Shown: positions 1-64,000 of the stretch, piece after piece
How the letters are laid out: each line of letters opens with the position of its first letter
Position numbering within the stretch: the first letter of the stretch is position 1
NCBI GenBank assembly: GCA_017501225.1
Contig: JAFVXH010000019.1
Coordinates: 1-64,000 of the forward strand
Direction: 5' to 3'
Length of the DNA: 64,000 nt
Origin: Clostridia bacterium
GTDB taxonomy: Bacteria > Bacillota > Clostridia > Oscillospirales > CAG-272
Translations under genes and position numbers: made by a program
Notes under the pieces: generated by a model
What the model was told of the DNA's origin: nothing
The model's database searches: none
What the model saw: only the letters and a program-made list of their open reading frames with translations

Positions 1-837
1 ATTTCGGTTACATTTTTGGCAATAACGGTTACGTTCCCTCCTCGCTCAAAACAGTAGTCATCACAGGCGGTACGAGCATCGGAGGCTCTGCGTTCTCCGG
101 TTGCTCGAGCCTTACAAACATTGTCATCCCCGACAGCGTCACGAGCATCGGAGACAGCGCGTTCTCCTATTGCTCCAGCATTACGAGCATCACCATCCCC
201 GACAGCGTCACGAGCATCGGTAGCTCTGCGTTCCGCAATTGCACGAGCCTGACCAGTATCACCATCCCCGACAGCGTCACGAGCATCGGTTCTTCTGCGT
301 TCTCCGGTTGCACGAGTCTGATCAGCGTTACCATCGGCAACGGCGTCACGAGCATCGGTTCTTCTGCGTTCTCCGGTTGCACGAGTCTGACCAGCGTTAC
401 TATCGGCAACGGCGTCACGAGCATCGGTTCTTCTGCGTTCTCCGGTTGCTCGAGCCTGACAAGCATCGACATCCCCGACAGCGTCACAAGCATCGGTTAC
501 AATGCGTTCTACGGTTGCGAGAGCCTTACTAGCATCATCATCCCCGACGGCGTCACGAGCATCGGTTACTCTGCGTTCTACAATTGCACGAGCCTGACCA
601 GTATCACCATCCCCGACAGCGTCACGAGCATCGGTTCTTCTGCGTTCTCCGGTTGCAAGAGCCTTGAGAGTATCACGCTTCCGTTCGTAGGTGCTACCAA
701 AAACGGCGCAACCAACACGAATTTCGGTTACATTTTTGGCAATAACGGTTACGTTCCCTCCTCGCTCAAAACAGTAGTCATCACAGGCGGTACGAGCATC
801 GGAGGCTCTGCGTTCTCCGGTTGCTCGAGCCTTACAA
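1..837 (+). repeat. 720-bp higher-order repeat within the LRR gene
   Basis: Bases 1-117 are repeated without change at 721-837, an offset of exactly 720 bp (240 codons). Between them lie 69-bp LRR units. The larger unit joins about nine short repeats to a linker that reads L-E-S-I-T-L-P-F-V-G-A-T and F-G-Y-I-F-G. The repeat keeps the reading frame, so recombination between copies would change protein length by 240-residue steps. Confidence 0.9.
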
Positions 838-1133
838 GCATCGTCATCCCCGACAGCGTCACAAGCATCGGCGAGGAGGCGTTCTACAAATGCACGAGCC
901 TGACCAGTATCACCATCTCCGACAGCGTCACGAGCATCGGTGCCAATGCGTTCTACAATTGCACGAGCCTGACCAGCGTTACCATCGGCAACAGCGTCAC
1001 GAGCATCGGTTACTATGCGTTCCGCAATTGTACGAGCCTGACCATCTATTGTGAAGCCGCATCCCAGCCGAGCGGATGGGATCCCGACTGGAACTATTCC
1101 AACTGCCCCGTCGTTTGGGGATATACGGGCTGA
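1..1133 (+). CDS. BspA-like leucine-rich-repeat surface protein (3' part)
   Basis: The frame is open from the window edge to a TGA at 1131-1133, so the start and any signal peptide lie outside. It encodes about 13 tandem LRR_5 (BspA/TpLRR-type) repeats of roughly 23 residues, recognisable by recurring V-T-S-I-G-x-x-A-F and C-x-S-L-T-S-I-x-I-P-D motifs. The C-terminus carries a closing cap with a Trp-rich W-D-P-D-W segment and a terminal W-G-Y. Such proteins are surface or secreted adhesion/scaffold proteins in gut and oral bacteria. No LPXTG or membrane anchor is visible at the C-terminus. Its DNA is highly repetitive (69-bp units plus a 720-bp higher-order repeat). The family call is firm; the ligand is unknown. 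Confidence 0.9.
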   Translation, partial: FGYIFGNNGYVPSSLKTVVITGGTSIGGSAFSGCSSLTNIVIPDSVTSIGDSAFSYCSSITSITIPDSVTSIGSSAFRNCTSLTSITIPDSVTSIGSSAFSGCTSLISVTIGNGVTSIGSSAFSGCTSLTSVTIGNGVTSIGSSAFSGCSSLTSIDIPDSVTSIGYNAFYGCESLTSIIIPDGVTSIGYSAFYNCTSLTSITIPDSVTSIGSSAFSGCKSLESITLPFVGATKNGATNTNFGYIFGNNGYVPSSLKTVVITGGTSIGGSAFSGCSSLTSIVIPDSVTSIGEEAFYKCTSLTSITISDSVTSIGANAFYNCTSLTSVTIGNSVTSIGYYAFRNCTSLTIYCEAASQPSGWDPDWNYSNCPVVWGYTG

Positions 1134-1191
1134 GCGACGTTGCATCCATCGGCTTTTCATGATCAATCATCAAGTAAAAGGAGCAAACTGT

Positions 1192-1854
1192 ATGCTACTG
1201 CAAGACGGAGATAGAATTGTATTTGCGGGCGATTCGGTGACCGATATGGGAAGCACCAAGCCCGTGGGAGAGGGTGTGTTTGACGGACTCGGAAAGGGGT
1301 ACGTACGCATCGTCGACAGCCTGCTTGCCGCCTTTTATCCCGAGAGAAGGATCCGTGTGACCAATTCGGGCCTTGACGGAAACTCCAGCAAGGAGCTTTT
1401 GACGCGCTTCCACCGCGACGTCGTCAGCCTTGACGCCGATTGGGTCGCGATCTGCATCGGCATCAACGACGTCTGGCGTCAATTTGACGTGCCCGCCATT
1501 ACGTCCATGCACGTCGCTCCCACGGAGTACCGCGCAAATCTGGAGCAGATGATCACTGCCGTCAAGGGAAAGGTCAAGGGTGTGTTCCTGCTCTCCCCGT
1601 ACTACGTCGAGCCCAACCGCGCCGATCCGATGCGCGCGAGAATGGACGAGTACGTTGCCATCTGCCGCGAGCTTTCGCAAAGGCACGGATGCATTTTCGT
1701 CAATCTTCAGGAAATGTTCGAGGAGTATTGCGAATTCCGTCATTCCTCCTCGGTTGCCTGGGACCGCGTGCATCCCAATCAGGTGGGATCGACCTTGATC
1801 GCAAAGGCGTTTTTGGAGGCGTGCGAGTTTGAATACCACCATATCCCCGTCTGA
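1192..1854 (+). CDS. SGNH/GDSL hydrolase
   Basis: A 220-residue cytoplasmic SGNH-family esterase/lipase-like hydrolase. The catalytic block I G-D-S-V-T-D has Ser15, block III reads G-I-N-D-V-W, and block V D-R-V-H-P-N supplies Asp191 and His194, so the catalytic set is complete. There is no signal peptide. The ATG at 1192 is chosen because AAAGGAG lies just upstream; an upstream in-frame ATG at 1051 falls inside the end of the LRR gene and has no ribosome site. The family often deacetylates carbohydrates or cleaves small esters; the substrate is unknown. The HAD gene follows 25 bp later and the two are probably co-transcribed. Confidence 0.88.
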   Translation: MLLQDGDRIVFAGDSVTDMGSTKPVGEGVFDGLGKGYVRIVDSLLAAFYPERRIRVTNSGLDGNSSKELLTRFHRDVVSLDADWVAICIGINDVWRQFDVPAITSMHVAPTEYRANLEQMITAVKGKVKGVFLLSPYYVEPNRADPMRARMDEYVAICRELSQRHGCIFVNLQEMFEEYCEFRHSSSVAWDRVHPNQVGSTLIAKAFLEACEFEYHHIPV

Positions 1855-1879
1855 TGGGAAATCCAAAGGAGTGATGCGG

Positions 1880-2548
1880 ATGCTGCAGGGCGCAATTTTT
1901 GATATGGACGGAACTCTTGTGGATTCGTTGGGCTTTTGGGATTTCATCTGGGAGCGGATGGGGGAGTACTACCTCGCCAAGAGCGGCTTTTGTCCAAAGC
2001 CGGAGGATGATAAATTCGTCCGCACCGCAAGGATCGTTGACGGTATGCAGCACATTCACAAGCAGTACGGCTTTGCCGAGTCGGGAAAGGCTCTGTTTGA
2101 TTTCTTTATGGCGGAGCTGGAGGAGCATTACCGCACGCGCGTCACGGCGAAGGCGGGTGTCGTTGAATTTCTGCAATACTTGCAGGAGAATGGCGTTCCG
2201 ATGTGCGTAGCGTCTGCAAGCGAGAAGCCTCTGATCAAGACGACGCTTGAGGCGGTCGGTCTTGCGAAGTTCTTTCCGATCATCGTATGCTGCAATGAGG
2301 TCGGCATCGGCAAGGAGGCGCCCGACGTATTCTTAGCGGCGGCACGCGCGCTCGGTACACCCGTCGATAGTACCGTGGTGTTTGAGGACTCCCTGACGGC
2401 GATCAAAAGCGCGAAACGCGCAGGATTTTTGACGGTCGGCATTTATGACCGCCACAATTTCGGACTTGACGAGCTGGAGCGCACTGCCGATTGGTTCGTG
2501 GGCGACGGCGAGAGCCTTACAAAGCTCATTCCGTGGAAGGATCAATAA
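1880..2548 (+). CDS. HAD-superfamily phosphatase (beta-phosphoglucomutase-like)
   Basis: A 222-residue HAD hydrolase. Motif I D-M-D-G-T is at residues 8-12 (nucleophile Asp8, acid/base Asp10). A helical cap follows (about residues 16-85), then motif II V-A-S-A-S, and motif IV F-E-D-S near residue 170. It most resembles the PGMB/phosphatase subfamily, so it probably acts on a sugar phosphate or other small phosphoester. The ATG at 1880 is preferred over 1874 because the AAAGGAG at 1865-1871 is correctly spaced (8 nt) only for 1880. It follows the SGNH gene closely and ends just before a terminator. Confidence 0.88.
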   Translation: MLQGAIFDMDGTLVDSLGFWDFIWERMGEYYLAKSGFCPKPEDDKFVRTARIVDGMQHIHKQYGFAESGKALFDFFMAELEEHYRTRVTAKAGVVEFLQYLQENGVPMCVASASEKPLIKTTLEAVGLAKFFPIIVCCNEVGIGKEAPDVFLAAARALGTPVDSTVVFEDSLTAIKSAKRAGFLTVGIYDRHNFGLDELERTADWFVGDGESLTKLIPWKDQ

Positions 2549-2551
2549 TCA

Positions 2552-2590
2552 AAAAGAACCGCGAGAAGGATTTTCTCACGGTTCTTTTTT
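2552..2590 (+). terminator. intrinsic terminator after the HAD gene
   Basis: The stem GAACCG/CGGTTC continues through GAGAA/TTCTC with one mismatch and is followed by a T run. It closes the SGNH-HAD unit. Confidence 0.85.
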
Positions 2591-2645
2591 CTCTGCGTTT
2601 GTATATGCTATAGATGGGTGAGGGACAACTTTTGTTTGAAATCTG

Positions 2646-2674
2646 TTGACTTTTGACGAAAAAGGTGGTATACT
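2646..2674 (+). promoter_or_regulatory. sigma-A-type promoter of the 566-aa lipoprotein gene
   Basis: TTGACT (2646-2651), a 17-nt spacer, and TATACT (2669-2674), about 45 nt upstream of the start codon. Confidence 0.8.
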
Positions 2675-2719
2675 GACATTGGCATTCCTTGCCAAATCTT
2701 TTATTTTGGAGGATCGATC

Positions 2720-4420
2720 ATGAAAAACAGAAAGCTTTTGAAGCTGCTTGCGGCAATCCTGTGCTTTTCCGTTCTGCTGGTAACCTTCACCGCGTGTGCG
2801 ACAGGTACGCAGAAGGATAAGAAGAATGCGATTAGCAAGCTCTACAACAAAGAGTACGAGGATGAAGTCTCCGTGCCTGTATCTATTAAGAACTTGGGGG
2901 ATCTTGGTGTTGTCAAGGAAGCCAGGGAAAATTTTGTGGTGTTCCAAAAGCAGACCGAAAACGGTGTGGTGACCAGCGTCTATAGCAGTTTGACGAACAG
3001 CGTAATTATGAGCGATACCTCTGCCGAGCCCATGCACTGTGTGGTAGATTTCCCGATCTATTATAAAGCAAAATACTTCGTCGTATTTAAGGCAACGCAC
3101 GTAACGAGGGATAATAATGATGTTTCTCCCTTTGGAGAGATTTCCATGATGGTTTACGATGCAAGAGGAAACGTGATCAAGACCCTTGAGCAGAGCAAGC
3201 TGCAACCGACCATTGACGGACTGGTTGGCAAACCCTCGTCTATTTACCCTCGTCCCGTTGAAGAGTACTATTGGGTAATGTCCGGTGAAATGTGCAAGCC
3301 CATTTGCGAGGGATACGTGCAAATTGATAAGACCGTATATGGGGAAAATGAGGACGGCACCTTAACCGCCGTCAAGGAGTTCAAATTCAACTCTGTTCCC
3401 ACTATCGATCGCGAATACGAGGGCTATTTCTACCACATCGTCGGAAAATCGGAGGTCTTTGTGTATGACAAGGACTTCAACCTCACCGCCCGTTACAATG
3501 TTCCTTCCTTTGCACAGGGTGCAAAGATTCACACGCTGAATAACGGTAACGTATTCATTCAGTACTACGTAACTCTGCCCATAGACGCAGCGGCTTACGA
3601 CCTGTCGTCAGGGACCGTCAAATACGATCTTGTGACGGAAATCCTGTCCGTCAAGGACGGTACGATCAAGAAGATCGACGCGAAATACGTTTTGAATGAC
3701 CTCACAGCTCGAAACAATTACAACGATGTGGAAGAGGATTATTTCTCAGACAAGTGGGAGAACTGTGCAACCGTTTATTTCATTGGTGAAAATAAGACGA
3801 TGGATACCAACAGCAGCGCTCTGGAATACGTTCTCCTTGACAACGAGGGCGGCATTGACGCATTCCTTTCCAACGATCGTTGGGACAATCAAAGCATTCC
3901 GGATATGCTCAACAAGAATCTGTTCCAAGTAAAATTGCTCAACGGCGATGTTGAACTGTTCAATGCCAAGGGCGAGACGCTTTGCGTTCTGGGGCCCGAT
4001 ATCGATCTGCTCTGCAATGATCAATATTTCACCGACGGCAACGTCATTTACGATCTTTCGGGTGCAGAGGTTTACAATCTCAAGGCGAACGGCATGGAGA
4101 TCTTCGGCAGTCGTGATATCTGCGTGATTCTGATCAAGGAAACCAAGGAGTCCACGACCTACTATCGCTTTGCAAATGGCACTGTGAGCCAGATCGTAAC
4201 GATCAATGAAGAGGACGACGTATACGTTGAATTCAAAGATCGGCATTATTGCATTGAGGACGCCGAAGGTAACTTTGTGTACTACAACTATGAGGGAGTC
4301 GTGCTCTGCAAGCTTTCCGTTAAGCTGACCGAAAGCATCGACTCGGAGGACGGATATCTCCTTTATGGAACTGATGGATCCGCCTACGTATTCCTTTACG
4401 AGGCATCCGAAGAGAAATAA
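2720..4420 (+). CDS. putative lipoprotein of unknown function
   Basis: A 566-residue protein with a lysine-rich N-terminus, a hydrophobic segment and a lipobox T-F-T-A-C, with Cys26 as the likely lipidated residue. The rest is hydrophilic and mostly beta-rich, with many Tyr/Asp residues and recurring short strands of the kind seen in WD/propeller-like extracellular domains; no catalytic motif is recognised. GGAGG lies just upstream of the ATG. It is a single-gene unit with a strong promoter before it and a strong terminator after it. It is likely exported and anchored on the outer face of the membrane. No family is recognised with confidence. Confidence 0.8.
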   Translation: MKNRKLLKLLAAILCFSVLLVTFTACATGTQKDKKNAISKLYNKEYEDEVSVPVSIKNLGDLGVVKEARENFVVFQKQTENGVVTSVYSSLTNSVIMSDTSAEPMHCVVDFPIYYKAKYFVVFKATHVTRDNNDVSPFGEISMMVYDARGNVIKTLEQSKLQPTIDGLVGKPSSIYPRPVEEYYWVMSGEMCKPICEGYVQIDKTVYGENEDGTLTAVKEFKFNSVPTIDREYEGYFYHIVGKSEVFVYDKDFNLTARYNVPSFAQGAKIHTLNNGNVFIQYYVTLPIDAAAYDLSSGTVKYDLVTEILSVKDGTIKKIDAKYVLNDLTARNNYNDVEEDYFSDKWENCATVYFIGENKTMDTNSSALEYVLLDNEGGIDAFLSNDRWDNQSIPDMLNKNLFQVKLLNGDVELFNAKGETLCVLGPDIDLLCNDQYFTDGNVIYDLSGAEVYNLKANGMEIFGSRDICVILIKETKESTTYYRFANGTVSQIVTINEEDDVYVEFKDRHYCIEDAEGNFVYYNYEGVVLCKLSVKLTESIDSEDGYLLYGTDGSAYVFLYEASEEK

Positions 4421-4481
4421 TGGATAAACCAATGAGGCACGTATTCAGAACCAATCATACAGTACGTATCAAATAAAAGGA

Positions 4482-4514
4482 CGCCCCGCCTACCAACGTA
4501 GGCGGGGCGGTTTT
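4482..4514 (+). terminator. intrinsic terminator after the lipoprotein gene
   Basis: A GC-rich perfect stem CGCCCCGCCTA/TAGGCGGGGCG with a short loop, followed by TTTT. Confidence 0.9.
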
Positions 4515-4520
4515 ATAAAA

Positions 4521-4699
4521 TGGGTGATGCCGGGCAAGGGCTCAGAACCTAAATTTGCGCCAAAGACAGCAAGCGCTTGTTCTTTAGCGGACGCAAATTT
4601 TTGCCTGTTTGCAAGCAAACACGCGAAGGTTCTTCGTCTAAAAGAACCACCAAAACAAAGGAAGGTAACCTCCACGGTTACCTTCCTTTGTTTTGGTGG
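4521..4699 (-). repeat. tRNA-tail repeat unit downstream of the CAT tRNA
   Basis: Reading the minus strand past the tRNA CCA end, there is a perfect 24-bp inverted repeat (arms 4647-4670 and 4676-4699, loop of 5) whose outer arm includes the tRNA's own CCACCA. About 100 nt follow, and then an echo of the tRNA T-arm and acceptor (AGGTTCTGAGCCCTTG near 4535-4550). The offset between the tRNA segment and its echo is 170 bp. The palindrome can serve as the tRNA terminator. Confidence 0.75.
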
Positions 4700-4770
4700 G
4701 CCATCAAGGGCTCGAACCTTGGACCGACCGGTTATGAGCCGGTGGCTCTGACCAACTGAGCTAATGGCCC
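4694..4770 (-). tRNA. tRNA with CAT anticodon, probably tRNA-Ile2
   Basis: A 77-nt cloverleaf with encoded CCA. The acceptor stem GGGCCAT/ATGGCCC is perfect, the D-arm has GCTC/GAGC, the anticodon stem ACCGG/CCGGT encloses CTCATAA (anticodon CAT), and the T-arm is CAAGG-TTCGAGC-CCTTG. The CGGCTCATAACCG core and T-arm resemble the lysidine-modified tRNA-Ile2 (reads AUA) of Bacillus more than elongator tRNA-Met, but the two are hard to separate by eye. Confidence 0.88.
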
Positions 4771-4789
4771 CTTTAAGACACCATCATTT

Positions 4790-4818
4790 ATTATAGCGGA
4801 AGGCGTGTCAAAAGTCAA
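4790..4818 (-). promoter_or_regulatory. promoter of the CAT tRNA
   Basis: On the minus strand: TTGACT, a 17-nt spacer, TATAAT, ending 20 nt before the tRNA 5' end. Confidence 0.85.
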
Positions 4819-4970
4819 TACCTTTTTCAAAACTCTTTTCTTTTTCAGCTTGCTTTGATACCTGCCAAGAGGAATATTTTTTGATGCCCATTTTCCCCGA
4901 ATTTTTTCTGTCATGGCAGAAATTCTTACCATTTTGTCGAAAAAATCGTGCGATTTGTATAAAATGACTA

Positions 4971-4999
4971 TTACATTCCTACAAAAAATGTGGTATAAT
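4971..4999 (+). promoter_or_regulatory. promoter of the CarD-like gene
   Basis: TTACAT, a 17-nt spacer, TATAAT, about 70 nt upstream of the start codon. Confidence 0.75.
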
Positions 5000-5069
5000 A
5001 GATATAGATACCCAAGAGCTTCGATCCGCAGGGCTTCCGGGTGTACTTTGCAGGGAGGGAAAGAGGAGT

Positions 5070-5576
5070 ATGTTTCAGCCGAATGACTACGTGTTTTATG
5101 AATCCGGAGGGATCTGCAAGATCGCCGATATTCAGACCTCGCCGCTTTCCGGTATGCCACCCGATCGGAAGTATTATATTCTGACCTCCGTGCATGACAA
5201 AAACGGGGTGATGTATATTCCCGTGGATAGTGAGAACATCTTTTTGCGTCCCTTGCTCAGCCGTACCGAGGCGGAGGCACTGGTCGAGCAGATCCCGTCG
5301 GTGGTCGTCTTTGAGGAGCCAACGGCGAAGCTGTTGCGCACCCGCTATCTGGAGGCGATGCGTACGCACCTGCCCGTGGAGTGGGTACGCGTCATCAAGA
5401 CCGTGTTTGCAAGAACCAAAAACTGCGTCAACCGCAACCAGCGCGTATCCGACAGTGAGCGCGCCTTCGCCGAAAGTGCCAAGCGGTATCTGTATGCCGA
5501 ATTATCTCTTGCGCTGGAGCTTTCGGAGGGGGAGATCGAGCAGCATCTTGCTCCCCGACTTCAGAAAATGGCTTGA
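5070..5576 (+). CDS. CarD/CdnL-like transcription regulator
   Basis: A 168-residue protein. Residues 1-60 form the CarD/TRCF-type RNA-polymerase-interaction (Tudor-like) domain, seen as N-D-Y-V-F-Y-x-x-G-G-I-C-K-I-x-D-I followed by Y-Y-I-L and P-V-D-S. The remainder is helical, as in CdnL-type DNA-binding domains. Proteins of this family bind the RNA polymerase beta subunit and stabilise open complexes, often at rRNA or stress promoters. GAGGAG precedes the ATG. It has its own promoter and is convergent with ldh, sharing one terminator. Confidence 0.85.
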   Translation: MFQPNDYVFYESGGICKIADIQTSPLSGMPPDRKYYILTSVHDKNGVMYIPVDSENIFLRPLLSRTEAEALVEQIPSVVVFEEPTAKLLRTRYLEAMRTHLPVEWVRVIKTVFARTKNCVNRNQRVSDSERAFAESAKRYLYAELSLALELSEGEIEQHLAPRLQKMA

Positions 5577-5585
5577 TATGATATC

Positions 5586-5623
5586 AAAAGGACTGCCAAC
5601 CAAGCGTTGGCAGTCCTTTTTTT
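5586..5623. terminator. bidirectional terminator between the CarD-like gene and ldh
   Basis: The perfect stem AAAAGGACTGCCAAC/GTTGGCAGTCCTTTT is flanked by A and T runs and lies between two convergent genes. Confidence 0.88.
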
Positions 5624-6617
5624 AGTGCACCGGTTGCTCGCTCAGTTCCTCGAACGCGCCCTTGAGTGTGCGTGCCGAGCGGTGCAGGCGGTTCTCCTCC
5701 TCCTCGTTTAAGGGGATCTCCAGAACCTGCTTGACGCCCGAGCGGTTGAGGATGCAGGGAAGGCTCATAAAGACGTCCTCAAGACCGTAGTGCCCGTCCA
5801 CCAGGGCGGAAACCGGTAAAATGGTATTTTCATCCCGCACGATGGCGGCAACGATCCGCTTGACCGATTCGGCAATGGCGTAATAGGTAGCACCCTTTGC
5901 GTCAATAATTTGGTAGGCGCTGTCGCGTGCCTCTCGAAAGAGCGAATCCAGAACGGTCTTATCGTACCCCCGCCCGCAGCTATCGCAGTAGCGGTGCAGA
6001 TCCACGCCCGAGACGTTTGCCGAGCTCCAGACGACAAGCTCGCTGTCACCGTGCTCGCCGATGATAAAGGAATGCACGTTTCTGCTGTCTACACCAAGGT
6101 AGCTTCCCACCAGCTGCTTCAGTCGCGCCGTGTCCAACACCGTGCCCGAGCCGATGACGCGGCAGGCGGGATAGCCCGATACCTGATACGCAACGCGTGT
6201 CAGGACGTCCACGGGATTGGTGACCACAAGCAGGATCGCGTCGCGGTTGTAGCGCGTGATCTTTTCGACGATGGACTGAAAAATGCGCGCATTGGTGCGC
6301 AGAAGATCCATCCTCGTTTCTCCCCGTTGCTGATTGGCACCGGCGGTGATGATAATCAGACCGCACTCGCTAAGGTCCGGATAATCTCCCGCGTAAATAT
6401 CCATTGGGGAATGAAAGGGAAGTCCGTGCGCAAGATCCGATGCCTCGCCCTCGGCTTTTTTGGTGTCGATGTCGATCAGAACCATCTCGGAAAACCACCC
6501 CGTTTGCATCAGGGTGTAGGCGACGGTGGCACCCACGTTGCCGCAGCCGATAACGGCACATTTGCGAAGCCGGACGCGCTCGGGCGGTGAGAAAACGGAG
6601 AGTTTCTTTTGTTCCAT
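5622..6617 (-). CDS. ldh: L-lactate dehydrogenase
   Basis: A 331-residue NAD-dependent L-lactate dehydrogenase, which reduces pyruvate to lactate in fermentation. The Rossmann motif G-C-G-N-V-G is at residues 24-29, the NAD-ribose Asp lies in L-I-D-I-D, the substrate loop holds Q-Q-R-G-E-T-R (97-102 region), N-P-V-D-V-L-T is at 134-140, and I-G-E-H-G-D-S-E has the catalytic His189. Length is slightly above the usual 310-320. The 15-residue N-terminal extension before the first strand is ordinary for the family. GAGAGGAA precedes the ATG. It is a single-gene unit, divergent from the ylxM-ffh operon. Confidence 0.95.
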   Translation of the reverse strand: MEQKKLSVFSPPERVRLRKCAVIGCGNVGATVAYTLMQTGWFSEMVLIDIDTKKAEGEASDLAHGLPFHSPMDIYAGDYPDLSECGLIIITAGANQQRGETRMDLLRTNARIFQSIVEKITRYNRDAILLVVTNPVDVLTRVAYQVSGYPACRVIGSGTVLDTARLKQLVGSYLGVDSRNVHSFIIGEHGDSELVVWSSANVSGVDLHRYCDSCGRGYDKTVLDSLFREARDSAYQIIDAKGATYYAIAESVKRIVAAIVRDENTILPVSALVDGHYGLEDVFMSLPCILNRSGVKQVLEIPLNEEEENRLHRSARTLKGAFEELSEQPVH

Positions 6618-6655
6618 AGCATAATTCCTCTCTTTGTTGAGATATTTTTAAGCAT

Positions 6656-6685
6656 AGTATGCGCGTTTTTTTGAAAAACTCTCAA
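6656..6685 (-). promoter_or_regulatory. possible ldh promoter
   Basis: On the minus strand: TTGAGA, an 18-nt spacer, CATACT. It sits in the divergent interval between ldh and ylxM. It is a weaker match than its neighbour on the other strand. Confidence 0.5.
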
Positions 6686-6703
6686 AAAAAGAGAAAAAAA
6701 CAC

Positions 6704-6732
6704 TTGACAAACACATTGGGGTGTGGTATACT
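6704..6732 (+). promoter_or_regulatory. promoter of the ylxM-ffh-rpsP-khpA operon
   Basis: TTGACA, a 17-nt spacer, TATACT, 43 nt upstream of the ylxM start. Confidence 0.88.
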
Positions 6733-6775
6733 TGTAAAGCAATTTGCTTTACACCTGATCCGCCGAGGTGAACCA

Positions 6776-7108
6776 ATGTTTGAAAAGGATCTGACCATCA
6801 GCTTTTTGCTGGATTTTTACGGTGAGGTTTTATCCGAGAGGAAGCGCACCGTGCTGGATTATTACTATAATGACGATCTCTCTCTGGGGGAGATTGCCGA
6901 GGAGATCGGCATTTCCCGTCAAGGGGTAAGAGATCTGATCAAAAAAGCCGAGGAAGAATTGCACTTTTACGAGGAAAAGCTCGGTCTTGCCGCACGGTTC
7001 TCGCGTGCGCAGGAAAGCTCTGCGGAGCTGTTACGCCTGCTTGATTCTGCCGGTATTGAGGGAGAGATCTATCGGGCGGCGCAGGAGCTTGCGGAAACGG
7101 TTCGTTGA
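6776..7108 (+). CDS. ylxM: YlxM/p13-family helix-turn-helix protein
   Basis: A 110-residue UPF0122 protein with a sigma-4-like helix-turn-helix (L-G-E-I-A-E-E-I-G-I-S-R-Q-G-V, about residues 37-51). The family is nearly always encoded just before ffh, and its Streptococcus member modulates SRP function. The ATG at 6776 follows a CGAGGTG ribosome site; an in-frame ATG farther upstream would start before the promoter's -10 and is not used. It lies 30 bp ahead of ffh and is the first gene of the operon. Confidence 0.88.
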   Translation: MFEKDLTISFLLDFYGEVLSERKRTVLDYYYNDDLSLGEIAEEIGISRQGVRDLIKKAEEELHFYEEKLGLAARFSRAQESSAELLRLLDSAGIEGEIYRAAQELAETVR

Positions 7109-7138
7109 GTGCGTCATTTACGAAAAAGGAGGTAGCTT

Positions 7139-8482
7139 ATGTTTGAAAGTCTTGGAGAAAAGCTAAACAATGCCTTCAAAAAATTTCGCAACAAGGGAAA
7201 ACTGACCGAGGCAGACGTCAAGGCAGGAATGCGAGAGATCAAGCTTGCGCTCCTGGAGGCAGACGTTAACTTCAAGGTTGTACGTGACTTTATCAAAATC
7301 GTATCCGAGCGTGCAGTCGGTAGCGAGGTGCTGGAATCCTTGCTCCCCGCACAGCAGGTCGTCAAGATCGTCAACGAGGAGCTGACCCGACTGATGGGCG
7401 GCTCGCAGTCTAAATTGACCATTGCATCCCAACCTCCCACGGTCGTGATGATGGTTGGCTTGCAGGGCGCGGGTAAAACCACCCACGCAGGCAAGCTTGC
7501 AGGTCTTTATAAAAAGCAGGGCAAGCGTCCCTTGCTGGTTGCGTGTGACGTTTACCGTCCAGCCGCCATCAAGCAGCTGCAGGTCGTGGGCGAAAAGCTG
7601 GTGATCCCGGTGTTTACCATGGGAGATCAGATCTCTCCCGTCGAGATTGCCAAGGAGGGCGTCAAGCATGCCCGCCTGAAGGGATACGATATGGTATTCA
7701 TCGATACTGCGGGACGTCTGCAGATCGACGAGGTTTTGATGCAGGAGCTCAGCGACATCCGCGAAGCGGTCCATCCCACCGAGATCCTTTTGACGGTGGA
7801 CGCGATGATCGGTCAGGAATCGGTCAACGTGGCGGAAAGCTTCAACAATCTGTTGGATATTACGGGTGTGATCCTGACAAAGCTTGACGGTGACACGCGC
7901 GGAGGTGCGGCACTCTCCATCCGCTACGTCACGGGCAAGCCCATCAAGTTCGTGGGTACGGGTGAAAAGCTCGACACCATCGAGCCCTTCTATCCGGACC
8001 GCATGGCATCGCGCATTCTGGGAATGGGCGACGTGCTGACTTTGATCGACAAGGCGCAGGCGGCGTTTGACGAGAAGCAGGCGGCGGAGCTGGAAAAGAA
8101 GATGCGTCAGCAGACCTTTACCCTGGACGATTATCTTGCGCAGCTCGCGCAGCTCAAAAATATGGGAAGTCTGGACCAGATCATGGGCATGATGCCGGGG
8201 ATCAAGCCCGGGGCGTTGAAGGATGCCAAGATCGATGAAAAGATGCTCGCGCACACCGAGGCGATCATCCATTCCATGACTCCGAGAGAGCGTGAGAAGC
8301 CCGAGATCATCAACGCATCGCGTAAAAAGCGTATCGCGCAGGGATCGGGAACCTCCGTTGAGGAGGTCAACAAGGTGCTTCGTCAGTTTGAGCAAATGCT
8401 GAAGATGATGAAGCAGTTCAGTGACATGGGCAAGTCCCGTCAAGGAAAGAAAATGCTCGGCAGAATGAAGATGCCATTCTGA
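7139..8482 (+). CDS. ffh: signal recognition particle protein Ffh (SRP54)
   Basis: A 447-residue SRP GTPase that binds 4.5S/6S RNA and signal peptides and delivers nascent membrane proteins to FtsY. An N-domain helical bundle spans about 1-90. In the G-domain, P-loop G-L-Q-G-A-G-K-T-T is at 107-115, followed by D-T-A-G-R and [12 protein letters not shown]. The Met-rich M-domain (about 325-447) includes G-M-M-P-G and ends K-M-P-F. AAAGGAGG precedes the ATG. Length is normal. Confidence 0.97.
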
Positions 8483-8537
8483 ATTCACCGTTCATTCATA
8501 TGAAAAAAATAAAAATGATATTTGGAGGAAACAAATC

Positions 8538-8783
8538 ATGGCAGTAAAAATGAGACTGAGAAGACTGGGTGCAAAGAAGGCTCCCTTCTACCGTGTCGTT
8601 GTTGCGGACAGCCGTTCTCCCAGAGACGGTCGTTTCATCGAGGAGATCGGTTACTACAATCCCCTGACCAACCCCGCTGAGATCAAGATCGACGCAGAGA
8701 AGGCAAAGCAGTGGATTGCAAACGGCGCACAGCCCACCGAAACCGTGAAGTCCCTGCTCAAGAAAAGCGGCATCGTTGACTGA
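8538..8783 (+). CDS. rpsP: 30S ribosomal protein bS16
   Basis: An 81-residue S16. The N-terminus [11 protein letters not shown] is characteristic, followed by [11 protein letters not shown] and I-G-Y-Y-N-P. TTTGGAGG lies upstream. It sits between ffh and khpA, the usual order in Firmicutes. Confidence 0.97.
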
Positions 8784-8806
8784 TCACACCGTACAGGAGA
8801 CTGATA

Positions 8807-9043
8807 ATGGTGAACTTGCAGGAAACTTTGCTCAACATCGCCAAGGCGATCGTCGATTCGCCCGATGAGGTCCAGGTTTTCAAGGAGGAGGATGATCGCA
8901 GCATCACCCTGACCCTGACCGTGGCACCGGACGATATGGGCATGGTCATTGGCAGACACGGCAAGATCGCAAAGGCGATCCGCACCGTGATCAAGGCGGC
9001 TTCTGCCGGAACCGGAAAGAAAGTAAACGTAGATATCCGCTGA
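8807..9043 (+). CDS. khpA: KH-domain RNA-binding protein KhpA
   Basis: A 78-residue single KH domain (YlqC/KhpA) with the RNA-binding loop G-R-H-G at residues 49-52, followed by K-I-A-K-A-I-R. KhpA partners with KhpB/Jag and binds many transcripts. The next genes usually found here (rimM, trmD, rplS) are absent; a terminator follows at once. Confidence 0.93.
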   Translation: MVNLQETLLNIAKAIVDSPDEVQVFKEEDDRSITLTLTVAPDDMGMVIGRHGKIAKAIRTVIKAASAGTGKKVNVDIR

Positions 9044-9081
9044 AAAAAAGCTTCTACCTGACAAAAGGTAGAAGCTTTTTT
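9043..9081 (+). terminator. terminator of the ylxM-khpA operon
   Basis: The stem AAGCTTCTACC/GGTAGAAGCTT with an 8-nt loop and a T run. It begins at the khpA stop codon. Confidence 0.9.
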
Positions 9082-9091
9082 CGTTCCTTTT

Positions 9092-9261
9092 CGGCGGAAA
9101 CAGGGAGGCTCAGAACTCAAACGTGCGCTTTTATGCAGTGGTGATCGATTATTTTGCTTGGCGCACGTAGAGCAAAACGCTTCGCATTTTGCGGAGTTCT
9201 TCGTCAAGCAGTTTTTCGTCAAAAACAATCAGGACACCCTGTTGGGTGTCCTGATTGTTTT
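9092..9261 (-). repeat. tRNA-tail repeat unit downstream of tRNA-Val
   Basis: Reading the minus strand from the tRNA-Val CCA end, a terminator palindrome (CAATCAGGACACC/GGTGTCCTGATTG) comes first, followed by about 100 nt. The unit ends with an echo of the tRNA-Val 3' end (GAGTTC, CTCCCTGTTTCC, at about 9092-9117). The offset between the tRNA end and its echo is 170 bp, the same as at the CAT tRNA. The two units share GACGAAGAAC and a TTCTGAGCC version of the T-loop. Confidence 0.75.
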
Positions 9262-9338
<77 letters not shown>

Positions 9339-9347
9339 GTGCATCTT

Positions 9348-9376
9348 ATTGTATCACAAATGAAGGCGCATTGCAA
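9348..9376 (-). promoter_or_regulatory. promoter of tRNA-Val
   Basis: On the minus strand: TTGCAA, a 17-nt spacer, TACAAT, ending 10 nt before the tRNA 5' end. It is divergent from sigG. Confidence 0.75.
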
Positions 9377-9493
9377 CCCCTTTTTGAGAAAAATCTCCCA
9401 CTTTTTTTGGGAAGCTTGGAAGATTCTGCCTTGAATAACCTTCTTGCCCGTTTGTCAATACTTTTTTTGAAAACGAAAGCGGAGAAACAGGGA

Positions 9494-10267
9494 ATGTATT
9501 ATAACAAAGTGGAAATCTGCGGCGTCAACACCGCTGACCTCAAGGTGCTCAGCGACGAAGAAAAAAGGGAACTGCTCAAACGGACAAGGCAGGGCGACGA
9601 GGAGGCACGCCGTGAGCTGATCTACGGCAATCTGCGCCTCGTTCTGTCGATCATTCAACGCTTCACCGGACGGCGCGAGAATCTGGACGATCTGTTTCAG
9701 GTCGGGTGCATCGGTCTTGTCAAGGCGGTGGATAATTTCAACGTGGATATGGACGTCAAGTTTTCGACCTACGCCGTTCCCATGATCATCGGGGAGATCC
9801 GCCGCTATTTGCGCGACAACAACGCCATTCGCATCAGTCGATCTGTCCGTGACCTTGCCTACCGCGCGCTTGCCGTTCGCGAGGAGCTGTTTGCGCAAAA
9901 GGAGTGCGAGCCAACCGTTGACGAGATCGCGTCGCGCCTTGGAGAAAAGCGGGAGCTCGTGCTACACGCCATGGAGGCGATCATCGAGCCCATTTCTCTC
10001 TACGAGCCGGTATTCAATGACAACGGCGACGCGCTGTATCTGATGGATCAGCTCTCGGACTCGTCGGGGGGAGATGAGATGTGGATGGAAAACATTGTGC
10101 TCCGCGAGGCAATGAAGCAGCTGACCGACAGAGAGCGCAGGATCATCAATCTGCGCTTTTACCGAAACAAAACGCAAATGGAGATCGCCGAGGAGATTGG
10201 GATCTCACAGGCGCAGGTTTCACGCCTGGAGAAGGGAGCACTTGCCAAGATGCGCCGTCAGCTCTGA
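9494..10267 (+). CDS. sigG: RNA polymerase sigma factor sigma-G
   Basis: A 257-residue late forespore sigma factor. The N-terminal N-K-V-E-I-C-G-V-N-T (anti-sigma Gin/SpoIIAB contact) and the region-2 stretch N-L-R-L-V-L-S-I-I-Q-R-F through D-D-L-F-Q-V-G-C-I-G-L match B. subtilis SigG closely, as do K-F-S-T-Y-A-V-P-M-I-I-G-E-I-R-R and the region-4 helix-turn-helix E-I-G-I-S-Q-A-Q-V-S-R-L-E-K. The ATG at 9494 gives the family length (260 in B. subtilis) and has GGAG upstream; an upstream in-frame start would add unrelated sequence. SigG normally drives late forespore genes such as gpr. Confidence 0.95.
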   Translation: MYYNKVEICGVNTADLKVLSDEEKRELLKRTRQGDEEARRELIYGNLRLVLSIIQRFTGRRENLDDLFQVGCIGLVKAVDNFNVDMDVKFSTYAVPMIIGEIRRYLRDNNAIRISRSVRDLAYRALAVREELFAQKECEPTVDEIASRLGEKRELVLHAMEAIIEPISLYEPVFNDNGDALYLMDQLSDSSGGDEMWMENIVLREAMKQLTDRERRIINLRFYRNKTQMEIAEEIGISQAQVSRLEKGALAKMRRQL

Positions 10268-10305
10268 AAAAACGGATGGGAGATATGCGATCTCCCATCC
10301 GTTTT
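10267..10305. terminator. terminator between sigG and spoIIIAH
   Basis: The stem AAAACGGATGGGAGA/TCTCCCATCCGTTTT with A and T runs. It sits between convergent sigG and the spoIIIA operon and can serve both. Confidence 0.88.
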
Positions 10306-10308
10306 GCT

Positions 10309-10908
10309 TTATTTGTTGATGATGGTAATGCCTGCGGGTGTGATTCCCGTCTGCTCGTAAACAATGGCGTTGATCTGTGCCAGCTGAGATGCCTGCAGCT
10401 CCTCTGCCTGCACGACGATGCAAGCAGTGTCACCGTTCAAAACTGCTACGCACTGCGCAAAGCCCTTGGCGGTGATGAGAGATTCGATGTTTGCTTCCTT
10501 CTGGATCTCGTCTGCGATCGCGGCGATGCTTTCCAGCGCTTCGCTCTTCATGGCTTCGTCCGCCTCGACGTTGTCCACAACGGCTTGCAGAACCTCCAGC
10601 GCTTCATCCCGCGCCTTCTGGCGGCTGATCTGGGTTGCGGAGAAATAGGTGTTGGTGGCGTTCGTTGCGCTGTCGGTGCTCGTGCCTCCCTGGTTCAGGC
10701 TATCCGATACGCCGCCGCTGGGCTGATCGTATCCGTCGTAGCCGTCTGCGGGCTTGCCTGCAAAGAGCATCCAATTGAGCCATACGGCGGCACCGATGAG
10801 AATGACAGAGCACGCGATGATCAGATTCCGTTTTCCGATTTTTTCAAAGAAAACTCGGAGCTTATTGGTCTTTTTGACCTCGCAGAGAGCAGTGCATGGG
10901 TTGTTCAT
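10309..10908 (-). CDS. spoIIIAH: stage III sporulation protein AH
   Basis: 199 residues. One transmembrane helix at about 33-53 (I-I-A-C-S-V-I-L-I-G-A-A) anchors it in the mother-cell membrane, followed by a Gly/Ser/Thr linker and an extracellular YscJ-like ring-building domain (about 85-199) with the A-R-D-E-A-L-E-V-L-Q signature. It forms the outer ring of the SpoIIIA-SpoIIQ channel into the forespore. The start at 10908 has AGGAGG upstream; longer in-frame starts lack a ribosome site. B. subtilis SpoIIIAH has 218 residues. It is the last gene of the operon. Confidence 0.93.
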   Translation of the reverse strand: MNNPCTALCEVKKTNKLRVFFEKIGKRNLIIACSVILIGAAVWLNWMLFAGKPADGYDGYDQPSGGVSDSLNQGGTSTDSATNATNTYFSATQISRQKARDEALEVLQAVVDNVEADEAMKSEALESIAAIADEIQKEANIESLITAKGFAQCVAVLNGDTACIVVQAEELQASQLAQINAIVYEQTGITPAGITIINK

Positions 10909-11000
10909 AAGTAAATCCTCCTGTAATTCATTCGCTATAACATATGTGGAGCGTGCTTGGAATATGCGCTTTCTTTTTTCTTTGCGCAGCTTTTTATGCG

Positions 11001-11507
11001 CTATTTTGCGGATACGTGAATGCGGTTGCTGGGAAGATCCAGGCTCGCCGAAAGCAGATCGGTCAGCTCCTTTTGCACGGTGGGAGATTCCCCTCCGCGG
11101 CAAACGATACCGACTCCTAAGATCTTTGGTGGCGTGGAGGAGAGAAAGAGTGGCTTTTCCGAGGCACCGTTTCCGAGCACGACGTATCTTACGTCATCGC
11201 CGTAGAATTCCGTGGCGTATACCGAGGAAAAGCTTCCCGACAGCGTGACGATGACGCTAGCATCGCTCACCCCCGGAACCGATTGGCAGAGCTTTAGGAT
11301 CTTTTCCTCCAGACGTGCCTGATAGAGAAGCATCTCATCCTGCAAATTGGTGGACTCCTGCGTCCACTCCTCTTTCTTGCTTGCCGTTCCGCCGTTGCCT
11401 CCCGTGACCAGCAATAAGATCCCGAGTGCCGCCCCCGCGACGAGGATCCAGACCTGCCAGCCCGATTTTTTGGAAGGATCGGCTGTTTTCCAAAATTTCA
11501 GATTCAT
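11001..11507 (-). CDS. spoIIIAG: stage III sporulation protein AG
   Basis: 168 residues, shorter than the 229 of B. subtilis. A short cytoplasmic N-terminus and one transmembrane helix (about 18-38, with W-I-L-V-A-G-A-A-L-G-I-L-L-L-V) are followed by a ring-building domain that retains V-S-D-A-S-V-I-V-T-L and K-I-L-G-V-G-I-V-C-R-G-G. It forms a large ring in the intermembrane space of the feeding channel. The ATG at 11507 lies 13 bp after the spoIIIAF stop. A 92-bp gap separates it from spoIIIAH. Confidence 0.92.
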   Translation of the reverse strand: MNLKFWKTADPSKKSGWQVWILVAGAALGILLLVTGGNGGTASKKEEWTQESTNLQDEMLLYQARLEEKILKLCQSVPGVSDASVIVTLSGSFSSVYATEFYGDDVRYVVLGNGASEKPLFLSSTPPKILGVGIVCRGGESPTVQKELTDLLSASLDLPSNRIHVSAK

Positions 11508-11520
11508 CGTTGTTTTCCTT

Positions 11521-12000
11521 TCATTCAATGGCACTTTGGCAGGGGCAGCCAAGGAGCTCCTCTACCAGTGCCTCCATGACCTTCGGATCCTTCCAGATTG
11601 CGCTTCCCGTCAAAAAAACGGTTGCTCGCAAAGGGGTTCCGTCCTCTCCCCAGTCGATCACACAGCGGATCTCGCCCGTCGGAACGGAGCATTGCTCCTC
11701 CAGCGTCCGTGTCAGAAGCTGCGTGATATAATCCCTTGACGCGTCGTCCTTGATGCCCTCCCACCTCTCCACGTAGTCGGACTTCTCATCCTCCTGCTCC
11801 CACGGGAAGGGAAGCTCTCCCTCGATCACACCGTGCAATGCGTCCAACGCGCTTGCGGCGGGGGCGAGCAGGATGCAAAGTAAAAACAGAGAAGTCAGGA
11901 GCTTATAGTGCGAAAACACACTTTCCCCCTCGGGCGATAGGATCCGGAGAATGGATATCAGGAGTGTGGCTACGAGGATGCCGAGCAGATATTGCTTCAT
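11521..12000 (-). CDS. spoIIIAF: stage III sporulation protein AF
   Basis: 159 residues, against 206 in B. subtilis. Two N-terminal membrane helices (about 3-20 and 33-52) precede a soluble ring-building-like domain ending S-A-I-E. AAGGAGG lies 7 nt before the ATG. An overlapping longer frame runs into spoIIIAE and is not real. Confidence 0.9.
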   Translation of the reverse strand: MKQYLLGILVATLLISILRILSPEGESVFSHYKLLTSLFLLCILLAPAASALDALHGVIEGELPFPWEQEDEKSDYVERWEGIKDDASRDYITQLLTRTLEEQCSVPTGEIRCVIDWGEDGTPLRATVFLTGSAIWKDPKVMEALVEELLGCPCQSAIE

Positions 12001-12011
12001 AGAATCCCTCC

Positions 12012-13175
12012 TTATCCGATCGCCGAGGCGGAGTGAATGAACAGGGAAAGCGAGAGGATCAGAACGCCCGAGCAGATGCAGACCGCCGTGATGAGAAAGC
12101 CTCCGATCGAGGCGAATTCGTCCAGGAGCTTTTTCTCGGTATCGCAGGAGAGCAGATCGGCGATCGAAGCTCCCAGAAGAAATACCGTACGGTAGAGAAA
12201 CAGACGGATCAGCGTGGGGAACAGCATCAGAAGCAGGAGCAGAAGGGCGCAGATTCCGACCGTGGAGCGCAAATAGCTGACACCCGCGCCAAGGGAGCGC
12301 AGAAGCTCCGAAACCGAGCCGCCCAACACGGGGATGAGATTCCCCGCTGCGAATTTCGCGCTTTTCATCGCAAGGGTATCGGCACGGCTTCCAAGCGTGC
12401 TCTGCATGGCAAGCATGGCAAGCAGAAGCATCATCAAAAAGGCAAGCAGCGTCGTGTAGCTCCGCTTCAATGTTGTGAGCAGGGTGCCAAGACGCAAAGA
12501 GCTGTTCAAGGCGCTTACCGTGGCACCCCCTAAGCAGATGCTGCAAAAGGGAAGCACACTCCTTCCGACCAGCGTTTCCATCAGCACCATAAAGATTGAA
12601 AGCGTTGACGTGGAGGTCATGGCGGTCGTGACGTTGCCACCCATCGCGTACAATGCCGAGGTCAGGGGGATCAGGGGCGTCGTGAATTGCAGCAGCCGTT
12701 CAAAATACGCGCCCACTGAGGACATGCACGTAAACCCGACGCTGACGAGGGTAAGAAGCATGACAAGGGTGGTGCAAAAGGAGAACGCCTTGGCGCTGGC
12801 CTTTCCTTGTAGGGAGGTCTTGACGGTAGAGAAGACTGCCGAGAGGATCAGCACGCCGCAGACTGAGAACAAAAGGCGGACGCTGCCAAACAGCTCCAAG
12901 CCGAGCATCGAAAGTCCCGTGCGCAACAGATAGGAAAAGTCGGACATTTCCGTCAGTGCCGCCTCCACCTCCTTCGCGTCCGTCGAAAAAAGCCCCTCGG
13001 GAAGGAGTGCTTGTACCTCGGGCGGCAAGGATTCCACAAAGGTCAGGTATTCCTCGGGCAGTACCGTTCCGAGTTGATCGGTCGATGCTTGTTCGGCAGA
13101 GATGGGGAGGGCGAGCAGGCATACCAGCAACAGAGAAAGGGCAAGAAATTGCCACCGCTTCCGTAGTCGCAGCAT
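12012..13175 (-). CDS. spoIIIAE: stage III sporulation protein AE
   Basis: 387 residues (399 in B. subtilis). A cleavable signal-like N-terminus (L-L-L-V-C-L-L-A-L-P-I-S-A) and about eight hydrophobic helices place it in the mother-cell membrane. It is the central membrane component of the SpoIIIA complex, comparable to type III secretion export-gate proteins. The ATG at 13175 has GGGAGGG upstream and is one base past the spoIIIAD stop, implying translational coupling. Confidence 0.93.
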   Translation of the reverse strand: MLRLRKRWQFLALSLLLVCLLALPISAEQASTDQLGTVLPEEYLTFVESLPPEVQALLPEGLFSTDAKEVEAALTEMSDFSYLLRTGLSMLGLELFGSVRLLFSVCGVLILSAVFSTVKTSLQGKASAKAFSFCTTLVMLLTLVSVGFTCMSSVGAYFERLLQFTTPLIPLTSALYAMGGNVTTAMTSTSTLSIFMVLMETLVGRSVLPFCSICLGGATVSALNSSLRLGTLLTTLKRSYTTLLAFLMMLLLAMLAMQSTLGSRADTLAMKSAKFAAGNLIPVLGGSVSELLRSLGAGVSYLRSTVGICALLLLLLMLFPTLIRLFLYRTVFLLGASIADLLSCDTEKKLLDEFASIGGFLITAVCICSGVLILSLSLFIHSASAIG

Positions 13176-13176
13176 C

Positions 13177-13572
13177 TTATCCCTCCCCCCATTCGAGCAG
13201 TCCCACGGCAAGCGAGAGAAGCTCCTTGATCAAGGGAAGGCATAGAAGCAGGATCTGTATTTTTCCAACCGCTTCCACACCCTGCGAAAGCGTCCCCTCC
13301 CCGCAATCCCGCGTGATCTGAGAGCAAAGCTCGGTCAGGATCGCCACCCCCAAGGCCTTGAATAGCACAGGGGCGTGTCCAAGCAATGCGGCGTTGCTCC
13401 CAAGCTCTCCAAGATATTCGATCAAGGGGGAGCACATTCCGATGGCGAATATGCCGAGAATGACGAGAAAGGCGACGCGCACGAGGGGGACAAAATCCGA
13501 TTTTGTGCTCCGCAAAATCAGACAGACGCTCACCCCGAGGGCGGTGATCATACAAAGCTGCAGCACGTTCAT
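13177..13572 (-). CDS. spoIIIAD: stage III sporulation protein AD
   Basis: 131 residues (133 in B. subtilis) with three to four hydrophobic segments. Recognisable stretches include L-R-S-T-K-S-D-F-V-P and G-K-I-Q-I-L-L-L-C-L-P-L-I-K-E-L-L. It forms part of the membrane core of the SpoIIIA channel. One base separates its end from the spoIIIAE start and one base separates it from spoIIIAC. Confidence 0.93.
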   Translation of the reverse strand: MNVLQLCMITALGVSVCLILRSTKSDFVPLVRVAFLVILGIFAIGMCSPLIEYLGELGSNAALLGHAPVLFKALGVAILTELCSQITRDCGEGTLSQGVEAVGKIQILLLCLPLIKELLSLAVGLLEWGEG

Positions 13573-13573
13573 C

Positions 13574-13768
13574 TTACATGCCGAAAACCGAGGTGATCAG
13601 GTCAAAGAGCTCCTTGATCTGATTGACCAGAAGCATCAGCACCACAAGAATGCCGGCAACGGTTACAAAGGTTGCCTGCTCGTCCCGTCCCGTTTTGCTC
13701 AGCACCTGCGTAGCGACCGCGACGAGGAGTCCGACGCCCGCGATTTTGATAATGAGGGATATATCCAT
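13574..13768 (-). CDS. spoIIIAC: stage III sporulation protein AC
   Basis: 64 residues (68 in B. subtilis) with two transmembrane helices. It begins M-D-I-S-L-I-I-K-I-A-G-V-G-L and has S-K-T-G-R-D-E-Q-A, the conserved polar loop of the family. It is a small integral component of the channel. Confidence 0.93.
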   Translation of the reverse strand: MDISLIIKIAGVGLLVAVATQVLSKTGRDEQATFVTVAGILVVLMLLVNQIKELFDLITSVFGM

Positions 13769-13808
13769 TTTGATGACCTTCTCCTTTCATTTTACACGTA
13801 GTGATATT

Positions 13809-14282
13809 TTACCAAAGCAGGATCGCAAGCCCTACGGACGCGCAGGAGGAAAGCGCAAGGTAAAGCTTTTTTCGCTTGGGGAGTTCTACGGAGATACGCT
13901 CCCGATGCTTTTGCAGAGCACTAAGACAGAGATCGCAGCGCTTGATCTGCTCCTCCGAATAGCTTCCTCCGAAGCTTGCTACAAAGTCTGAAAGAATCCG
14001 CTGACTCTCTGCGTCCAGCCAAGGGGAGGTTGCATGGAGCGCTTGAGCAAGACTGATCGGCTTTTTGCCTTGCAGAAAGGCTTGGAAGCATTCCAAGCGC
14101 GTATTTTGCAGGATCTCGTCGATGGGTAAGAGGAAGCAATCGATCTGCGTTCGGATCTCGCCCAGCAGCGCGATCCAGGCATCCAGTGCCGCAAGCGCGG
14201 ATCTTTCACGCTTGATCAAGTGCTGGGCTACCGTGACGGCGCACCCGACAAGAAAGAGCGCGCCCAATGCTTTTCCACGCAT
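13809..14282 (-). CDS. spoIIIAB: stage III sporulation protein AB
   Basis: 157 residues (171 in B. subtilis). One N-terminal and one C-terminal hydrophobic helix flank a soluble helical domain of the GspF/SpoIIIAB type, with E-I-R-T-Q-I-D-C-F-L-L-P-I. Its start overlaps the spoIIIAA stop as TGATG, and AAGGGGAG lies 6 nt before the ATG; a GTG three bases upstream is the alternative start. It probably links the AA ATPase to the membrane. Confidence 0.9.
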   Translation of the reverse strand: MRGKALGALFLVGCAVTVAQHLIKRERSALAALDAWIALLGEIRTQIDCFLLPIDEILQNTRLECFQAFLQGKKPISLAQALHATSPWLDAESQRILSDFVASFGGSYSEEQIKRCDLCLSALQKHRERISVELPKRKKLYLALSSCASVGLAILLW

Positions 14283-15196
14283 CACGAGCTCCCCTTACGC
14301 AGCAGCTCGGCTTCTCCGTGGGAAAGGATCTGATAGGAAAGACGGTTGCCGGCGTCGCGTGATATCCTTGCATAAAAGGAAAAGATCTGCGCCTGATGCA
14401 AGCGTAGGATCGAGGGGCGCAGGAGCAGCTCCTGTATCGTTGAAGCGTGGGCGGAGGCAAGCATGGGAACGCCACGGTTGGCGGAAGCAAGTAAGGCGCT
14501 TGCGTCACTCTCGTCCCCGATCTCGTCGCAGACGATCAGCTGCGCTCCCAGCGTTTGCACCGCGATCTCGATTCCGATGGCACGCGGATAGCCCGAGAGG
14601 ATCTGCAGCGCCAAGTGACTTCCGTCCATCCCATAGCCGAGCTCTCCGCGCGTGTCCACAATGACCGTGCGGATGCCGTAGGCATCGGACGCCGCTTGCT
14701 TTGCGATGGCGCGCAGCAAGGTGGTTTTTCCGACGCCCGGTGGGGAATAGACCAAAACGCCGCCCTTGGTGCCGAGCAGCTCCAAAATACCCGCACCGCT
14801 GACGTCCGCCTTGTGCGGAATGCGGATGACAAGCCCCGAAATATCGCTGACTCCGATCAGTCTGCCGTTTTCCACGGCGGCATGTCCGCACACGCCGACG
14901 CGGATACCGCCCTCCAGCGTCAGAAAGCCTCGGCAAATGGTTTCCTTGTGCGCGTACAGAGAGCCTCCGCACATCCGCTTGAAGATCCCGCCGATCTCGT
15001 CGGCATCGCACAGATGCTTTGTCGGATAGCTTTTCCCGATCGCGGTCACGCTTGCGACTCGACCAACCGAAAGGCGGATCTCCTCAATGGCGGGAGCACC
15101 GCTGTGCAGGATTGCTTCCCACAGGGGAGGCGGCAAAAGAGCCTGCAGCTCGGATGGCAGATACGGGAGCCTTTTTGCTTGAAAATGCGACGTCAT
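14282..15196 (-). CDS. spoIIIAA: stage III sporulation protein AA (secretion ATPase)
   Basis: 304 residues (307 in B. subtilis). A GspE/VirB11-like ATPase that powers the mother-cell-to-forespore channel. The Walker A P-P-G-V-G-K-T-T is at 152-159, Walker B L-I-V-C-D-E-I-G at 220-227, and an A-S-A-H-A-S sensor segment lies near residue 250. AAGGAG precedes the ATG. First gene of the eight-gene operon, which would be sigma-E controlled; a CATAGGAT resembling a sigma-E -10 lies upstream but is not decisive. Confidence 0.95.
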   Translation of the reverse strand: MTSHFQAKRLPYLPSELQALLPPPLWEAILHSGAPAIEEIRLSVGRVASVTAIGKSYPTKHLCDADEIGGIFKRMCGGSLYAHKETICRGFLTLEGGIRVGVCGHAAVENGRLIGVSDISGLVIRIPHKADVSGAGILELLGTKGGVLVYSPPGVGKTTLLRAIAKQAASDAYGIRTVIVDTRGELGYGMDGSHLALQILSGYPRAIGIEIAVQTLGAQLIVCDEIGDESDASALLASANRGVPMLASAHASTIQELLLRPSILRLHQAQIFSFYARISRDAGNRLSYQILSHGEAELLRKGSS

Positions 15197-15312
15197 AACA
15201 CCTTCTCCTTCCGTGGTTCTGATTTATCCTATGCGGACAACTTCCAAAAAAGAACACCTCTTGTCCACTTGCATATACTGATATCGCAAAAAAATGAAAA
15301 AGGAGAGTCAGA

Positions 15313-16413
15313 ATGCAATTCAAGCACACCAATGAGGACGCTTATTTCGTTGCCTCAAACAGCGCAAGGGGCTTTTACAGCGATTATCACGCATGCTTTG
15401 ACCATGCGCGCATAGGGCGCGTCTTTGCCGTCAAGGGAGGACCCGGAACGGGCAAAAACCGATTTTTGCGCGAGGTAGCACAAAAAGGGGAGAAGGTAGG
15501 ATATCATTGCGAGTACATCTATTGCTCCTCGGATCCCGACTCGCTCGACGGCATTATTTTATCAAAAGGAAAGGATTGCCTTGCCCTGATGGATGCGACG
15601 GCGCCGCACGTGTACGAGCCGAGCCTTGTGGGGGTCAGGGAATCGCTGATCGACCTCGGCGCATTCTGGGATGCAGAGCTGCTCAGAAGCCGCAAGGAGG
15701 AAATTCTTCGCTGCAGCCAAGAAAAAAAAGAGGCCTATGCACGCGCCTATCGCTATCTTGCGGGTGTGGGAGAGATGATGCGGGTAAAGGAAGCCATGGC
15801 AGCGCCTTATATCAAGCGCGATGGAATTTCGCGGCTTGCAGCGCTGCTTGCAAGGGAGCTTCCGTGCGGAACGGGATTTTCCTCCTCTCCCGCGCTCATT
15901 CACAGCATCGGCATGAAGGGGGAGGTGGTGCTGGATTCCTATTTGCGCTCCGCCAAGCAGATCTTTTTGATTGAGGACTGCAAGGAGAGCGGACCGCTTT
16001 TGCTCGCGGCTCTTGTTGAGCAGGCAAAGAAGAAAGAGCTTTCTTTGCGTCTTGCCTATCATCCCGTTTGCCCCGATCGGCTGGAGGCGATTTTCGTACA
16101 GGACTGCTCGGTTGCATTCGTCATCGGAAAAGAGAAGGATTGGGGAAGTGATCAGCGACCGATCCGGATGCGCCGCTTTGTGGACGTACACGCGATGAGG
16201 GCGATCCGCGAGCGCTACTGTCACGCGGAGCGAGCGAGAAAGGAGCTCCTCAAGGGGGCACTTTTGGAGCTTTCCTCCGTCCGAAACGCACATTTTGCCT
16301 TGGAGGAGATCTATATGCAGGCAATGGATTTTCCGAAGAAGGAGCAGTTTACAAAAGATTTTATTGATGCGTTATTTGTCTTGCAAAACGGAAAAAACTG
16401 TGATATAATCTAA
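15313..16413 (+). CDS. P-loop ATPase, PRK06851-like
   Basis: 366 residues resembling the uncharacterised two-domain P-loop family found in spore formers (PRK06851-type). The N-terminal loop reads G-G-P-G-T-G-K-N at residues 42-49, so the usual Ser/Thr after the Lys is Asn. The second-half nucleotide loop expected in the family is not recognisable; only a hydrophobic strand ending I-E-D-C is present. GGAG lies upstream. It is divergent from spoIIIA and is followed by the radical SAM gene. A CATATACT at 15269-15276 resembles sporulation sigma -10 boxes. Role unknown. Confidence 0.7.
   Translation: MQFKHTNEDAYFVASNSARGFYSDYHACFDHARIGRVFAVKGGPGTGKNRFLREVAQKGEKVGYHCEYIYCSSDPDSLDGIILSKGKDCLALMDATAPHVYEPSLVGVRESLIDLGAFWDAELLRSRKEEILRCSQEKKEAYARAYRYLAGVGEMMRVKEAMAAPYIKRDGISRLAALLARELPCGTGFSSSPALIHSIGMKGEVVLDSYLRSAKQIFLIEDCKESGPLLLAALVEQAKKKELSLRLAYHPVCPDRLEAIFVQDCSVAFVIGKEKDWGSDQRPIRMRRFVDVHAMRAIRERYCHAERARKELLKGALLELSSVRNAHFALEEIYMQAMDFPKKEQFTKDFIDALFVLQNGKNCDII
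16381..16409 (+). promoter_or_regulatory. promoter of the radical SAM gene
   Basis: TTGCAA, a 17-nt spacer, TATAAT; the -35 lies in the last codons of the preceding gene. Confidence 0.75.
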
Positions 16414-16442
16414 AAAAGAGATCAGGATCGGGAGGCGCGCAT

Positions 16443-17888
16443 ATGAAGATCGTTTTGTTTACGCTCAATGCTTCTTTTGCGCATTCCTCGCTCTCCCTGC
16501 GATGCCTGCGCCCACCCTTGGAGCAGGCAGGGCACACCGTCATCCTGCAGGAGAACACCTTAAAGGACCGTACCTCGCACGTTTTAGAGGAGCTGTACGG
16601 GCACCGAGCCGACGTGTACGGCTTTTCCTGCTATATCTGGAATCTGGAGCCCATGCTCCTTTTGGCACAGGCGTTGCACGATCTGCTTCCCACCTCCCGC
16701 ATCGTCTTAGGAGGCCCTGAGGTGTCCTTTGACTGCGAGCGCTTTGAAGCACTCCCGTTTGCAGACGTCATCGTCCGCGGCGAGGGGGAGGACGTTCTTC
16801 CAAGGCTTTGCGCGCAATGGGAAAGGGGCGAGGAGCCCGACCGCATCCAAGACGGTGAATGTCGGGATTTTTTGAAGCCGAACGGCTTTCTTTACCGTGC
16901 GGACGAAAGATGCGGAACGCTTGCGTATTACGAATCCTCGCGCGGCTGTCCTTACAGCTGTGCCTACTGTTTGTCCTCCGCGACCACGGGCGTGCGCGCA
17001 AAGGATGTGCCGCAGGTCCTTGAGGAGCTTGCGGAGTTTGAAAGGCTGCCCACGACCGTTCGCGTCATCAAGCTGGTGGACCGCACCTTCAACTTTGATA
17101 TTCACCGCGCCAACGCCATCTGGTCGGCGCTTTTGGATGAGAAATATACCAAGTGCTATCACTTTGAGATCTGTGCGGCACTGCTGAATGAGGAGAGCTT
17201 TGCGATCCTGTCCCGCTTTCCAAAGGGGAAGGTCAGGCTTGAGATCGGCTTGCAAAGCACCAACCAAAAAACGCTCTCGGCATCCGCGCGTCACCTTGAT
17301 GCAGAAAAAACCTTGGAGGCTACCGGACGCCTTTACCAAATGGGGAATCTGCACGTGCACTTGGATCTGATCGCGGGACTTCCGTATGAGGATTATGCGA
17401 GCTTTGCGCGCTCCTTTGACGAAGCGTACGGAGCTTGTGACGTGCTTCAGCTTGGATTTTTGAAACTTTTGCACGGAACGGCACTCCGGCGGGATAAAGA
17501 GAAATACGGCTACCGCTTCCTATCAAAGCCACCCTATACGGTTTTGCAGAGCCGGTGGATCAGCTTTGCCGAGATGCAAAGGCTGTCCCGTATCGCCGAG
17601 GTGCTGGAGCGATACTGCGAGAGCGGGGCATTCCCTCACACGCTCTGGTATCTGAACGCGCGCATGCCGTCCCCCTTTGCATTTTTTGAGGGGCTTTCGG
17701 AATATTACCGCAAACACGTTCCGCACTCGCTTCAGCGAACCTCCCAGCCCGATGCCTTCCGACATCTGCTGGAGTACGCGATGACGACCGATTTGGATAT
17801 CGATCCTGCGCGCTTGCGCGAATACCTTCGCGCCGATTTTTCGGAGCATGAGCACAAAAATCCTCCCTATTTTTTAAGAGAACAGTAA
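16443..17888 (+). CDS. B12-binding-type radical SAM protein
   Basis: 481 residues. The N-terminal 130 residues form a Rossmann-like cobalamin-binding-type fold (G-F-S-C-Y-I-W-N, G-G-P-E-V-S, G-E-G-E), without a clear D-x-H-x-x-G. The radical SAM core begins at C169-x3-C173-x2-C176 (R-G-C-P-Y-S-C-A-Y-C), and a DUF4080-like C-terminal domain follows. Such proteins use a [4Fe-4S] cluster and S-adenosylmethionine; the substrate is unknown. GGGAGG precedes the ATG. Confidence 0.88.
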   Translation: MKIVLFTLNASFAHSSLSLRCLRPPLEQAGHTVILQENTLKDRTSHVLEELYGHRADVYGFSCYIWNLEPMLLLAQALHDLLPTSRIVLGGPEVSFDCERFEALPFADVIVRGEGEDVLPRLCAQWERGEEPDRIQDGECRDFLKPNGFLYRADERCGTLAYYESSRGCPYSCAYCLSSATTGVRAKDVPQVLEELAEFERLPTTVRVIKLVDRTFNFDIHRANAIWSALLDEKYTKCYHFEICAALLNEESFAILSRFPKGKVRLEIGLQSTNQKTLSASARHLDAEKTLEATGRLYQMGNLHVHLDLIAGLPYEDYASFARSFDEAYGACDVLQLGFLKLLHGTALRRDKEKYGYRFLSKPPYTVLQSRWISFAEMQRLSRIAEVLERYCESGAFPHTLWYLNARMPSPFAFFEGLSEYYRKHVPHSLQRTSQPDAFRHLLEYAMTTDLDIDPARLREYLRADFSEHEHKNPPYFLREQ

Positions 17889-17925
17889 TAGGGTAAAATC
17901 AATCAGAGCATAAAGGAGAAAAAAC

Positions 17926-18813
17926 ATGGAAACGACGTTGGTTATTTTGGCAGGCGGACTCGGAAGCCGCTTTGGAGGCAACAAGCAGATCTCCCAGGTA
18001 GGTCCGAACGGAGAGATCCTGATGGAGTATTCCATCTATGACGCGATTGCGGCAGGCTTTACCCAGATCGTCTTTATCCTCAAGGAGGAGATGGTAGAGC
18101 TGGTGCGCGAGAGCATTGGAAAAAAGCTTGAGGGCCGTGTTCGCGTGGACTACGTTGTGCAGGATATGACGCAGGTTCCCGAGTGGTATACCGTTCCCGC
18201 AGAGCGTGTCAAGCCCTTGGGCACGACGCATGCCGTGCTTTGCGCAAAGGATGTCATCGCAGGTCCCTTCGCGACGGTCAATGCCGACGATTACTATGGC
18301 AGAGAAGCCTTCGTGATGATGAAAAAGCTTCTGGACGGCATGGCTTCCAAGGAGGATGCCTGCATCATTCCTTACGTTCTCGGCAACACCATGAGCGAGA
18401 ACGGAGGAGTCACGCGCGGTGTTTGCCGCCTGTGCCGCGGACGCCTTTCGGGCATTCAGGAAACGCACGAGATCCACTATGACGAGGCGCACAGCATCGT
18501 CAGCAAGACTGGAAAGCTGACGGGCAGCGAGCCCGTTTCGATGAACCTTTGGGGCTTCCATCCCGATCTCCTTGCCGATATGCAGACCTACTTTGAGGAT
18601 TTTCTCCGCGCTCTTTCTCCCGAGGAGCTCAAGGCAGAGTGCCTGCTTCCCGTGATGGTTGGCGATTTCCTGAAGGAGAAGCGCATCCGCGTCAAGGCGC
18701 TGACCTCTCCCGATCGCTGGTTCGGCATCACCTATCAGGCAGACCGCGAGGATGTAATTGCGGAGCTTGCCGCACTCCATGAAAGCGGCGTATATCCCAA
18801 GACGCTGTATTGA
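17926..18813 (+). CDS. nucleotidyltransferase (NTP_transferase fold)
   Basis: 295 residues. It starts with the sugar-phosphate nucleotidyltransferase signature L-A-G-G-L-G-S-R-F-G-G-N-K (residues 8-20), has the metal-binding N-A-D-D-Y near residue 123, and A-V-L-C-A-K-D as in related UTP/CTP transferases. It likely transfers a nucleotide to a sugar phosphate or polyol phosphate for envelope synthesis; substrate not fixed. TAAAGGAG lies before the ATG. It follows the radical SAM gene by 37 bp. Confidence 0.88.
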   Translation: METTLVILAGGLGSRFGGNKQISQVGPNGEILMEYSIYDAIAAGFTQIVFILKEEMVELVRESIGKKLEGRVRVDYVVQDMTQVPEWYTVPAERVKPLGTTHAVLCAKDVIAGPFATVNADDYYGREAFVMMKKLLDGMASKEDACIIPYVLGNTMSENGGVTRGVCRLCRGRLSGIQETHEIHYDEAHSIVSKTGKLTGSEPVSMNLWGFHPDLLADMQTYFEDFLRALSPEELKAECLLPVMVGDFLKEKRIRVKALTSPDRWFGITYQADREDVIAELAALHESGVYPKTLY

Positions 18814-18838
18814 CCGAGGGCACGTACGTGCTCAATTT

Positions 18839-18870
18839 TGGACAGGCAGATCCTCTGCCTGTCTTTTTTT
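18839..18870 (+). terminator. terminator after the nucleotidyltransferase
   Basis: The stem GACAGGCAGA/TCTGCCTGTC with a 3-nt loop, followed by T7. Confidence 0.9.
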
Positions 18871-18892
18871 GTTCTAAAACGCGGGCTTGCTC

Positions 18893-18900
18893 CATATATT
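18893..18900 (+). promoter_or_regulatory. possible sigma-E -10 element of spoIVA
   Basis: CATATATT fits the sigma-E -10 pattern CATAnnnT, 30 nt before the start codon. The -35 is not convincing, so this is tentative. Confidence 0.35.
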
Positions 18901-18929
18901 GTAGCAACGCAATATAGGGAGGTTATAGT

Positions 18930-20408
18930 ATGCCTGAGCATTCCATTTATCAGGATATTGCCGAGCGGACGGGTGGGGACATTTACGTTGGTGTCGTCGG
19001 TCCCGTGCGGAGTGGCAAATCGACGTTTATCAAGCGCTTTATGGAGTCGGTGGTGCTTCCGAATATCGAGGAAGGCTACTCCAAGGAGCGCGCCCGTGAC
19101 GAGCTTCCGCAATCGGCGGCGGGAAAGACCGTGATGACGACCGAGCCTAAGTTTATCCCCGAGGAGGCGGTGCCCATCGTGCTTGAGGACAACGCGCACA
19201 TGCGTGTGCGTATGATCGACTGCGTGGGATATTTGATCCCCGAGGCGATGGGAGCGATCGAGGACGGCGCTCCTCGCATGGTGCGGACTCCTTGGCGAGA
19301 GGAGCCGATGCCCTTTGTCGAGGCAGCGGAAATGGGAACGCATAAGGTGATCGTAGAGCATTCCACCATCGGAATGCTGATCACCACGGACGGCTCGATC
19401 GGGGAGATCAAGCGGGAGTCCTACGTAGAAGCGGAGGAGAGAATTGTCGGAGAGCTGCGCCAGATCGGCAAGCCCTTTGCCATCATTCTTAATTCCGCCG
19501 TGCCCGATTCGGAGGGTGCGCGCAATCTTGCCCTGGAGCTGGAGGAAAAGTACGGTGTTCCCGTGGCACTCATCAGCTGTCTGGAGCTGGATGCCGAGGA
19601 TATCCGCCATATTTTGGGACTTGTTCTGGAGGAATTTCCCGTCGCGCAGATCGAGGTCCAGCTCCCCTCGTGGACGACGGCGCTGGATGATACACACCGC
19701 GTTCGCGCGTCGTTGCAGAATTCCATCAAAAAGTGTGCCGAGGGGGTAAGGCGGATCGGTGACGTCAAGAACGCATTTCTGGCACTCTCGGAGAACGAAT
19801 ACGTCGAGGACGTCACGCTTCAATCTCTGGATTTCGGATGCGGATGCGCGACCTTCTCGGTCAAAATGCCCGATGCCCTGTATTACGAGGTGATCAGCGA
19901 ATTGACGGGATTTCCCATTGATGGGGAAGCGCAGCTGGTAGGACTTGTGCGTGAGCTTGCCGCGGTCAAAGAAAAATACGACAAGGTCAAGGAGGCGCTC
20001 GAGCAGGTCAATACTACCGGGTACGGCATCGTGATGCCTGACGTGGAGGATCTGCACTTAGAGGAGCCGCAGATCGTCAAGCAGGCGGGAGGATACGGTG
20101 TCAAGCTCCGCGCGGCGGCACAATCGGTACACATGATCCGTGCCAACATTGAGGCGGAGATCAATCCGATGGTGGGAACCGAGCAGCAGTCCGAGGATCT
20201 CGTGCGGTATATGCTCAAGGAGTTCGAGGAGGATCCCAAGAGCATCTGGCAATCCAATATGTTCGGAAAATCTCTGTACGAGCTGGTCAACGAGGGGCTT
20301 CACACAAAGCTGGAGCACATGCCCGAGGAGTCGCGCAAAAAGCTTTCGCAAACGCTGGAGCGCATCATCAACGAGGGCAGCAACGGCTTGATCTGTATTC
20401 TTTTGTAA
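18930..20408 (+). CDS. spoIVA: stage IV sporulation protein A (coat basement ATPase)
   Basis: 492 residues, identical in length to B. subtilis SpoIVA. The N-terminus I-Y-x-D-I-A-E-R-T-G-G-D-I-Y-V-G-V-V-G-P and Walker A G-P-V-R-S-G-K-S-T (24-32) begin the TRAFAC-like ATPase domain. A middle domain and the C-terminal segment ending N-G-L-I-C-I-L-L, which targets the forespore surface via SpoVM, complete it. It polymerises by ATP hydrolysis to form the base of the spore coat and supports cortex assembly. GGGAGG lies before the ATG. Confidence 0.97.
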   Translation: MPEHSIYQDIAERTGGDIYVGVVGPVRSGKSTFIKRFMESVVLPNIEEGYSKERARDELPQSAAGKTVMTTEPKFIPEEAVPIVLEDNAHMRVRMIDCVGYLIPEAMGAIEDGAPRMVRTPWREEPMPFVEAAEMGTHKVIVEHSTIGMLITTDGSIGEIKRESYVEAEERIVGELRQIGKPFAIILNSAVPDSEGARNLALELEEKYGVPVALISCLELDAEDIRHILGLVLEEFPVAQIEVQLPSWTTALDDTHRVRASLQNSIKKCAEGVRRIGDVKNAFLALSENEYVEDVTLQSLDFGCGCATFSVKMPDALYYEVISELTGFPIDGEAQLVGLVRELAAVKEKYDKVKEALEQVNTTGYGIVMPDVEDLHLEEPQIVKQAGGYGVKLRAAAQSVHMIRANIEAEINPMVGTEQQSEDLVRYMLKEFEEDPKSIWQSNMFGKSLYELVNEGLHTKLEHMPEESRKKLSQTLERIINEGSNGLICILL

Positions 20409-20410
20409 TC

Positions 20411-20446
20411 AGAACGGCGCGGATGCAATCTTGCATCCGCGCCGTA
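20411..20446 (+). terminator. hairpin after spoIVA
   Basis: The stem GGCGCGGATGCAA/TTGCATCCGCGCC has a 2-nt loop. The T tract after it is interrupted, so termination may be partial. Confidence 0.65.
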
Positions 20447-20464
20447 TGATTTTTGATTTTGGAA

Positions 20465-20493
20465 TTGACGAAGTCGCGCCTTTGGTGTATAAT
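20465..20493 (+). promoter_or_regulatory. promoter of the DUF5662-type gene
   Basis: TTGACG, a 17-nt spacer, TATAAT, about 30 nt before the GTG start. Confidence 0.85.
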
Positions 20494-20522
20494 AGAGGAA
20501 AGAAAACACAGGAGGAATGGTC

Positions 20523-21062
20523 GTGGCGCATCCGTTTTTGCACTTTTACACCATCACAAGGCACCGTCACAAGGTCATGGCGCATTGCTTTCGCGCGGGC
20601 ATCGGTTGGCAGGGGCTGTTTCACGATCTCTCGAAATACACGCCCACTGAGTTTTTCCCGGGCGCAAAATATTACCAAGGAACGAGAAGCCCCAACGAGC
20701 GCGAGCGCGAGCTGTACGGCTATTCGCTTGCGTGGATGCACCACAAGGGCAGAAACCGCCACCATTTTGAGTATTGGAACGATCTGAATACGCAGACCAA
20801 GCTCTACGAGCCCGTGCCCATGCCCGTGCGCTTTGTGAAGGAGATGTTTTGCGATCGCGTTGCCGCAAGCAAGATCTATCAGGGAAAGAATTACACCGAC
20901 GCACACCCACTGGCGTATTTTCAAAAAGGAAGCGCGCGCAAGAAGATGCATCCCGACACGGCAGACCTACTCGAGGAGTGGCTGACGATCCTTGCAAAGC
21001 AAGGAGAAAAGGCAGCCTTTGCGCATATCAAAAGGGTAAAGGAGTATCCGAAAAAATCATAA
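20523..21062 (+). CDS. DUF5662-family protein
   Basis: 179 residues, starting at GTG. The in-frame ATG at 20517 is only one base past the AGGAGG ribosome site, while this GTG has 7-nt spacing. The protein is His-rich: H-F-x-T-I-T-R-H-R-H-x-V near the N-terminus, G-L-x-H-D-L-S-K-Y, and H-H-K-G-R-N-R-H-H. The H-D-L-S-K motif recalls HD-domain metal-binding proteins. This matches the conserved DUF5662 family of clostridia; function unknown. It is convergent with pheT. Confidence 0.82.
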   Translation: MAHPFLHFYTITRHRHKVMAHCFRAGIGWQGLFHDLSKYTPTEFFPGAKYYQGTRSPNERERELYGYSLAWMHHKGRNRHHFEYWNDLNTQTKLYEPVPMPVRFVKEMFCDRVAASKIYQGKNYTDAHPLAYFQKGSARKKMHPDTADLLEEWLTILAKQGEKAAFAHIKRVKEYPKKS

Positions 21063-21065
21063 AAA

Positions 21066-21106
21066 TACAAGCCGCTGAATCTTCAGCGGCTTGCTTTTTT
21101 GTTTTT
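21066..21106. terminator. bidirectional terminator between the DUF5662 gene and pheT
   Basis: The perfect stem CAAGCCGCTGAA/TTCAGCGGCTTG with a 2-nt loop and a T run, between convergent genes. Confidence 0.88.
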
Positions 21107-23508
21107 TACGCTCTTAATTCAAGTCCCAGCTTGAATTTGAGGTCGTTGAGGATCTTTTTGGACGCCTTGTCTGCTTCCTCGACCGTAAGAGTGCGGTCGG
21201 AGGCGCGGAGCGTGACGCGCAAGGAAACGGATTTCTTGCCTTCGCCAAGCTGAGGACCGCGGTAAATGTCGAAGAGTGCAACGCCCTCGACAAGCTTGCC
21301 GCCCGCCTTTTCCATGACGCTCATCAGCGTTCCTACCTCCAGCTCCTCGGGACATACGAAGGAGAAGTCACGCGTGGTAGCGGGGTACTTGGGCAGGGGC
21401 GCGTAGACCTTCTCGGTGTTCGCCTTCGCAAAGACGGTATCAAAATCCAGCTCCGCTACGAATACGGGTGCGGAGAAGCCGTAATTCTGTGCCATCAGCG
21501 GATGTGCCTGACCGAACACGCCGAGCAGAGTTCCGTCCTCCGCGGTGATGACGGCGCATCTGCCGGGATGATAGGAGGCGTTGTCCGTGCAAGCGGTGTA
21601 GGTCGCCTTTTGGATGCCTGCCAAGTGCAAAAGATTTTCGCATACGCCCTTGAGCGCGTAGAAATCGGTGTCACCGTAAGCGCCCAGTGTCAGAACGCGT
21701 CGCTCGTCGGGCAATTCATTTTTGCTCTCCTTGGGAAGATAAATGCTTGCGATCTCAAAGAGGCGTACGTTTTCGTTGTTGAAGTTGTTGTTGCGTGCCA
21801 GCACCTCCATCATAGAGGGGAGAGCCGTCGTACGCATGACCGAGGTATCCTCGCCCAAGGGGTTCGAGATCACGACCGAGCGACGCTTCGCATCGTCTGC
21901 GGACATACGGATCTTATCGTAATACTTGGGGCTGATGAAGGAGTAGGTCTGGATCTGGGAATATCCCATTCCGACAAGCGCTCCTTCGGTATTGACCTCA
22001 AAGAGCTGCTTTGCGTTTCGACCGCCAAGCGTCGTTTCTGCGTTCATGCTGGAGGATTCGATCTGATCGTATCCGTAAATGCGGCAGACCTCCTCGGCAA
22101 TGTCGTTCATGCAGCCGAGGTCGGCGCGAAAGGAGGGTACGTAGATCTTGCCGTCCTCGACGCGGCAGCCAAGCTTTGTCAGTGTATTGAGCATGTGCTC
22201 AACGGGGATGCTCATGCCAAGGAATTCGTTGTAGCGATCGGGCGTGAAGGGAAGCACTGTCTGCGTAGCGGGCGTGGGATAGACGTCGATGATACCGTCG
22301 ACCACGTCACCCGCGCCAAGAAGCTCGACCAGCTCGCAAGCTCTCTGCAAGCCTGCCATGCAGTTTTCGGGATCCAAGCCCTTTTCAAAGCGGGCGGAGG
22401 ACTCGGTGCGCATGCCGTTCTTCTTCGCGGTCACGCGGACGGAGGCGCCGTTGAAGCAAGCGGATTCAAATACGACCGTTGCCGTCGCATCGGTGATCTC
22501 GGAGTTTGCACCGCCCATAACGCCTGCCAGAGCGCAAGCCTTTTTGCCGTCTGCAATGACGAGCATAGACTCGTCCAGCGTGTGCTCGATATCGTCCAGA
22601 GATTGGAAGCGCTCGCCGTTCTGCGCGCGGCGAACCTCGATCTGAGCACCGTCAAGGCAAGAGTAGTCGAACGCGTGCATCGGCTGACCGTACTCGAGCA
22701 TGACGTAGTTGGTGATGTCCACGATGTTATTGATGGGACGAACGCCCGAAGCACGCAGACGCATGCGGAGCCACAGGGGCGAGGGCGCGATCTTGACGTT
22801 TTTGACCACGCGAGCCGCATAACGGTAGCAAAGATCGGGAGCGGAGATGGAAACGCTGAGATACTTGTTGACGGAATCCCCGTCAGAGCAGCCCTTGACG
22901 ACGGGCTCCTTGACGGTCAGCTCGCGGTCAAAGGATACCGCGGTTTCACGCGCAAGACCGATGACGGAAAGGCAGTCGGGACGGTTGGAGGTGATCTCAA
23001 ATTCGACGGAGGTATCGCGGAGCATCAATACGTCACAAATATCCTCGCCAAGACGGTTTTCGCAATCCCCGTCCAGGATCAGGATCCCGTTTTCCTCCTT
23101 GCCGGGCATATCGTGCGCCGTCAGCTGCAATTCACCCATGGAGCAGAGCATACCGTGCGATTCGACGCCGCGGAGCTTGCCGTCCTTGATGATGACACCG
23201 CCGGGCAGCTTTGCCACGGGAAGGGCTGCGGGTACGAGCGCACCTACGAATACGTTCTGCGCGCCCGTGACGATCTGAATGTTGTTGCCGCGCGCTCCCG
23301 CATCCAGCTGACAGATCCAGAGATGGTCGGAATCGGGATGCTTTTCCATCGCGGTGACCTTTGCGACCACAACGTTTTCGATCTCGGAGCCCAAGACCTC
23401 AAAGCCCTCAACCTTGGAGCCCGTAATGGTCAAGCGGTCGCTGTATTCCTGATTGTCGATCCCGTCGGTGTTGACGAAATCGGAAAGCCAATTTCTTGAA
23501 AGATTCAT
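21106..23508 (-). CDS. pheT: phenylalanine-tRNA ligase beta subunit
   Basis: 800 residues, normal length. The N-terminal tRNA-binding (EMAP-like) domain includes K-V-T-A-M-E-K-H-P-D-S-D-H-L and I-V-T-G-A-Q-N-V. B3/B4 editing and B5 domains follow, then the catalytic-like core, and a C-terminal FDX-ACB anticodon domain ending near L-K-F-K-L-G-L-E-L-R-A. GAGGAGG precedes the ATG. It is 14 bp downstream of pheS and shares its T-box leader. Confidence 0.97.
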   Translation of the reverse strand: MNLSRNWLSDFVNTDGIDNQEYSDRLTITGSKVEGFEVLGSEIENVVVAKVTAMEKHPDSDHLWICQLDAGARGNNIQIVTGAQNVFVGALVPAALPVAKLPGGVIIKDGKLRGVESHGMLCSMGELQLTAHDMPGKEENGILILDGDCENRLGEDICDVLMLRDTSVEFEITSNRPDCLSVIGLARETAVSFDRELTVKEPVVKGCSDGDSVNKYLSVSISAPDLCYRYAARVVKNVKIAPSPLWLRMRLRASGVRPINNIVDITNYVMLEYGQPMHAFDYSCLDGAQIEVRRAQNGERFQSLDDIEHTLDESMLVIADGKKACALAGVMGGANSEITDATATVVFESACFNGASVRVTAKKNGMRTESSARFEKGLDPENCMAGLQRACELVELLGAGDVVDGIIDVYPTPATQTVLPFTPDRYNEFLGMSIPVEHMLNTLTKLGCRVEDGKIYVPSFRADLGCMNDIAEEVCRIYGYDQIESSSMNAETTLGGRNAKQLFEVNTEGALVGMGYSQIQTYSFISPKYYDKIRMSADDAKRRSVVISNPLGEDTSVMRTTALPSMMEVLARNNNFNNENVRLFEIASIYLPKESKNELPDERRVLTLGAYGDTDFYALKGVCENLLHLAGIQKATYTACTDNASYHPGRCAVITAEDGTLLGVFGQAHPLMAQNYGFSAPVFVAELDFDTVFAKANTEKVYAPLPKYPATTRDFSFVCPEELEVGTLMSVMEKAGGKLVEGVALFDIYRGPQLGEGKKSVSLRVTLRASDRTLTVEEADKASKKILNDLKFKLGLELRA

Positions 23509-23522
23509 AGTTTGCTACCTCC

Positions 23523-24536
23523 TCAGAATTGCTCTAAGAAACGCTCGTCGTTTTCATAGAACAGACGGATGTCGTCGATGCCGTATTTCTTCATGGCAAT
23601 ACGCTCCACGCCAAGACCGAAGGCAAAGCCGGAGTATTCCTCGGGATCAATGCCGCAGTTGGAAAGCACGAAGGGGTGTACCATGCCGGCACCCAAAATT
23701 TCGATCCAGCCCTCGCCCTTGCACAGACGGCAGCCCTTGCCGCCGCACACGTAGCAGGAAACGTCCACCTCAGCGGACGGCTCCGTGAACGGGAAATGGT
23801 GAGGACGGAAGCGGATGCGGGTGCTCTCACCGAACATCTTCTTCGCAAAGATCTCAAGAGTCCCCTTGAGGTCGCCCATGGTGATGCCCTTATCGACCAC
23901 AAGTCCCTCCAGCTGATGGAACAGGGGAGAGTGCGTTGCGTCCAGAGCGTCCGAGCGGTAAACTCTGCCGGGGGAGATGATGCGGATCGGAGGCTTCTGA
24001 TGCTCCATCGTGCGCACCTGAACGGGGGAAGTCTGGGAACGGAGCAGGACGTTTTCCGCGATATAGAAGGTGTCCTGCGTATCTCTTGCAGGGTGATTTT
24101 CGGGGATATTGAGTGCCTGGAAGTTGTAGTAATCCAGCTCCACCTCAGGTCCTTCGGCGATGGAGAAGCCCATACCGATGAAGATGTCCTCCAGCTCTCG
24201 TTGTACTTGCGTCAAGGGGTGCAGATGTCCGACGGCGGGGGAGGATCCCGGCATGGTGACGTCCAGCTTTTCAGCCTTCAGCTGTGCCTCCAGGGCACTC
24301 GCGCGAAGCTGCTGTGCCTTCTCGCCCAGTGCCGCCTCAATGTCGGCACGCACCTCGTTGGCAAGCTGTCCCACAACCGGACGCTCCTCTGCGCTCAGAG
24401 CTCCCATGCCGCGCAAAACGGCAGTCAGCTCACCCTTTTTTCCAAGGTATTTGATTTTGATTTGCTCGAGATCGGCGCCGTCCTGAGCGATCAGGGCAAG
24501 CGCTTCTTGGCGAATGCTCGTAAGCTTTTCCTTCAT
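23523..24536 (-). CDS. pheS: phenylalanine-tRNA ligase alpha subunit
   Basis: 337 residues. It has the N-terminal coiled-coil (about 1-85) and a class II catalytic core with motif 1 around G-H-L-H-P-L-T-Q-V, motif 2 [15 protein letters not shown] and motif 3 [13 protein letters not shown]. Forms the alpha2-beta2 enzyme with PheT. Expression is controlled by the T-box element just upstream. Confidence 0.97.
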
Positions 24537-24838
24537 ATTGATTAAGAATCCTTTCTGTAACGTTCTTGTATATTGGAAATAAAAAAAGCCCGTCCCAACA
24601 AATCAGGACGAGGCAAAAACCCGCGGTACCACCCGAATTCTGATGCGGAGCATCAACGCTTGTGTGACGGATAACGGTGTCAGCCGTGCGAAGCTACCGA
24701 CAAAATACGGTTGTCTTCACCCCGCAAGCTCCGAAGGGAAATGCAAACAAAGCGATCCTCGCGTCGCTTTCAGCCCATGGCGATCGCTCTCTGATCAGGC
24801 GTTATGCTTTGCCGCCAACTTCATCAATGCTTTTAACC
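24537..24838 (-). promoter_or_regulatory. T-box riboswitch leader of pheST
   Basis: The conserved antiterminator T-box GGGTGGTACCGCGGG lies on the minus strand at 24634-24620. A competing terminator with GGGACGGGC and T7 follows at 24581-24614. A long structured stem I region with an AGAGAG element precedes it. The leader would sense uncharged tRNA-Phe; the UUC specifier is expected in stem I near 24735-24745 but was not fixed by folding. Confidence 0.9.
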
Positions 24839-24844
24839 TTACAT

Positions 24845-24873
24845 ATTATATCATATCGCTTTTTAGAATGCAA
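24845..24873 (-). promoter_or_regulatory. promoter of the pheST T-box transcript
   Basis: On the minus strand: TTGCAT, a 17-nt spacer, TATAAT. Confidence 0.85.
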
Positions 24874-24893
24874 GGGTTTTTGCAAAAAAAATC

Positions 24894-24923
24894 AAAAAAG
24901 GTGCCGCACAGCCGTGCGGCACC
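24894..24923 (-). terminator. terminator of the solute-binding lipoprotein gene
   Basis: On the minus strand the stem GGTGCCGCA/TGCGGCACC has a 6-nt loop and is followed by T6. Confidence 0.88.
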
Positions 24924-24941
24924 GAATTTTGTTTTGTGCTT

Positions 24942-27038
24942 TTATTCCTCTGCGGGAGCTTCTTCCTTCTTACCGGGGAATTCCTTGAGCTCTGCTACGT
25001 AATCCTTGTAGTTCTTGAGCTTGGTCTTCTGGAAGATCGCAGGTGCGTAGTAGGTTGCGCTGACCTTGGAAAGGTCGTCGTGAATCAACACTGCGTGCTT
25101 GTTGAAGACAACGGGAATGATCGCCATATCGTCAAGGATCAGAATGTTTTCTGCCTCGTGAAGGAGCTTTGCTCTCTGCTTGGTCCAATCCTTCGGATCT
25201 TTGGAGGGAGTGATTCCGTGCTCGTCGTAGATTGCCTGAACGGTATAGTAGACGTCCTGGTACTCCTGCTTGGTATCGTAGATTCCAAGGAAGCCCCAAT
25301 CCTCCTCGGTCAGGGTTGCGAAGTAGGGGAGGTAGTAGATCGCTTCCATGATATCATTGAATGCCTTGCTGTTATAGCCCGAGGTGTGACCGTTGGGCGT
25401 GTAGGTGTTGGTCAGAGGATCGTTGGTCATTGCCATGCCGGAGAACGCGAATGCGAAGCTGGAAAGCATGGAATACGCGTCTGCGGAGAATGCGTGGTAA
25501 TCGAATGCAGCGACCTCGTAGGTGCCGAGCGTGAGTGCGTCGTGCATCTGATCGTCGCAGACATCGGAGGGAGGTTCACCGATTTCAGCCAGGTAGTCGT
25601 TGTTCTGGATGGTGTCCATCTTCTTTACGGTGACCTCAAAGTCAAGCGCGCCCCAAGCCTCGGCAACCATCTCCGCGATCGCGATGTTGACGTCGTCGTG
25701 GAGAGAAACGCTGATGGAGAAGGCGTAGTGCTCGGGATTGATGCCTGCGTTTGCAAGAAGTGCTGCAGCCTCCTCGATGTTGGGAGAGGTTGCGATCAGC
25801 TTGCCGCCGACGTCACGGAAATCCTTCTTGCCGTTGGTAATGCCCTCGAAGATGCCGTGTCCGACCAGAGCCGTTGCGGCGTCTGCGTATACGATTGCCT
25901 TTGCGATGGTCTTACGGTCGATTGCAAGGGAGAGTGCCTGACGAACGTCCGCGTTTGCGAAGAGTCTGGTTTCCTCACCGCTGTATCTGTCCTTGATCAC
26001 CGCGTTCTGGTTGGGAAGAAGCACGAAGGTGGAAAGCGCGTCGGTAATCTCAACGTTATTCTTGACCAGCTTCTTATCGCGGATGGAAAGGGGAATATCG
26101 CCGATGTAGAACAGATCGCCGTTCTTGTAAGCGTCGTAGATCTCATCATCGGTCTTGCTGCAATCTACCAGCAAGCGGTAGGGAGTGACCGACTTGGTGA
26201 CCTTATCGTGCTCGAAATCACGGTAATAATACAGGTTGCGCTCCAGATAGAAGAAGGAGATTGCCTTCTTGTTGAACAGTCCGCCCTCAACCTTGCCGTT
26301 TGCCTTGATGGCGTTGTCATCGCTTACCATGACGGGGTTGCCGCTTGCGCTGAGCTCGTCGGCATAGTTGATCTTACCGAGCTTGAAGGGACCGCTGGTT
26401 GCGATGGTGGATGCCTTCTTTGCCCAGTCGGGATTTTTATTTACGTAAGACTCCAAAAGGGGAGCAGTTGCTACGTTGGTCAGATTCAGCATGAACTGAT
26501 CGTAGTTGATCTTGCCCTCAAAGGTGATCTTAACGGTGTTCTGCTCAACCGCTTCCACACCGAGGTCGTCAATGGAGCAGTCGCCATCCTTGATTGCACG
26601 GGCATTCTTGATGTCGTACAGAAGGGATGCGGCAGCAAAGCTGTTGTTGGAGTTGAGCAAGCGCTTGAAGGTAAAAACAACGTCATCGGAGGTGATGAGG
26701 GACTTAGTACTCCAGTATGCCTCCTTGAGAACCAAGGTCATGGAGTAGTCGTTGTCGCGCTCGTTCTCGGAGATCTTGTAGCTCTTTACCAAGGATTTCT
26801 TCACCTTGCCGTCTTCATCCAGCTTGAACAGCGTATCAAAGAGCATCGCGGCGATTGCCTGAGACTCCTTGTTGTAGATGGTGTTGGCAGGGTCGAGATC
26901 ATAGATCTCGTCGGACAGGTACATGGTGATGTACGGGCCGAGATCGGGGTTATCCTTGTCCTCTTTTGCGCAGGAAGCGAGGCAAGGGATGAGCATCACG
27001 GCGCACAGAAGAAGTGCGAGAATCCGTCTTGACATCAT
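24942..27038 (-). CDS. peptide-type ABC transporter solute-binding lipoprotein
   Basis: 698 residues. The signal sequence ends with lipobox C-L-A-S-C (Cys23). The mature part has the SBP_bac_5 (OppA/DppA) layout: D-L-D-P-A-N-T-I near the start, V-F-T-F-K-R-L-L, D-V-R-Q-A-L-S-L-A-I-D-R-K-T-I in the middle, and a long C-terminal lobe with an acidic tail. It would capture peptides or similar ligands outside the membrane. No permease or ATPase gene lies beside it, so it is an orphan receptor here. AGGAGG precedes the ATG; a second ATG follows immediately. Confidence 0.88.
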   Translation of the reverse strand: MMSRRILALLLCAVMLIPCLASCAKEDKDNPDLGPYITMYLSDEIYDLDPANTIYNKESQAIAAMLFDTLFKLDEDGKVKKSLVKSYKISENERDNDYSMTLVLKEAYWSTKSLITSDDVVFTFKRLLNSNNSFAAASLLYDIKNARAIKDGDCSIDDLGVEAVEQNTVKITFEGKINYDQFMLNLTNVATAPLLESYVNKNPDWAKKASTIATSGPFKLGKINYADELSASGNPVMVSDDNAIKANGKVEGGLFNKKAISFFYLERNLYYYRDFEHDKVTKSVTPYRLLVDCSKTDDEIYDAYKNGDLFYIGDIPLSIRDKKLVKNNVEITDALSTFVLLPNQNAVIKDRYSGEETRLFANADVRQALSLAIDRKTIAKAIVYADAATALVGHGIFEGITNGKKDFRDVGGKLIATSPNIEEAAALLANAGINPEHYAFSISVSLHDDVNIAIAEMVAEAWGALDFEVTVKKMDTIQNNDYLAEIGEPPSDVCDDQMHDALTLGTYEVAAFDYHAFSADAYSMLSSFAFAFSGMAMTNDPLTNTYTPNGHTSGYNSKAFNDIMEAIYYLPYFATLTEEDWGFLGIYDTKQEYQDVYYTVQAIYDEHGITPSKDPKDWTKQRAKLLHEAENILILDDMAIIPVVFNKHAVLIHDDLSKVSATYYAPAIFQKTKLKNYKDYVAELKEFPGKKEEAPAEE

Positions 27039-27104
27039 GTTGTAGTTCCTCCTCTAAGTAAGAAAATGGAAAGTTGACGCGTGTGCGCCATACAGTACCT
27101 AACT

Positions 27105-27133
27105 ATTATAAACTATTTTTTAGAAAATTGCAA
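27105..27133 (-). promoter_or_regulatory. promoter of the solute-binding lipoprotein gene
   Basis: On the minus strand: TTGCAA, a 17-nt spacer, TATAAT. Confidence 0.8.
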
Positions 27134-27227
27134 GTACTTCCCAAAGGTTTTCATGTATATTTTGTTAATTTTCTTGGGAAATTAACCTTCACAAGAGTTT
27201 TTCGGAGAGGAAAGGGGAGAAATCCTT

Positions 27228-28118
27228 ATGAACGATTACGCCTATAGCGATCTTGCGTGTGAGAGTCGGCAGGATCTGAGCGAGCCGATGGCGGGAACCA
27301 AGCAGAGCAGCTATAGCGTCGGAGGCTTTCGCGTATGCAGCCTGCAGATCGAAAATCAGGAGGCGTCGGAGGCGCTCTCCAAGCCTTGCGGAAGCTATAT
27401 CACGGTAGAGTGCGGAAAAATCCATCACATGACCGAGGAGGATCGCCTGCTTCTGGCGCATCTTCTTTCGGAGGAGCTGTGCCGCATGTGTGAGAAGCTG
27501 ACGGGAAAGCTCCCCGACGCAAGCTTCGAGGTTTTTGTGGCAGGGCTTGGAAATGCGGAACTGACTGCCGATGCCATCGGTCCTCGAACCGTAGGACTTT
27601 TGACCGCAACGCGGCATTTGCGCGAGCACGAGCAGTTTCTTTACCGCATCATCGGATGCTCCGCGCTTTCCGCCCTGGCACCGGGCGTTCTCGGGCAAAC
27701 GGGGATCGAAACACTGGAGCTGTTAAAGGGGGCTGTCAGCTTTGTCAAGCCCGACCTTATGATCGTAGTAGACGCACTTGCCGCGCGAAGCTGTGAGCGT
27801 CTGGCTTCCACGGTTCAGCTTTCCGATGCGGGCATTTCTCCCGGCTCGGGAGTGGGGAACCACCGCTCTGCGATCACGCAGAAAACCGTGGGAGTCCCCG
27901 TGATCTCCGTAGGTGTCCCGACGGTGGTCAATTCGGCAACGCTGGTTTACGACGCCTTGCACGAGGCGGGGATCGAGGAGGTCAGCGAGCCCTTGCAGAA
28001 CGTCCTGGAAACGGGAAAAAGCTTTTTCGTTTCCCCAAAGGAAAGCGACGTCATTACCGAGCAGGTGTCCCGCCTTCTGGCGGACGCGATCGGCATGGCA
28101 TTTACGGGGAATTTATAG
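27228..28118 (+). CDS. gpr: germination protease GPR
   Basis: 296 residues, shorter than the 368-371 of Bacillus. This aspartic protease degrades small acid-soluble spore proteins at germination. The N-terminus R-Q-D-L-S-E matches the family. G-L-G-N-A-E-L-T-A-D-A-I-G-P and V-V-D-A-L-A-A-R keep the two Asp residues needed for activity, and S-P-G-S-G-V-G-N-H-R follows. AAGGGGAG precedes the ATG. It is paired with spoIIP, as in Bacillus. Confidence 0.95.
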   Translation: MNDYAYSDLACESRQDLSEPMAGTKQSSYSVGGFRVCSLQIENQEASEALSKPCGSYITVECGKIHHMTEEDRLLLAHLLSEELCRMCEKLTGKLPDASFEVFVAGLGNAELTADAIGPRTVGLLTATRHLREHEQFLYRIIGCSALSALAPGVLGQTGIETLELLKGAVSFVKPDLMIVVDALAARSCERLASTVQLSDAGISPGSGVGNHRSAITQKTVGVPVISVGVPTVVNSATLVYDALHEAGIEEVSEPLQNVLETGKSFFVSPKESDVITEQVSRLLADAIGMAFTGNL

Positions 28119-28200
28119 TCCTTTTTTCGCATATTTCCGATACAGCCGACATAGGATGGAGCGAAGAAGACTGATCGAAAGCGGAAGGAGTGTGCTGAGC

Positions 28201-29277
28201 ATGTCAGAGCTACCCGTCAAAAAGGAAGGGCAAAACGAGGAGGAAACGGTCAATCTTGAGGGCACTTTTCGCGGAAAGTACCGCGTTTTAGCCGTATTTT
28301 TGATTGCCTGCGCGATCTTTGTCGCCGCGTTCGCGCTGACGGCGATTTTTCACAGCGCGTCAGGGGACGGCTGGCTTGGAAAGCACTTGGGAGGCGGCAC
28401 GGAAACGACCGCCACGCCAAACACACAAGTACCCTCAAGCAGCGGTACGGTCGCTTCCTCCGAAAATCCGCCCGTCGAGGAGATCGTCATTCCGGAGGGC
28501 GCCACCCCGATCCTTTCCAAGGATCTTTCCTATCCCGAGCTTGGCGTGGGATATCTGCACAACGAAACACCCTATACGCCAAGTGTCGTCGATCTGATGA
28601 ATCAATCTCACCGATTGGAAGCGGTGGGAGAGGAGATCCTGGTTCTCATCGTACATACGCACACGAGCGAAAGCTATTTAATGGAAGAAAAGGCTTACTT
28701 TGCGGGGGAAGCGGGGGATGAAACCTATTCGCGGGATCACGCGCGGAGCGTCCTTGTCGCGGGGGAAGCGCTGGCACAAGCACTCAACCGCAGGGGGATC
28801 CCCACGCTGCATTGCACGGCAAGACAGGACGAGGGCGGTCTTACCGGTGCGTACCGAGAGTCTGCCAAAACCGTGGAGGAGTATCTGCGCGCGTATCCGA
28901 GCATTCGTCTTGTCATCGACTTGCATCGGGATTCCGTGATGACGTCTGATGGGGCATACGTCAGGACCGCGGCGTCGGATACCCGCGAGCCATGCGCGCA
29001 GGTCATGGCGGTGGTGGGGAGTGACTGTAACGGAACACAGCACCCCAATTGGGAGAGAAATCTTTCTCTTGCCCTACAGCTTCGGAGTCGGCTGAATGTT
29101 GACGGCGCTTCTGTCAGCCGTCCCGTATCCTTGCGGAAGGCATCCTTCAATCAGGAACTTTCCCCCTATTCCTTACTGCTCGAGATCGGCACGGGTGCAA
29201 ACACAGTCGAGGAGGCAAGGCGATGCGCGCTTCTTGTCGGCGATGCGCTTGCCGACATCCTGCTTGGAGCAGAGTGA
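28201..29277 (+). CDS. spoIIP: stage II sporulation protein P
   Basis: 358 residues. One transmembrane helix (about 27-50) places the rest outside the membrane, in the septal space. The SpoIIP domain has L-V-L-I-V-H-T-H-T-S-E-S-Y, I-D-L-H-R-D-S and S-L-L-L-E-I-G-T-G-A-N-T-V-E-E-A, the conserved His/Glu set of this peptidoglycan amidase/endopeptidase that drives engulfment with SpoIID and SpoIIM. The start at 28201 is chosen for the GAAGGAG 10 nt upstream; an in-frame ATG at 28157 is less well placed. Confidence 0.93.
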   Translation: MSELPVKKEGQNEEETVNLEGTFRGKYRVLAVFLIACAIFVAAFALTAIFHSASGDGWLGKHLGGGTETTATPNTQVPSSSGTVASSENPPVEEIVIPEGATPILSKDLSYPELGVGYLHNETPYTPSVVDLMNQSHRLEAVGEEILVLIVHTHTSESYLMEEKAYFAGEAGDETYSRDHARSVLVAGEALAQALNRRGIPTLHCTARQDEGGLTGAYRESAKTVEEYLRAYPSIRLVIDLHRDSVMTSDGAYVRTAASDTREPCAQVMAVVGSDCNGTQHPNWERNLSLALQLRSRLNVDGASVSRPVSLRKASFNQELSPYSLLLEIGTGANTVEEARRCALLVGDALADILLGAE

Positions 29278-29300
29278 GCCACAGTGATTGAGAAACAAGC

Positions 29301-29332
29301 AAAGGCGTCACCGCACGTGCGGTGACGCCTTT
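29301..29332. terminator. bidirectional terminator after spoIIP
   Basis: The perfect stem AAAGGCGTCACCGCA/TGCGGTGACGCCTTT with a 2-nt loop, between convergent genes. Confidence 0.88.
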
Positions 29333-29349
29333 GCTTATCATAAGAGAGA

Positions 29350-29685
29350 TTATTCGAAGCGCTTCTTGGTGGCTTGCTTACCGCGGAGAAGCAAATACTC
29401 GGCAAAGAGCAGAATGCCGAGGAGAAGAAGGCCTACGCCAAAGCTGATGGCGCCGCTTTCCACCGCGCAGGCAACGCCCAGGAAACCGACGAGAAGAAGC
29501 GGGATCATGCACACCTTCAGAATGCGCGCATATCCGAGCTGAAGCAGCAGGGTATATACAAAGGAAAGGATCTTACGAAGGGCGGAAATGACCGCGGGCT
29601 CCTTCTTTTTGCTTTCTGTGAAATATGCCTCGTAAATTCTGTTATTGGAAATAAATTGATTGTTTTTATCGTAATATGCGTTCAT
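29350..29685 (-). CDS. small membrane protein, unknown
   Basis: 111 residues. A polar N-terminus (N-A-Y-Y-D-K-N-N-Q-F-I-S-N-N-R-I-Y) is followed by two predicted transmembrane helices (about 57-78 and 82-100) and a basic tail K-Q-A-T-K-K-R-F-E. No family is recognised. The start at 29685 has TGGAGG upstream. Single-gene unit with its own promoter, convergent with spoIIP. Confidence 0.75.
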   Translation of the reverse strand: MNAYYDKNNQFISNNRIYEAYFTESKKKEPAVISALRKILSFVYTLLLQLGYARILKVCMIPLLLVGFLGVACAVESGAISFGVGLLLLGILLFAEYLLLRGKQATKKRFE

Positions 29686-29727
29686 AAACGACCTCCAAAA
29701 TACCAAAAATGGAATTATCGTAGCCTC

Positions 29728-29756
29728 ATTATAGCACACGTTTTTCGGTTTGTCAA
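29728..29756 (-). promoter_or_regulatory. promoter of the small membrane protein gene
   Basis: On the minus strand: TTGACA, a 17-nt spacer, TATAAT. Confidence 0.88.
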
Positions 29757-29796
29757 TAGGTTTTTTCCAAAAAAAGAAAAATTTTTCGAAAAACTA

Positions 29797-29825
29797 TTTA
29801 CAAATCAATTCTTCTGTGCTATAAT
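29797..29825 (+). promoter_or_regulatory. promoter of the XRE-S24 repressor gene
   Basis: TTTACA, a 17-nt spacer, TATAAT, about 30 nt before the start codon. Confidence 0.85.
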
Positions 29826-29855
29826 AAAGCCGTAAACGGAAAAACGGAGGCGAAA

Positions 29856-30665
29856 ATGGAAAACTATATTGATCGTATCAAACGTTTAAAATCGCAAAAA
29901 AGGATGACCAATGAGGAGCTTGCCAACCGTTCCGGAATTCCGCTTGGAACACTCAGTAAGATCCTTGCGGGCATGAGCGATTCTCCGAAGCTTTCCAACA
30001 TCGTAGCGCTTTGCAGCGCGCTGGATTGCTCGGTGGAGTACGTCGTCAGCGGCGCTCCCGAAAATACCAATAACTATACTCTTACGGGCGAGGAGATCCG
30101 CATGATGGAGGAATACCGTCGCCTGGATTCCTTTGGGAGAAGCCTTGTCGACGCGGTGATCTCCAAGGAAGCGGAGCGCGTGTCGGCACAGGGAGCCAAG
30201 GTGTCGGTCGCACAGCCTGCAAGTGAGGGGAAGGCAAGAATTCTGCGCCCCATTTCGTCGGGCGGTCGCTATGCGGGCGAGCAGGTCAGAACCGAAAAGC
30301 GTTCTATCCCACTCTATGAGCTGCCCGTATCTGCCGGCGTCGGTGTTTATCTGGACGAGGCAAAATGCGAAACCATCACCATTCCCAAAAACGTCAAGAC
30401 TGAGGATGCGACCTATGCGCTTCGCATCAGCGGAAACAGCATGGAGCCGAAATACCGCAACGGCGACGTTCTGCTGGTTCAGGAAAGCGATACGGTTGAG
30501 GTCGGGGAGCTTGGAATCTTCCTTTTGGACGGAAGCGGCTTCTTCAAGGTCTACGGCGGAGACCGTTTGCTCTCTCTCAACGACGAATACGGACCCATTC
30601 CGCTCAAGGACTACAGCGACGTGCGCTGTAAGGGACGCGTGATCGGAAAGCTGAAAAGGAAGTGA
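29856..30665 (+). CDS. XRE-family repressor with LexA-like S24 domain
   Basis: 269 residues. The N-terminal XRE helix-turn-helix (about 6-64: E-E-L-A-N-R-S-G-I-P-L-G-T-L-S-K-I) binds DNA. The C-terminal S24/LexA-like domain (about 150-269) has the nucleophile Ser195 in S-G-N-S-M-E-P, a Lys231 in G-F-F-K-V-Y, and a matching A-G bond (160-161) in L-P-V-S-A-G-V. These are the parts needed for RecA-stimulated self-cleavage, so it may be a phage-type or SOS-linked repressor. It lies four bases before the RadC-family gene and about 0.9 kb from the phage head module, which runs the other way. Confidence 0.9.
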   Translation: MENYIDRIKRLKSQKRMTNEELANRSGIPLGTLSKILAGMSDSPKLSNIVALCSALDCSVEYVVSGAPENTNNYTLTGEEIRMMEEYRRLDSFGRSLVDAVISKEAERVSAQGAKVSVAQPASEGKARILRPISSGGRYAGEQVRTEKRSIPLYELPVSAGVGVYLDEAKCETITIPKNVKTEDATYALRISGNSMEPKYRNGDVLLVQESDTVEVGELGIFLLDGSGFFKVYGGDRLLSLNDEYGPIPLKDYSDVRCKGRVIGKLKRK

Positions 30666-30669
30666 CCCC

Positions 30670-31440
30670 ATGCATGAAAATCACAGACAGCGGATGCGAG
30701 AGCGTTTCTTGAAATCCGCCCCCGATACCTTTTACGAGCACGAGCTGTTGGAGATGCTTCTGTATTCCGCAATACCGAGAGGGGATACCAATGAGTACGC
30801 ACACCTGCTGCTGGAGCGCTTCGGCTCCTTGCGCGGCGTGTTTGAGGCATCGCCGGAAAGCCTGCAGGAGGTCAGGGGCATCGGTCCGAGCGCCGCGGTG
30901 TCCATCAAGCTGGTGCTTGAGATGATGAAGCGCTATGCCAAGGATCTCAACGCGCCGGTGGTTTGCTATGATAAGATCAGCAAGATCGTGTCCTTTCTGC
31001 ATCCCAGATTTTTAGGTGCGACGAGTGAGCAGGTCCATCTGCTCCTATTCAACAACCGTATGGAGATGCTGGATGCGTCGGTCGTTTCGGTGGGATCGGT
31101 CAACTCTGCGGACGTGCCGATTCAGGATATCGCGACAAAGGCGCTTTACACCAAAGCCTCTCACGCGATCCTGGCGCACAATCACCCGCACGGATGGGCA
31201 TTGCCGTCGGCAGAGGATAAGCACGTGACCGAGCGTGTCAGAGTGGCGTTTGATCTGTTCAAGGTCAATCTTCTGGAGCATCTGGTTTTCTCGGATGACG
31301 GATATTATCCCATCATGAAACAGGAATACGGTGTCTTCCGCTCGGCGACGCCCCTGGGACAGCTATGCTCGGATTTTTACCACGATTTTTATGATATCGA
31401 TGAGGAAAGCTTCCGCTTTCCGCCACTGTTTTCAAACTGA
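30670..31440 (+). CDS. RadC-family JAB-domain protein
   Basis: 256 residues. A helix-hairpin-helix (V-R-G-I-G-P-S-A-A, about 68-76) precedes the JAB/MPN metal-binding motif H-N-H-P-H-G-x(6)-S-x2-D (His170, His172, Asp183). RadC-type proteins have this layout; their exact enzymatic role is unsettled and the old DNA-repair name rests on a misattributed mutant. It starts four bases after the repressor stop, so the two are one operon. Confidence 0.9.
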   Translation: MHENHRQRMRERFLKSAPDTFYEHELLEMLLYSAIPRGDTNEYAHLLLERFGSLRGVFEASPESLQEVRGIGPSAAVSIKLVLEMMKRYAKDLNAPVVCYDKISKIVSFLHPRFLGATSEQVHLLLFNNRMEMLDASVVSVGSVNSADVPIQDIATKALYTKASHAILAHNHPHGWALPSAEDKHVTERVRVAFDLFKVNLLEHLVFSDDGYYPIMKQEYGVFRSATPLGQLCSDFYHDFYDIDEESFRFPPLFSN

Positions 31441-31450
31441 ATGATCAAAC

Positions 31451-31552
31451 GGGGCGACCGGATCGGTCGCCCCGTGCTTTATGTAAACGCATCCTTGCGC
31501 GCCAAGGATGCGGAATTTTCTCATGCAAGGCGGCAAATTCTTGCCGCCTTGC
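31451..31552. repeat. three hairpins between radC and the phage head module
   Basis: Three perfect inverted repeats lie in a row: GGGGCGACCG/CGGTCGCCCC (31451-31473), GCATCCTTG/CAAGGATGC (31489-31511) and GCAAGGCGGCAA/TTGCCGCCTTGC (31525-31552). None has a proper T run on either strand. They separate two convergent units. Confidence 0.8.
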
Positions 31553-31599
31553 GCCCGTCAATTCTTTTGATTTGGATTGGCGGGAAATTTTTTACGGGG

Positions 31600-31995
31600 T
31601 CAGACGCCGGGATAGCGGTTTTTGATGCCTTCGACCTTCGCGGGAAGCTGCATTTGCAGCGTAGAGATCGCGTCGGTATACAGCGAGAAGAGCTTATCGC
31701 TCAGGTCCTCGTTTTCCTCCAGAATCAGCATGGCGGCAAGATAATAGGTTACTGCCGGCACAAAGGGAGAACTCAAGGGGAACTCCTCGCTCATGGTAAC
31801 TGCGCAAGGAATGCTTTTTTCTGCGGGCGACGCGCCCTGCGTTGCTCGGTATCGGGTATCCAAAGGAAGGCATTCATTGCAAACCGTTGCAAGAAGATAC
31901 GGAGCGCGCGCGCCGTAATCCTCGCAGCATTCCGCGCTCTCATCCTCGCATACCATCAGGATGGCAGAGGTCAGAATATTCTGATAGGTGATCAT
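31600..31995 (-). CDS. putative head-tail adaptor-like protein
   Basis: 131 residues, mostly helical, with S-S-P-F-V-P-A-V-T-Y-Y-L-A-A-M-L followed by two helices. Size, helix pattern and place right after the coat gene fit P22 gp4-type or other small connector proteins that sit under the portal. No family was identified from sequence motifs. The coat gene ends six bases upstream. Last gene of the module. Confidence 0.55.
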   Translation of the reverse strand: MITYQNILTSAILMVCEDESAECCEDYGARAPYLLATVCNECLPLDTRYRATQGASPAEKSIPCAVTMSEEFPLSSPFVPAVTYYLAAMLILEENEDLSDKLFSLYTDAISTLQMQLPAKVEGIKNRYPGV

Positions 31996-32001
31996 GCTTG
32001 C

Positions 32002-32835
32002 TTACTCTGCGTTTCGGATCTCGATATCCAGACGAAGCAGCTCGTCGGGATAGATGATGGAGGCGCCGTAAATGTGAAGTCCCTTGATGGCGTCGGAGAA
32101 GAAGTTATCGGGACGGTAAGCGATGATCTCGGAAAGACGCTCCGCAAACGCCACGGCACGCTTGGTGCGCACGATGCAGTGGTAGTAGTTCCCGTCGTTG
32201 GGAGAAGCCGAATTTCTGACGTGGTTGGAGACGTAGATCTTGGAGCCCATGAAACGACCGACACAGCCGTTTTCAAAGGTTTCTCCATCACCGGTGAGCG
32301 TCAGCTTTGCCTTATAGATCAGCTCCGCAACCTCAGGGGAAACCTCAAAGACGACGTCCTCGGCGTTGCAAACGTTCTTCTTGAAGAGCGCGGTGCGTGC
32401 CGCAAGCAGTGCGTCCACGACGTTCTCGGCGGTGATCTGGTCCATGGTGATCACGTTCGGTGTGTCATTGAACATGCCGTAGAGATATTCCTCTGCCTGT
32501 TCGGCAAGAGAATCGGTTGCGCTCTTCAGCGCAAGCTTCATCAGTCCCTCGCTTGCCTGCGTTTTTTCCATATCGTCAAGCATGAAGTTGAAGCATTTGA
32601 CCTGGTCCGCGGTGAGGGTCTTGGTGTAGTTTGACAGAGTCGAGGGCGCCTCAAGTCCCATGACGGGATCATAGTCGCCGACTCCGACGCTGTAAAGGCC
32701 GCAGAGCTTGATCTGGGAGCCCTTGTTTTTGAGCTCATCGCTGTAAATGTGGGAACAGTTTGCAATGCCGACGTAGCGGCGCTCGAGCTCGGTGAGCAGT
32801 GTTTCGCTCCAGATAGTAGGGATAAAGTCGATCAT
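32002..32835 (-). CDS. major capsid (coat) protein
   Basis: 277 residues with features of P22/N4-like HK97-fold coat proteins: an N-terminal W-S-E-T-L-L-T-E-L-E-R-R, a central spine-helix stretch, and the late F-M-G-S-K-I-Y-V-S-N-H-V followed by A-V-A-F-A-E-R-L, typical of the A-domain. It follows the scaffold by 29 bp, as expected. No protease gene is near, consistent with P22-like maturation without cleavage. Confidence 0.8.
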   Translation of the reverse strand: MIDFIPTIWSETLLTELERRYVGIANCSHIYSDELKNKGSQIKLCGLYSVGVGDYDPVMGLEAPSTLSNYTKTLTADQVKCFNFMLDDMEKTQASEGLMKLALKSATDSLAEQAEEYLYGMFNDTPNVITMDQITAENVVDALLAARTALFKKNVCNAEDVVFEVSPEVAELIYKAKLTLTGDGETFENGCVGRFMGSKIYVSNHVRNSASPNDGNYYHCIVRTKRAVAFAERLSEIIAYRPDNFFSDAIKGLHIYGASIIYPDELLRLDIEIRNAE

Positions 32836-32864
32836 AATTTTTATAATCCTTTCTTATATTGTTT

Positions 32865-33554
32865 TTATTTCCATTTTTTCATGGATTGCAGAATTTTGGA
32901 GTAGTTTTTGTGCACCTCTGCCTGCGACATGACACGCACGTCATCCACGGAGAAGTACTCGGTTTCATCGCTTCGGACAATGCCGGCTGTGCGTGCCTGA
33001 TTGGCATTGTTGATGGCGCGTGCCTGATCCTTGGCAACTGCTTGCTTTTTTTCTTCCAGGGCGTAGGCGGCGGCAAGCGGAACGCCGCGCTTGACCTGCT
33101 CCCAAACACGGTCCGGGAGAGTATCCGGATCTGCTTCGGGATACAGGGTAGAGAATTCGATGTAATCCTCTCTCAGTCGCTGATTGCGAAGCTCGCGTGC
33201 TGCCAGCTCCTCCTTGAGCTGTGTCAGTTCACTTCGCAGCCTTGCAAGCTCATCTCCCTCATCGGTCGAAGGAGAGGTTCGAGGATCAGAATCAGAAGCT
33301 GGCAGGGAAGCTGAAGGAAGCTGACGATTTTGAGCAGCTTGCAGATCAGCTCCTTCTTCCGGGAGAGCAGCTGCTTCAGCGTTGGGATCCTCTTCTGCGG
33401 CACAGCGCTCTCCTCCGTCGTCTGCGAGAGGATCTCCAGATACATCGAGAACTCCCGAAGGAACTTCATCCGATGCCGATGCCAGATCGCCCTCTTGAAG
33501 GTTTTCCGGACTCTGATTTGGGAGAGTATGGTGAGTAATTTCTTCTTCATTCAT
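32865..33554 (-). CDS. scaffold protein
   Basis: 229 residues. A long acidic, low-complexity N-terminal half (Asp/Glu/Ala/Ser/Pro-rich) and a coiled-coil (about 100-135, L-R-S-E-L-T-Q-L-K-E-E-L-A-A-R) lead to a basic C-terminus ending M-K-K-W-K, as in capsid scaffolds whose basic tail binds coat protein. It starts inside the last codons of the portal gene (ATG within ...AATGAATGA), so translation is coupled. Confidence 0.72.
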   Translation of the reverse strand: MNEEEITHHTLPNQSPENLQEGDLASASDEVPSGVLDVSGDPLADDGGERCAAEEDPNAEAAALPEEGADLQAAQNRQLPSASLPASDSDPRTSPSTDEGDELARLRSELTQLKEELAARELRNQRLREDYIEFSTLYPEADPDTLPDRVWEQVKRGVPLAAAYALEEKKQAVAKDQARAINNANQARTAGIVRSDETEYFSVDDVRVMSQAEVHKNYSKILQSMKKWK

Positions 33555-35097
33555 TTTCTAAGGCTCCTTTATTTTGAATTTCTTGGATGAGCTGCTCGCG
33601 TCCGGCAATGCTTCCCGGGGGCAGCAGGCGAAGATATTGGGAAAGCTCCAGGTATCCACCCTCCAGCAGCTTGTCCAATACAAGGACCGTGCTTGCAGGT
33701 GTATAGCGGGTTGTTTTCCCGACCTCTGCAACGGCAGAAATCAGCTCATCACGAAGACGCCGGTAGTCGGCGCGCTCCGCACGCACTCCGTCCTCCGCAA
33801 GGATCGGGAGCAGGCGCTCGTTGGGGCAGTAGGTACAGATCATATCTGCCCAGATGGTTGCCAGCTCTCCGATGCAACGGCAGAATTGGCGCGTGACCTG
33901 TGCAAGACCGACGCGGGATGCCTCCTGCAATGCAAGGATCGCGCTGGTGTTATTTGCCTCGGCATCGCCCAGGGCAGATTCGGTTGCACCCATCATCGCC
34001 TTGGTGTTTTCGATGACGTTGTTCAAAAGAGCAAGATAGCCGTCCTGCATTTTCCCGACTCCCACGACCGAGATGGCGTCGGCAACGCTTCCGCCGCCGT
34101 TGGCGGCAATCGCCTCGCCCACCTCGTTGGACCATTCGGGAATGCGGGATTTGTCATAGATCACCTTGGAGAAGGCGGTATCACGCATATGCTTCATTGC
34201 CATCGCGTACGCGCCGTTGATGAATTTTTGATTGGCGATGATATCGCTGATAGGGGAGGTCCCGTGGAAGCAGTTTTTGGTCGGGATCCAGTTGAAATAC
34301 GCGATGGGATAATGACGCAATCCCGTGTTGAACCTGCGGAGCACACAGGTCTTGGTGGATTTTTCGCAGATGACCTCACCGTTCTCACGGAAGAAGCGCA
34401 GCAGATAGGTTGCTTTTTCCGCTCCCGATACGTCGGGCGTAGATGCTTGACTGAGCAGGTCGTCGGTCGTAGTGTCGTCGGCGGTGATCTTCTGGGCTTC
34501 CGTATGGCTCAGGCCTGCCTCCAGTGCCTCGCGGCGCAGGGAGGTTACCGTCGCTCTGCCTGCGAGCATGACGTAATCCTGACGCTGCAGCTCCGGCTGA
34601 TTGACGTCTGCAACGAACAGACCGGTGTTGTCGATGCAGTCCACGCGGATATCGCCAAGGTAGGGCTGTCCTCCTGTGACTTGGTCGTCCCAGTAGCAGT
34701 AGAAGATACCGTCGCCTGTGAGCGCGGCATTCAGAAGCGCCTGATATGCCAGCGCGTTCATGTGGTTTTGCTTCCAACGGTAGGAAGCGTTCTGTTCCAG
34801 CAGGCACAGCCCTTTTTGTACCGTTTCTCGCAGGACGGAGCTTTCCAAAAAGGGAAGCTTATCGTCAACGTAGTGGATGGAAACGTCCTCCGGCAGGACT
34901 GCGCCTACCAGATAATCGGTGATCCGTCGCACGACGTTGAAGACGGGGCGCGGGAGGTCGTAGTCACTCTGTGACCATTGATCTCCGCGGTAGAAGCGCT
35001 CGTTGGTATGTACGCGCTCGTACAGACCGATGCGGCGCTTGTACTCCTTTCCCGCTTCATACTGCTGCCATGCCGTGGTTTGTGTGTTGTGTTTCAT
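33547..35097 (-). CDS. portal protein (P22-like)
   Basis: 516 residues. Portal signatures include R-F-Y-R-G-D-Q-W, R-P-V-F-N-V-V-R-R-I-T-D-Y, a central G-D-G-I-F-Y-C-Y-W and a late helical stretch N-N-T-S-A-I-L-A-L-Q-E-A. The dodecameric portal forms the DNA entry vertex. The ATG at 35097 has AAAGGAG 4 nt upstream, and earlier in-frame starts overlap the upstream gene. Confidence 0.85.
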   Translation of the reverse strand: MKHNTQTTAWQQYEAGKEYKRRIGLYERVHTNERFYRGDQWSQSDYDLPRPVFNVVRRITDYLVGAVLPEDVSIHYVDDKLPFLESSVLRETVQKGLCLLEQNASYRWKQNHMNALAYQALLNAALTGDGIFYCYWDDQVTGGQPYLGDIRVDCIDNTGLFVADVNQPELQRQDYVMLAGRATVTSLRREALEAGLSHTEAQKITADDTTTDDLLSQASTPDVSGAEKATYLLRFFRENGEVICEKSTKTCVLRRFNTGLRHYPIAYFNWIPTKNCFHGTSPISDIIANQKFINGAYAMAMKHMRDTAFSKVIYDKSRIPEWSNEVGEAIAANGGGSVADAISVVGVGKMQDGYLALLNNVIENTKAMMGATESALGDAEANNTSAILALQEASRVGLAQVTRQFCRCIGELATIWADMICTYCPNERLLPILAEDGVRAERADYRRLRDELISAVAEVGKTTRYTPASTVLVLDKLLEGGYLELSQYLRLLPPGSIAGREQLIQEIQNKGALENE

Positions 35098-35138
35098 AGA
35101 ACTCCTTTCACTGTTGTATTGGTGGCATGATCGGTCGA

Positions 35139-36854
35139 TCATGCCTTCGTGTAGAGGGAGAGAGAATAAAAGCGGGAAGCTTCGTTGCCTGTGACCGAAA
35201 TACGGAAGCGCAGGAATCGGAATCTTCCGATCGGTACGCGTCGGTCAAAGCATTCAATGGGGGCGTCGTCCTTTCCGACAAGGGATAAGAATCTGGTTTC
35301 CTGCTCTGTCTGAAGTGTCAGATACGCGGTATTGCCGCCGCTTGTTCCGCAAAGGCAGGCACGCAGGGCACGTTTGACGGTTTCGGGCGAATCAAAGGTG
35401 AAATACTCGCTTTGATAGTACGCCTCAAAGGGAAGTCCGTTGTCAGTGTGGAGCTCCTCCCGGAATCGGCAAAGCTTTCCCTGATACAGAAATCCGCCGC
35501 CCAGATCATCCCAGAAGAAATCCCGCGCGGGGATATTGTCAAAGCAATACCACTGCTCGGTTCGGTTGTTTCTGACCCACACGAGCCCCTGCGCGTCGTT
35601 TGGATTGCGAAGCCATAGCTCGTCCTGATGGATATTGTAATAGAGCTCGGAGCGCGAAAGCGAAAGCTCGTCCAGACCCTCGCACAAGGGACAGTTGATC
35701 CGTGTCGCTTCAAATCGGTCGGGCTGGGTGATGATGGATTTCAAATGGTAAAGACCGGTTTTATCCAGCAGGACAAAGCCGTTCGGATAGGGGAGGACTC
35801 CGTGGCGGGAATTGCAGCCAAGACCGGTCAGAGCGACGTGTCCCTCCCACTGATCGCTCCCCTTGTCCTGCTCCAGGGCAAAGATGCCCTCGCTGTTGAA
35901 GGCGAGTACGCGGCGGAAATGCCGGCACATGGCGCGAACGGGATGCGCCGCGCTTCCGAAATAGCGAACGCTGCCTGGCGTCACGTAAATCGGATCTGTC
36001 ATGGGGTAAAAGACCTTGCAGTAGCTTTCCATATGATTCAGGACCGGTGTGGAGATAAAGATGGGATAGCCCTTTTTGCTGCCGAACAGAAAAACGGTAT
36101 CCGTGCCGTCGTCCTCGAAAACGAAGGACTCGGTGCAGCTAAGAAGATCTTCCGTCATTTCGTGGGTATACTCCATACGCATGGCGATCTCCACCGAGGA
36201 GGCACTTGCCGCCGCGGGGATCTCCACGCTATCTCCCAGCGCGGAGAGTGTATACTCCTGTACCGCGACGTTATCCAAGAGGACCTTGTCAACGGCTTTT
36301 GCGTAATAGGGAAGGTGGAATTTTGTGGTAGAAGTGGAGTTGAGATAATGGATGCGTAAACGATCGGTCAACAGATTAATGGGTTCTTTGGCGTTTCCGT
36401 AGTGCTGGGGATGCCAGTTCTCGCCGTAAAGAGGGGCATAGGGGATGACCTCGCGGAAGGTATCAGGCAAGGGAAGATAGATGCGAAGGGTGCTGCCGTC
36501 AAGAAGATAAAGCTCCCCCGCAAGCCGGAAGAAGGAAATTCTGGTTGCGGCGGTTCCCACGGTTCCGACCTGCCGGGGCTCGCTGTCATCCGTCAGGCGA
36601 TAGACGGTAGTACCCGCCACGACGAAGGTCGTGTTGACCCCTTCCAGCGTTCCTTGCCAAAATCCGCGGATGGTAGCGGAAAAACTGTAAACAGCCTCCC
36701 AGCCCCCTCTTTTTTCCAGCGTTCCGTCACAGCGAATACGGAAGTTCCGAATATCAGCGGCAGAGCTTTCCTTTTGGGAGCTTGCGCAGCGGATGCCGTC
36801 AAAGCCCGAAAAGATCTGCTTTGCCGTGGCTTGCTTTGGTTTGATTTTGGACAT
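35139..36854 (-). CDS. P22 gp10-like packaged-DNA stabilisation/tail hub protein
   Basis: 571 residues. The N-terminus F-S-G-F-D-G-I-R, then A-A-D-I-R-N-F-R-I-R-C-D-G-T-L-E-K-R-G-G, is the pattern seen at the start of beta-propeller hub proteins such as P22 gp10, which plugs the portal vertex after packaging. The remaining length is repeated beta-rich blade-like segments. The order here is unusual, between large terminase and portal rather than after the coat. A tail-fibre protein is the main alternative. Confidence 0.6.
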   Translation of the reverse strand: MSKIKPKQATAKQIFSGFDGIRCASSQKESSAADIRNFRIRCDGTLEKRGGWEAVYSFSATIRGFWQGTLEGVNTTFVVAGTTVYRLTDDSEPRQVGTVGTAATRISFFRLAGELYLLDGSTLRIYLPLPDTFREVIPYAPLYGENWHPQHYGNAKEPINLLTDRLRIHYLNSTSTTKFHLPYYAKAVDKVLLDNVAVQEYTLSALGDSVEIPAAASASSVEIAMRMEYTHEMTEDLLSCTESFVFEDDGTDTVFLFGSKKGYPIFISTPVLNHMESYCKVFYPMTDPIYVTPGSVRYFGSAAHPVRAMCRHFRRVLAFNSEGIFALEQDKGSDQWEGHVALTGLGCNSRHGVLPYPNGFVLLDKTGLYHLKSIITQPDRFEATRINCPLCEGLDELSLSRSELYYNIHQDELWLRNPNDAQGLVWVRNNRTEQWYCFDNIPARDFFWDDLGGGFLYQGKLCRFREELHTDNGLPFEAYYQSEYFTFDSPETVKRALRACLCGTSGGNTAYLTLQTEQETRFLSLVGKDDAPIECFDRRVPIGRFRFLRFRISVTGNEASRFYSLSLYTKA

Positions 36855-36926
36855 AGAGAATGTTGTTCCTTTCAATATGCTTTCAGAGTTGCAGATCCTT
36901 GTTTTTTCCGTGCACAGAAAAACGGA

Positions 36927-38261
36927 TCAAAACATCGGATTTGCTTTTTTGGGGAAGCGGAAGCACCGATCGGGATGCTCCTGCTCGGAGTAAGAGCTCG
37001 GGCGGCTCATGACTGCGTAGCGCAAGGCTTCGGGAGCGTGCGTGACGTCGTGCGGATCGCTTGCGGCATCCTCTCCGCGTACAGGATCGCAAAGCAGTGC
37101 CGGAAGACATCGGATCAATTCCGTGCAGGACGAACAGATGCGCAAAGATGGGGATCCGTCCGAGGAGTTGAGATACTCCCGTAGGATGCGCCAGCCTGCG
37201 ATCCGCCTGTCGTCTGCCCGACGCATGGGTGGCATTCCGTCCACCGCCTGCATGATCTCAAAGCCGCTTTTTCCCGTGTCCTGCCGTCGGTTCCAAAGAT
37301 CGGGAGAGGCGACGGCATATTCAACGCGAAAGCCTCGGCAGAGCGACGATACCTCGAGCGCCGCCTCACGCAGGGTCAGATTCGGTGTGCAAAGCTCTCG
37401 GATCACAAAAAGATTTCCTCGCCCGTCGACTCCCAAAAGGAGGGCGGCGAGCATGTCAAAGCCGTAATCGAACGCCGCGAAGTAGCGAAGCCGTGGCGGA
37501 ACGGAGGATGCGGGGAAGGTGTGCTGATCGACGGAAAATTCAGGGAAGAACTGTCCCTCGAATACATCCCAGCGACCGTACAGCCAGGCTTGCCGAAGCT
37601 TTTGCGGAAGGCTTTCTAAGGAGTGCACGTAGTCGGGATCTGCTTGCAGCAGAACGGGATTGTCGTAGACCTGCGCGGAAATAAAGCAGTAATCATCGGG
37701 ATTTTCATGCTCCCGATACGATCGGTCCACAAACAAGCGCTTGACCCACGCGTGTCCGATTCCTCCCGGGTTGCAGGTCAGATACATGCGTCTGGGTACG
37801 GCACCAACGCCTCGCAGACAGGCCTTAAAGATGGAAAACTGATATTCGCTCAGCTGCGTTGCCTCGTCGATGGCAATGATGTCGTATTCCTGACCCTGAT
37901 AGCGTAGCACGTCGCGGTTGGATGCACAGTATCCGAGAGCGATGCTGCTCCCATTGGGAAAGCAAAGCAATCGGTCGGATTCACGATAGGTCACGGCATC
38001 CCCAAGCTCTGTGAGCAAGGGGGTCAGATGGTTGCTTTTCAGCTCTCCTAAGGATCTGCGGATCAAAAGACAGCGAATGCCCGCATAGCGAAGGCAAAGA
38101 GCTGTCAGCTTGCGCCGCAACGCCCAGGATTTTCCGCCTCCGCGCGCACCTCCGTAGGCGGTATATCTTGCGCGGGATGCAAAAAAGAGCCGTTGCTTTT
38201 CCGTGGGAACACCGCGAATGCGCTTGACCTGCTCGGTTTGTGCCGGAGAAAGCGTGCTCAT
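36927..38261 (-). CDS. phage terminase large subunit
   Basis: 444 residues. The ATPase has Walker A G-G-A-R-G-G-G-K-S (37-45), Walker B I-I-A-I-D-E-A-T (128-135) and coupling motif L-T-C-N-P. The RNase-H-like nuclease keeps Asp265 (A-F-D-Y-G), Asp321 (A-S-P-D-L-W) and Asp405 with His408 (D-P-H-D-V-T-H). Both activities look intact. It pumps DNA into the capsid and cuts it. It overlaps the small-terminase gene by 4 bp. Confidence 0.92.
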   Translation of the reverse strand: MSTLSPAQTEQVKRIRGVPTEKQRLFFASRARYTAYGGARGGGKSWALRRKLTALCLRYAGIRCLLIRRSLGELKSNHLTPLLTELGDAVTYRESDRLLCFPNGSSIALGYCASNRDVLRYQGQEYDIIAIDEATQLSEYQFSIFKACLRGVGAVPRRMYLTCNPGGIGHAWVKRLFVDRSYREHENPDDYCFISAQVYDNPVLLQADPDYVHSLESLPQKLRQAWLYGRWDVFEGQFFPEFSVDQHTFPASSVPPRLRYFAAFDYGFDMLAALLLGVDGRGNLFVIRELCTPNLTLREAALEVSSLCRGFRVEYAVASPDLWNRRQDTGKSGFEIMQAVDGMPPMRRADDRRIAGWRILREYLNSSDGSPSLRICSSCTELIRCLPALLCDPVRGEDAASDPHDVTHAPEALRYAVMSRPSSYSEQEHPDRCFRFPKKANPMF

Positions 38262-38671
38262 ACGCCGTCCTCCAGAATGTCGTGCTCAAATACAAGGCGA
38301 AGCTGTCCGCACTCGGCAGAGGTGGTGGCTTCGCTTTTTTCTCCGTAGCCCAGACGCTTTTTCAGATAAGCGGTAAGGACCGTGGGAGAAAGCTCTGCGT
38401 TGAGTGCCTCATCCTCCAGAACGGTGCAGATGCGGTCGTAAAGAGTGGGCTGCGAGTGACGCAAGCTCTCGATCCAACCAAGCCCCTCTCCCAACCGACG
38501 GCAAAAGCCGGCAAGATTGGGGAAGACGGAAGCCTTCTTTTTATTTGGTTCTTGCACGCTGTGACAGCTATCCAGATAGCTCTGCAATGCGTCCAACAGC
38601 ATAGGAGTCTCTCCCTCTGCATCCTCGCGCCCGTTGATTTCTTGTGCTTCGTTGCGCTCAAAGTGATTCAA
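38258..38671 (-). CDS. small terminase-like DNA-packaging protein
   Basis: 137 residues, starting at TTG with AGGAGGTGAT well placed upstream. The middle contains a helical domain (F-C-R-R-L-G-E-G-L-G-W-I-E-S-L-R-H-S) and then V-L-T-A-Y-L-K-K-R-L-G-Y-G, typical of small terminase subunits that recognise packaging sites. First gene of the module. Confidence 0.65.
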   Translation of the reverse strand: MNHFERNEAQEINGREDAEGETPMLLDALQSYLDSCHSVQEPNKKKASVFPNLAGFCRRLGEGLGWIESLRHSQPTLYDRICTVLEDEALNAELSPTVLTAYLKKRLGYGEKSEATTSAECGQLRLVFEHDILEDGV

Positions 38672-38741
38672 AGGTTATCACCTCCTGTTTTCTCTGTGCA
38701 AGCAAAGTGTACCCCCAAAAAGCGTGACGAAAGATGCCTGC

Positions 38742-38759
38742 GTGTGCCAAGGTGTGCCA
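38742..38759 (-). promoter_or_regulatory. direct repeat upstream of the phage head module
   Basis: On the minus strand TGGCACAC occurs twice with a 10-bp period, upstream of the start of the small-terminase gene. A TACACT (38711-38706) could be a -10 but lacks a good -35, so the repeat may be an activator or repressor site. Confidence 0.4.
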
Positions 38760-38764
38760 CAAAC

Positions 38765-38801
38765 AAAAAAGGATGCACGCGATTTTCTCGCATGCATCCT
38801 T
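38765..38801 (-). terminator. terminator of the flavin reductase gene
   Basis: On the minus strand the stem GGATGCATGCGA/TCGCGTGCATCC (one G-T pair) is followed by T6. It insulates the phage module from upstream transcription. Confidence 0.85.
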
Positions 38802-38815
38802 CCGGATGAGAACGC

Positions 38816-39322
38816 TTATTTTCGTTGCAGCACCTCAACGATCTCACAGACGAAGACCTTGTGATAATCCTTTGTGGGGTAGTGGGAAAGAAGCGAGGGA
38901 TCCAAAAAATCCGCTTCCTTCATTTCCGATTGGAAGAGCTTTTTGCAGATCAATACCTCGGTCGCCTCCGCAGGATAGGGAACGCCGTCATTCGCGTAGG
39001 CAAGCGTCAGTCCCGCGGCAGAGAATTTGTCGCCCTCGCGCCCGGAGTGCCTTCCGCAATATTGCAAAGCCGCGCGGTGCTCCTCGCCAAGAAAGGCGAA
39101 GGAAAGCATTTCAGATGCCTCCACCATGGGGCAGGTAAAGCGCTGTGGGCGAATGAAGCAAATGACGACGGGCTTGTTCCAGAGAATCCCAAGTCCTCCC
39201 CAGGATGCCGTCATCGTGTTTGCGCGCTCTCCGTCCGAGGCGGAGATGAGAATCCAGTCCTTGCCGATGCGGTCAAACGCTGTGCTGAATTCCGAGGGGG
39301 AAATTTTTTCAAAGCCTTGCAT
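38816..39322 (-). CDS. flavin reductase-like domain protein
   Basis: 168 residues of the FMN-binding split-barrel (flavin reductase/DIM6) type. It has D-W-I-L-I-S-A-S-D-G and then N-T-M-T-A-S-W-G-G-L-G, the flavin phosphate loop, with K-P-V-V-I-C-F-I-R-P following. It binds FMN and probably reduces flavin or a small substrate. The ATG at 39322 has GGAAGG upstream. It is 34 bp downstream of the ICMT-like gene, probably co-transcribed. Confidence 0.87.
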   Translation of the reverse strand: MQGFEKISPSEFSTAFDRIGKDWILISASDGERANTMTASWGGLGILWNKPVVICFIRPQRFTCPMVEASEMLSFAFLGEEHRAALQYCGRHSGREGDKFSAAGLTLAYANDGVPYPAEATEVLICKKLFQSEMKEADFLDPSLLSHYPTKDYHKVFVCEIVEVLQRK

Positions 39323-39356
39323 AATCAATCTTCCTTTCCAAAATCAAAATAGGATC

Positions 39357-40028
39357 TTACCAGATAAACGGGATCATTCTGTACTTGACCTTCTGCTTGT
39401 ATTCGGGATAGCCGGCAAGCTCGCGCGAGAGTACCTCCTCCTCGTTTTTGATGCGCATTGCCAAAACGAGAGGATAGGGCAAAAACACAAAGAATGCATA
39501 AAGAGAGCCGAGCACGATCGGGATCATCAGAAACAGCAAAACGGTCGCGGCGTACATCGGGTGCCGTACCAAGCCGTAAAGTCCCGTATCGATCACAGTC
39601 TGATTTTCCTGTACCTCGACGGTTCTCGATAGATAAGTATTCTCCCGCAGGACCTCCGCATACAAAATATATGCAACCAAAAACAGGATCGCGCCTATGA
39701 CTGTCACGGGAGTGGGGAGGGTATACCATCCAAATCGGTGACCGAGCCCCGCAAGAACAAAGCCTCCGATAAAGATGATTCCGCTGAATAAAAGAACCCA
39801 TTTTTGGGTGTTTTCCTTTTCCTTGGCGTCCAATCGCTTTTTCAAAAGCTCGGGATTTTTGAACATCATCACGATCCCTGCCAAGAGCATGGGGATAAAG
39901 AGAATGCCCATCAGCAAAAGCCCTTGCCAATACAAAAGTGTTCCCGCAGGTAAAAATATGAGAAGCCCGACGAGCAATATTCCAAAAATGAATTTTACGA
40001 TCGCCTGAATGAATAACTTGACGCTCAT
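39357..40028 (-). CDS. ICMT/PEMT-like membrane methyltransferase
   Basis: 223 residues with five to six transmembrane helices. The C-terminal G-L-Y-G-L-V-R-H-P-M-Y-A and R-I-K-N-E-E-E-V-L-S-R-E-L-x-G-Y-x-E-Y form the conserved S-adenosylmethionine-binding part of isoprenylcysteine carboxyl methyltransferase and phospholipid methyltransferase relatives. The bacterial substrate is unknown. The ATG at 40028 has GGAGGG 7 nt upstream. Confidence 0.85.
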   Translation of the reverse strand: MSVKLFIQAIVKFIFGILLVGLLIFLPAGTLLYWQGLLLMGILFIPMLLAGIVMMFKNPELLKKRLDAKEKENTQKWVLLFSGIIFIGGFVLAGLGHRFGWYTLPTPVTVIGAILFLVAYILYAEVLRENTYLSRTVEVQENQTVIDTGLYGLVRHPMYAATVLLFLMIPIVLGSLYAFFVFLPYPLVLAMRIKNEEEVLSRELAGYPEYKQKVKYRMIPFIW

Positions 40029-40060
40029 ATCCAATCCCTCCTTCTGTTCTTCTTTCCGCT

Positions 40061-40089
40061 ATTATACCACAATATGGCGTGCGTGTCAA
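40061..40089 (-). promoter_or_regulatory. promoter of the ICMT-like/flavin reductase unit
   Basis: On the minus strand: TTGACA, a 17-nt spacer, TATAAT. Confidence 0.88.
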
Positions 40090-40145
40090 TGAGGTCCATC
40101 GTCCCCACTTTTAGCCTTTATGGGAACATATTTTGTATTTGCCTC

Positions 40146-40174
40146 TTGCAAATTCGGTAAAACGGAGTTAAAAT
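40146..40174 (+). promoter_or_regulatory. promoter of the RHH protein gene
   Basis: TTGCAA, a 17-nt spacer, TAAAAT, about 30 nt before the ATG. Confidence 0.65.
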
Positions 40175-40205
40175 GGATATACAATATGTTAATTTTGAGG
40201 TTATT

Positions 40206-40379
40206 ATGAAGACAAAAAGTTTATCGATTCGAATTGATGAAGAAATGCTTGACAAATTGCATGTGGTTGCGGACTATGAGGGAAGAATCGCGAACAGTCA
40301 GATTCTCATTTTGATCCGTGATTGCATTCAGGACTTTGAGAAAAAGCACGGAGAGATTCAGGTCGGTAAGCGAGGTTGA
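40206..40379 (+). CDS. Arc-like ribbon-helix-helix protein
   Basis: 57 residues. A short beta strand T-K-S-L-S-I-R-I-D and two helices (E-E-M-L-D-K-L-H-V-V-A and R-I-A-N-S-Q-I-L-I-L-I-R-D-C-I) match the RHH fold of Arc-type DNA-binding repressors, as used in toxin-antitoxin and mobile-element control. The ATG at 40206 has TGAGG upstream. No toxin gene lies beside it; the next feature is the tRNA-Leu promoter. Confidence 0.78.
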   Translation: MKTKSLSIRIDEEMLDKLHVVADYEGRIANSQILILIRDCIQDFEKKHGEIQVGKRG

Positions 40380-40421
40380 ACGGATGCCCCAATCCTTTGC
40401 AATAAAGCTTTTGAAAAAGGG

Positions 40422-40450
40422 TTGACAAGGATCGGATTCTGCAGTATAAT
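40422..40450 (+). promoter_or_regulatory. promoter of the tRNA-Leu transcript
   Basis: TTGACA, a 17-nt spacer, TATAAT. Predicted transcription would begin about 110 nt before the tRNA, so the 44-bp leader repeats are transcribed. Confidence 0.9.
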
Positions 40451-40478
40451 AAAGTTCGTCTACTTGCACGCTTGATAT

Positions 40479-40566
40479 GCGGGTATGTGCGGAGAAATTC
40501 CGCCACACCCACTCATTTATTCGCGGGTATGTGCGGAGAAATTCCGCCACACCCACTCATTTATTC
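40479..40566 (+). repeat. two 44-bp tandem repeats in the tRNA-Leu leader
   Basis: Identical 44-bp units start at 40479 and 40523, and the tRNA itself starts at the next position in the same period (40567). Each begins with GCGGGTATG, the tRNA-Leu 5' end, and contains a hairpin-forming GTGCGGA/TCCGCCAC. Each can offer a copy of the 5' strand of the acceptor stem. Confidence 0.92.
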
Positions 40567-40649
40567 GCGGGTATGGCGGAATTGGCAGACGCGCAAGATT
40601 TAGGATCTTGTGTTAATTCGTGCAGGTTCGACCCCTGTTACCCGCACCA
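40567..40649 (+). tRNA. tRNA-Leu (TAG anticodon)
   Basis: An 83-nt class II tRNA with encoded CCA. Acceptor GCGGGTA/TACCCGC, anticodon stem CAAGA/TCTTG enclosing TTTAGGA (anticodon TAG), an extended variable arm, and T-arm with GGTTCGACC. It reads CUA/CUN leucine codons. Confidence 0.95.
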
Positions 40650-40931
40650 AGAAAAAGGGATACGCCTTTTGGCGTATCCCTATTTCTTCGATGTGAATAA
40701 TAGGAACGAGAAACGAAACCGCAAATGTCAATTTGCTCTGTAACGCCGCAGGCGTTATTTGTGCAGTTGTTCGACCCCTGTTACCCGCACCAAAGAGCAA
40801 GGCGCTCCTTCTGGAGTGCCTTGCTCTTTTATGTAGGTAATAGGAACGAGAAGCGAAACCGCAAATTACAAATTTGCACGGTAACGCCGCAGGCGTTATA
40901 AGTGCTACGTTCGCCCCTTGTATCAAGCTTC
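40620..40931 (+). repeat. 141-bp tandem tRNA-tail repeats after tRNA-Leu
   Basis: Units begin at 40620, 40761 and 40902, exactly 141 bp apart. Each begins with the tRNA 3' end (GTGCAG, TTCGACCCCTGTTACCCGCACCA); the third copy is degenerate and partial. After each full copy comes a terminator palindrome (GGGATACGCC/GGCGTATCCC, then GAGCAAGGC/GCCTTGCTC) and then a shared block with TAGGAACGAGAA, CGAAACCGCAAAT and GTAACGCCGCAGGCGTTAT. There is no convincing coding frame. Confidence 0.88.
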
Positions 40932-40962
40932 AAAAAACTTTCCAAAAATCCCATTTTTCCCG

Positions 40963-40991
40963 TTTACAAAAAAATCTTCTTATGGTATAAT
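40963..40991 (+). promoter_or_regulatory. promoter of the collagen-like SGNH/lyase unit
   Basis: TTTACA, a 17-nt spacer, TATAAT. Confidence 0.85.
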
Positions 40992-41044
40992 GAAGGTGTA
41001 CGGATTCGATCCTCAAAGCACGCGGAAAGGCAGGAAAGAGAATT

Positions 41045-42766
41045 ATGAAGGAACAGAAAAAAGCGAAGCAGGCAACAGGCTTGCAGATTACACTTTTAAT
41101 CGTTGGCATCCTCGTTCTGGTTGCGCTGATTCTCAATCTTGCACAGGGCGGTGTCTGGATCATCGAGGGACTGAACGGCAAGGACGGTCAGGACGGAAAG
41201 GATGGTCAAAACGGTCAGATCGGTCAGGACGGTCAGGACGGAGCCGATGGCAAGAGCGCTTATGAGCTTGCCGTACAAAACGGATTTTCGGGCTCTCTGC
41301 ATGAATGGCTCCTCTCCCTGGCAGTTCAGGGAGGTATGGGACCTGCAGGCCCTGCGGGCAGCACGGGCGTCGGCATTTCCGACGTTTATCTGGACGGGGA
41401 AGGGCACCTGATGGTCAAGCTCTCCAACGGGCAGCTGATCGATGCGGGGTACGTCGGTTCCTCAGACGGCATTTCGGACAAGGTGGACGAGATGGGATTT
41501 TTGGAAACCTACGAGATCGTCGTCAAGAACGGACGCAATACTACCATCTATCTGCGCCTCTCTCCCGATCTTGAAAACGGTGAGATCTATACCACCGTCA
41601 CCGAGGGGGATGAGCTCTTGCGCATCGGCATTCAGGAGGATGAGGCAACCGGATTCAGCCGCTTTCTGTATAACGGCGTGGTGTGCTACGCACGCACAGC
41701 CAATTTTGACCGCAAATATCAGTATGACGGAAAAATGCCGAGCGTCAATTTGCCTGCGAGCATGGTCCTGACACAAAACGAGCAGACCTGGTTTATTACG
41801 GATCAGATCGTATCGGGGCTTTCTCCGGATCTGACCGTCACCTATTCCTACACGGGTGCGGGCACACGCGTTTTCAACGGCAGTGAGTCCTTTGCCATCA
41901 CCCCCACCGCTCTTGGAGAGGCAACTCTGACGCTTACGGTCCAAACGGTGGACGAGGGCGTTTTGCAGACCGTTTATCGCCAAAGCGTTGCCATCACGGT
42001 CGTCGCCAAAAAATCCGAGCTTGCCCTGACGGGACTTTTGATCGGAGATAGCCGCATCTCGGACGGCGCGATCCTTTCGAAATTAAAGACGGATCTGCCG
42101 AATTTAACGCTCCTTGGCACAAGGCAGGTCAAAAACAGCGGTATCTCACACGAGGGACGCGGCGCGTGGAGCACCGCGGATTACCTGACGAAGCCTTCCG
42201 TTGACGTGGCGGGCACAAGCCTTACCAATCCCTTTTACAATCCCGCGACCGGCGGATTTGATTTTACATACTATATGCAGTCGTCGCAGTACGATAGCAA
42301 AAAACTTGATTTCGTGGTTTTGAATCTGGGCGCGAACGACGGTTATTCTGCCGATTCCGCCAAAAATCTGAATACGATGGTAGCCTCGATTCAGGCTTAC
42401 GCGCAGAGCAAGGGATATGTGATCCGCATTTTCGTGATGAGCGAATACCTCTCTCCCGCTGACGGATATTACCTGCAGCAGGAAACGAATATCAACGTAC
42501 ACAGCCTGAGAGCTAGGCAGTTTGCGTATTTTTCCTACCTTGACGAGCAGTTTGCAAATCGTGAGGCAGAGGGCATTTATCTTTTGCCGAATTACCTGAG
42601 CATTGATTCCTTCGGGGATCGTGTCACGGGACAGATTCAGAGCGCTCAAGGCTTCCAAATCGGAATTACGGATGTCATCCATTTGGGCACGCAGGGCTAT
42701 TATAAGGAAGCGCAGATGATCGAGTCCTATCTCTATTGGCTGTTCGGAGCCGAAAAACAAACGTAA
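41045..42766 (+). CDS. membrane-anchored SGNH hydrolase with collagen-like stalk
   Basis: 573 residues. An N-terminal transmembrane anchor (about 13-35) is followed by Gly-X-Y triplets (about 42-69, G-K-D-G-Q-D-G-K-D and so on) forming a short collagen-like stalk, with more G-P-A-G-P-A-G near 100. A middle beta-rich region leads to a SGNH esterase domain with G-D-S at 334-336 (Ser336), G-A-N-D-G and D-V-I-H (Asp543, His546). It should act outside the membrane, perhaps removing acyl groups from glycans. The heparinase-like lyase gene follows 12 bp later. Confidence 0.87.
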   Translation: MKEQKKAKQATGLQITLLIVGILVLVALILNLAQGGVWIIEGLNGKDGQDGKDGQNGQIGQDGQDGADGKSAYELAVQNGFSGSLHEWLLSLAVQGGMGPAGPAGSTGVGISDVYLDGEGHLMVKLSNGQLIDAGYVGSSDGISDKVDEMGFLETYEIVVKNGRNTTIYLRLSPDLENGEIYTTVTEGDELLRIGIQEDEATGFSRFLYNGVVCYARTANFDRKYQYDGKMPSVNLPASMVLTQNEQTWFITDQIVSGLSPDLTVTYSYTGAGTRVFNGSESFAITPTALGEATLTLTVQTVDEGVLQTVYRQSVAITVVAKKSELALTGLLIGDSRISDGAILSKLKTDLPNLTLLGTRQVKNSGISHEGRGAWSTADYLTKPSVDVAGTSLTNPFYNPATGGFDFTYYMQSSQYDSKKLDFVVLNLGANDGYSADSAKNLNTMVASIQAYAQSKGYVIRIFVMSEYLSPADGYYLQQETNINVHSLRARQFAYFSYLDEQFANREAEGIYLLPNYLSIDSFGDRVTGQIQSAQGFQIGITDVIHLGTQGYYKEAQMIESYLYWLFGAEKQT

Positions 42767-42778
42767 AGGAATGAGAAT

Positions 42779-45508
42779 ATGAAGAAAAGTCTGAAAGGCC
42801 TGATTGAGGCTGTCCGCGTTGGAAAGCCCATGAATTTGTTGGATATGAACCGCTTTGACTGGATGGAAAAGGCGGGATTCGTTCCGGATCTTAAGCACAA
42901 CAAGAGTGCGCATATGACAGCGGGCTGGCGCTTCTGCGATCACGCTCAGCTCTACGTTCCGATGGGAAAGACCGATCTGTCGGCGTTCCGTTATCTCACC
43001 TTCTCCGTTTTTTCGGTAAACGGAGAGGGGGGAAGCTTCCGCCTGCAGTTTGAAAGCCCCGATGAGGAGCTTGGATCGTCCGGAGGATACGAGCGCGTGT
43101 TCTCCGTTTCGCGCAACGGTTGGAACGACTACCGCGTCGAGCTTCCGTTTTTGCACGCAGCGGGTGACCCCATCGGTTGGAATTCCATTACGGGTCTGAC
43201 CTTTGACTGTGTGGGGGGAGGACAGGCAAACAGTACGCAGACCGTACTGTATTTTGACAGCCTCCTTGTTTGGGAAGAGGAGGCGCCTCCTCTTTACGCA
43301 TCACTCCCCGAGCTCAAGGGTGCGGCGGCGTTCTCCAAGGGCGGTAATTTTTCCATCGTCGACCGCAAGCGCATTCCGAACTCCATAGATGTGTCCGATG
43401 CTTCTCCCTTTGACGAGGATGGAACGCTCTGGCTCCCCATGGCGCCCGTTGCGGCGATCCTTGCCCATTCCGCCGTTGCGGATAATCTTGCTTACACCTT
43501 AAGCTTTACCTACCGCCGCCGTCGTTACGTGTTTTCCGCGACTGATTCGGCCACGGTGGACGGTGAGCGGATGCCGTTGGAGTTTGTGCCCAAGGAAAAG
43601 GGCGGTATGCTCTTTTTCCCCGCCGATTACGTGCGCGAATTCTTCCGTTGGCGACAGATATTCGTATCTCCCACGGGGCTTGTGGTGCTTTCCAACCGCC
43701 GCGCGATCTTCGAGTACGGGCGTGACGAGGAGCTGATCCGCACATTGACGATGGATCTGACGCTCGCGCGTCCCGACGCGGATCAGGTATTTGAAGATCT
43801 GCGCCGCCGCTATCCCAATCCCGCAAGAGGAAAGCTGATCCATTCGCACGATACCTGGGTGCAGATGCGAAAAGCGGTCAAGACGGACACAGAGCTTGCC
43901 GCGCTGGTTCAAGCGCTCAAGGCTCGCTTTGGAGCATCGTCCGAAGCCTTTGCAAGCACCCCGAAGGGGAACCTTGCCGACGGTGGGGAAGCGCTCCTTG
44001 CGTTCTCGGTGCTCTTCCGCGTCACGGGAGATAAAAAGTACGCCGAGCGCGCCTATTCGGAGATGTCCGAGCTTGCAAAATGCTTGGATTTCTCGGGACA
44101 GTCCTACTCGGCGGTCCTGCTTGGCGATAGTGCTCTTGCCATGGCGTTGTGTTACGATTGGTGCAAGCACGCGTGGAGTGAGGCGCAGCTTGCCGTCATA
44201 GAGCGCGCGATGCTGCGAAATGGCGTGCGAAAGGGGCTTGAGCTTTACGAGGGCAAGGGAAGAATGTGGCATGCGGGAAGCGCACAGGGCGCGACCGTCA
44301 ACGCAGGCATGCTCGCGCTTTCCATCGCACTTTCCACCGTCTATCCCGAAAGCGCACGCAGACTGCTTGCGGGTGCGATGCGCAATTTTGAGGACAATTT
44401 CGCAACGCTTTCTCCCGACGGAGGATGCGCCGAGGGTGTCACCGCCTGGGAAAGCGCCGTACGCTCGATGGGGCTTGCATGCGCGATCCTGCAAAACGCT
44501 TGTGGAACCGATTACGGATTTTCCTCACTGACGGGATTTTCTGCCTGCGCTTTGTTCGGTATCTTTGCGGAAGGTCCCGCAGGTGCGTGGAACTACCACA
44601 GCAACGCTGTCAAAAACGTCGATACCTCCGCACTTCCCATCTTCAGCGCGCTGACGGGCAATTCCTTGCTTGCCAGATTGCGTGCCGTGCAGATCAAGGC
44701 GGGCAGAAAGTCGGTACATCCGCTCGATATTATTTTCTATACTCCCACACCCGATGACGAAAAGCCCCCCGTGCTTCCCCTGGATGCGGTCTACCGCAAG
44801 GCGGGAATTGCCGTTATGCGCTCGACCTGGCACAGAGATGCCCTCTACGTAGGGCTTCACGGAGGAAGCAATCGCGCCATCGGCGCCGATCTCGACGCGG
44901 GAAGCATTGTCCTGGACGTACAGGGTGAGCGATTCCTTGAGGATACGGGAATGGAGGAGGCACTCCCCAAGCTTCTGCGCCACCGCGCGGAGGGGAACAA
45001 CACCTTCGTGATCGATCCTCCGACGGACGAGCGCATCCCCGATCAGAGTCCTGCAGCAGTCGCCAAGTTTGAGGCGATGAAAAGCAGCCCGGCACGAGCC
45101 CTGGCAGTGGTGGATATGACGGGAACGCACCCTTCCTTGATCAAAGCAAAGAGGGGATTGCTCCTGACCGAAAACCGCACGCTTGCCGTTCTTCAGGACG
45201 AGGTGACGCTCGCAGAGCCGACGACCTACGTGTTGCACCTTTGGACGCGTGCCGAGGTCACGCTGAGCAAGACCGCAAAGACCGCACTGCTGACCAAGAA
45301 CGGAAAAACGCTGGCGTGCCGCCTGTGCTCCTCGCTCGGAAAGCTCGAGGCGGCTCCGTACGGAGAGAGCGGATGGACGCATCTGTCCGTGCGCATCGAG
45401 GGCAAGGAAAAATTGCGCGTCGCCCTGACCTTCCGACTCCTTTCGGAGGGCGAGAGCGGAAACGAATCGCTTTATCATCTCACTCCCATCAACCGGTGGG
45501 GAGAATAA
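42779..45508 (+). CDS. heparinase II/III-like polysaccharide lyase
   Basis: 909 residues. A carbohydrate-binding-like N-terminal region (about 1-170) is followed by a copper-amine-oxidase-N-like segment (about 220-310), an alpha/alpha toroid (about 350-640) and a C-terminal beta-sandwich with A-I-G-A-D-L-D-A-G-S-I-V-L, matching the heparinase II/III fold. The usual His-rich H-x-H-x-D is D-L-D here. There is no signal peptide or membrane segment, unusual for this family. It pairs with the surface SGNH protein, suggesting work on the same acetylated glycan. Confidence 0.8.
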   Translation: MKKSLKGLIEAVRVGKPMNLLDMNRFDWMEKAGFVPDLKHNKSAHMTAGWRFCDHAQLYVPMGKTDLSAFRYLTFSVFSVNGEGGSFRLQFESPDEELGSSGGYERVFSVSRNGWNDYRVELPFLHAAGDPIGWNSITGLTFDCVGGGQANSTQTVLYFDSLLVWEEEAPPLYASLPELKGAAAFSKGGNFSIVDRKRIPNSIDVSDASPFDEDGTLWLPMAPVAAILAHSAVADNLAYTLSFTYRRRRYVFSATDSATVDGERMPLEFVPKEKGGMLFFPADYVREFFRWRQIFVSPTGLVVLSNRRAIFEYGRDEELIRTLTMDLTLARPDADQVFEDLRRRYPNPARGKLIHSHDTWVQMRKAVKTDTELAALVQALKARFGASSEAFASTPKGNLADGGEALLAFSVLFRVTGDKKYAERAYSEMSELAKCLDFSGQSYSAVLLGDSALAMALCYDWCKHAWSEAQLAVIERAMLRNGVRKGLELYEGKGRMWHAGSAQGATVNAGMLALSIALSTVYPESARRLLAGAMRNFEDNFATLSPDGGCAEGVTAWESAVRSMGLACAILQNACGTDYGFSSLTGFSACALFGIFAEGPAGAWNYHSNAVKNVDTSALPIFSALTGNSLLARLRAVQIKAGRKSVHPLDIIFYTPTPDDEKPPVLPLDAVYRKAGIAVMRSTWHRDALYVGLHGGSNRAIGADLDAGSIVLDVQGERFLEDTGMEEALPKLLRHRAEGNNTFVIDPPTDERIPDQSPAAVAKFEAMKSSPARALAVVDMTGTHPSLIKAKRGLLLTENRTLAVLQDEVTLAEPTTYVLHLWTRAEVTLSKTAKTALLTKNGKTLACRLCSSLGKLEAAPYGESGWTHLSVRIEGKEKLRVALTFRLLSEGESGNESLYHLTPINRWGE

Positions 45509-45515
45509 AACAAAA

Positions 45516-45548
45516 AAAGAGGAACGCAGATGCGTTCCTCTTTTTTTC
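45516..45548. terminator. bidirectional terminator after the lyase gene
   Basis: The stem GAGGAACGCA/TGCGTTCCTC with a 2-nt loop, flanked by A7 and T7, between convergent genes. Confidence 0.92.
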
Positions 45549-45555
45549 TATTGCA

Positions 45556-45969
45556 TTACGCCTTCTTGAAGATCTCCTTGGGAGAATCGGTCAGGGCGAA
45601 GATGATGCAGTTGCCGTTGATCAGACCCTTTTCCTTTGCCTCGTCATACTTGGAGGTGTCCTTCTTGCCGTCCTTGTCCTCAACGGTCAGATAGTCCTTC
45701 ACAGCGCCGGCATTGGGGAATTTGATGATTACAGCGGAATCAAGTCCCTTCTTTGCAACGATCAGCTCGTAATCCTTGACGTTTTCCAGTGCATCCTCAT
45801 CCAGAAGCATCTGAACGACGGGGTTCTCCGCATCAACGGTAGAGAATTCGTAGCCTTCCTTTTCAAAAGCCTTCTTGATGGCAGCGGATTTGTCGCCGCA
45901 GCTTACCAACGAAAACACCAGAAGCGTTGCGGTCAAAAGCACTAAAAGAGTTTTTAAGGTTTTCTTCAT
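45556..45969 (-). CDS. small lipoprotein, unknown
   Basis: 137 residues. A signal sequence with lipobox S-L-V-S-C gives a lipid-anchored Cys24. The mature part is small, charged and mixed alpha/beta (K-A-F-E-K-E-G-Y-E-F-S-T-V-D), with a lysine-rich C-terminus. No family recognised. It is a single-gene unit with a strong promoter and a palindrome between promoter and gene. Confidence 0.78.
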   Translation of the reverse strand: MKKTLKTLLVLLTATLLVFSLVSCGDKSAAIKKAFEKEGYEFSTVDAENPVVQMLLDEDALENVKDYELIVAKKGLDSAVIIKFPNAGAVKDYLTVEDKDGKKDTSKYDEAKEKGLINGNCIIFALTDSPKEIFKKA

Positions 45970-45996
45970 TTCAAAGTCTCCTTACGTGATGTATTC

Positions 45997-46010
45997 GTTC
46001 CCGTGGGAAC
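45997..46010. promoter_or_regulatory. 14-bp perfect palindrome downstream of the lipoprotein promoter
   Basis: GTTCCCGTGGGAAC is a perfect palindrome just downstream of the -10 of the lipoprotein promoter. Its place fits a repressor operator. Confidence 0.5.
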
Positions 46011-46017
46011 TATCTAC

Positions 46018-46046
46018 AGTATAGCAAGAAAATCTTGATTTGTCAA
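46018..46046 (-). promoter_or_regulatory. promoter of the small lipoprotein gene
   Basis: On the minus strand: TTGACA, a 17-nt spacer, TATACT. Confidence 0.88.
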
Positions 46047-46080
46047 GGGTTTTGACAAATTTCAAGAGAGATTCCGAGAT

Positions 46081-46113
46081 AAAAAAGCCGACGGGGTGTC
46101 TCCCCGTCGGCTT
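46081..46113 (-). terminator. terminator of alaS
   Basis: On the minus strand the stem AGCCGACGGGG/CCCCGTCGGCT is followed by T6. Confidence 0.9.
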
Positions 46114-46121
46114 TGAATGCA

Positions 46122-48752
46122 TTATTTGAGCATTGCCTCCAGCGTAGAGGTCGCACTTGCGAGAGCCTGCTCGACAAGGCTTTCATCCTTACCGCCTGCC
46201 ATGGCGTTATCAGGACGTCCGCCGCCCTTACCGCCCGTAACGGCGGCAACCGCGCCTACGAGCTTGCCTGCGTGCGCGCCTGCCGCAACGGCAGCCTTGC
46301 CCGCAACGGTCAGGAAGGAGAGCTTGCCCTCTGCGTGAATGGCGAGCACGGCAACTGCGTCGTCATAGCGCGCCTTGATCTCATCGGCAAGCGTGCGTGC
46401 AACGTCGGATTGCATGTCGCCAAGATCGGCTGCGATCAGGCGGATTCCCTTGACCGTTACAGCCTTTGCGACGATGCTGTCAAGACCGGATGCGGCAATC
46501 TTTGTGTTGAGCGCTTCGATCTCCTTCTTCATCGAGGCGATCTCTGCCTGAAGCTGAGCCGCCCTCTTGGCGATCTCCAAGGGCTTCTGGAGCTTGAGCT
46601 CCTTCGCGGTATCCGCGATCAGCGCGTTGCGCTCGTTGAGAAGTGCCAGAACACCAAGACCGGTGGTAGCCTCAATTCTGCGGATGCCCGCTGCAACAGA
46701 GGCTTCGGAAGTGATCTTGAACAGACCGATCTTGCCCGTGTTGGAGCAGTGCGTACCGCCGCAGAGCTCGGTCGAAACCTCACCCATCTTGACCATACGA
46801 ACGGTTTTTCCGTATTTCTCTCCAAAGAGTGCCATCGCGCCGTTCTTCTGCGCGGTTTCCAGATCGGTTTCAACCGTCGTGACCTCGTTTGCGTCGAGAA
46901 TGCTCTTGTTGACGAGCTCCTCAACGGAGGCCAACTCCTCCTTGGTAAGAGCAGAGAAGTGTGTGAAGTCAAAGCGGCAGACCGTGGAGGATACGTAGGA
47001 GCCCGCTTGCTCTACGTGATCTCCCAGCACGCGGCGCAGGGCCGCCTGCAACAGATGTGCTGCCGAGTGATTGCGCATGATCGCCAGACGGTTGATCTCA
47101 TCCACGCACGCGCTGACGGTTTCATCCGTCGAAAGCGTTCCCTCACAGACCGTGCAGAGGTGGAGATAGACACCGTCTACCTTCTTGGTGTCGCCTACCT
47201 CCAGAAGAGCGGTTTTGGTGCGCAGAACACCGACGTCACCGACCTGACCGCCACCCTCGCCGTAGAAGGGGGTTCTGTCCAGCACGACCGTGCAGCTGCC
47301 CTCGTTGACGGAGGGAACCGGCTCACCGTCGACAAGGATGGCTACGACCTTGGCGTCGGCGCAAAGATCGGTATATCCCAAAAATTCGGTTTTTGCGAGT
47401 GAGGAGAATGCTGAGCTGTCGCTGTTGCTCCATCCGCTGATGTTGGCACGTGCCTCGCGAGCGCGTGTTTTCTGCTCCTTCATCAGCTCCTGGAAGGTTT
47501 CCTCGTCCACCTTCAAGCCGCTTTCCTCTGCAATTTCCTTTGTCAGATCGATCGGGAAGCCGAAGGTATCGTAAAGCTTGAAGACCGCCTCACCCGAAAC
47601 GGTGTCCGCATTTTGCTTCTTCGCATCGGCGATCAGCTCGGTCAGAATGGAAAGTCCTGCGTCGATGGTAGCGTCAAAGCGCTCCTCCTCCATCGAAAGG
47701 ACCTTGCGGATATAATCAGCCTTAGCGGAGAGCTCGGGGTATGCGCCGCAGCTTTCCGCAATGGCGACGTTGACCATGTCAACGAGGAATGCGTGATTGA
47801 TGCCCAGAAGCTTTCCGTGTCTGCATGCGCGGCGGATGATGCGGCGCAGGACGTAGCCGCGTCCCTCGTTGGAGGGAATGACGCCGTCCGAGATCATGAA
47901 CATAGCACTTCTGGTATGGTCGGTAATGACGCGGATGGAGATATCGTTCTGCTTGTCCACACCGTAGGACTTCTGTGCGATGGCGCACGCCTTGTCCAGA
48001 ACCTTGCGGATGGAGTCAACCTCGAACATATTGTCCACGCCCTGCATGACGCAAGCAAGACGCTCAAGACCCATACCGGTATCGATGTTCTTCTGCGCAA
48101 GCTCGGTGTAGGTGCCGTCCCCCATGTTGTTGAACTGCGAGAAGACGTTGTTCCAGATTTCCATATAGCGGTCGCATTCGCAGCCGGGCTTACAGTCGGG
48201 AGAGCCGCAGCCGTATTTGATGCCACGGTCAAAATAGATCTCCGAGCAGGGACCGCAGGGACCGGTGCCGTGCTCCCAGAAGTTGTCTGCCTTGCCAAGA
48301 CGCACGATTCTCTCGGCGGGAACTCCGACCTTCTCGTTCCAAAGCTTGAAGGCTTCCTCGTCCTCCTCGTAGATGGAGGGCCAGAGAAGCTCCTCGGGGA
48401 TCTCGAGCTCCTTTGTCAGAAACTCCCACGCCCACGGAATGGCTTCGTCCTTGAAGTAGTCGCCAAAGGAGAAGTTACCCAGCATCTCAAAGAAGGTGCC
48501 GTGGCGCGCGGTATGTCCGACGCGCTCAAGGTCAGGCGTACGGATGCACTTCTGGCAGGTCGTGACGCGCTTGCGGGGAGGCGTTTCCTCGCCCGTAAAA
48601 TATTTCTTCAGGGGCGCCATGCCGGAGTTGATCAGCAAAAGCGACTTGTCGTTGATGGGAACCAGAGGAAAAGAGGGAAGACGCAGATGTCCCTTGGATT
48701 CAAAGAATCGCAGGTAGCTTTCCCGCAGGTCGTTAAGAGATGTCCATTTCAT
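46122..48752 (-). CDS. alaS: alanine-tRNA ligase
   Basis: 876 residues, normal length. The class II catalytic core begins L-R-E-S-Y-L-R-F-F-E-S-K-G-H, and the editing domain has R-N-H-S-A-A-H-L-L-Q and C-G-G-T-H-C-S-N-T-G, the zinc-binding His/Cys set. A C-terminal DHHA1 domain with Gly-rich G-G-K-G-G-G-R-P-D-N-A-M-A-G-G completes it. AAAGGA lies before the ATG. It has a strong promoter and no room for a T-box leader. Confidence 0.97.
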   Translation of the reverse strand: MKWTSLNDLRESYLRFFESKGHLRLPSFPLVPINDKSLLLINSGMAPLKKYFTGEETPPRKRVTTCQKCIRTPDLERVGHTARHGTFFEMLGNFSFGDYFKDEAIPWAWEFLTKELEIPEELLWPSIYEEDEEAFKLWNEKVGVPAERIVRLGKADNFWEHGTGPCGPCSEIYFDRGIKYGCGSPDCKPGCECDRYMEIWNNVFSQFNNMGDGTYTELAQKNIDTGMGLERLACVMQGVDNMFEVDSIRKVLDKACAIAQKSYGVDKQNDISIRVITDHTRSAMFMISDGVIPSNEGRGYVLRRIIRRACRHGKLLGINHAFLVDMVNVAIAESCGAYPELSAKADYIRKVLSMEEERFDATIDAGLSILTELIADAKKQNADTVSGEAVFKLYDTFGFPIDLTKEIAEESGLKVDEETFQELMKEQKTRAREARANISGWSNSDSSAFSSLAKTEFLGYTDLCADAKVVAILVDGEPVPSVNEGSCTVVLDRTPFYGEGGGQVGDVGVLRTKTALLEVGDTKKVDGVYLHLCTVCEGTLSTDETVSACVDEINRLAIMRNHSAAHLLQAALRRVLGDHVEQAGSYVSSTVCRFDFTHFSALTKEELASVEELVNKSILDANEVTTVETDLETAQKNGAMALFGEKYGKTVRMVKMGEVSTELCGGTHCSNTGKIGLFKITSEASVAAGIRRIEATTGLGVLALLNERNALIADTAKELKLQKPLEIAKRAAQLQAEIASMKKEIEALNTKIAASGLDSIVAKAVTVKGIRLIAADLGDMQSDVARTLADEIKARYDDAVAVLAIHAEGKLSFLTVAGKAAVAAGAHAGKLVGAVAAVTGGKGGGRPDNAMAGGKDESLVEQALASATSTLEAMLK

Positions 48753-48802
48753 AATACGTATCCTTTCGGTCTGTATCTTTATTAATATTTTACATTCAAA
48801 TT

Positions 48803-48831
48803 AGTATAGCACAAAAAAGAGGGACTGTCAA
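48803..48831 (-). promoter_or_regulatory. promoter of alaS
   Basis: On the minus strand: TTGACA, a 17-nt spacer, TATACT. Confidence 0.88.
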
Positions 48832-48882
48832 TTCCTTTTGTCCGTTTTTTTCAAAAAAAGCGAGCCTCTGTCAGAATTCTGT

Positions 48883-48921
48883 CAAAAAAATCAGAGTGTT
48901 CCAAGCACACGGAACACTCTG
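48883..48921 (-). terminator. terminator of the cardiolipin synthase gene
   Basis: On the minus strand the stem AGAGTGTTCC/GGAACACTCT with an 8-nt loop is followed by a T run. Confidence 0.88.
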
Positions 48922-48944
48922 ACGGATAACAAATTCATGAAGCA

Positions 48945-50492
48945 TTACATCAAGGGCGCAAACAGACGCACGATCCGCTGCATCAGCCTTGCAAAAAGCC
49001 CTGTTTTGCAGTCGTTTTTGAAGATGGGCTTGCTTTTATCCACCGTATTCAGAAAATCCTGCTTGACCGCGAGGATCGAGTCGGTTCGATACAGGCACGT
49101 ACCGCATTCAAAATGGAAATACAGGCTGCGAAAATCGAGGTTTGCCGTTCCAACGGTTGCGATGATATCGTCGCTGATAAAGCATTTGGAATGGATGAAG
49201 CCTCCGCTGTACTCGTAGATGCGAACGCCTGCCTCCAAAAGCTCCGGATAATAAGTACGTGTGGTGAAATGCACCAGCTTTTTGTCCGGAATTTCCGGTG
49301 TCAGGATCCTGACGTCTACGCCGCTTTTTGCGGCAAATTTCAATGCCGAGATCAGATCGTCATCTACCATCAGATAGGGTGTTGTGATATAAAGGTAGCG
49401 ACGCGCATTCTGAATCAGGTGCATATAGACGCGCTCTCCGACGTTCTCGGTGGACACGGGACTGTCGGTGTAGGGCTGGATCCATCCGCTGGAACGCTCA
49501 CAGACGGAGGGTGTGGGCTGATAAGCGAGCACGTCCTCCTCCTTGCCGGAAAGGAGTGCCCACATTTGCAGGAACATGGTCGTGAATGCCCACGCGCCAT
49601 CCCCCTTGATACGGATCGCGCAGTCCTTCCAGTGACCGTATCGGATCTTTTTGTTGATATATTCGTCCGCGAGATTGATGCCGCCCGTATAGGCTACCTG
49701 TCCGTCGATCACGGCGATCTTGCGATGGTCGCGGTTGTTGTGCGCTGAGGAGAGCAAGGGATATACCTTGTTAAACACCCGGCATTGGATCCCGCTTTGT
49801 TGCAGCCTTTGCGCGTATTTCGGAGGAAGCGTCAAAAAGCATCCGAAATCGTCGTAAATGACGCGCACGTCCACCCCTTGCGCCACCTTTTCGCAAAGGA
49901 TCTCCAGAATACCGTCCCACATCTCTCCCTTGGCGATGATAAAATACTCCAGGAAGATATAGCGCTCCGCCCGTTTCAGATCCTCAAGCAGCGATGTAAG
50001 CATCTCGTTGCCCGTGGGGAAATAGGTGCTTTCGGTATTCCGATAGACAGGGAAGCCCGCGACCGATTCCAGATAATGCGCAAGGATCTGATTTGTGGGA
50101 AGCTGCTCGCAGATCTCCTCGGACGGTACGCTTTGGTATCGGTAATCCGCACGCCGTGTCTGCTCCATCAGAAGCACCTTCTTGCGAACGCCGAAGTGCG
50201 CGGTGGTCTGCAAATAGAACATCCAATACAGAATGCCGCCAAACAACGGGAAGAGAAGGATGAAGAAGATGAGTGAGATCTTCAGGGCAGGCTTGACCTG
50301 CCGCATCAGAAGATGGAGTGCGGTGATCACGCTTAGCAGCTCGAATACGTTGGCAATCCAATGAAATTGGGCGTACCGCATGATCAAAAGGATTGAAAAC
50401 ACTGCCTGGAGGATCACCAAAAGGATGATCAACAGGCGGCGACCAAAGAGATTTTGAAAATCCCTGAGCCTTGGCTGTCTTCGTTTTGTCAT
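48945..50492 (-). CDS. cls: cardiolipin synthase (phospholipase D family)
   Basis: 515 residues. Two to three N-terminal membrane helices lead to two HKD-type catalytic motifs: H-R-K-I-A-V-I-D-G (about residue 256) and H-S-K-C-F-I-S-D-D (about residue 430). It joins two phosphatidylglycerols into cardiolipin at the membrane. GGGAAAGGGG precedes the ATG. It is 53 bp downstream of the Ca2+-ATPase gene and probably in the same transcript. Confidence 0.93.
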   Translation of the reverse strand: MTKRRQPRLRDFQNLFGRRLLIILLVILQAVFSILLIMRYAQFHWIANVFELLSVITALHLLMRQVKPALKISLIFFILLFPLFGGILYWMFYLQTTAHFGVRKKVLLMEQTRRADYRYQSVPSEEICEQLPTNQILAHYLESVAGFPVYRNTESTYFPTGNEMLTSLLEDLKRAERYIFLEYFIIAKGEMWDGILEILCEKVAQGVDVRVIYDDFGCFLTLPPKYAQRLQQSGIQCRVFNKVYPLLSSAHNNRDHRKIAVIDGQVAYTGGINLADEYINKKIRYGHWKDCAIRIKGDGAWAFTTMFLQMWALLSGKEEDVLAYQPTPSVCERSSGWIQPYTDSPVSTENVGERVYMHLIQNARRYLYITTPYLMVDDDLISALKFAAKSGVDVRILTPEIPDKKLVHFTTRTYYPELLEAGVRIYEYSGGFIHSKCFISDDIIATVGTANLDFRSLYFHFECGTCLYRTDSILAVKQDFLNTVDKSKPIFKNDCKTGLFARLMQRIVRLFAPLM

Positions 50493-50545
50493 GCGGAACG
50501 CCCCTTTCCCAATACGTTTTGTTTTACGGCTTGATACGAGTTAGG

Positions 50546-53206
50546 TCAACCTTCCTTGGATGTCTTTCTTTGAACGAGCTTTACGATCTCGACGATCGGG
50601 ATGACGAGCACGCCAAGACCGATTGCAAGGAGATACTCGCTGATGCCTACGCTTGCAAAGCCGAATGCGTTTGCAAGGAAGGGAACCTCACATACGAGGG
50701 TGGTTGCGATCAGAGAACCGATCGCGGCGAACCACAGCGTCTTGTTCTGCGATCTGAGGGTGAAGATACTGCCTCTTTGCGAGCGCATGTTGAAGCTGTG
50801 GAAAATTTCTGCCATGGACATGGTAAGGAATGCCATCGTCATGCCGTGTGCGCTGTTGGTGATCTCCCAGGTTCCGGTTTCAAAGTAGTGACCGATAAAG
50901 TAGGAGGCGAGCGTCAGAACGGTGACGAGCACGCCCTGGTACGCAATGTCAACACCCATGCCTCCCGAAAAGATCCCGGAGCCGGCACTTCTGGGCTTGC
51001 GGTTCATAATGCCGGGCTCAGCCTTCTCCATACCGAGGGCTAACGCGGGGAAGCAGTCGGTGACGAGGTTGATCCAGAGCAGGTGTACGGGCTTGAGAAT
51101 GGTAAAGCCCATCAGAGTTGCCGTAAAGATGGAAAGCACCTCGGACATGTTCGAGCCGAGCAGGAATTGGATCGCCTTACGGATGTTATCGTAAATGCGG
51201 CGGCCCTCCTCAACGGCTCCGACGATGGTTGCAAAGTTATCGTCTGCCAGCACCATATCCGCTACGTTCTTGGTAACGTCGGTACCGGTAATACCCATGC
51301 CGACGCCGATGTCCGCGGACTTGATGGAGGGAGCGTCGTTGACACCGTCACCCGTCATAGCGGTGACGTAGCCGGCGCCGCGCCATGCGTTGACGATTCT
51401 GGTCTTGTGCTCGGGCTGAACGCGTGCGTAGACGCTGATATTCCGGAACTTGGAGGCGAACTCCTCGTCACTCATTTCATTGAGCTGGGAGCCGGTGATC
51501 GCGTAGGTTTCCTCGGTGATGATGCCGAGCTCCTTCGCGATGGCAACCGCGGTATCGATATGGTCACCCGTGATCATAATGGGGCGCACGCCTGCGCTCT
51601 TGCACTGCACGATCGCGTCCTTGACCTCGGGACGGACAGGGTCGATCATGCCGCAAAGTCCGATGAAGCAAAGGTCAGTTTCCAGATGCTCCGCATCGTA
51701 GCTCTCGGGTGCGGACGCCCACAGACGCTGTGCGCATGCCAGCACGCGGAGTGCCTTGTCTGCCATTGCCTTGTTTGCCGCGAGAATCTCTGCGCGGTAT
51801 TCCTCGGTCATGGGCAGAACCTCGCCGTCCTTTTTGTAGTGCGTGCACTTGCCGATGACGACGTCGGGAGCACCCTTGGTGTACTGGATATACGCACCGT
51901 CAGCCGTGTGAACGGTGGACATCATCTTACGGGAGGAGTCAAAGGGAGCCTCGCCGCTGCGGGGGAAGGCTGCCTTGAGCGCCGCCTTGTGGTTTCCGAG
52001 GGTATTTGCCCATGCCACGAGCGCTGCCTCGGTGGGCTCACCCGTAATGTTGTTTTCGTTGTCGATTTCGGCATCCGAGCAAAGTGCCATTGCGTTTGCA
52101 AGGGCTTCCTCCTGATCGCCGAAGTGGTCAACGACGGTCATCTTGTTCTGCGTCAGGGTACCGGTCTTATCCGAGCAGATGATCTGCGCACATCCCAGCG
52201 TTTCCACGGCGGTCAGCTTGCGGATGATGGCGTTTCTCTTGGACATGTTGGTAACACCGATGGAGAGCACGACCGTCACGACGGCAGCCAGACCCTCGGG
52301 AATCGCGGCAACCGCCAGGGAAACGGCGACCATAAAGGAGTCAAGCACGACGGGAAGATTGATGCTGCCCTCGCGGATGAGCTGAACGGCAAATACGATC
52401 ACGCAGATGCCGAGAACCAGCCAGGTAAGCGTCTTGGAGAGCTGATTGAGCTTTCTCTGAAGGGGAGTGTCACCCTCCTCAGCCTCGCGCAAAGCGCCTG
52501 CGATCTTACCCATCTCGGTATCCATACCGGTAGCGGTGACCACAGCGGTTCCGCAGCCGTAAACGACCGTCGAGCCCATATAGAGCATATTCTTGCGGTC
52601 GCCTAAGGGTACGTCCTTTTCGCCCTCGCGCAGATTGATGATGTCGATAAACTTGGTAACGGGAACCGATTCACCCGTCAGAGCCGCTTCCTCGACCTTC
52701 AGGCTTGCGTTTTCCAGAATTCTGGCGTCGGCAGGAACGGCGTCGCCGGCTTCGAGCAGGATGATATCACCAACGACCAGATCCTCACTGTGCACGATCT
52801 GGACCTTGCCGTCGCGCAGAACCTTGGAGGTCGCCGCGGACATTTCCTGCAACGCTTCAATGGCTTTTTCTGCCTTGCTTTCCTGATATACGCCGAGAAC
52901 GGCATTGACGATGACGACGGCAAGAATGATAATGACATCGGCAAAGCCCTCGGCCTCAGCGGGATTGTGGATGCTTTCATAGACGCCGAGCGCACCGCTG
53001 ATGACGGCAGCCACGATCAGAATGATGATCATGGGGTCGGCGAGCTGCTCGAGAAAGCGCATGATCAGGGATTTTCCCTTGGCCGCCTCCAGACGGTTTT
53101 TGCCGTTTTCCTCCAGGCGCTTCTGAGCCTCCGCGGAGGAAAGTCCCTCCTCTCCGGCGTTCAGCGCCTGTAAGACCTGTTCCTTTTCTTCACAGTAGAA
53201 TTTCAA
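50546..53206 (-). CDS. P-type Ca2+-ATPase
   Basis: 886 residues, type IIA/IIB cation pump. Features are T-G-E-S in the actuator domain, M4 P-E-G-L in V-A-A-I-P-E-G-L, the phosphorylated Asp in C-S-D-K-T-G-T-L-T, and T-G-D-G-V-N-D-A-P. These fit a Ca2+ exporter of the yeast-PMR1/LMCA type. The start is TTG at 53206 with AAGGAGG upstream; the N-terminus M-K-F-Y-C-E-E and L-S-S-A-E-A matches family starts. Confidence 0.93.
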   Translation of the reverse strand: MKFYCEEKEQVLQALNAGEEGLSSAEAQKRLEENGKNRLEAAKGKSLIMRFLEQLADPMIIILIVAAVISGALGVYESIHNPAEAEGFADVIIILAVVIVNAVLGVYQESKAEKAIEALQEMSAATSKVLRDGKVQIVHSEDLVVGDIILLEAGDAVPADARILENASLKVEEAALTGESVPVTKFIDIINLREGEKDVPLGDRKNMLYMGSTVVYGCGTAVVTATGMDTEMGKIAGALREAEEGDTPLQRKLNQLSKTLTWLVLGICVIVFAVQLIREGSINLPVVLDSFMVAVSLAVAAIPEGLAAVVTVVLSIGVTNMSKRNAIIRKLTAVETLGCAQIICSDKTGTLTQNKMTVVDHFGDQEEALANAMALCSDAEIDNENNITGEPTEAALVAWANTLGNHKAALKAAFPRSGEAPFDSSRKMMSTVHTADGAYIQYTKGAPDVVIGKCTHYKKDGEVLPMTEEYRAEILAANKAMADKALRVLACAQRLWASAPESYDAEHLETDLCFIGLCGMIDPVRPEVKDAIVQCKSAGVRPIMITGDHIDTAVAIAKELGIITEETYAITGSQLNEMSDEEFASKFRNISVYARVQPEHKTRIVNAWRGAGYVTAMTGDGVNDAPSIKSADIGVGMGITGTDVTKNVADMVLADDNFATIVGAVEEGRRIYDNIRKAIQFLLGSNMSEVLSIFTATLMGFTILKPVHLLWINLVTDCFPALALGMEKAEPGIMNRKPRSAGSGIFSGGMGVDIAYQGVLVTVLTLASYFIGHYFETGTWEITNSAHGMTMAFLTMSMAEIFHSFNMRSQRGSIFTLRSQNKTLWFAAIGSLIATTLVCEVPFLANAFGFASVGISEYLLAIGLGVLVIPIVEIVKLVQRKTSKEG

Positions 53207-53232
53207 TGTTTGCCTCCTTGTGGTTGCGTTTT

Positions 53233-53290
53233 TTTGATGTGGATACTGTAAATAGAAAATGATATTTTACGTGGGAAATACGTAAAAATA
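53233..53290 (-). promoter_or_regulatory. inverted repeat in the Ca2+-ATPase leader
   Basis: TTTTACGT and ACGTAAAA form an inverted repeat (within 53265-53290) in the transcribed leader. It lacks a T run, so an operator or leader structure is more likely than a terminator. Confidence 0.4.
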
Positions 53291-53303
53291 AGAAAGTATC
53301 ATT

Positions 53304-53332
53304 ATTATAGCATGCAATCGCGTGATTGTCAA
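53304..53332 (-). promoter_or_regulatory. promoter of the Ca2+-ATPase gene
   Basis: On the minus strand: TTGACA, a 17-nt spacer, TATAAT. It leaves a leader of about 100 nt. Confidence 0.88.
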
Positions 53333-53487
53333 TAGTGTTCGCTCAACTTTTTCAAAAAAATGGAAGCTTGGGAACGAAAAAACGGGAAGTGTGTGACTAC
53401 CTTATTTATTATAGGCATCCAATGCCGGAAAAAGAGAAGATTTTTTGAAAAAAACGAAAAAAGTTTTCCGAAAGAGTGAAAAAAGAC

Positions 53488-53516
53488 TTGACAAGCCTGT
53501 CAAAGTATGGTACAAT
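53488..53516 (+). promoter_or_regulatory. promoter of rplU-prp-rpmA
   Basis: TTGACA, a 17-nt spacer, TACAAT. Confidence 0.85.
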
Positions 53517-53519
53517 AGT

Positions 53520-53606
53520 TTGCCGCATGAAAATGGCTTTTTTAAGTATGCCTGTTTTTAGGCATCGCCAGTGTCAGCGAGACTATCAGAAAGAGAGGTG
53601 CTTTTC
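53520..53606 (+). promoter_or_regulatory. possible L21 leader
   Basis: The leader before rplU can form GCCTG/TAGGC near 53549-53565. Firmicutes rplU operons often carry an L21 autoregulatory leader; this one was not matched base by base. Confidence 0.4.
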
Positions 53607-53918
53607 GTGTTTGCAGTAATCGAAACCGGCGGAAAGCAGTACAAAGTAATCGAGCAAGATATCATCTTCGTTGAAAAGCTCGACGCAAACGAAGGAGACG
53701 AGATCGTTTTCGACAGCGTTTTGGCACTGTCCGGCGACAACGGCTTCGTGGCTGGTACTCCCACCGTAGCAGGCGCTAAGGTTTTGGCTAAGGTGCTCAA
53801 GAACGGCAAGGGCAAGAAGATTTACGTTCTGAAGTACAAGTCCAAGAAGAACGAGAAGAAGAAGATCGGTCACAGACAGCCTTACACCAAGGTTCAGATC
53901 GTGAAGATCGAGGGCTAA
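53607..53918 (+). CDS. rplU: 50S ribosomal protein bL21
   Basis: 103 residues, starting at GTG ([14 protein letters not shown]), the usual L21 N-terminus, with G-H-R-Q-P-Y-T-K-V near the end. A longer in-frame ATG start would add unrelated residues and lacks the AGAGAGG ribosome site placing. First gene of the rplU-prp-rpmA operon. Confidence 0.95.
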
Positions 53919-53930
53919 TCCCCCACGGAC

Positions 53931-54293
53931 ATGACAAAGATCGTGTTTTTCAGAAGCGGTGGAGTATTTTACGGCTTCGAGGAGCAGGGTCACACGGGTT
54001 ACGGAGAAGCGGGAGATGACATTCTGTGCGCTGCCATTTCTTCGATGACGATGTTCCTCATCAACACCATTGAGGTCGCGTATGCATCTTCGGTCGATTA
54101 CGACATTGAGGATGACGACACAAGGATCCGCGTGCGTGCCAAAGCGGCACTGCCGGAGTTTGAGTCGGACGATTATAAGCGTTATGCGGTTTCGGGGATC
54201 ATGATGGGTTACTACTGTCAGCTCAGTGACATGCTGGAGGAGTACGGAGATTTCCTGGACGTATCCGTAGAGGAGCGTCCGTACGAGGATTGA
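53931..54293 (+). CDS. prp: ribosomal-processing cysteine protease Prp
   Basis: 120 residues (YsxB family). The catalytic His21 lies in G-H-T-G-Y-G and Cys33 in D-D-I-L-C-A-A-I-S. It cuts the N-terminal extension from L27 before ribosome assembly in Firmicutes. It lies between rplU and rpmA, the normal place. Confidence 0.93.
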   Translation: MTKIVFFRSGGVFYGFEEQGHTGYGEAGDDILCAAISSMTMFLINTIEVAYASSVDYDIEDDDTRIRVRAKAALPEFESDDYKRYAVSGIMMGYYCQLSDMLEEYGDFLDVSVEERPYED

Positions 54294-54344
54294 TTCCACC
54301 AAACCACCAAATGACCATTCGGTCAAAATTTTAGGAGGAAAAGA

Positions 54345-54626
54345 ATGATGTTGAGACTCAGTTTACAATTCTTTGCTCATAAGAAGGGTGTCGGTTCCAC
54401 CAAAAACGGCCGTGACAGTGAGTCCAAGCGTTTGGGCGTAAAGAAGTCTGACGGTCAGGCAGTTGTTGCCGGCAACATCATCATCAGACAGAGAGGCTCC
54501 GCAGTTCGCGCAGGCGAGAACGTCGGCGTAGGCAAGGACTATACCCTCTATGCTCTTATTGATGGTAAGGTAAAGTTTGAGCAAAAGACCAAGAGTCAGA
54601 AAAAGGTCAGCGTTTACGCAGACTGA
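54345..54626 (+). CDS. rpmA: 50S ribosomal protein bL27 with Prp-cleaved extension
   Basis: 93 residues. It begins with L-R-L-S-L-Q-F-F followed by A-H-K-K-G, the Prp recognition site with cleavage expected after Phe10. The mature part [16 protein letters not shown] is standard L27. AGGAGG precedes two ATG codons; either start leaves the cleavage site intact. Confidence 0.95.
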
Positions 54627-54646
54627 TTGATCTTTCTGGCAGAGAA

Positions 54647-54686
54647 GAAGGCAGAACGAAGAAATTCGTTCTGCCTTCTTTTTTTT
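54647..54686 (+). terminator. terminator after rpmA
   Basis: The stem GAAGGCAGAACGAA/TTCGTTCTGCCTTC with a 4-nt loop and T8. Confidence 0.92.
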
Positions 54687-54791
54687 GTTTTTCTCCGATT
54701 TTTAGGGTTTGACGCTCCACATTGCGACATTTTTTGCACGTTTTTTGTGATAAAATAGGGATGGCAACTCAAAAAGAAAGGACGTGGAGAG

Positions 54792-55130
54792 ATGTTAAAA
54801 AGAGGCGGAACAGTGGAATTTGTAACGCGTGGAGATACGCTCATCGTAAAGGTTTTCGGTGAGATCGATCACCACAGCGCCGCGGGGGTACGCAAGGGTA
54901 TTGACGAAAAGCTGAGTCGGGAACGTCCCGAAAAGGTTTATCTGGAGCTCTCCGCCGTGGAGTTTATGGATAGCTCTGGGTTGGGACTGATGATGGGGCG
55001 CTTTGCCCTGGTCAAGCAGTACGGCGGCAGCTTTGCGGTACTGGATCCGAGTGAGGCGGTGCTCAAAATTATGCGCCTTGCGGGGATGGAGCGCATGATC
55101 ACGGTGCTTCGTACGAAATCAAAGATATGA
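54792..55130 (+). CDS. spoIIAA: anti-sigma-F factor antagonist SpoIIAA
   Basis: 112 residues, STAS domain. The phosphorylation site lies in F-M-D-S-S-G-L-G-L, with Ser62 corresponding to B. subtilis Ser58. Unphosphorylated SpoIIAA frees sigma-F from SpoIIAB in the forespore. First gene of the spoIIA operon; the promoter (expected sigma-H type) was not resolved. Confidence 0.95.
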   Translation: MLKRGGTVEFVTRGDTLIVKVFGEIDHHSAAGVRKGIDEKLSRERPEKVYLELSAVEFMDSSGLGLMMGRFALVKQYGGSFAVLDPSEAVLKIMRLAGMERMITVLRTKSKI

Positions 55131-55157
55131 TATAGAATTTAATAAAAGGAAGGAAAT

Positions 55158-55613
55158 ATGATGAAAAACAGAGTGGAATTTACTGCCGCCGTGGAAAATG
55201 AAATGCGTCTTTTGCTCCCGTCGCTGTCGGTCAACGAGGGCATGGCGCGTGCTGCCGTGGCGGCGTTTTGCGCGCAGCTCAATCCAACGGCGCTCGAGCT
55301 TGCCGACATCAAATGCGCTGTATCCGAGGCGGTTACCAACTGCATCGTGCACGCTTATCGGGAGAGCATCGGCGAGATTTCCATCGGTGTCAAGCTTTGT
55401 GAAGGACGATTGATCCAGATCGAGATTCAGGATAAGGGCTGCGGGATCGCAGACGTCAAAAAAGCAAGAGAACCCTTATTTACCACGGATGCCGAGGGAG
55501 AGCGAAGCGGCATGGGCTTTACCGTAATGGAAAACTTCTGCGATGAGATGCGCGTGCAGAGCCGTCTGGGAAGGGGGACCACCGTCATTTTGCGCAAGCG
55601 CTTACATAAGTAA
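55158..55613 (+). CDS. spoIIAB: anti-sigma-F factor / kinase SpoIIAB
   Basis: 151 residues, GHKL kinase fold. The N-box is E-A-V-T-N-C-I-V-H-A-Y, the G1 box D-K-G-C-G-I, and G2 S-G-M-G-F-T-V-M. It binds sigma-F and phosphorylates SpoIIAA. AAGGAAGG lies before two ATG codons. It is 27 bp after spoIIAA. Confidence 0.95.
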   Translation: MMKNRVEFTAAVENEMRLLLPSLSVNEGMARAAVAAFCAQLNPTALELADIKCAVSEAVTNCIVHAYRESIGEISIGVKLCEGRLIQIEIQDKGCGIADVKKAREPLFTTDAEGERSGMGFTVMENFCDEMRVQSRLGRGTTVILRKRLHK

Positions 55614-55640
55614 ACCGAGAAATGGAGAACGAAGGTCTTT

Positions 55641-56378
55641 ATGGAACAAAAAGCTTCGGTCTATGAGCGCAATACGGAATTGCTGCTGCGGTTGCAAAAT
55701 GGGGATGAGGAGGCGGAGAGCCTTTTGATCGAGGAGAACGTCGGACTTGTACACACGGTGGCAAGGCGCTTTTCGGAGCGCGGAACCGAGTACGAGGATC
55801 TGGTGCAGATCGGAACGATCGAAATGCTCAAGGCGATCCGCTCCTTTTCTCTGGAGCGCGGAACCGCGTTTTCTACGTATGCCGTGCCCCTGATCGTGGG
55901 CGAGATCCGCAAGCATCTGCGGGACGACGGACCCGTCAAGGTCAGCCGTATCTATCGACGGCAGGGACTTTCGATTCTGCACGAAAAGAATCGGATCCTG
56001 ACCGAGGAGGGACGGGAGGCGGGGATCGCGGAGCTCGCGTCACGTTGCGGAGTCAGTAAGGAGGATGCCGCCATCTCGCTGGATGCCATCTCTCCCATCA
56101 CGTCCCTTTCGGATTTTGTGTACGGAGAGGAAAGCGTGACCTACGAGGGCGTGCTGTCGGACGAGGAGAGTGAGCGCGAGAGCGAAAGGATCTGTGATCG
56201 CGTGGCATTGGCGCAATCCATCGGACGCTTGCCGCCTCTTTGGAGAAAGATCGTTCTTTTGCGCTACTATCGCAGTCTGACCCAGCAGCAAACCGCCAAC
56301 ATGCTGGGACTTACGCAGGTCAAGGTGTCCAGAGAGGAAAAGAAGCTGCTGGAATTCTTGAAAAAGGAGCTTTCCTGA
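55641..56378 (+). CDS. sigF: RNA polymerase sigma factor sigma-F
   Basis: 245 residues. Region 2 has L-V-H-T-V-A-R-R-F and Y-E-D-L-V-Q-I-G-T-I-E-M-L-K-A, then F-S-T-Y-A-V-P-L-I-V-G-E-I-R-K; region 4 has Q-Q-Q-T-A-N-M-L-G-L-T-Q-V-K-V-S-R-E-E-K. Early forespore sigma factor, following spoIIAB in the canonical order. Confidence 0.95.
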   Translation: MEQKASVYERNTELLLRLQNGDEEAESLLIEENVGLVHTVARRFSERGTEYEDLVQIGTIEMLKAIRSFSLERGTAFSTYAVPLIVGEIRKHLRDDGPVKVSRIYRRQGLSILHEKNRILTEEGREAGIAELASRCGVSKEDAAISLDAISPITSLSDFVYGEESVTYEGVLSDEESERESERICDRVALAQSIGRLPPLWRKIVLLRYYRSLTQQQTANMLGLTQVKVSREEKKLLEFLKKELS

Positions 56379-56420
56379 GTGGCAGTCCGATAAAATTAAC
56401 ACCTTCCCTCATTTAAAATC

Positions 56421-56449
56421 TTGACAAGCCCTCAAGCGTTTGCTATACT
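56421..56449 (+). promoter_or_regulatory. promoter of the YdcF/SanA-type gene
   Basis: TTGACA, a 17-nt spacer, TATACT. Confidence 0.88.
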
Positions 56450-56480
56450 GTCATTAGGAGTCTTGAAGGGAGGGAAGTCT

Positions 56481-57194
56481 ATGAACCGATTGCACGCGAT
56501 CCGTCAAAAGGCCGTGGAGTGGATCCGCACGCACAGATCCTTGCGACTGCTGTGCAGGATCACAAAGGTCTTGATTTGCGCTTTGCTTGTACTCCTCGTG
56601 TCGCTTCATATTCTTGTCCTCTCGCTCAATGCCGCGGTGGTCGGAAGAATGGAGCACAGTATCCTTTCCAAGGAGGCGCTTGTTGCGGGCGACGAGAGCT
56701 TCGACTTTATCCTGGTGCTGGGCTGTCGCGTCTATTCCGACGGCACGCCGAGCGCGATGCTGTATGACCGCGTGGCAAGCGGTGTAGACCTGTATCAGGC
56801 TGGTATTTGTCAATCGCTTTTACTCAGCGGAGATAGTCGCAGCCCCGACGAATACGACGAAACGGGTGCGATGCGATCTCTCGCGATTTCCTTGGGTGTG
56901 GATGCGGAATGCATACGAACGGACGGCTACGGCTTGTCTACCTACGAGAGCATTTACCGCGCAAAGCACCTCTTTGCAGGAAAAAGAATTCTCATTGTCA
57001 CACAAAGCTATCATCTTTACAGAGCTCTGTACCTTGCCGAGAAGCTCGGTCTGGAGGCGTACGGCGTCGGGGCGGATCTCCGCCCTTATTCCACGGCTTT
57101 TAGCAATGAATTGCGTGAGGTGCTTGCAAGGACCAAGGATGTCGTGCAAGGCCTGATCCAGCCGATTCCGGATTCGATCAAGCAAGGGAGCTGA
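56481..57194 (+). CDS. YdcF/SanA/ElyC-family (DUF218) membrane protein
   Basis: 237 residues with one N-terminal transmembrane helix (about 28-50). The DUF218 domain has I-L-V-L-G-C-R-V-Y-S-D-G-T-P-S-A-M-L, L-L-L-S-G-D and V-T-Q-S-Y-H-L-Y-R-A-L, as in E. coli SanA and ElyC, which affect envelope synthesis or permeability. The ATG at 56481 follows GGGAGGGAAG. Its own promoter separates it from sigF. Confidence 0.87.
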   Translation: MNRLHAIRQKAVEWIRTHRSLRLLCRITKVLICALLVLLVSLHILVLSLNAAVVGRMEHSILSKEALVAGDESFDFILVLGCRVYSDGTPSAMLYDRVASGVDLYQAGICQSLLLSGDSRSPDEYDETGAMRSLAISLGVDAECIRTDGYGLSTYESIYRAKHLFAGKRILIVTQSYHLYRALYLAEKLGLEAYGVGADLRPYSTAFSNELREVLARTKDVVQGLIQPIPDSIKQGS

Positions 57195-57201
57195 TACGGT
57201 A

Positions 57202-57241
57202 AAGCAGCCCGTTCCAAGTGTGGAAACGGGCTGCTTTTTTG
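57202..57241. terminator. terminator between the SanA-type gene and feoB
   Basis: The stem AGCAGCCCGTT/AACGGGCTGCT, with a few inner pairs and T6, between convergent genes. Confidence 0.88.
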
Positions 57242-57246
57242 TTTGC

Positions 57247-59358
57247 TTACCCGAACACCAGATGGATCAGGGCGCAAAGCAGCATGCCAAGGACAGTGGG
57301 AAGGCACGCGGCAACGACTGTCCAACCAATGCTTCCCGTTTCTTTTTTGACCGTCCAGAGTGTTGTGGAGCAGGGCCAATGGAACAAAAAGAAAATCAGC
57401 ACGCAGACTGCCGTCACGGGTGTCCAGCCGTTCTCTGTAAAGAGTAATTTCATATCGGCAATCGAGGAAAGCTCTACCATGCTACCGCTTTGCAGATACG
57501 CCATGGTCAGGATCGGAATGACGATCTCGTTTGCGGGAAAGCCTAAGATAAATGCCATCAGGATGCACCCGTCCAGTCCCAAAAGCTGCGCAAAGGGATC
57601 GAGAAAATTCGCGCAGTGAGAAAAGAGGCTTTCACCGCCTACGAACAGATTGGTCAAAAGCCAAAGCACGAGCCCTGCGGGCAGAGCGACCGTAACGGCA
57701 CGCCCTAAGACGAAAAGCGTGCGGTCCAGCACCGAGCGAAGCAGCACCTTTTTGATCTGCGGAGGACGGAAGGGAGGGATCTCCAAGCAAAAGGAGGAGG
57801 GAATTCCCTTGAGCAAGGTTCTGGAGAGCAGCCACGTACAAAGCAGTGTGGCTCCCAGGGAGAGTAGAATCAATAAGGTCAGCAAAAGCGCGGAATGAAG
57901 GCTTGCAAGCAAGCCCGTACCGCCTATGACGAAGAACATGCTCAGAATGGCGATCAGGGCAGGAAAGCGCCCGTTGCAGGGAACCAGACTGTTGGTCAGG
58001 ATCGCAAGTAAGCGCTCTCTGGGGGAATCGATGATGCGACAGCCCGTCACACCGACGGCGTTGCAGCCAAAGCCCATGCAGGTGGTCAGTGCCTGCTTCC
58101 CGCAAGCGGAGCAGGCGGCAAAGGGACGGTCGAGATTGTAGGCAACGCGCGGCAGATACCCCGCATCCTCCAGGATGGTAAACAGCGGAAAGAAGATCGC
58201 CATCGGCGGAAGCATCACCGAAACCACGCGTGCGAGCACCAAAAGGACGCCGTCCAGCAAAACGCTTTGCACCCATTCGGGCGCACCTACTACGGAAAGC
58301 CCTTCACCGATACAAGACAGTAAAAAGGAGAACAGCACGGACAGCCAAGCCGAGGGGTAATTGGCAAGCGAAATGGTGATCCAGAAGACCAGCCCCAAAA
58401 GAAGGAGCATGATCGGGTACGCGGTCCATTTCCCGGTCAGGATCCGATCCAGACGGGCATCCAGGTCCGCCTTTTTGGGCTCTCCCTTTCGCACGACCGA
58501 CGCACTGATCTGCTCGGCGGTGCTTACGAATGCCTTCGCGATCAGATCGGTGACCGAGTCTTGCGAGCTCCCGAGCGCCTGCAGCTGCCTCTTTGCCAAG
58601 AGCAATTCCTCGGACAGCTCCGCGGAAAGATCTGTCCCCAGATAACGCTTCATTTCATGCAAAAACGCCTCGTTTCCCTCCAGGAGCTTCAATGCGACAA
58701 ATCGGGGAGTCAGACCTTTTAGAGAAATCTGCTTTTCCTCCAGCGCACGGACCGGTATGTCTATGGCAGATTCTACGGAGGTGGGATAGCGCACGGGCGA
58801 CGTTCGGGAACCGACTTCTTGCGAAAGCACCTCGTCCAGCGTCTGCAAAAGAGGGGATAGGCTATCCTTCCTTCGCGCAGTGATGCCGATCACGCGCACA
58901 CCGAGCAGAGCCTGGAGTTTCTCTAAATCGACCGTGATCTGCTTCCGCTTCGCTTCGTCCAAAAGATTGACGCAAACGAGCGTGCGGCTTGCGCACTCAA
59001 TGATCTGCAAAACCAGATTCAGGTTGCGCTCAATAGCGGTGGCGTCGCAGACGACGATCACGGCATCGGGCGAGTCGAAGCAGATAAAATTCCGTGCGAT
59101 CTCCTCCTCGGGTGAATGCGAGAGCAGGGAATAGGTGCCGGGAAGATCCACCAATTCAAAGGGCGTTTTTGCTCCCTTGCAAATTCCTTTCGCGGATTCC
59201 ACGGTTTTGCCGGGCCAATTTCCGGTGTGTTGATTCATCCCCGTCAGGGCATTGAATACCGTGCTTTTTCCAACGTTCGGATTTCCCGCGAGGGCAACTG
59301 TTGTATATTGCCTTCCGCTTTGCAGGGATTTTGGCGGCTGTTTTCTTTTTATGCTCAT
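57247..59358 (-). CDS. feoB: ferrous iron transporter FeoB
   Basis: 703 residues. The N-terminal GTPase has G1 G-N-P-N-V-G-K-S-T (25-33), G3 D-L-P-G-T-Y and switch T-G-N-W-P-G-K-T-V. Two Gate repeats and about eight to ten membrane helices follow, including P-C-N-G-R-F-P-A and a C-terminal region. It imports Fe2+. The ATG overlaps the feoA stop (ATGA), so the pair is translationally coupled; a longer in-frame start inside feoA is not used. Confidence 0.95.
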   Translation of the reverse strand: MSIKRKQPPKSLQSGRQYTTVALAGNPNVGKSTVFNALTGMNQHTGNWPGKTVESAKGICKGAKTPFELVDLPGTYSLLSHSPEEEIARNFICFDSPDAVIVVCDATAIERNLNLVLQIIECASRTLVCVNLLDEAKRKQITVDLEKLQALLGVRVIGITARRKDSLSPLLQTLDEVLSQEVGSRTSPVRYPTSVESAIDIPVRALEEKQISLKGLTPRFVALKLLEGNEAFLHEMKRYLGTDLSAELSEELLLAKRQLQALGSSQDSVTDLIAKAFVSTAEQISASVVRKGEPKKADLDARLDRILTGKWTAYPIMLLLLGLVFWITISLANYPSAWLSVLFSFLLSCIGEGLSVVGAPEWVQSVLLDGVLLVLARVVSVMLPPMAIFFPLFTILEDAGYLPRVAYNLDRPFAACSACGKQALTTCMGFGCNAVGVTGCRIIDSPRERLLAILTNSLVPCNGRFPALIAILSMFFVIGGTGLLASLHSALLLTLLILLSLGATLLCTWLLSRTLLKGIPSSFCLEIPPFRPPQIKKVLLRSVLDRTLFVLGRAVTVALPAGLVLWLLTNLFVGGESLFSHCANFLDPFAQLLGLDGCILMAFILGFPANEIVIPILTMAYLQSGSMVELSSIADMKLLFTENGWTPVTAVCVLIFFLFHWPCSTTLWTVKKETGSIGWTVVAACLPTVLGMLLCALIHLVFG

Positions 59359-59600
59359 GTTTCGATCACCAAGCGCACGCGGATGCTTCGACTGTCGCGC
59401 CGCCGCAGAGCGACCGTCGTTCCGCGAAAGCGATAGCAAACGGGATCGCGGCAGGGACTGATCCCCACGCATTCTACCACCGTTCCCTCAATCATGCCCA
59501 TATCCCGTAGCCTTCGGCGCATGGCTTCCTCGTTTTCCAAGGAGAGCACCAGTGCGCGCCTACCCGGTAAGAGCTCGTCAAGACGCATGCAGTCGTTCAT
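59355..59600 (-). CDS. feoA: FeoA-family iron transport protein
   Basis: 81 residues, SH3-like FeoA fold: M-R-L-D-E-L-L-P-G, R-R-L-R-D-M-G-M-I-E-G-T and V-V-E-C-V-G-I-S-P, with the C-terminal half R-G-T-T-V-A-L-R-R-R-D. Works with FeoB. AAAGGAA lies before the ATG. No FeoC is present, common in Firmicutes. Confidence 0.93.
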   Translation of the reverse strand: MNDCMRLDELLPGRRALVLSLENEEAMRRRLRDMGMIEGTVVECVGISPCRDPVCYRFRGTTVALRRRDSRSIRVRLVIET

Positions 59601-59721
59601 CGTAAGCGTTCCTTTCCACCACAGTCTTTACCAACAGAATATGATGGAATTCGACGGTTTGTGCGCGGACTTTTCCGGGGATAAAAAGTGAGATCCAAAA
59701 AAATCTTCACCATGGAATTCC

Positions 59722-59750
59722 TTGACAAAAAATGCGGAATACTGTATAAT
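59722..59750 (+). promoter_or_regulatory. promoter of the AlgI-DHHW unit
   Basis: TTGACA, a 17-nt spacer, TATAAT, about 60 nt before the start codon. Confidence 0.9.
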
Positions 59751-59809
59751 AATTGTAAGCTGCACAGCGACCGTTGCGCGACATTGAAAAAAAGAGGGAG
59801 GGGCACAGA

Positions 59810-61219
59810 ATGGTATTTTCATCCTTGGTATTTTTGTTTGCGTATCTGCCCCTGACCTTGCTTTGCTACTATGTTGTTCCGCGCAAATGGCGCAATCTCG
59901 TGCTCTTTGTTGTAAGCCTTGCCTTTTACGGTTGGGGCGAGCCCGTCTACATTTTGCTGATGCTCGCTTCCGTTACCACGGCGTACGGATTCGGCTTTTT
60001 TATCGAAAAATACCGAGAAACTGACAAAAAACGCGCCAAACGGATGATGATTCTTTCCATCGCCGTTAATCTCTCCTTTTTGCTGTTTTTCAAGTATTAC
60101 AACTTCTTTGCCGCCAATCTCTCGCTCTTGCCCCTGATCCATATTCCCACCATCGAGGGGCTTCGTCTTCCCATCGGCATTTCGTTCTATACCTTCCAGA
60201 TCATCTCCTATACCATCGATCTGTACAGACGGGATTGCAAGCTTCAAAAAAATTATATTGCATTCGGTACCTACGTATCTTTGTTCCCGCAGCTGATCGC
60301 GGGTCCTATCGTGCGCTATCACGACGTGGACGAGCAGCTGAGCGGGCGGCGCGAGACCGTGACCGATTTCAGTCTTGGCATCCGTCGCTTTTGCTGCGGT
60401 CTTGCCAAAAAGATCCTGCTTGGCGATACGCTTGCCCTGGGTTATGAATACTACAAAGCTATGGCAGAGGTGGAGCCCACGGCGTTGGGTGGCTGGATGA
60501 CCATTATTCTGTATACCTTGCACCTTTATTACGACTTTTCGGGATACTCGGATATGGCGATCGGACTTGGCAAAATGTTCGGCTTCCATTTTCCCGAAAA
60601 CTTCAATTATCCCTATATTTCCAAAAGCATTTCAGAGTTCTGGAGACGCTGGCATATCTCGCTCTCCACGTGGTTCCGTGAGTACGTCTATATTCCGCTT
60701 GGCGGCAACCGTGTCGGCAAGTGGAAGCTTTACCGCAATCTTTCGATCGTGTGGCTTCTGACGGGATTTTGGCACGGCGCGAACTGGAATTTCGTTTTGT
60801 GGGGCGTTTACTTTGCCGTGATCCTGATCGCGGAGCGCGCGTTCCTGTTAAAATGGCTGGAGAAGCTTCCCGCGGTCCTTCGGCACGTGTACGCGATGCT
60901 GTTGGTCACGGTCGGATTTCTGATCTTCTCCTTTACGGACGCGAGCGAGGGCATTGCCTGCCTTGCAAGCCTTGTCGGAATTGGCTGTGTCGGCTTTAGC
61001 TCGTCTGTGGCAAGCTATCAGCTGCTGCACCTTTTGCCCCTGATCTTGATCGCCGCGATCGGCGCGACTCCGATCCCGAAAAAGCTTACCGAGCGATTGG
61101 TCGCAAGATATCCCAAGTGCGAGCTCGTGTTTCCGATCCTCTGCTTTGCCGCCTTGCTTCTCTCGGTTGCTTATATGGCGGATTCGGCATTCAGCCCCTT
61201 TGAATATCTCAATTTTTAA
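59810..61219 (+). CDS. MBOAT-family O-acyltransferase (AlgI/DltB type)
   Basis: 469 residues, about ten to eleven membrane helices. It begins M-V-F-S-S-L-V-F-L-F-A-Y-L-P, typical of AlgI-type proteins. Conserved H-I-P-T-x-E-G-L-R-L-P-I-G-I-S-F-Y-T-F-Q and the catalytic His322 in L-T-G-F-W-H-G-A-N-W-N are present. It passes an acyl group, usually acetyl, across the membrane for transfer to an exported polymer. The ATG at 59810 has GGGAGGGG upstream. Confidence 0.93.
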   Translation: MVFSSLVFLFAYLPLTLLCYYVVPRKWRNLVLFVVSLAFYGWGEPVYILLMLASVTTAYGFGFFIEKYRETDKKRAKRMMILSIAVNLSFLLFFKYYNFFAANLSLLPLIHIPTIEGLRLPIGISFYTFQIISYTIDLYRRDCKLQKNYIAFGTYVSLFPQLIAGPIVRYHDVDEQLSGRRETVTDFSLGIRRFCCGLAKKILLGDTLALGYEYYKAMAEVEPTALGGWMTIILYTLHLYYDFSGYSDMAIGLGKMFGFHFPENFNYPYISKSISEFWRRWHISLSTWFREYVYIPLGGNRVGKWKLYRNLSIVWLLTGFWHGANWNFVLWGVYFAVILIAERAFLLKWLEKLPAVLRHVYAMLLVTVGFLIFSFTDASEGIACLASLVGIGCVGFSSSVASYQLLHLLPLILIAAIGATPIPKKLTERLVARYPKCELVFPILCFAALLLSVAYMADSAFSPFEYLNF

Positions 61220-61236
61220 GAAAGGATGGAGTGCAA

Positions 61237-62415
61237 ATGAAACGGACGGCGCATCTTGTGACGCTGATCGGCTTTCTTGCCGTGATATTCGGGTTTACGC
61301 TTGCGTTCTGGATTTTGCCCGATCAATCCTTCTCTCAAGAGGAGAACCGAAGCCTGCAGCGCCTTCCGCGCTTCAGCCTTGAACGCTTGGCGTCGGGGGA
61401 ATTTTCCTCACAGATCAACGAATATTTTGCGGATCAGTTTCCGCTTCGCGATGCGCTGATCGGCATCAAGGGAGGCGTGGAGCTTGCCCTCGGAAAGGGG
61501 GAAAACAACGGCGTTTTGCTGGGAAAGGACGGGCAGATCGCCAAGCGGATGTTCTCCGTCTTCGGTGCTGACGGCGATCACGGCGGTGAGCTTGACCGAT
61601 GCTATGACGACCACCTGATCAAAGCCATCGTGGGCATCAACCGCATAGGGGAATCCTCCCGTGTTCCCGTGGACGTGCTTCTGACGGGAAGAACGGTCGA
61701 CGTCGCTACATCGGCGTTTTCCTATCCGCAGGATTACAGCGACGCGATGTTAAAGATCATTCGCACGCAAATATCAAGCAAGGTCAATTACCTCGACACC
61801 GTGCCCATGTACCGTCAAAGATATGAGGCAGGGGAGGAGGTCTATTTTAAGACCGACCACCATTGGACGCAGCTGGGCGCCTATTACGCTTACGTGGAAT
61901 TGATGAAAAGCTACGGCATGGAGGATGCGATCATTCCCATCGAGAGGTACGAGCGAAGGCAGTACGAGGGCATCGAATTTTACGGCACGACCTGGTCGGC
62001 GTCGGGTATGAAGCACGTCGCTCCCGACTCCTTTGAGCTTTGGTATCTCGGCAACGAGCAGGACTTCACCGTCACAGCAGACGGTAAAGAATTTACAGGC
62101 TTCTACAACCTGGATTTCCTTGCAAAAAAGGACAAATATTCGACGTTTCTGGACGGAACGCACGACGTGGTAACCGTCAAAAAGAATACGGATGAGGCAA
62201 GACAAACCTTGGTTTTGTTCAAGGACAGCTTTGCCAACGCGCTCGTGCCGTTTTTGGCGCAGCACTTTGATCTTGTACTGCTCAACCTTTCCTCCACCCG
62301 AACCGATTATACCGATATCACCGCATACGCAAGTCAATACGGGGCAGATCGCATTCTGATCGTCTATACGGTCGGCAACGTCATCAGCACCGATAAGCTG
62401 GAGCGCTTGCGCTGA
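61237..62415 (+). CDS. DHHW-family protein (AlgJ/AlgX-like acyl acceptor partner)
   Basis: 392 residues, one N-terminal membrane helix (about 7-27). The signature D-H-H-W is at residues 207-210 in F-K-T-D-H-H-W-T-Q, and S-Q-E-E-N-R-S-L near the start matches the family. F-K-D-S-F-A-N-A-L may carry the Ser nucleophile, as in AlgX-type SGNH-like enzymes. It likely completes acyl transfer outside the cell with the adjacent MBOAT protein. Confidence 0.9.
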   Translation: MKRTAHLVTLIGFLAVIFGFTLAFWILPDQSFSQEENRSLQRLPRFSLERLASGEFSSQINEYFADQFPLRDALIGIKGGVELALGKGENNGVLLGKDGQIAKRMFSVFGADGDHGGELDRCYDDHLIKAIVGINRIGESSRVPVDVLLTGRTVDVATSAFSYPQDYSDAMLKIIRTQISSKVNYLDTVPMYRQRYEAGEEVYFKTDHHWTQLGAYYAYVELMKSYGMEDAIIPIERYERRQYEGIEFYGTTWSASGMKHVAPDSFELWYLGNEQDFTVTADGKEFTGFYNLDFLAKKDKYSTFLDGTHDVVTVKKNTDEARQTLVLFKDSFANALVPFLAQHFDLVLLNLSSTRTDYTDITAYASQYGADRILIVYTVGNVISTDKLERLR

Positions 62416-62431
62416 CACCGAGGAGAAACAC

Positions 62432-63316
62432 ATGAACAAAAAAGAAAAACTGAAAAAAATCGGCATCGTTCTTGCCATCGTTGCCGCATCACTGCTGGTG
62501 ATGGCACTCTTGCTCGGTGTCCTCAACGGCTTGGTGGCGGACGGAAAATGGAGCTTCGGCTGGACCGATTACCGCTATGATGAAGCGGGCTACACCGCAG
62601 GAAGCGGGAGCCTGCCCTACAAGGCATTTACCGCCGTGGACGTGGATTGGGGCGAGGGACTTGTCATAGTCGTTCCGTGTGAGGATACCTACCCCTCGAT
62701 CAGCGAGGAGAGCGAGAGCGCTCTGACCGATCGCGAGCTTGTGCGGTGGGGATTGAGCGCGGACGGAGGTACCCTGCAGATCAAGCACCGCGCGTCCTCC
62801 TATTTCTTTGGAAACGGCAAGGAAAAGACCCTGACGCTTCGTATCCCGAGGAAGATGCTTTCGGGGATGCAGTCGATCAGGATCAACACCAAGGGAGCCA
62901 ACGTATTTTTGGATGACCTGATGCTTTCTACGGTGTCGGTACAAACGCATGCGGGTGCTTTGCGCGCGACCGATTGCAATTTGCAATCACTCAGCTTTTC
63001 CACACAGGGCGGCAAGGGCTCCTACGAGGGAATTGTGGCACAGAGCTTGACGGTTGCTTGCAAAAACGGGGCGTTTGAGCTCAAAAGCCCGCAGGCACCG
63101 AGCAGTCTTGCGATCAGTACACAGGGTGGGAACGTTACTCTGACGCTCCCGAAGGCGGCGTCCTTTACGTTGCGCTTTGAGAGCGAGAAGGGAAGCGTGA
63201 CCTCGGATCTTCCCATGCAAGCCGGCGGGAACGGAGTCTACGCTTGCGGAAACGGCGACGCGGCGTTTTCCGTATCCACCAAAAAGGGAAATCTGCATTT
63301 TGCCATTTACGAATAA
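62432..63316 (+). CDS. membrane-anchored DUF4097-like beta-repeat protein
   Basis: 294 residues. A basic N-terminus and one membrane helix (about 9-32) lead to a repetitive beta-helix-like exterior with repeated L-x-I-x-T-x-G-G-x and S-F-S-T-Q-G-G-K motifs, like DUF4097/adhesin-type proteins. Function unknown. It follows the DHHW gene by 16 bp and may be part of the same unit. Confidence 0.75.
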   Translation: MNKKEKLKKIGIVLAIVAASLLVMALLLGVLNGLVADGKWSFGWTDYRYDEAGYTAGSGSLPYKAFTAVDVDWGEGLVIVVPCEDTYPSISEESESALTDRELVRWGLSADGGTLQIKHRASSYFFGNGKEKTLTLRIPRKMLSGMQSIRINTKGANVFLDDLMLSTVSVQTHAGALRATDCNLQSLSFSTQGGKGSYEGIVAQSLTVACKNGAFELKSPQAPSSLAISTQGGNVTLTLPKAASFTLRFESEKGSVTSDLPMQAGGNGVYACGNGDAAFSVSTKKGNLHFAIYE

Positions 63317-63329
63317 GACGTCAACATAA

Positions 63330-63372
63330 AAAGAGGGCGGAAATTCCGATCGGAATTTCCGCCCTATTTTTG
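63330..63372 (+). terminator. terminator after the DUF4097-like gene
   Basis: The stem AGGGCGGAAATTCC/GGAATTTCCGCCCT with a 4-nt loop and T5. Confidence 0.88.
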
Positions 63373-63592
63373 TTTGCTTTTCGGGCTTTTTTTCGATACA
63401 AGATCACCGATTTGTTTGCTTTCCGGCAAGCGCGTCGGTTTGGTGCTCCGTCCAACACTTGTCAAAGCCCTTTTTCTTGCTTTGCGACTTCTCAAAAAGC
63501 AGGGAAATGAGCGCCGATTTTCGAATCGCTCTCAAAGGATCAAAAAACGCAAAAAAAATCGAAAAAAAGTGAAAAAAATTTTGCAAACCCAC
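63373..63592. other. intergenic stretch before mraZ
   Basis: A 220-bp stretch without a supported gene. The part after 63530 is A-rich (AAAAAAACGCAAAAAAAATC-type tracts), which can act as an upstream promoter element for mraZ. Nothing else is seen. Confidence 0.5.
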
Positions 63593-63621
63593 TTGCAATT
63601 CCCGAAATAATAGGTTATAAT
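63593..63621 (+). promoter_or_regulatory. promoter of the mraZ operon
   Basis: TTGCAA, a 17-nt spacer, TATAAT, after an A-tract. Confidence 0.85.
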
Positions 63622-63630
63622 ATACCCAGA

Positions 63631-63670
63631 GTGGTGGAAAGTGGAGCAAAATGTAGCGAAGTGGAGCGAT
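63631..63670 (+). promoter_or_regulatory. MraZ-type operator repeats
   Basis: Four decamers in register: GTGGTGGAAA, GTGGAGCAAA, ATGTAGCGAA and GTGGAGCGAT. MraZ binds short G-rich repeats spaced by one helical turn in front of its own operon, so autoregulation is likely. Confidence 0.75.
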
Positions 63671-63716
63671 TTGCGAGGCTTTCACCAAAGAAACTTGCGA
63701 AAGGAGGTATTTCCGA

Positions 63717-64000
63717 ATGCTTGGCGGAGAGTATCGTCACGGCTTAGATCCGAAAAATCGAATTTTCATCCCCGCAAAGCTGCGCGAGGAGCTTGGCGGA
63801 ACCTTTATCGTTGCCAAGGACCTGCGTGAGAAATGCCTGAAGGTCTATTCGCAACAGGGCTGGGACAGCTACATCGAGCCCATCATGAAGCAGGAGCGCA
63901 GGCTGCAGGAAAAGGTTTTGCGCTTCCTCAATTCCTCTATGGTGCAGGTAACGCCCGATTCGCAGGGCAGAATCGTCATCCCGAAGGATCTGATCCAATA
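63717..64000 (+). CDS. mraZ: transcriptional regulator MraZ (3' end outside the window)
   Basis: The first 94 residues of a MraZ protein. Two SpoVT/AbrB-type repeats are visible: the first with L-D-P-K-N-R-I-F-I-P-A-K-L-R, the second with D-S-Q-G-R-I-V-I-P-K-D-L. AAAGGAGG lies 8 nt before the ATG. MraZ heads the division and cell-wall (dcw) cluster and binds its own promoter; the operator repeats just upstream support that. Confidence 0.93.
   Translation, partial: MLGGEYRHGLDPKNRIFIPAKLREELGGTFIVAKDLREKCLKVYSQQGWDSYIEPIMKQERRLQEKVLRFLNSSMVQVTPDSQGRIVIPKDLIQ

Follow-up and report, generated by a model that had tools for sequence, protein, structure and literature searches.

A seven-gene podovirus-like packaging operon of gut Clostridia, probably a reduced and vertically inherited gene transfer agent-like element

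We analysed a 64,000-nt stretch of the genome of a Clostridia bacterium (hereafter the window), in which an earlier note had reported seven adjacent, intact phage-type genes at 31600-38671. These were confirmed as seven intact, co-directional open reading frames on the minus strand. From 38671 down to 31600 the order is TerS, TerL, nozzle, portal, scaffold, coat and adaptor. The short gaps and overlaps between the genes (-4, 51, -4, -8, 29 and 6 nt) indicate that they form one operon. The genes and the promoter elements upstream of them are the following:

38720..38759, minus strand: four tandem 10-bp boxes (TGGCAC, TGGCAC, AGGCAT, CGTCAC) upstream of the operon, a proposed activator site
38706..38711, minus strand: -10 element TACACT, downstream of the four-box array
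38258..38671, minus strand: small terminase TerS, 137 aa, TTG start; family conserved in 22 loci
36927..38261, minus strand: large terminase TerL, 444 aa; phrog_979, 1.5e-45; ATPase and nuclease residues kept
35139..36875, minus strand: tail-nozzle protein (P22 gp10 / T7 gp12 fold), 578 aa; assigned by AF2 model and structure comparison
33547..35142, minus strand: P22-type portal protein, 531 aa; PF16510, 1.3e-16, and phrog_156, 4.9e-25
32865..33554, minus strand: scaffold-like protein, 229 aa, between portal and coat; family conserved in related loci
32002..32835, minus strand: major coat protein, 277 aa; phrog_267, 6e-36
31600..31995, minus strand: head-to-tail adaptor (P22 gp4 / Sf6 gp7 fold), 131 aa; assigned by AF2 model and VIA

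The TerS gene directly precedes that of TerL, with a 4-nt overlap; its product had no match in the profile libraries and matched no solved structure by sequence. The TerL motifs, previously read as intact, proved to be invariant in 22 homologues: Walker A, Walker B (D132 E133), D265, D321 and D398. This invariance of the ATPase and nuclease residues indicates that DNA packaging is what selection keeps. The scaffold-like protein gave a weak profile match (phrog_14606, 2.2e-4). The coat, part of a capsid module described before as P22-like, is closest in sequence to a gp6-type coat (PDB 8e16, 3.8e-43 by profile) and not to that of P22.

The two remaining proteins were assigned through structure. 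By profile, the nozzle had a weak match to virion proteins only. Its AlphaFold model, obtained with the window protein and relatives (AF2 pLDDT 88.8), aligned to P22 gp10 with a Z of 21.4 over 425 residues (best Z overall 25.0), and Foldseek gave a best E of 1e-20 (5e-17 for P22 gp10). The adaptor, modelled in the same way (AF2 pLDDT 89.7), matched P22 gp4 with a VIA Z of about 10 over 117 residues; 31 phage adaptors stood on top of the VIA ranking and the next fold down was at Z 5.1. From these models, the gp4-like adaptor and the gp10-like nozzle are predicted to make up a stub tail, so that the set would correspond to a head plus a portal-adaptor-nozzle vertex, more than a capsid. The module had been called tail-less and devoid of other phage functions. 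This holds for integrase, lysis and fibre genes, none of which was seen near the module, but not for the tail hub, since adaptor and nozzle are both encoded.

The module lies between chromosomal genes, as had been stated, with gpr, spoIIP, radC and an XRE-S24 regulator on one side and a flavin reductase, an ICMT-like gene and a tRNA-Leu on the other. No att-like direct repeats bracketing the module were found. The neighbouring XRE-S24 repressor and RadC were considered as parts of the element and rejected, as they are not conserved beside the module in relatives. The tRNA-Leu(tag) region (window 40567-40793) contains an exact 25-nt copy of the 3′ end of the tRNA, 143 nt further on, as well as imperfect repeats of 50 nt and 35 nt about 140 bp apart, as might be left by a partial tandem duplication or by an old insertion. 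The protein encoded at window 41045-42766 (573 aa) is membrane-anchored, contains collagen-like Gly-x-Asp repeats and matched nothing in Pfam.

Relatives of TerL were detected in 218 of the 295 host-family genomes sampled (59 of 71 genera), mostly in single copy and with no stop codons listed; matches above about 53% identity correspond to the seven-gene layout or its rearrangements, while those below about 50-53% include related elements with other layouts and other coats. A scan of named genomes yielded 80 loci from rumen and gut Clostridia MAGs, nearly all carrying the module where the contig was long enough, and all seven members could be recognised together in dozens of loci; the genomes are draft MAGs, and contamination and contig breaks affect these presence counts. 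The earlier note had proposed a search for the same seven genes at the same locus in related genomes. The gene set does recur, but its chromosomal site differs between species. The flanks of the window are not common to the other species sampled in the genus; both flanks are common to the relatives L032/L036, and the neighbourhood only in L034/L035, L042/L047 and L046/L050. In IMG/VR, TerL relatives of 59% identity or more were confined to contigs of about 10 kb or less.

Elements with TerL and portal genes and with different coats (classes B and C, L056-L070) exist in other genera of the family. These are apparently present at about one per genome within a genus and may be further domesticated elements. 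In one class-B element, from IMG/VR 2775506834_000003 (L538, reverse complement 927-1250), TGGCAC boxes are contained in each of two repeats of roughly 230 bp that precede TerL by about 2.6 kb.

We compared the divergence of the module with that of its hosts. TerL distances correlated with rpoB distances over 26 genomes (r 0.787, matched by 0 of 5000 permutations), and r was 0.714 after removal of two sister-clade genomes and 0.709 within the genus. The correlation is as high as that between two housekeeping genes (alaS versus rpoB, r 0.769). In a 21-genome subset, r against rpoB was 0.889 for the portal, 0.843 for TerL, 0.825 for the nozzle and 0.697 for TerS; the coat reached 0.43 (11 of 5000 permutations), and this weaker tracking of the host possibly reflects some exchange. 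The TerL and rpoB trees had 13 of 23 splits in common, against a maximum of 3 after shuffling. The module thus descends vertically while its chromosomal position shifts. The dN/dS ratios, whose computation had also been suggested, point to purifying selection over all seven genes (0.09-0.30): about 0.09 for TerS and portal, 0.10 for TerL, 0.11 for the coat, 0.16 for the adaptor, 0.21 for the nozzle and 0.30 for the scaffold, as computed in close pairs that are not all independent.

A coat profile search extended the picture to the whole order, with matches in 110 of 394 genomes, nearly always in one copy. Scores cluster by host family (about 1e-110 in family f17, 1e-65 in f19 and 1e-43 in f20). 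The coat was present in 21 of 22 f17 genomes, including 11 of 11 good ones, and in 42 of 63 f20 genomes, where 8 of 13 genera are carriers and the gene is near-fixed inside carrier genera. Two sister genera within the host family of the window (L051, L053 and relatives) show the arrangement TerS-TerL-portal-scaffold-coat-adaptor-nozzle. Next come genes for XhlA-like and holin-like proteins, an amidase-LysM endolysin, a glycine-rich fibre-like protein and a coiled-coil protein. The last of these is also encoded 3′ of the nozzle gene in families f17 and f20. Fibres of the sister genera and of f17 have their N-terminus in common, and f20 has two extra small membrane-type proteins. Tail or lysis genes of the same phage nearby had been named as what would refute domestication; they are present in the same element in the sister lineages but were not found in this lineage. 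In several f17 loci (L423-L428), a capsid, fibre and coiled-coil cluster was seen with no recognised TerL or TerS alongside; the terminase may be elsewhere or replaced.

Whole genomes were then searched with profiles built on the fibre N-terminus and on the coiled-coil protein. The controls were detected at E-values of 1e-28 to 1e-76 (fibre in G013, G123 and G400; coiled-coil in G013, G123, G321 and G400). Neither the genome of the window nor 17 others of the seven-gene lineage gave a significant match; one marginal match (0.003) occurred in G216. In the reduced set, the nozzle gene is relocated beside TerL, between TerL and portal, and this arrangement is common to the genera of the seven-gene lineage, indicating that the reduction is old. 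Non-homologous fibre and lysis replacements in the reduced lineage are possible. A second operon in the window's own genome was sought with the XhlA-like, coiled-coil and fibre profiles, which gave nothing significant. A weak amidase match there stands alone between chromosomal genes, lepA-like and rsmI-like as judged by inspection.

The region upstream of the operon provided a further distinction between the two forms. Of 84 distinct regions upstream of the module, 63 contained the four-box array with its -10 element, and none of 252 shuffles scored as high; box 4 and the -10 are separated by 12 nt in 60 of the 63 and by 13 nt in the other 3. Among the same 84 regions, 13 have a LexA box, 8 have neither and none has both. 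The LexA-type box (GAAC-N4-GTTC) was found in 15 of 103 upstream regions versus 1.05 expected, and belongs to full-form loci. LexA control appears to have been replaced by the conserved four-box promoter in the reduced lineage. The sequence of the boxes varies by lineage (TGGCAC, TGAGAC, TGGCAG, TGGTAC and others) around a fixed geometry, as expected of a co-evolving DNA-binding protein. A pac site bound by TerS is a minor alternative for the four boxes; with the distance to the -10 constant at 12 nt, a promoter is the better reading. No second four-box array (score 19 or more) was found in 1.24 Mb of the window's own genome (about 70%), and a motif scan of viral contigs gave mostly noise. Four 10-bp tandem AGTGGAGC-type repeats also lie upstream of mraZ at window 63629-63668, downstream of a TATAAT; their geometry is like that of the module boxes, but the sequence and the side of the -10 differ.

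Taken together, these data make it likely that the module is a domesticated, vertically inherited GTA-like element of podovirus origin, here reduced to its packaging core. Of the possibilities raised in the earlier note, a domesticated DNA-packaging particle has thereby gained strong support, from vertical inheritance, single copy, purifying selection and a dedicated promoter. The computed support comprises the gene identities, the vertical descent, the purifying selection, the promoter architecture and the absence of fibre and coiled-coil homologues. In the proposed mechanism, an activator would bind the four 10-bp boxes and the seven genes would be transcribed as one operon. A small procapsid would form on the portal from coat and scaffold, the terminase would pump DNA into it, presumably random chromosomal DNA and by headful, and the gp4-like adaptor and gp10-like nozzle would then seal the portal vertex, serving as a stub tail. 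We infer that particles are produced and package host DNA, and that this DNA may, by one route or another or not at all, be released from the cell and delivered. Weighing against this explanation, no release or delivery machinery (fibre, lysis or ejection genes) was found for this lineage, coat distances track the host less well, and the chromosomal site of the module differs between species of the genus.

The module resembles P22 and Sf6 in its portal family, gp4-like adaptor and gp10-like nozzle. The P22 gene order is TerS-TerL-portal-scaffold-coat-gp4-gp10; a P22-like order is kept in the sister clades, whereas here the nozzle gene has moved between TerL and portal. Unlike P22 and Sf6, the module has no needle, tailspike, ejection, lysis, replication or integration genes, and its coat is nearer the gp6 type. 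A P22-like phage or prophage would have a complete tail and ejection, lysis and replication functions; only the adaptor and the nozzle are at the locus.

GTAs are characterised by particle proteins derived from caudoviricetes, full endogenisation, often at several loci, and mostly vertical inheritance; in addition, they package mostly random host DNA in a head too small for their own genome and deliver it (PMC9662315). At the level of genes, caudoviricete descent is seen here for TerL, portal and coat by profile and for adaptor and nozzle by fold. The flanks are chromosomal in the window and in related loci, and the module co-diverges with its hosts. Co-divergence, no mobility genes and a dedicated promoter together fit the vertical-descent and endogenisation criteria (PMC9662315). 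With RcGTA-type GTAs (viriforms, PMC9662315) the module has in common endogenised caudoviricete genes, co-divergence with hosts and selection on the genes; unlike them, it is podovirus-like and not siphovirus-like, and its packaging and delivery of DNA are putative.

On our best reading, the closest known case is probably FpGTA of Faecalibacterium, a cousin in kind (Borodovich et al. 2026). FpGTA forms 40-nm particles with no visible tails containing about 9 kb of DNA; ten ORFs make up FpGTA I, a second operon encodes baseplate, fibre, holin and endolysin, and the element is near-ubiquitous in its genus and without DNA replication genes (PMC12946183). Compared by description, both are chromosomal podovirus-like operons with TerS, TerL, portal, scaffold and coat in gut Clostridia hosts. 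They differ in that particles and packaged DNA were shown for FpGTA, while seven genes and a four-box promoter are what is seen here. The DNA in the FpGTA head is about 9 kb, against 7.1 kb for the present module. As to a counterpart of the second operon of FpGTA, no fibre or coiled-coil homologue of the sister-clade type was found here, and non-homologous genes are possible.

This comparison bears on two forms of the preferred GTA-like reading. Possibly, the element is a minimal host-run packaging machine that shed the fibre, coiled-coil and lysis genes in one lineage, kept seven genes for packaging and the vertex under selection across about a dozen host genera and exchanged LexA for the four-box promoter, its DNA leaving the cell or being used inside it. 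Alternatively, it might be a GTA with a full toolkit whose tail-fibre and lysis genes are non-homologous and lie at a second locus, as with FpGTA I and II; we regard this as possible, but would not expect it. FpGTA, with its operon II at a distance of about 125 kb (PMC12946183), is a precedent, the promoter scan covered about 70% of the genome, and non-homologous genes would escape the profiles used. It has to be set against the single four-box promoter in 1.24 Mb and the missing sister-clade homologues in 18 lineage genomes where the controls were detected. A rival reading, which we find unlikely, is a domesticated particle with another job than gene transfer, either antibacterial (PBSX-like) or an intracellular DNA compartment. 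The genome-wide absence of the sister-clade fibre and coiled-coil proteins would suit it, as would the fact that no lysis cassette was found, and the remaining evidence for domestication fits it equally; however, the invariant TerL residues place DNA packaging under selection, and a particle made for killing would usually be expected to carry a fibre or spike.

Head and packaging genes with no complete tail also characterise capsid-forming PICIs, and a cf-PICI-like satellite could borrow the tail of a helper phage, its nozzle and adaptor docking helper parts; the absence of fibres and the variable location between species would agree with this. Yet no integrase was seen around the module, where such satellites have integrase and att sites, and among 127 flanking proteins no integrase or tail family is included in the 25 commonest matches of 103 families, a tally in which an isolated, rare phage gene in one of the flanks might go unnoticed. 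Neither phage-type regulation nor any regulator conserved with the module was found, and there are no bracketing repeats. The module is inherited vertically in single copy, congruent with rpoB and near-fixed in whole genera. The helper-dependent satellite suggested before is on these grounds very improbable. Still harder to credit is a recent or decaying prophage remnant. The genes all derive from phages, and a large part of a phage is absent, but the same set occurs in many genera with intact frames and dN/dS well below 1, co-diverges with the hosts and keeps a conserved promoter; together with the single copy, this excludes the very recent remnant of the earlier note.

Podovirus-like GTAs were first reported in 2026, in one genus. 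The present data suggest that several families within an order of gut Clostridia have inherited elements of this kind vertically; if so, host-run DNA packaging would be a long-standing route of gene flow there. The sister lineages offer a natural gradation between the complete element and its packaging core, with SOS-type regulation giving way to a dedicated one; the four-box promoter, being conserved, is a handle for finding the regulator and the inducing conditions. Should the seven genes be a minimal machine, the question raised is what purpose a fibre-less packaging particle would serve.
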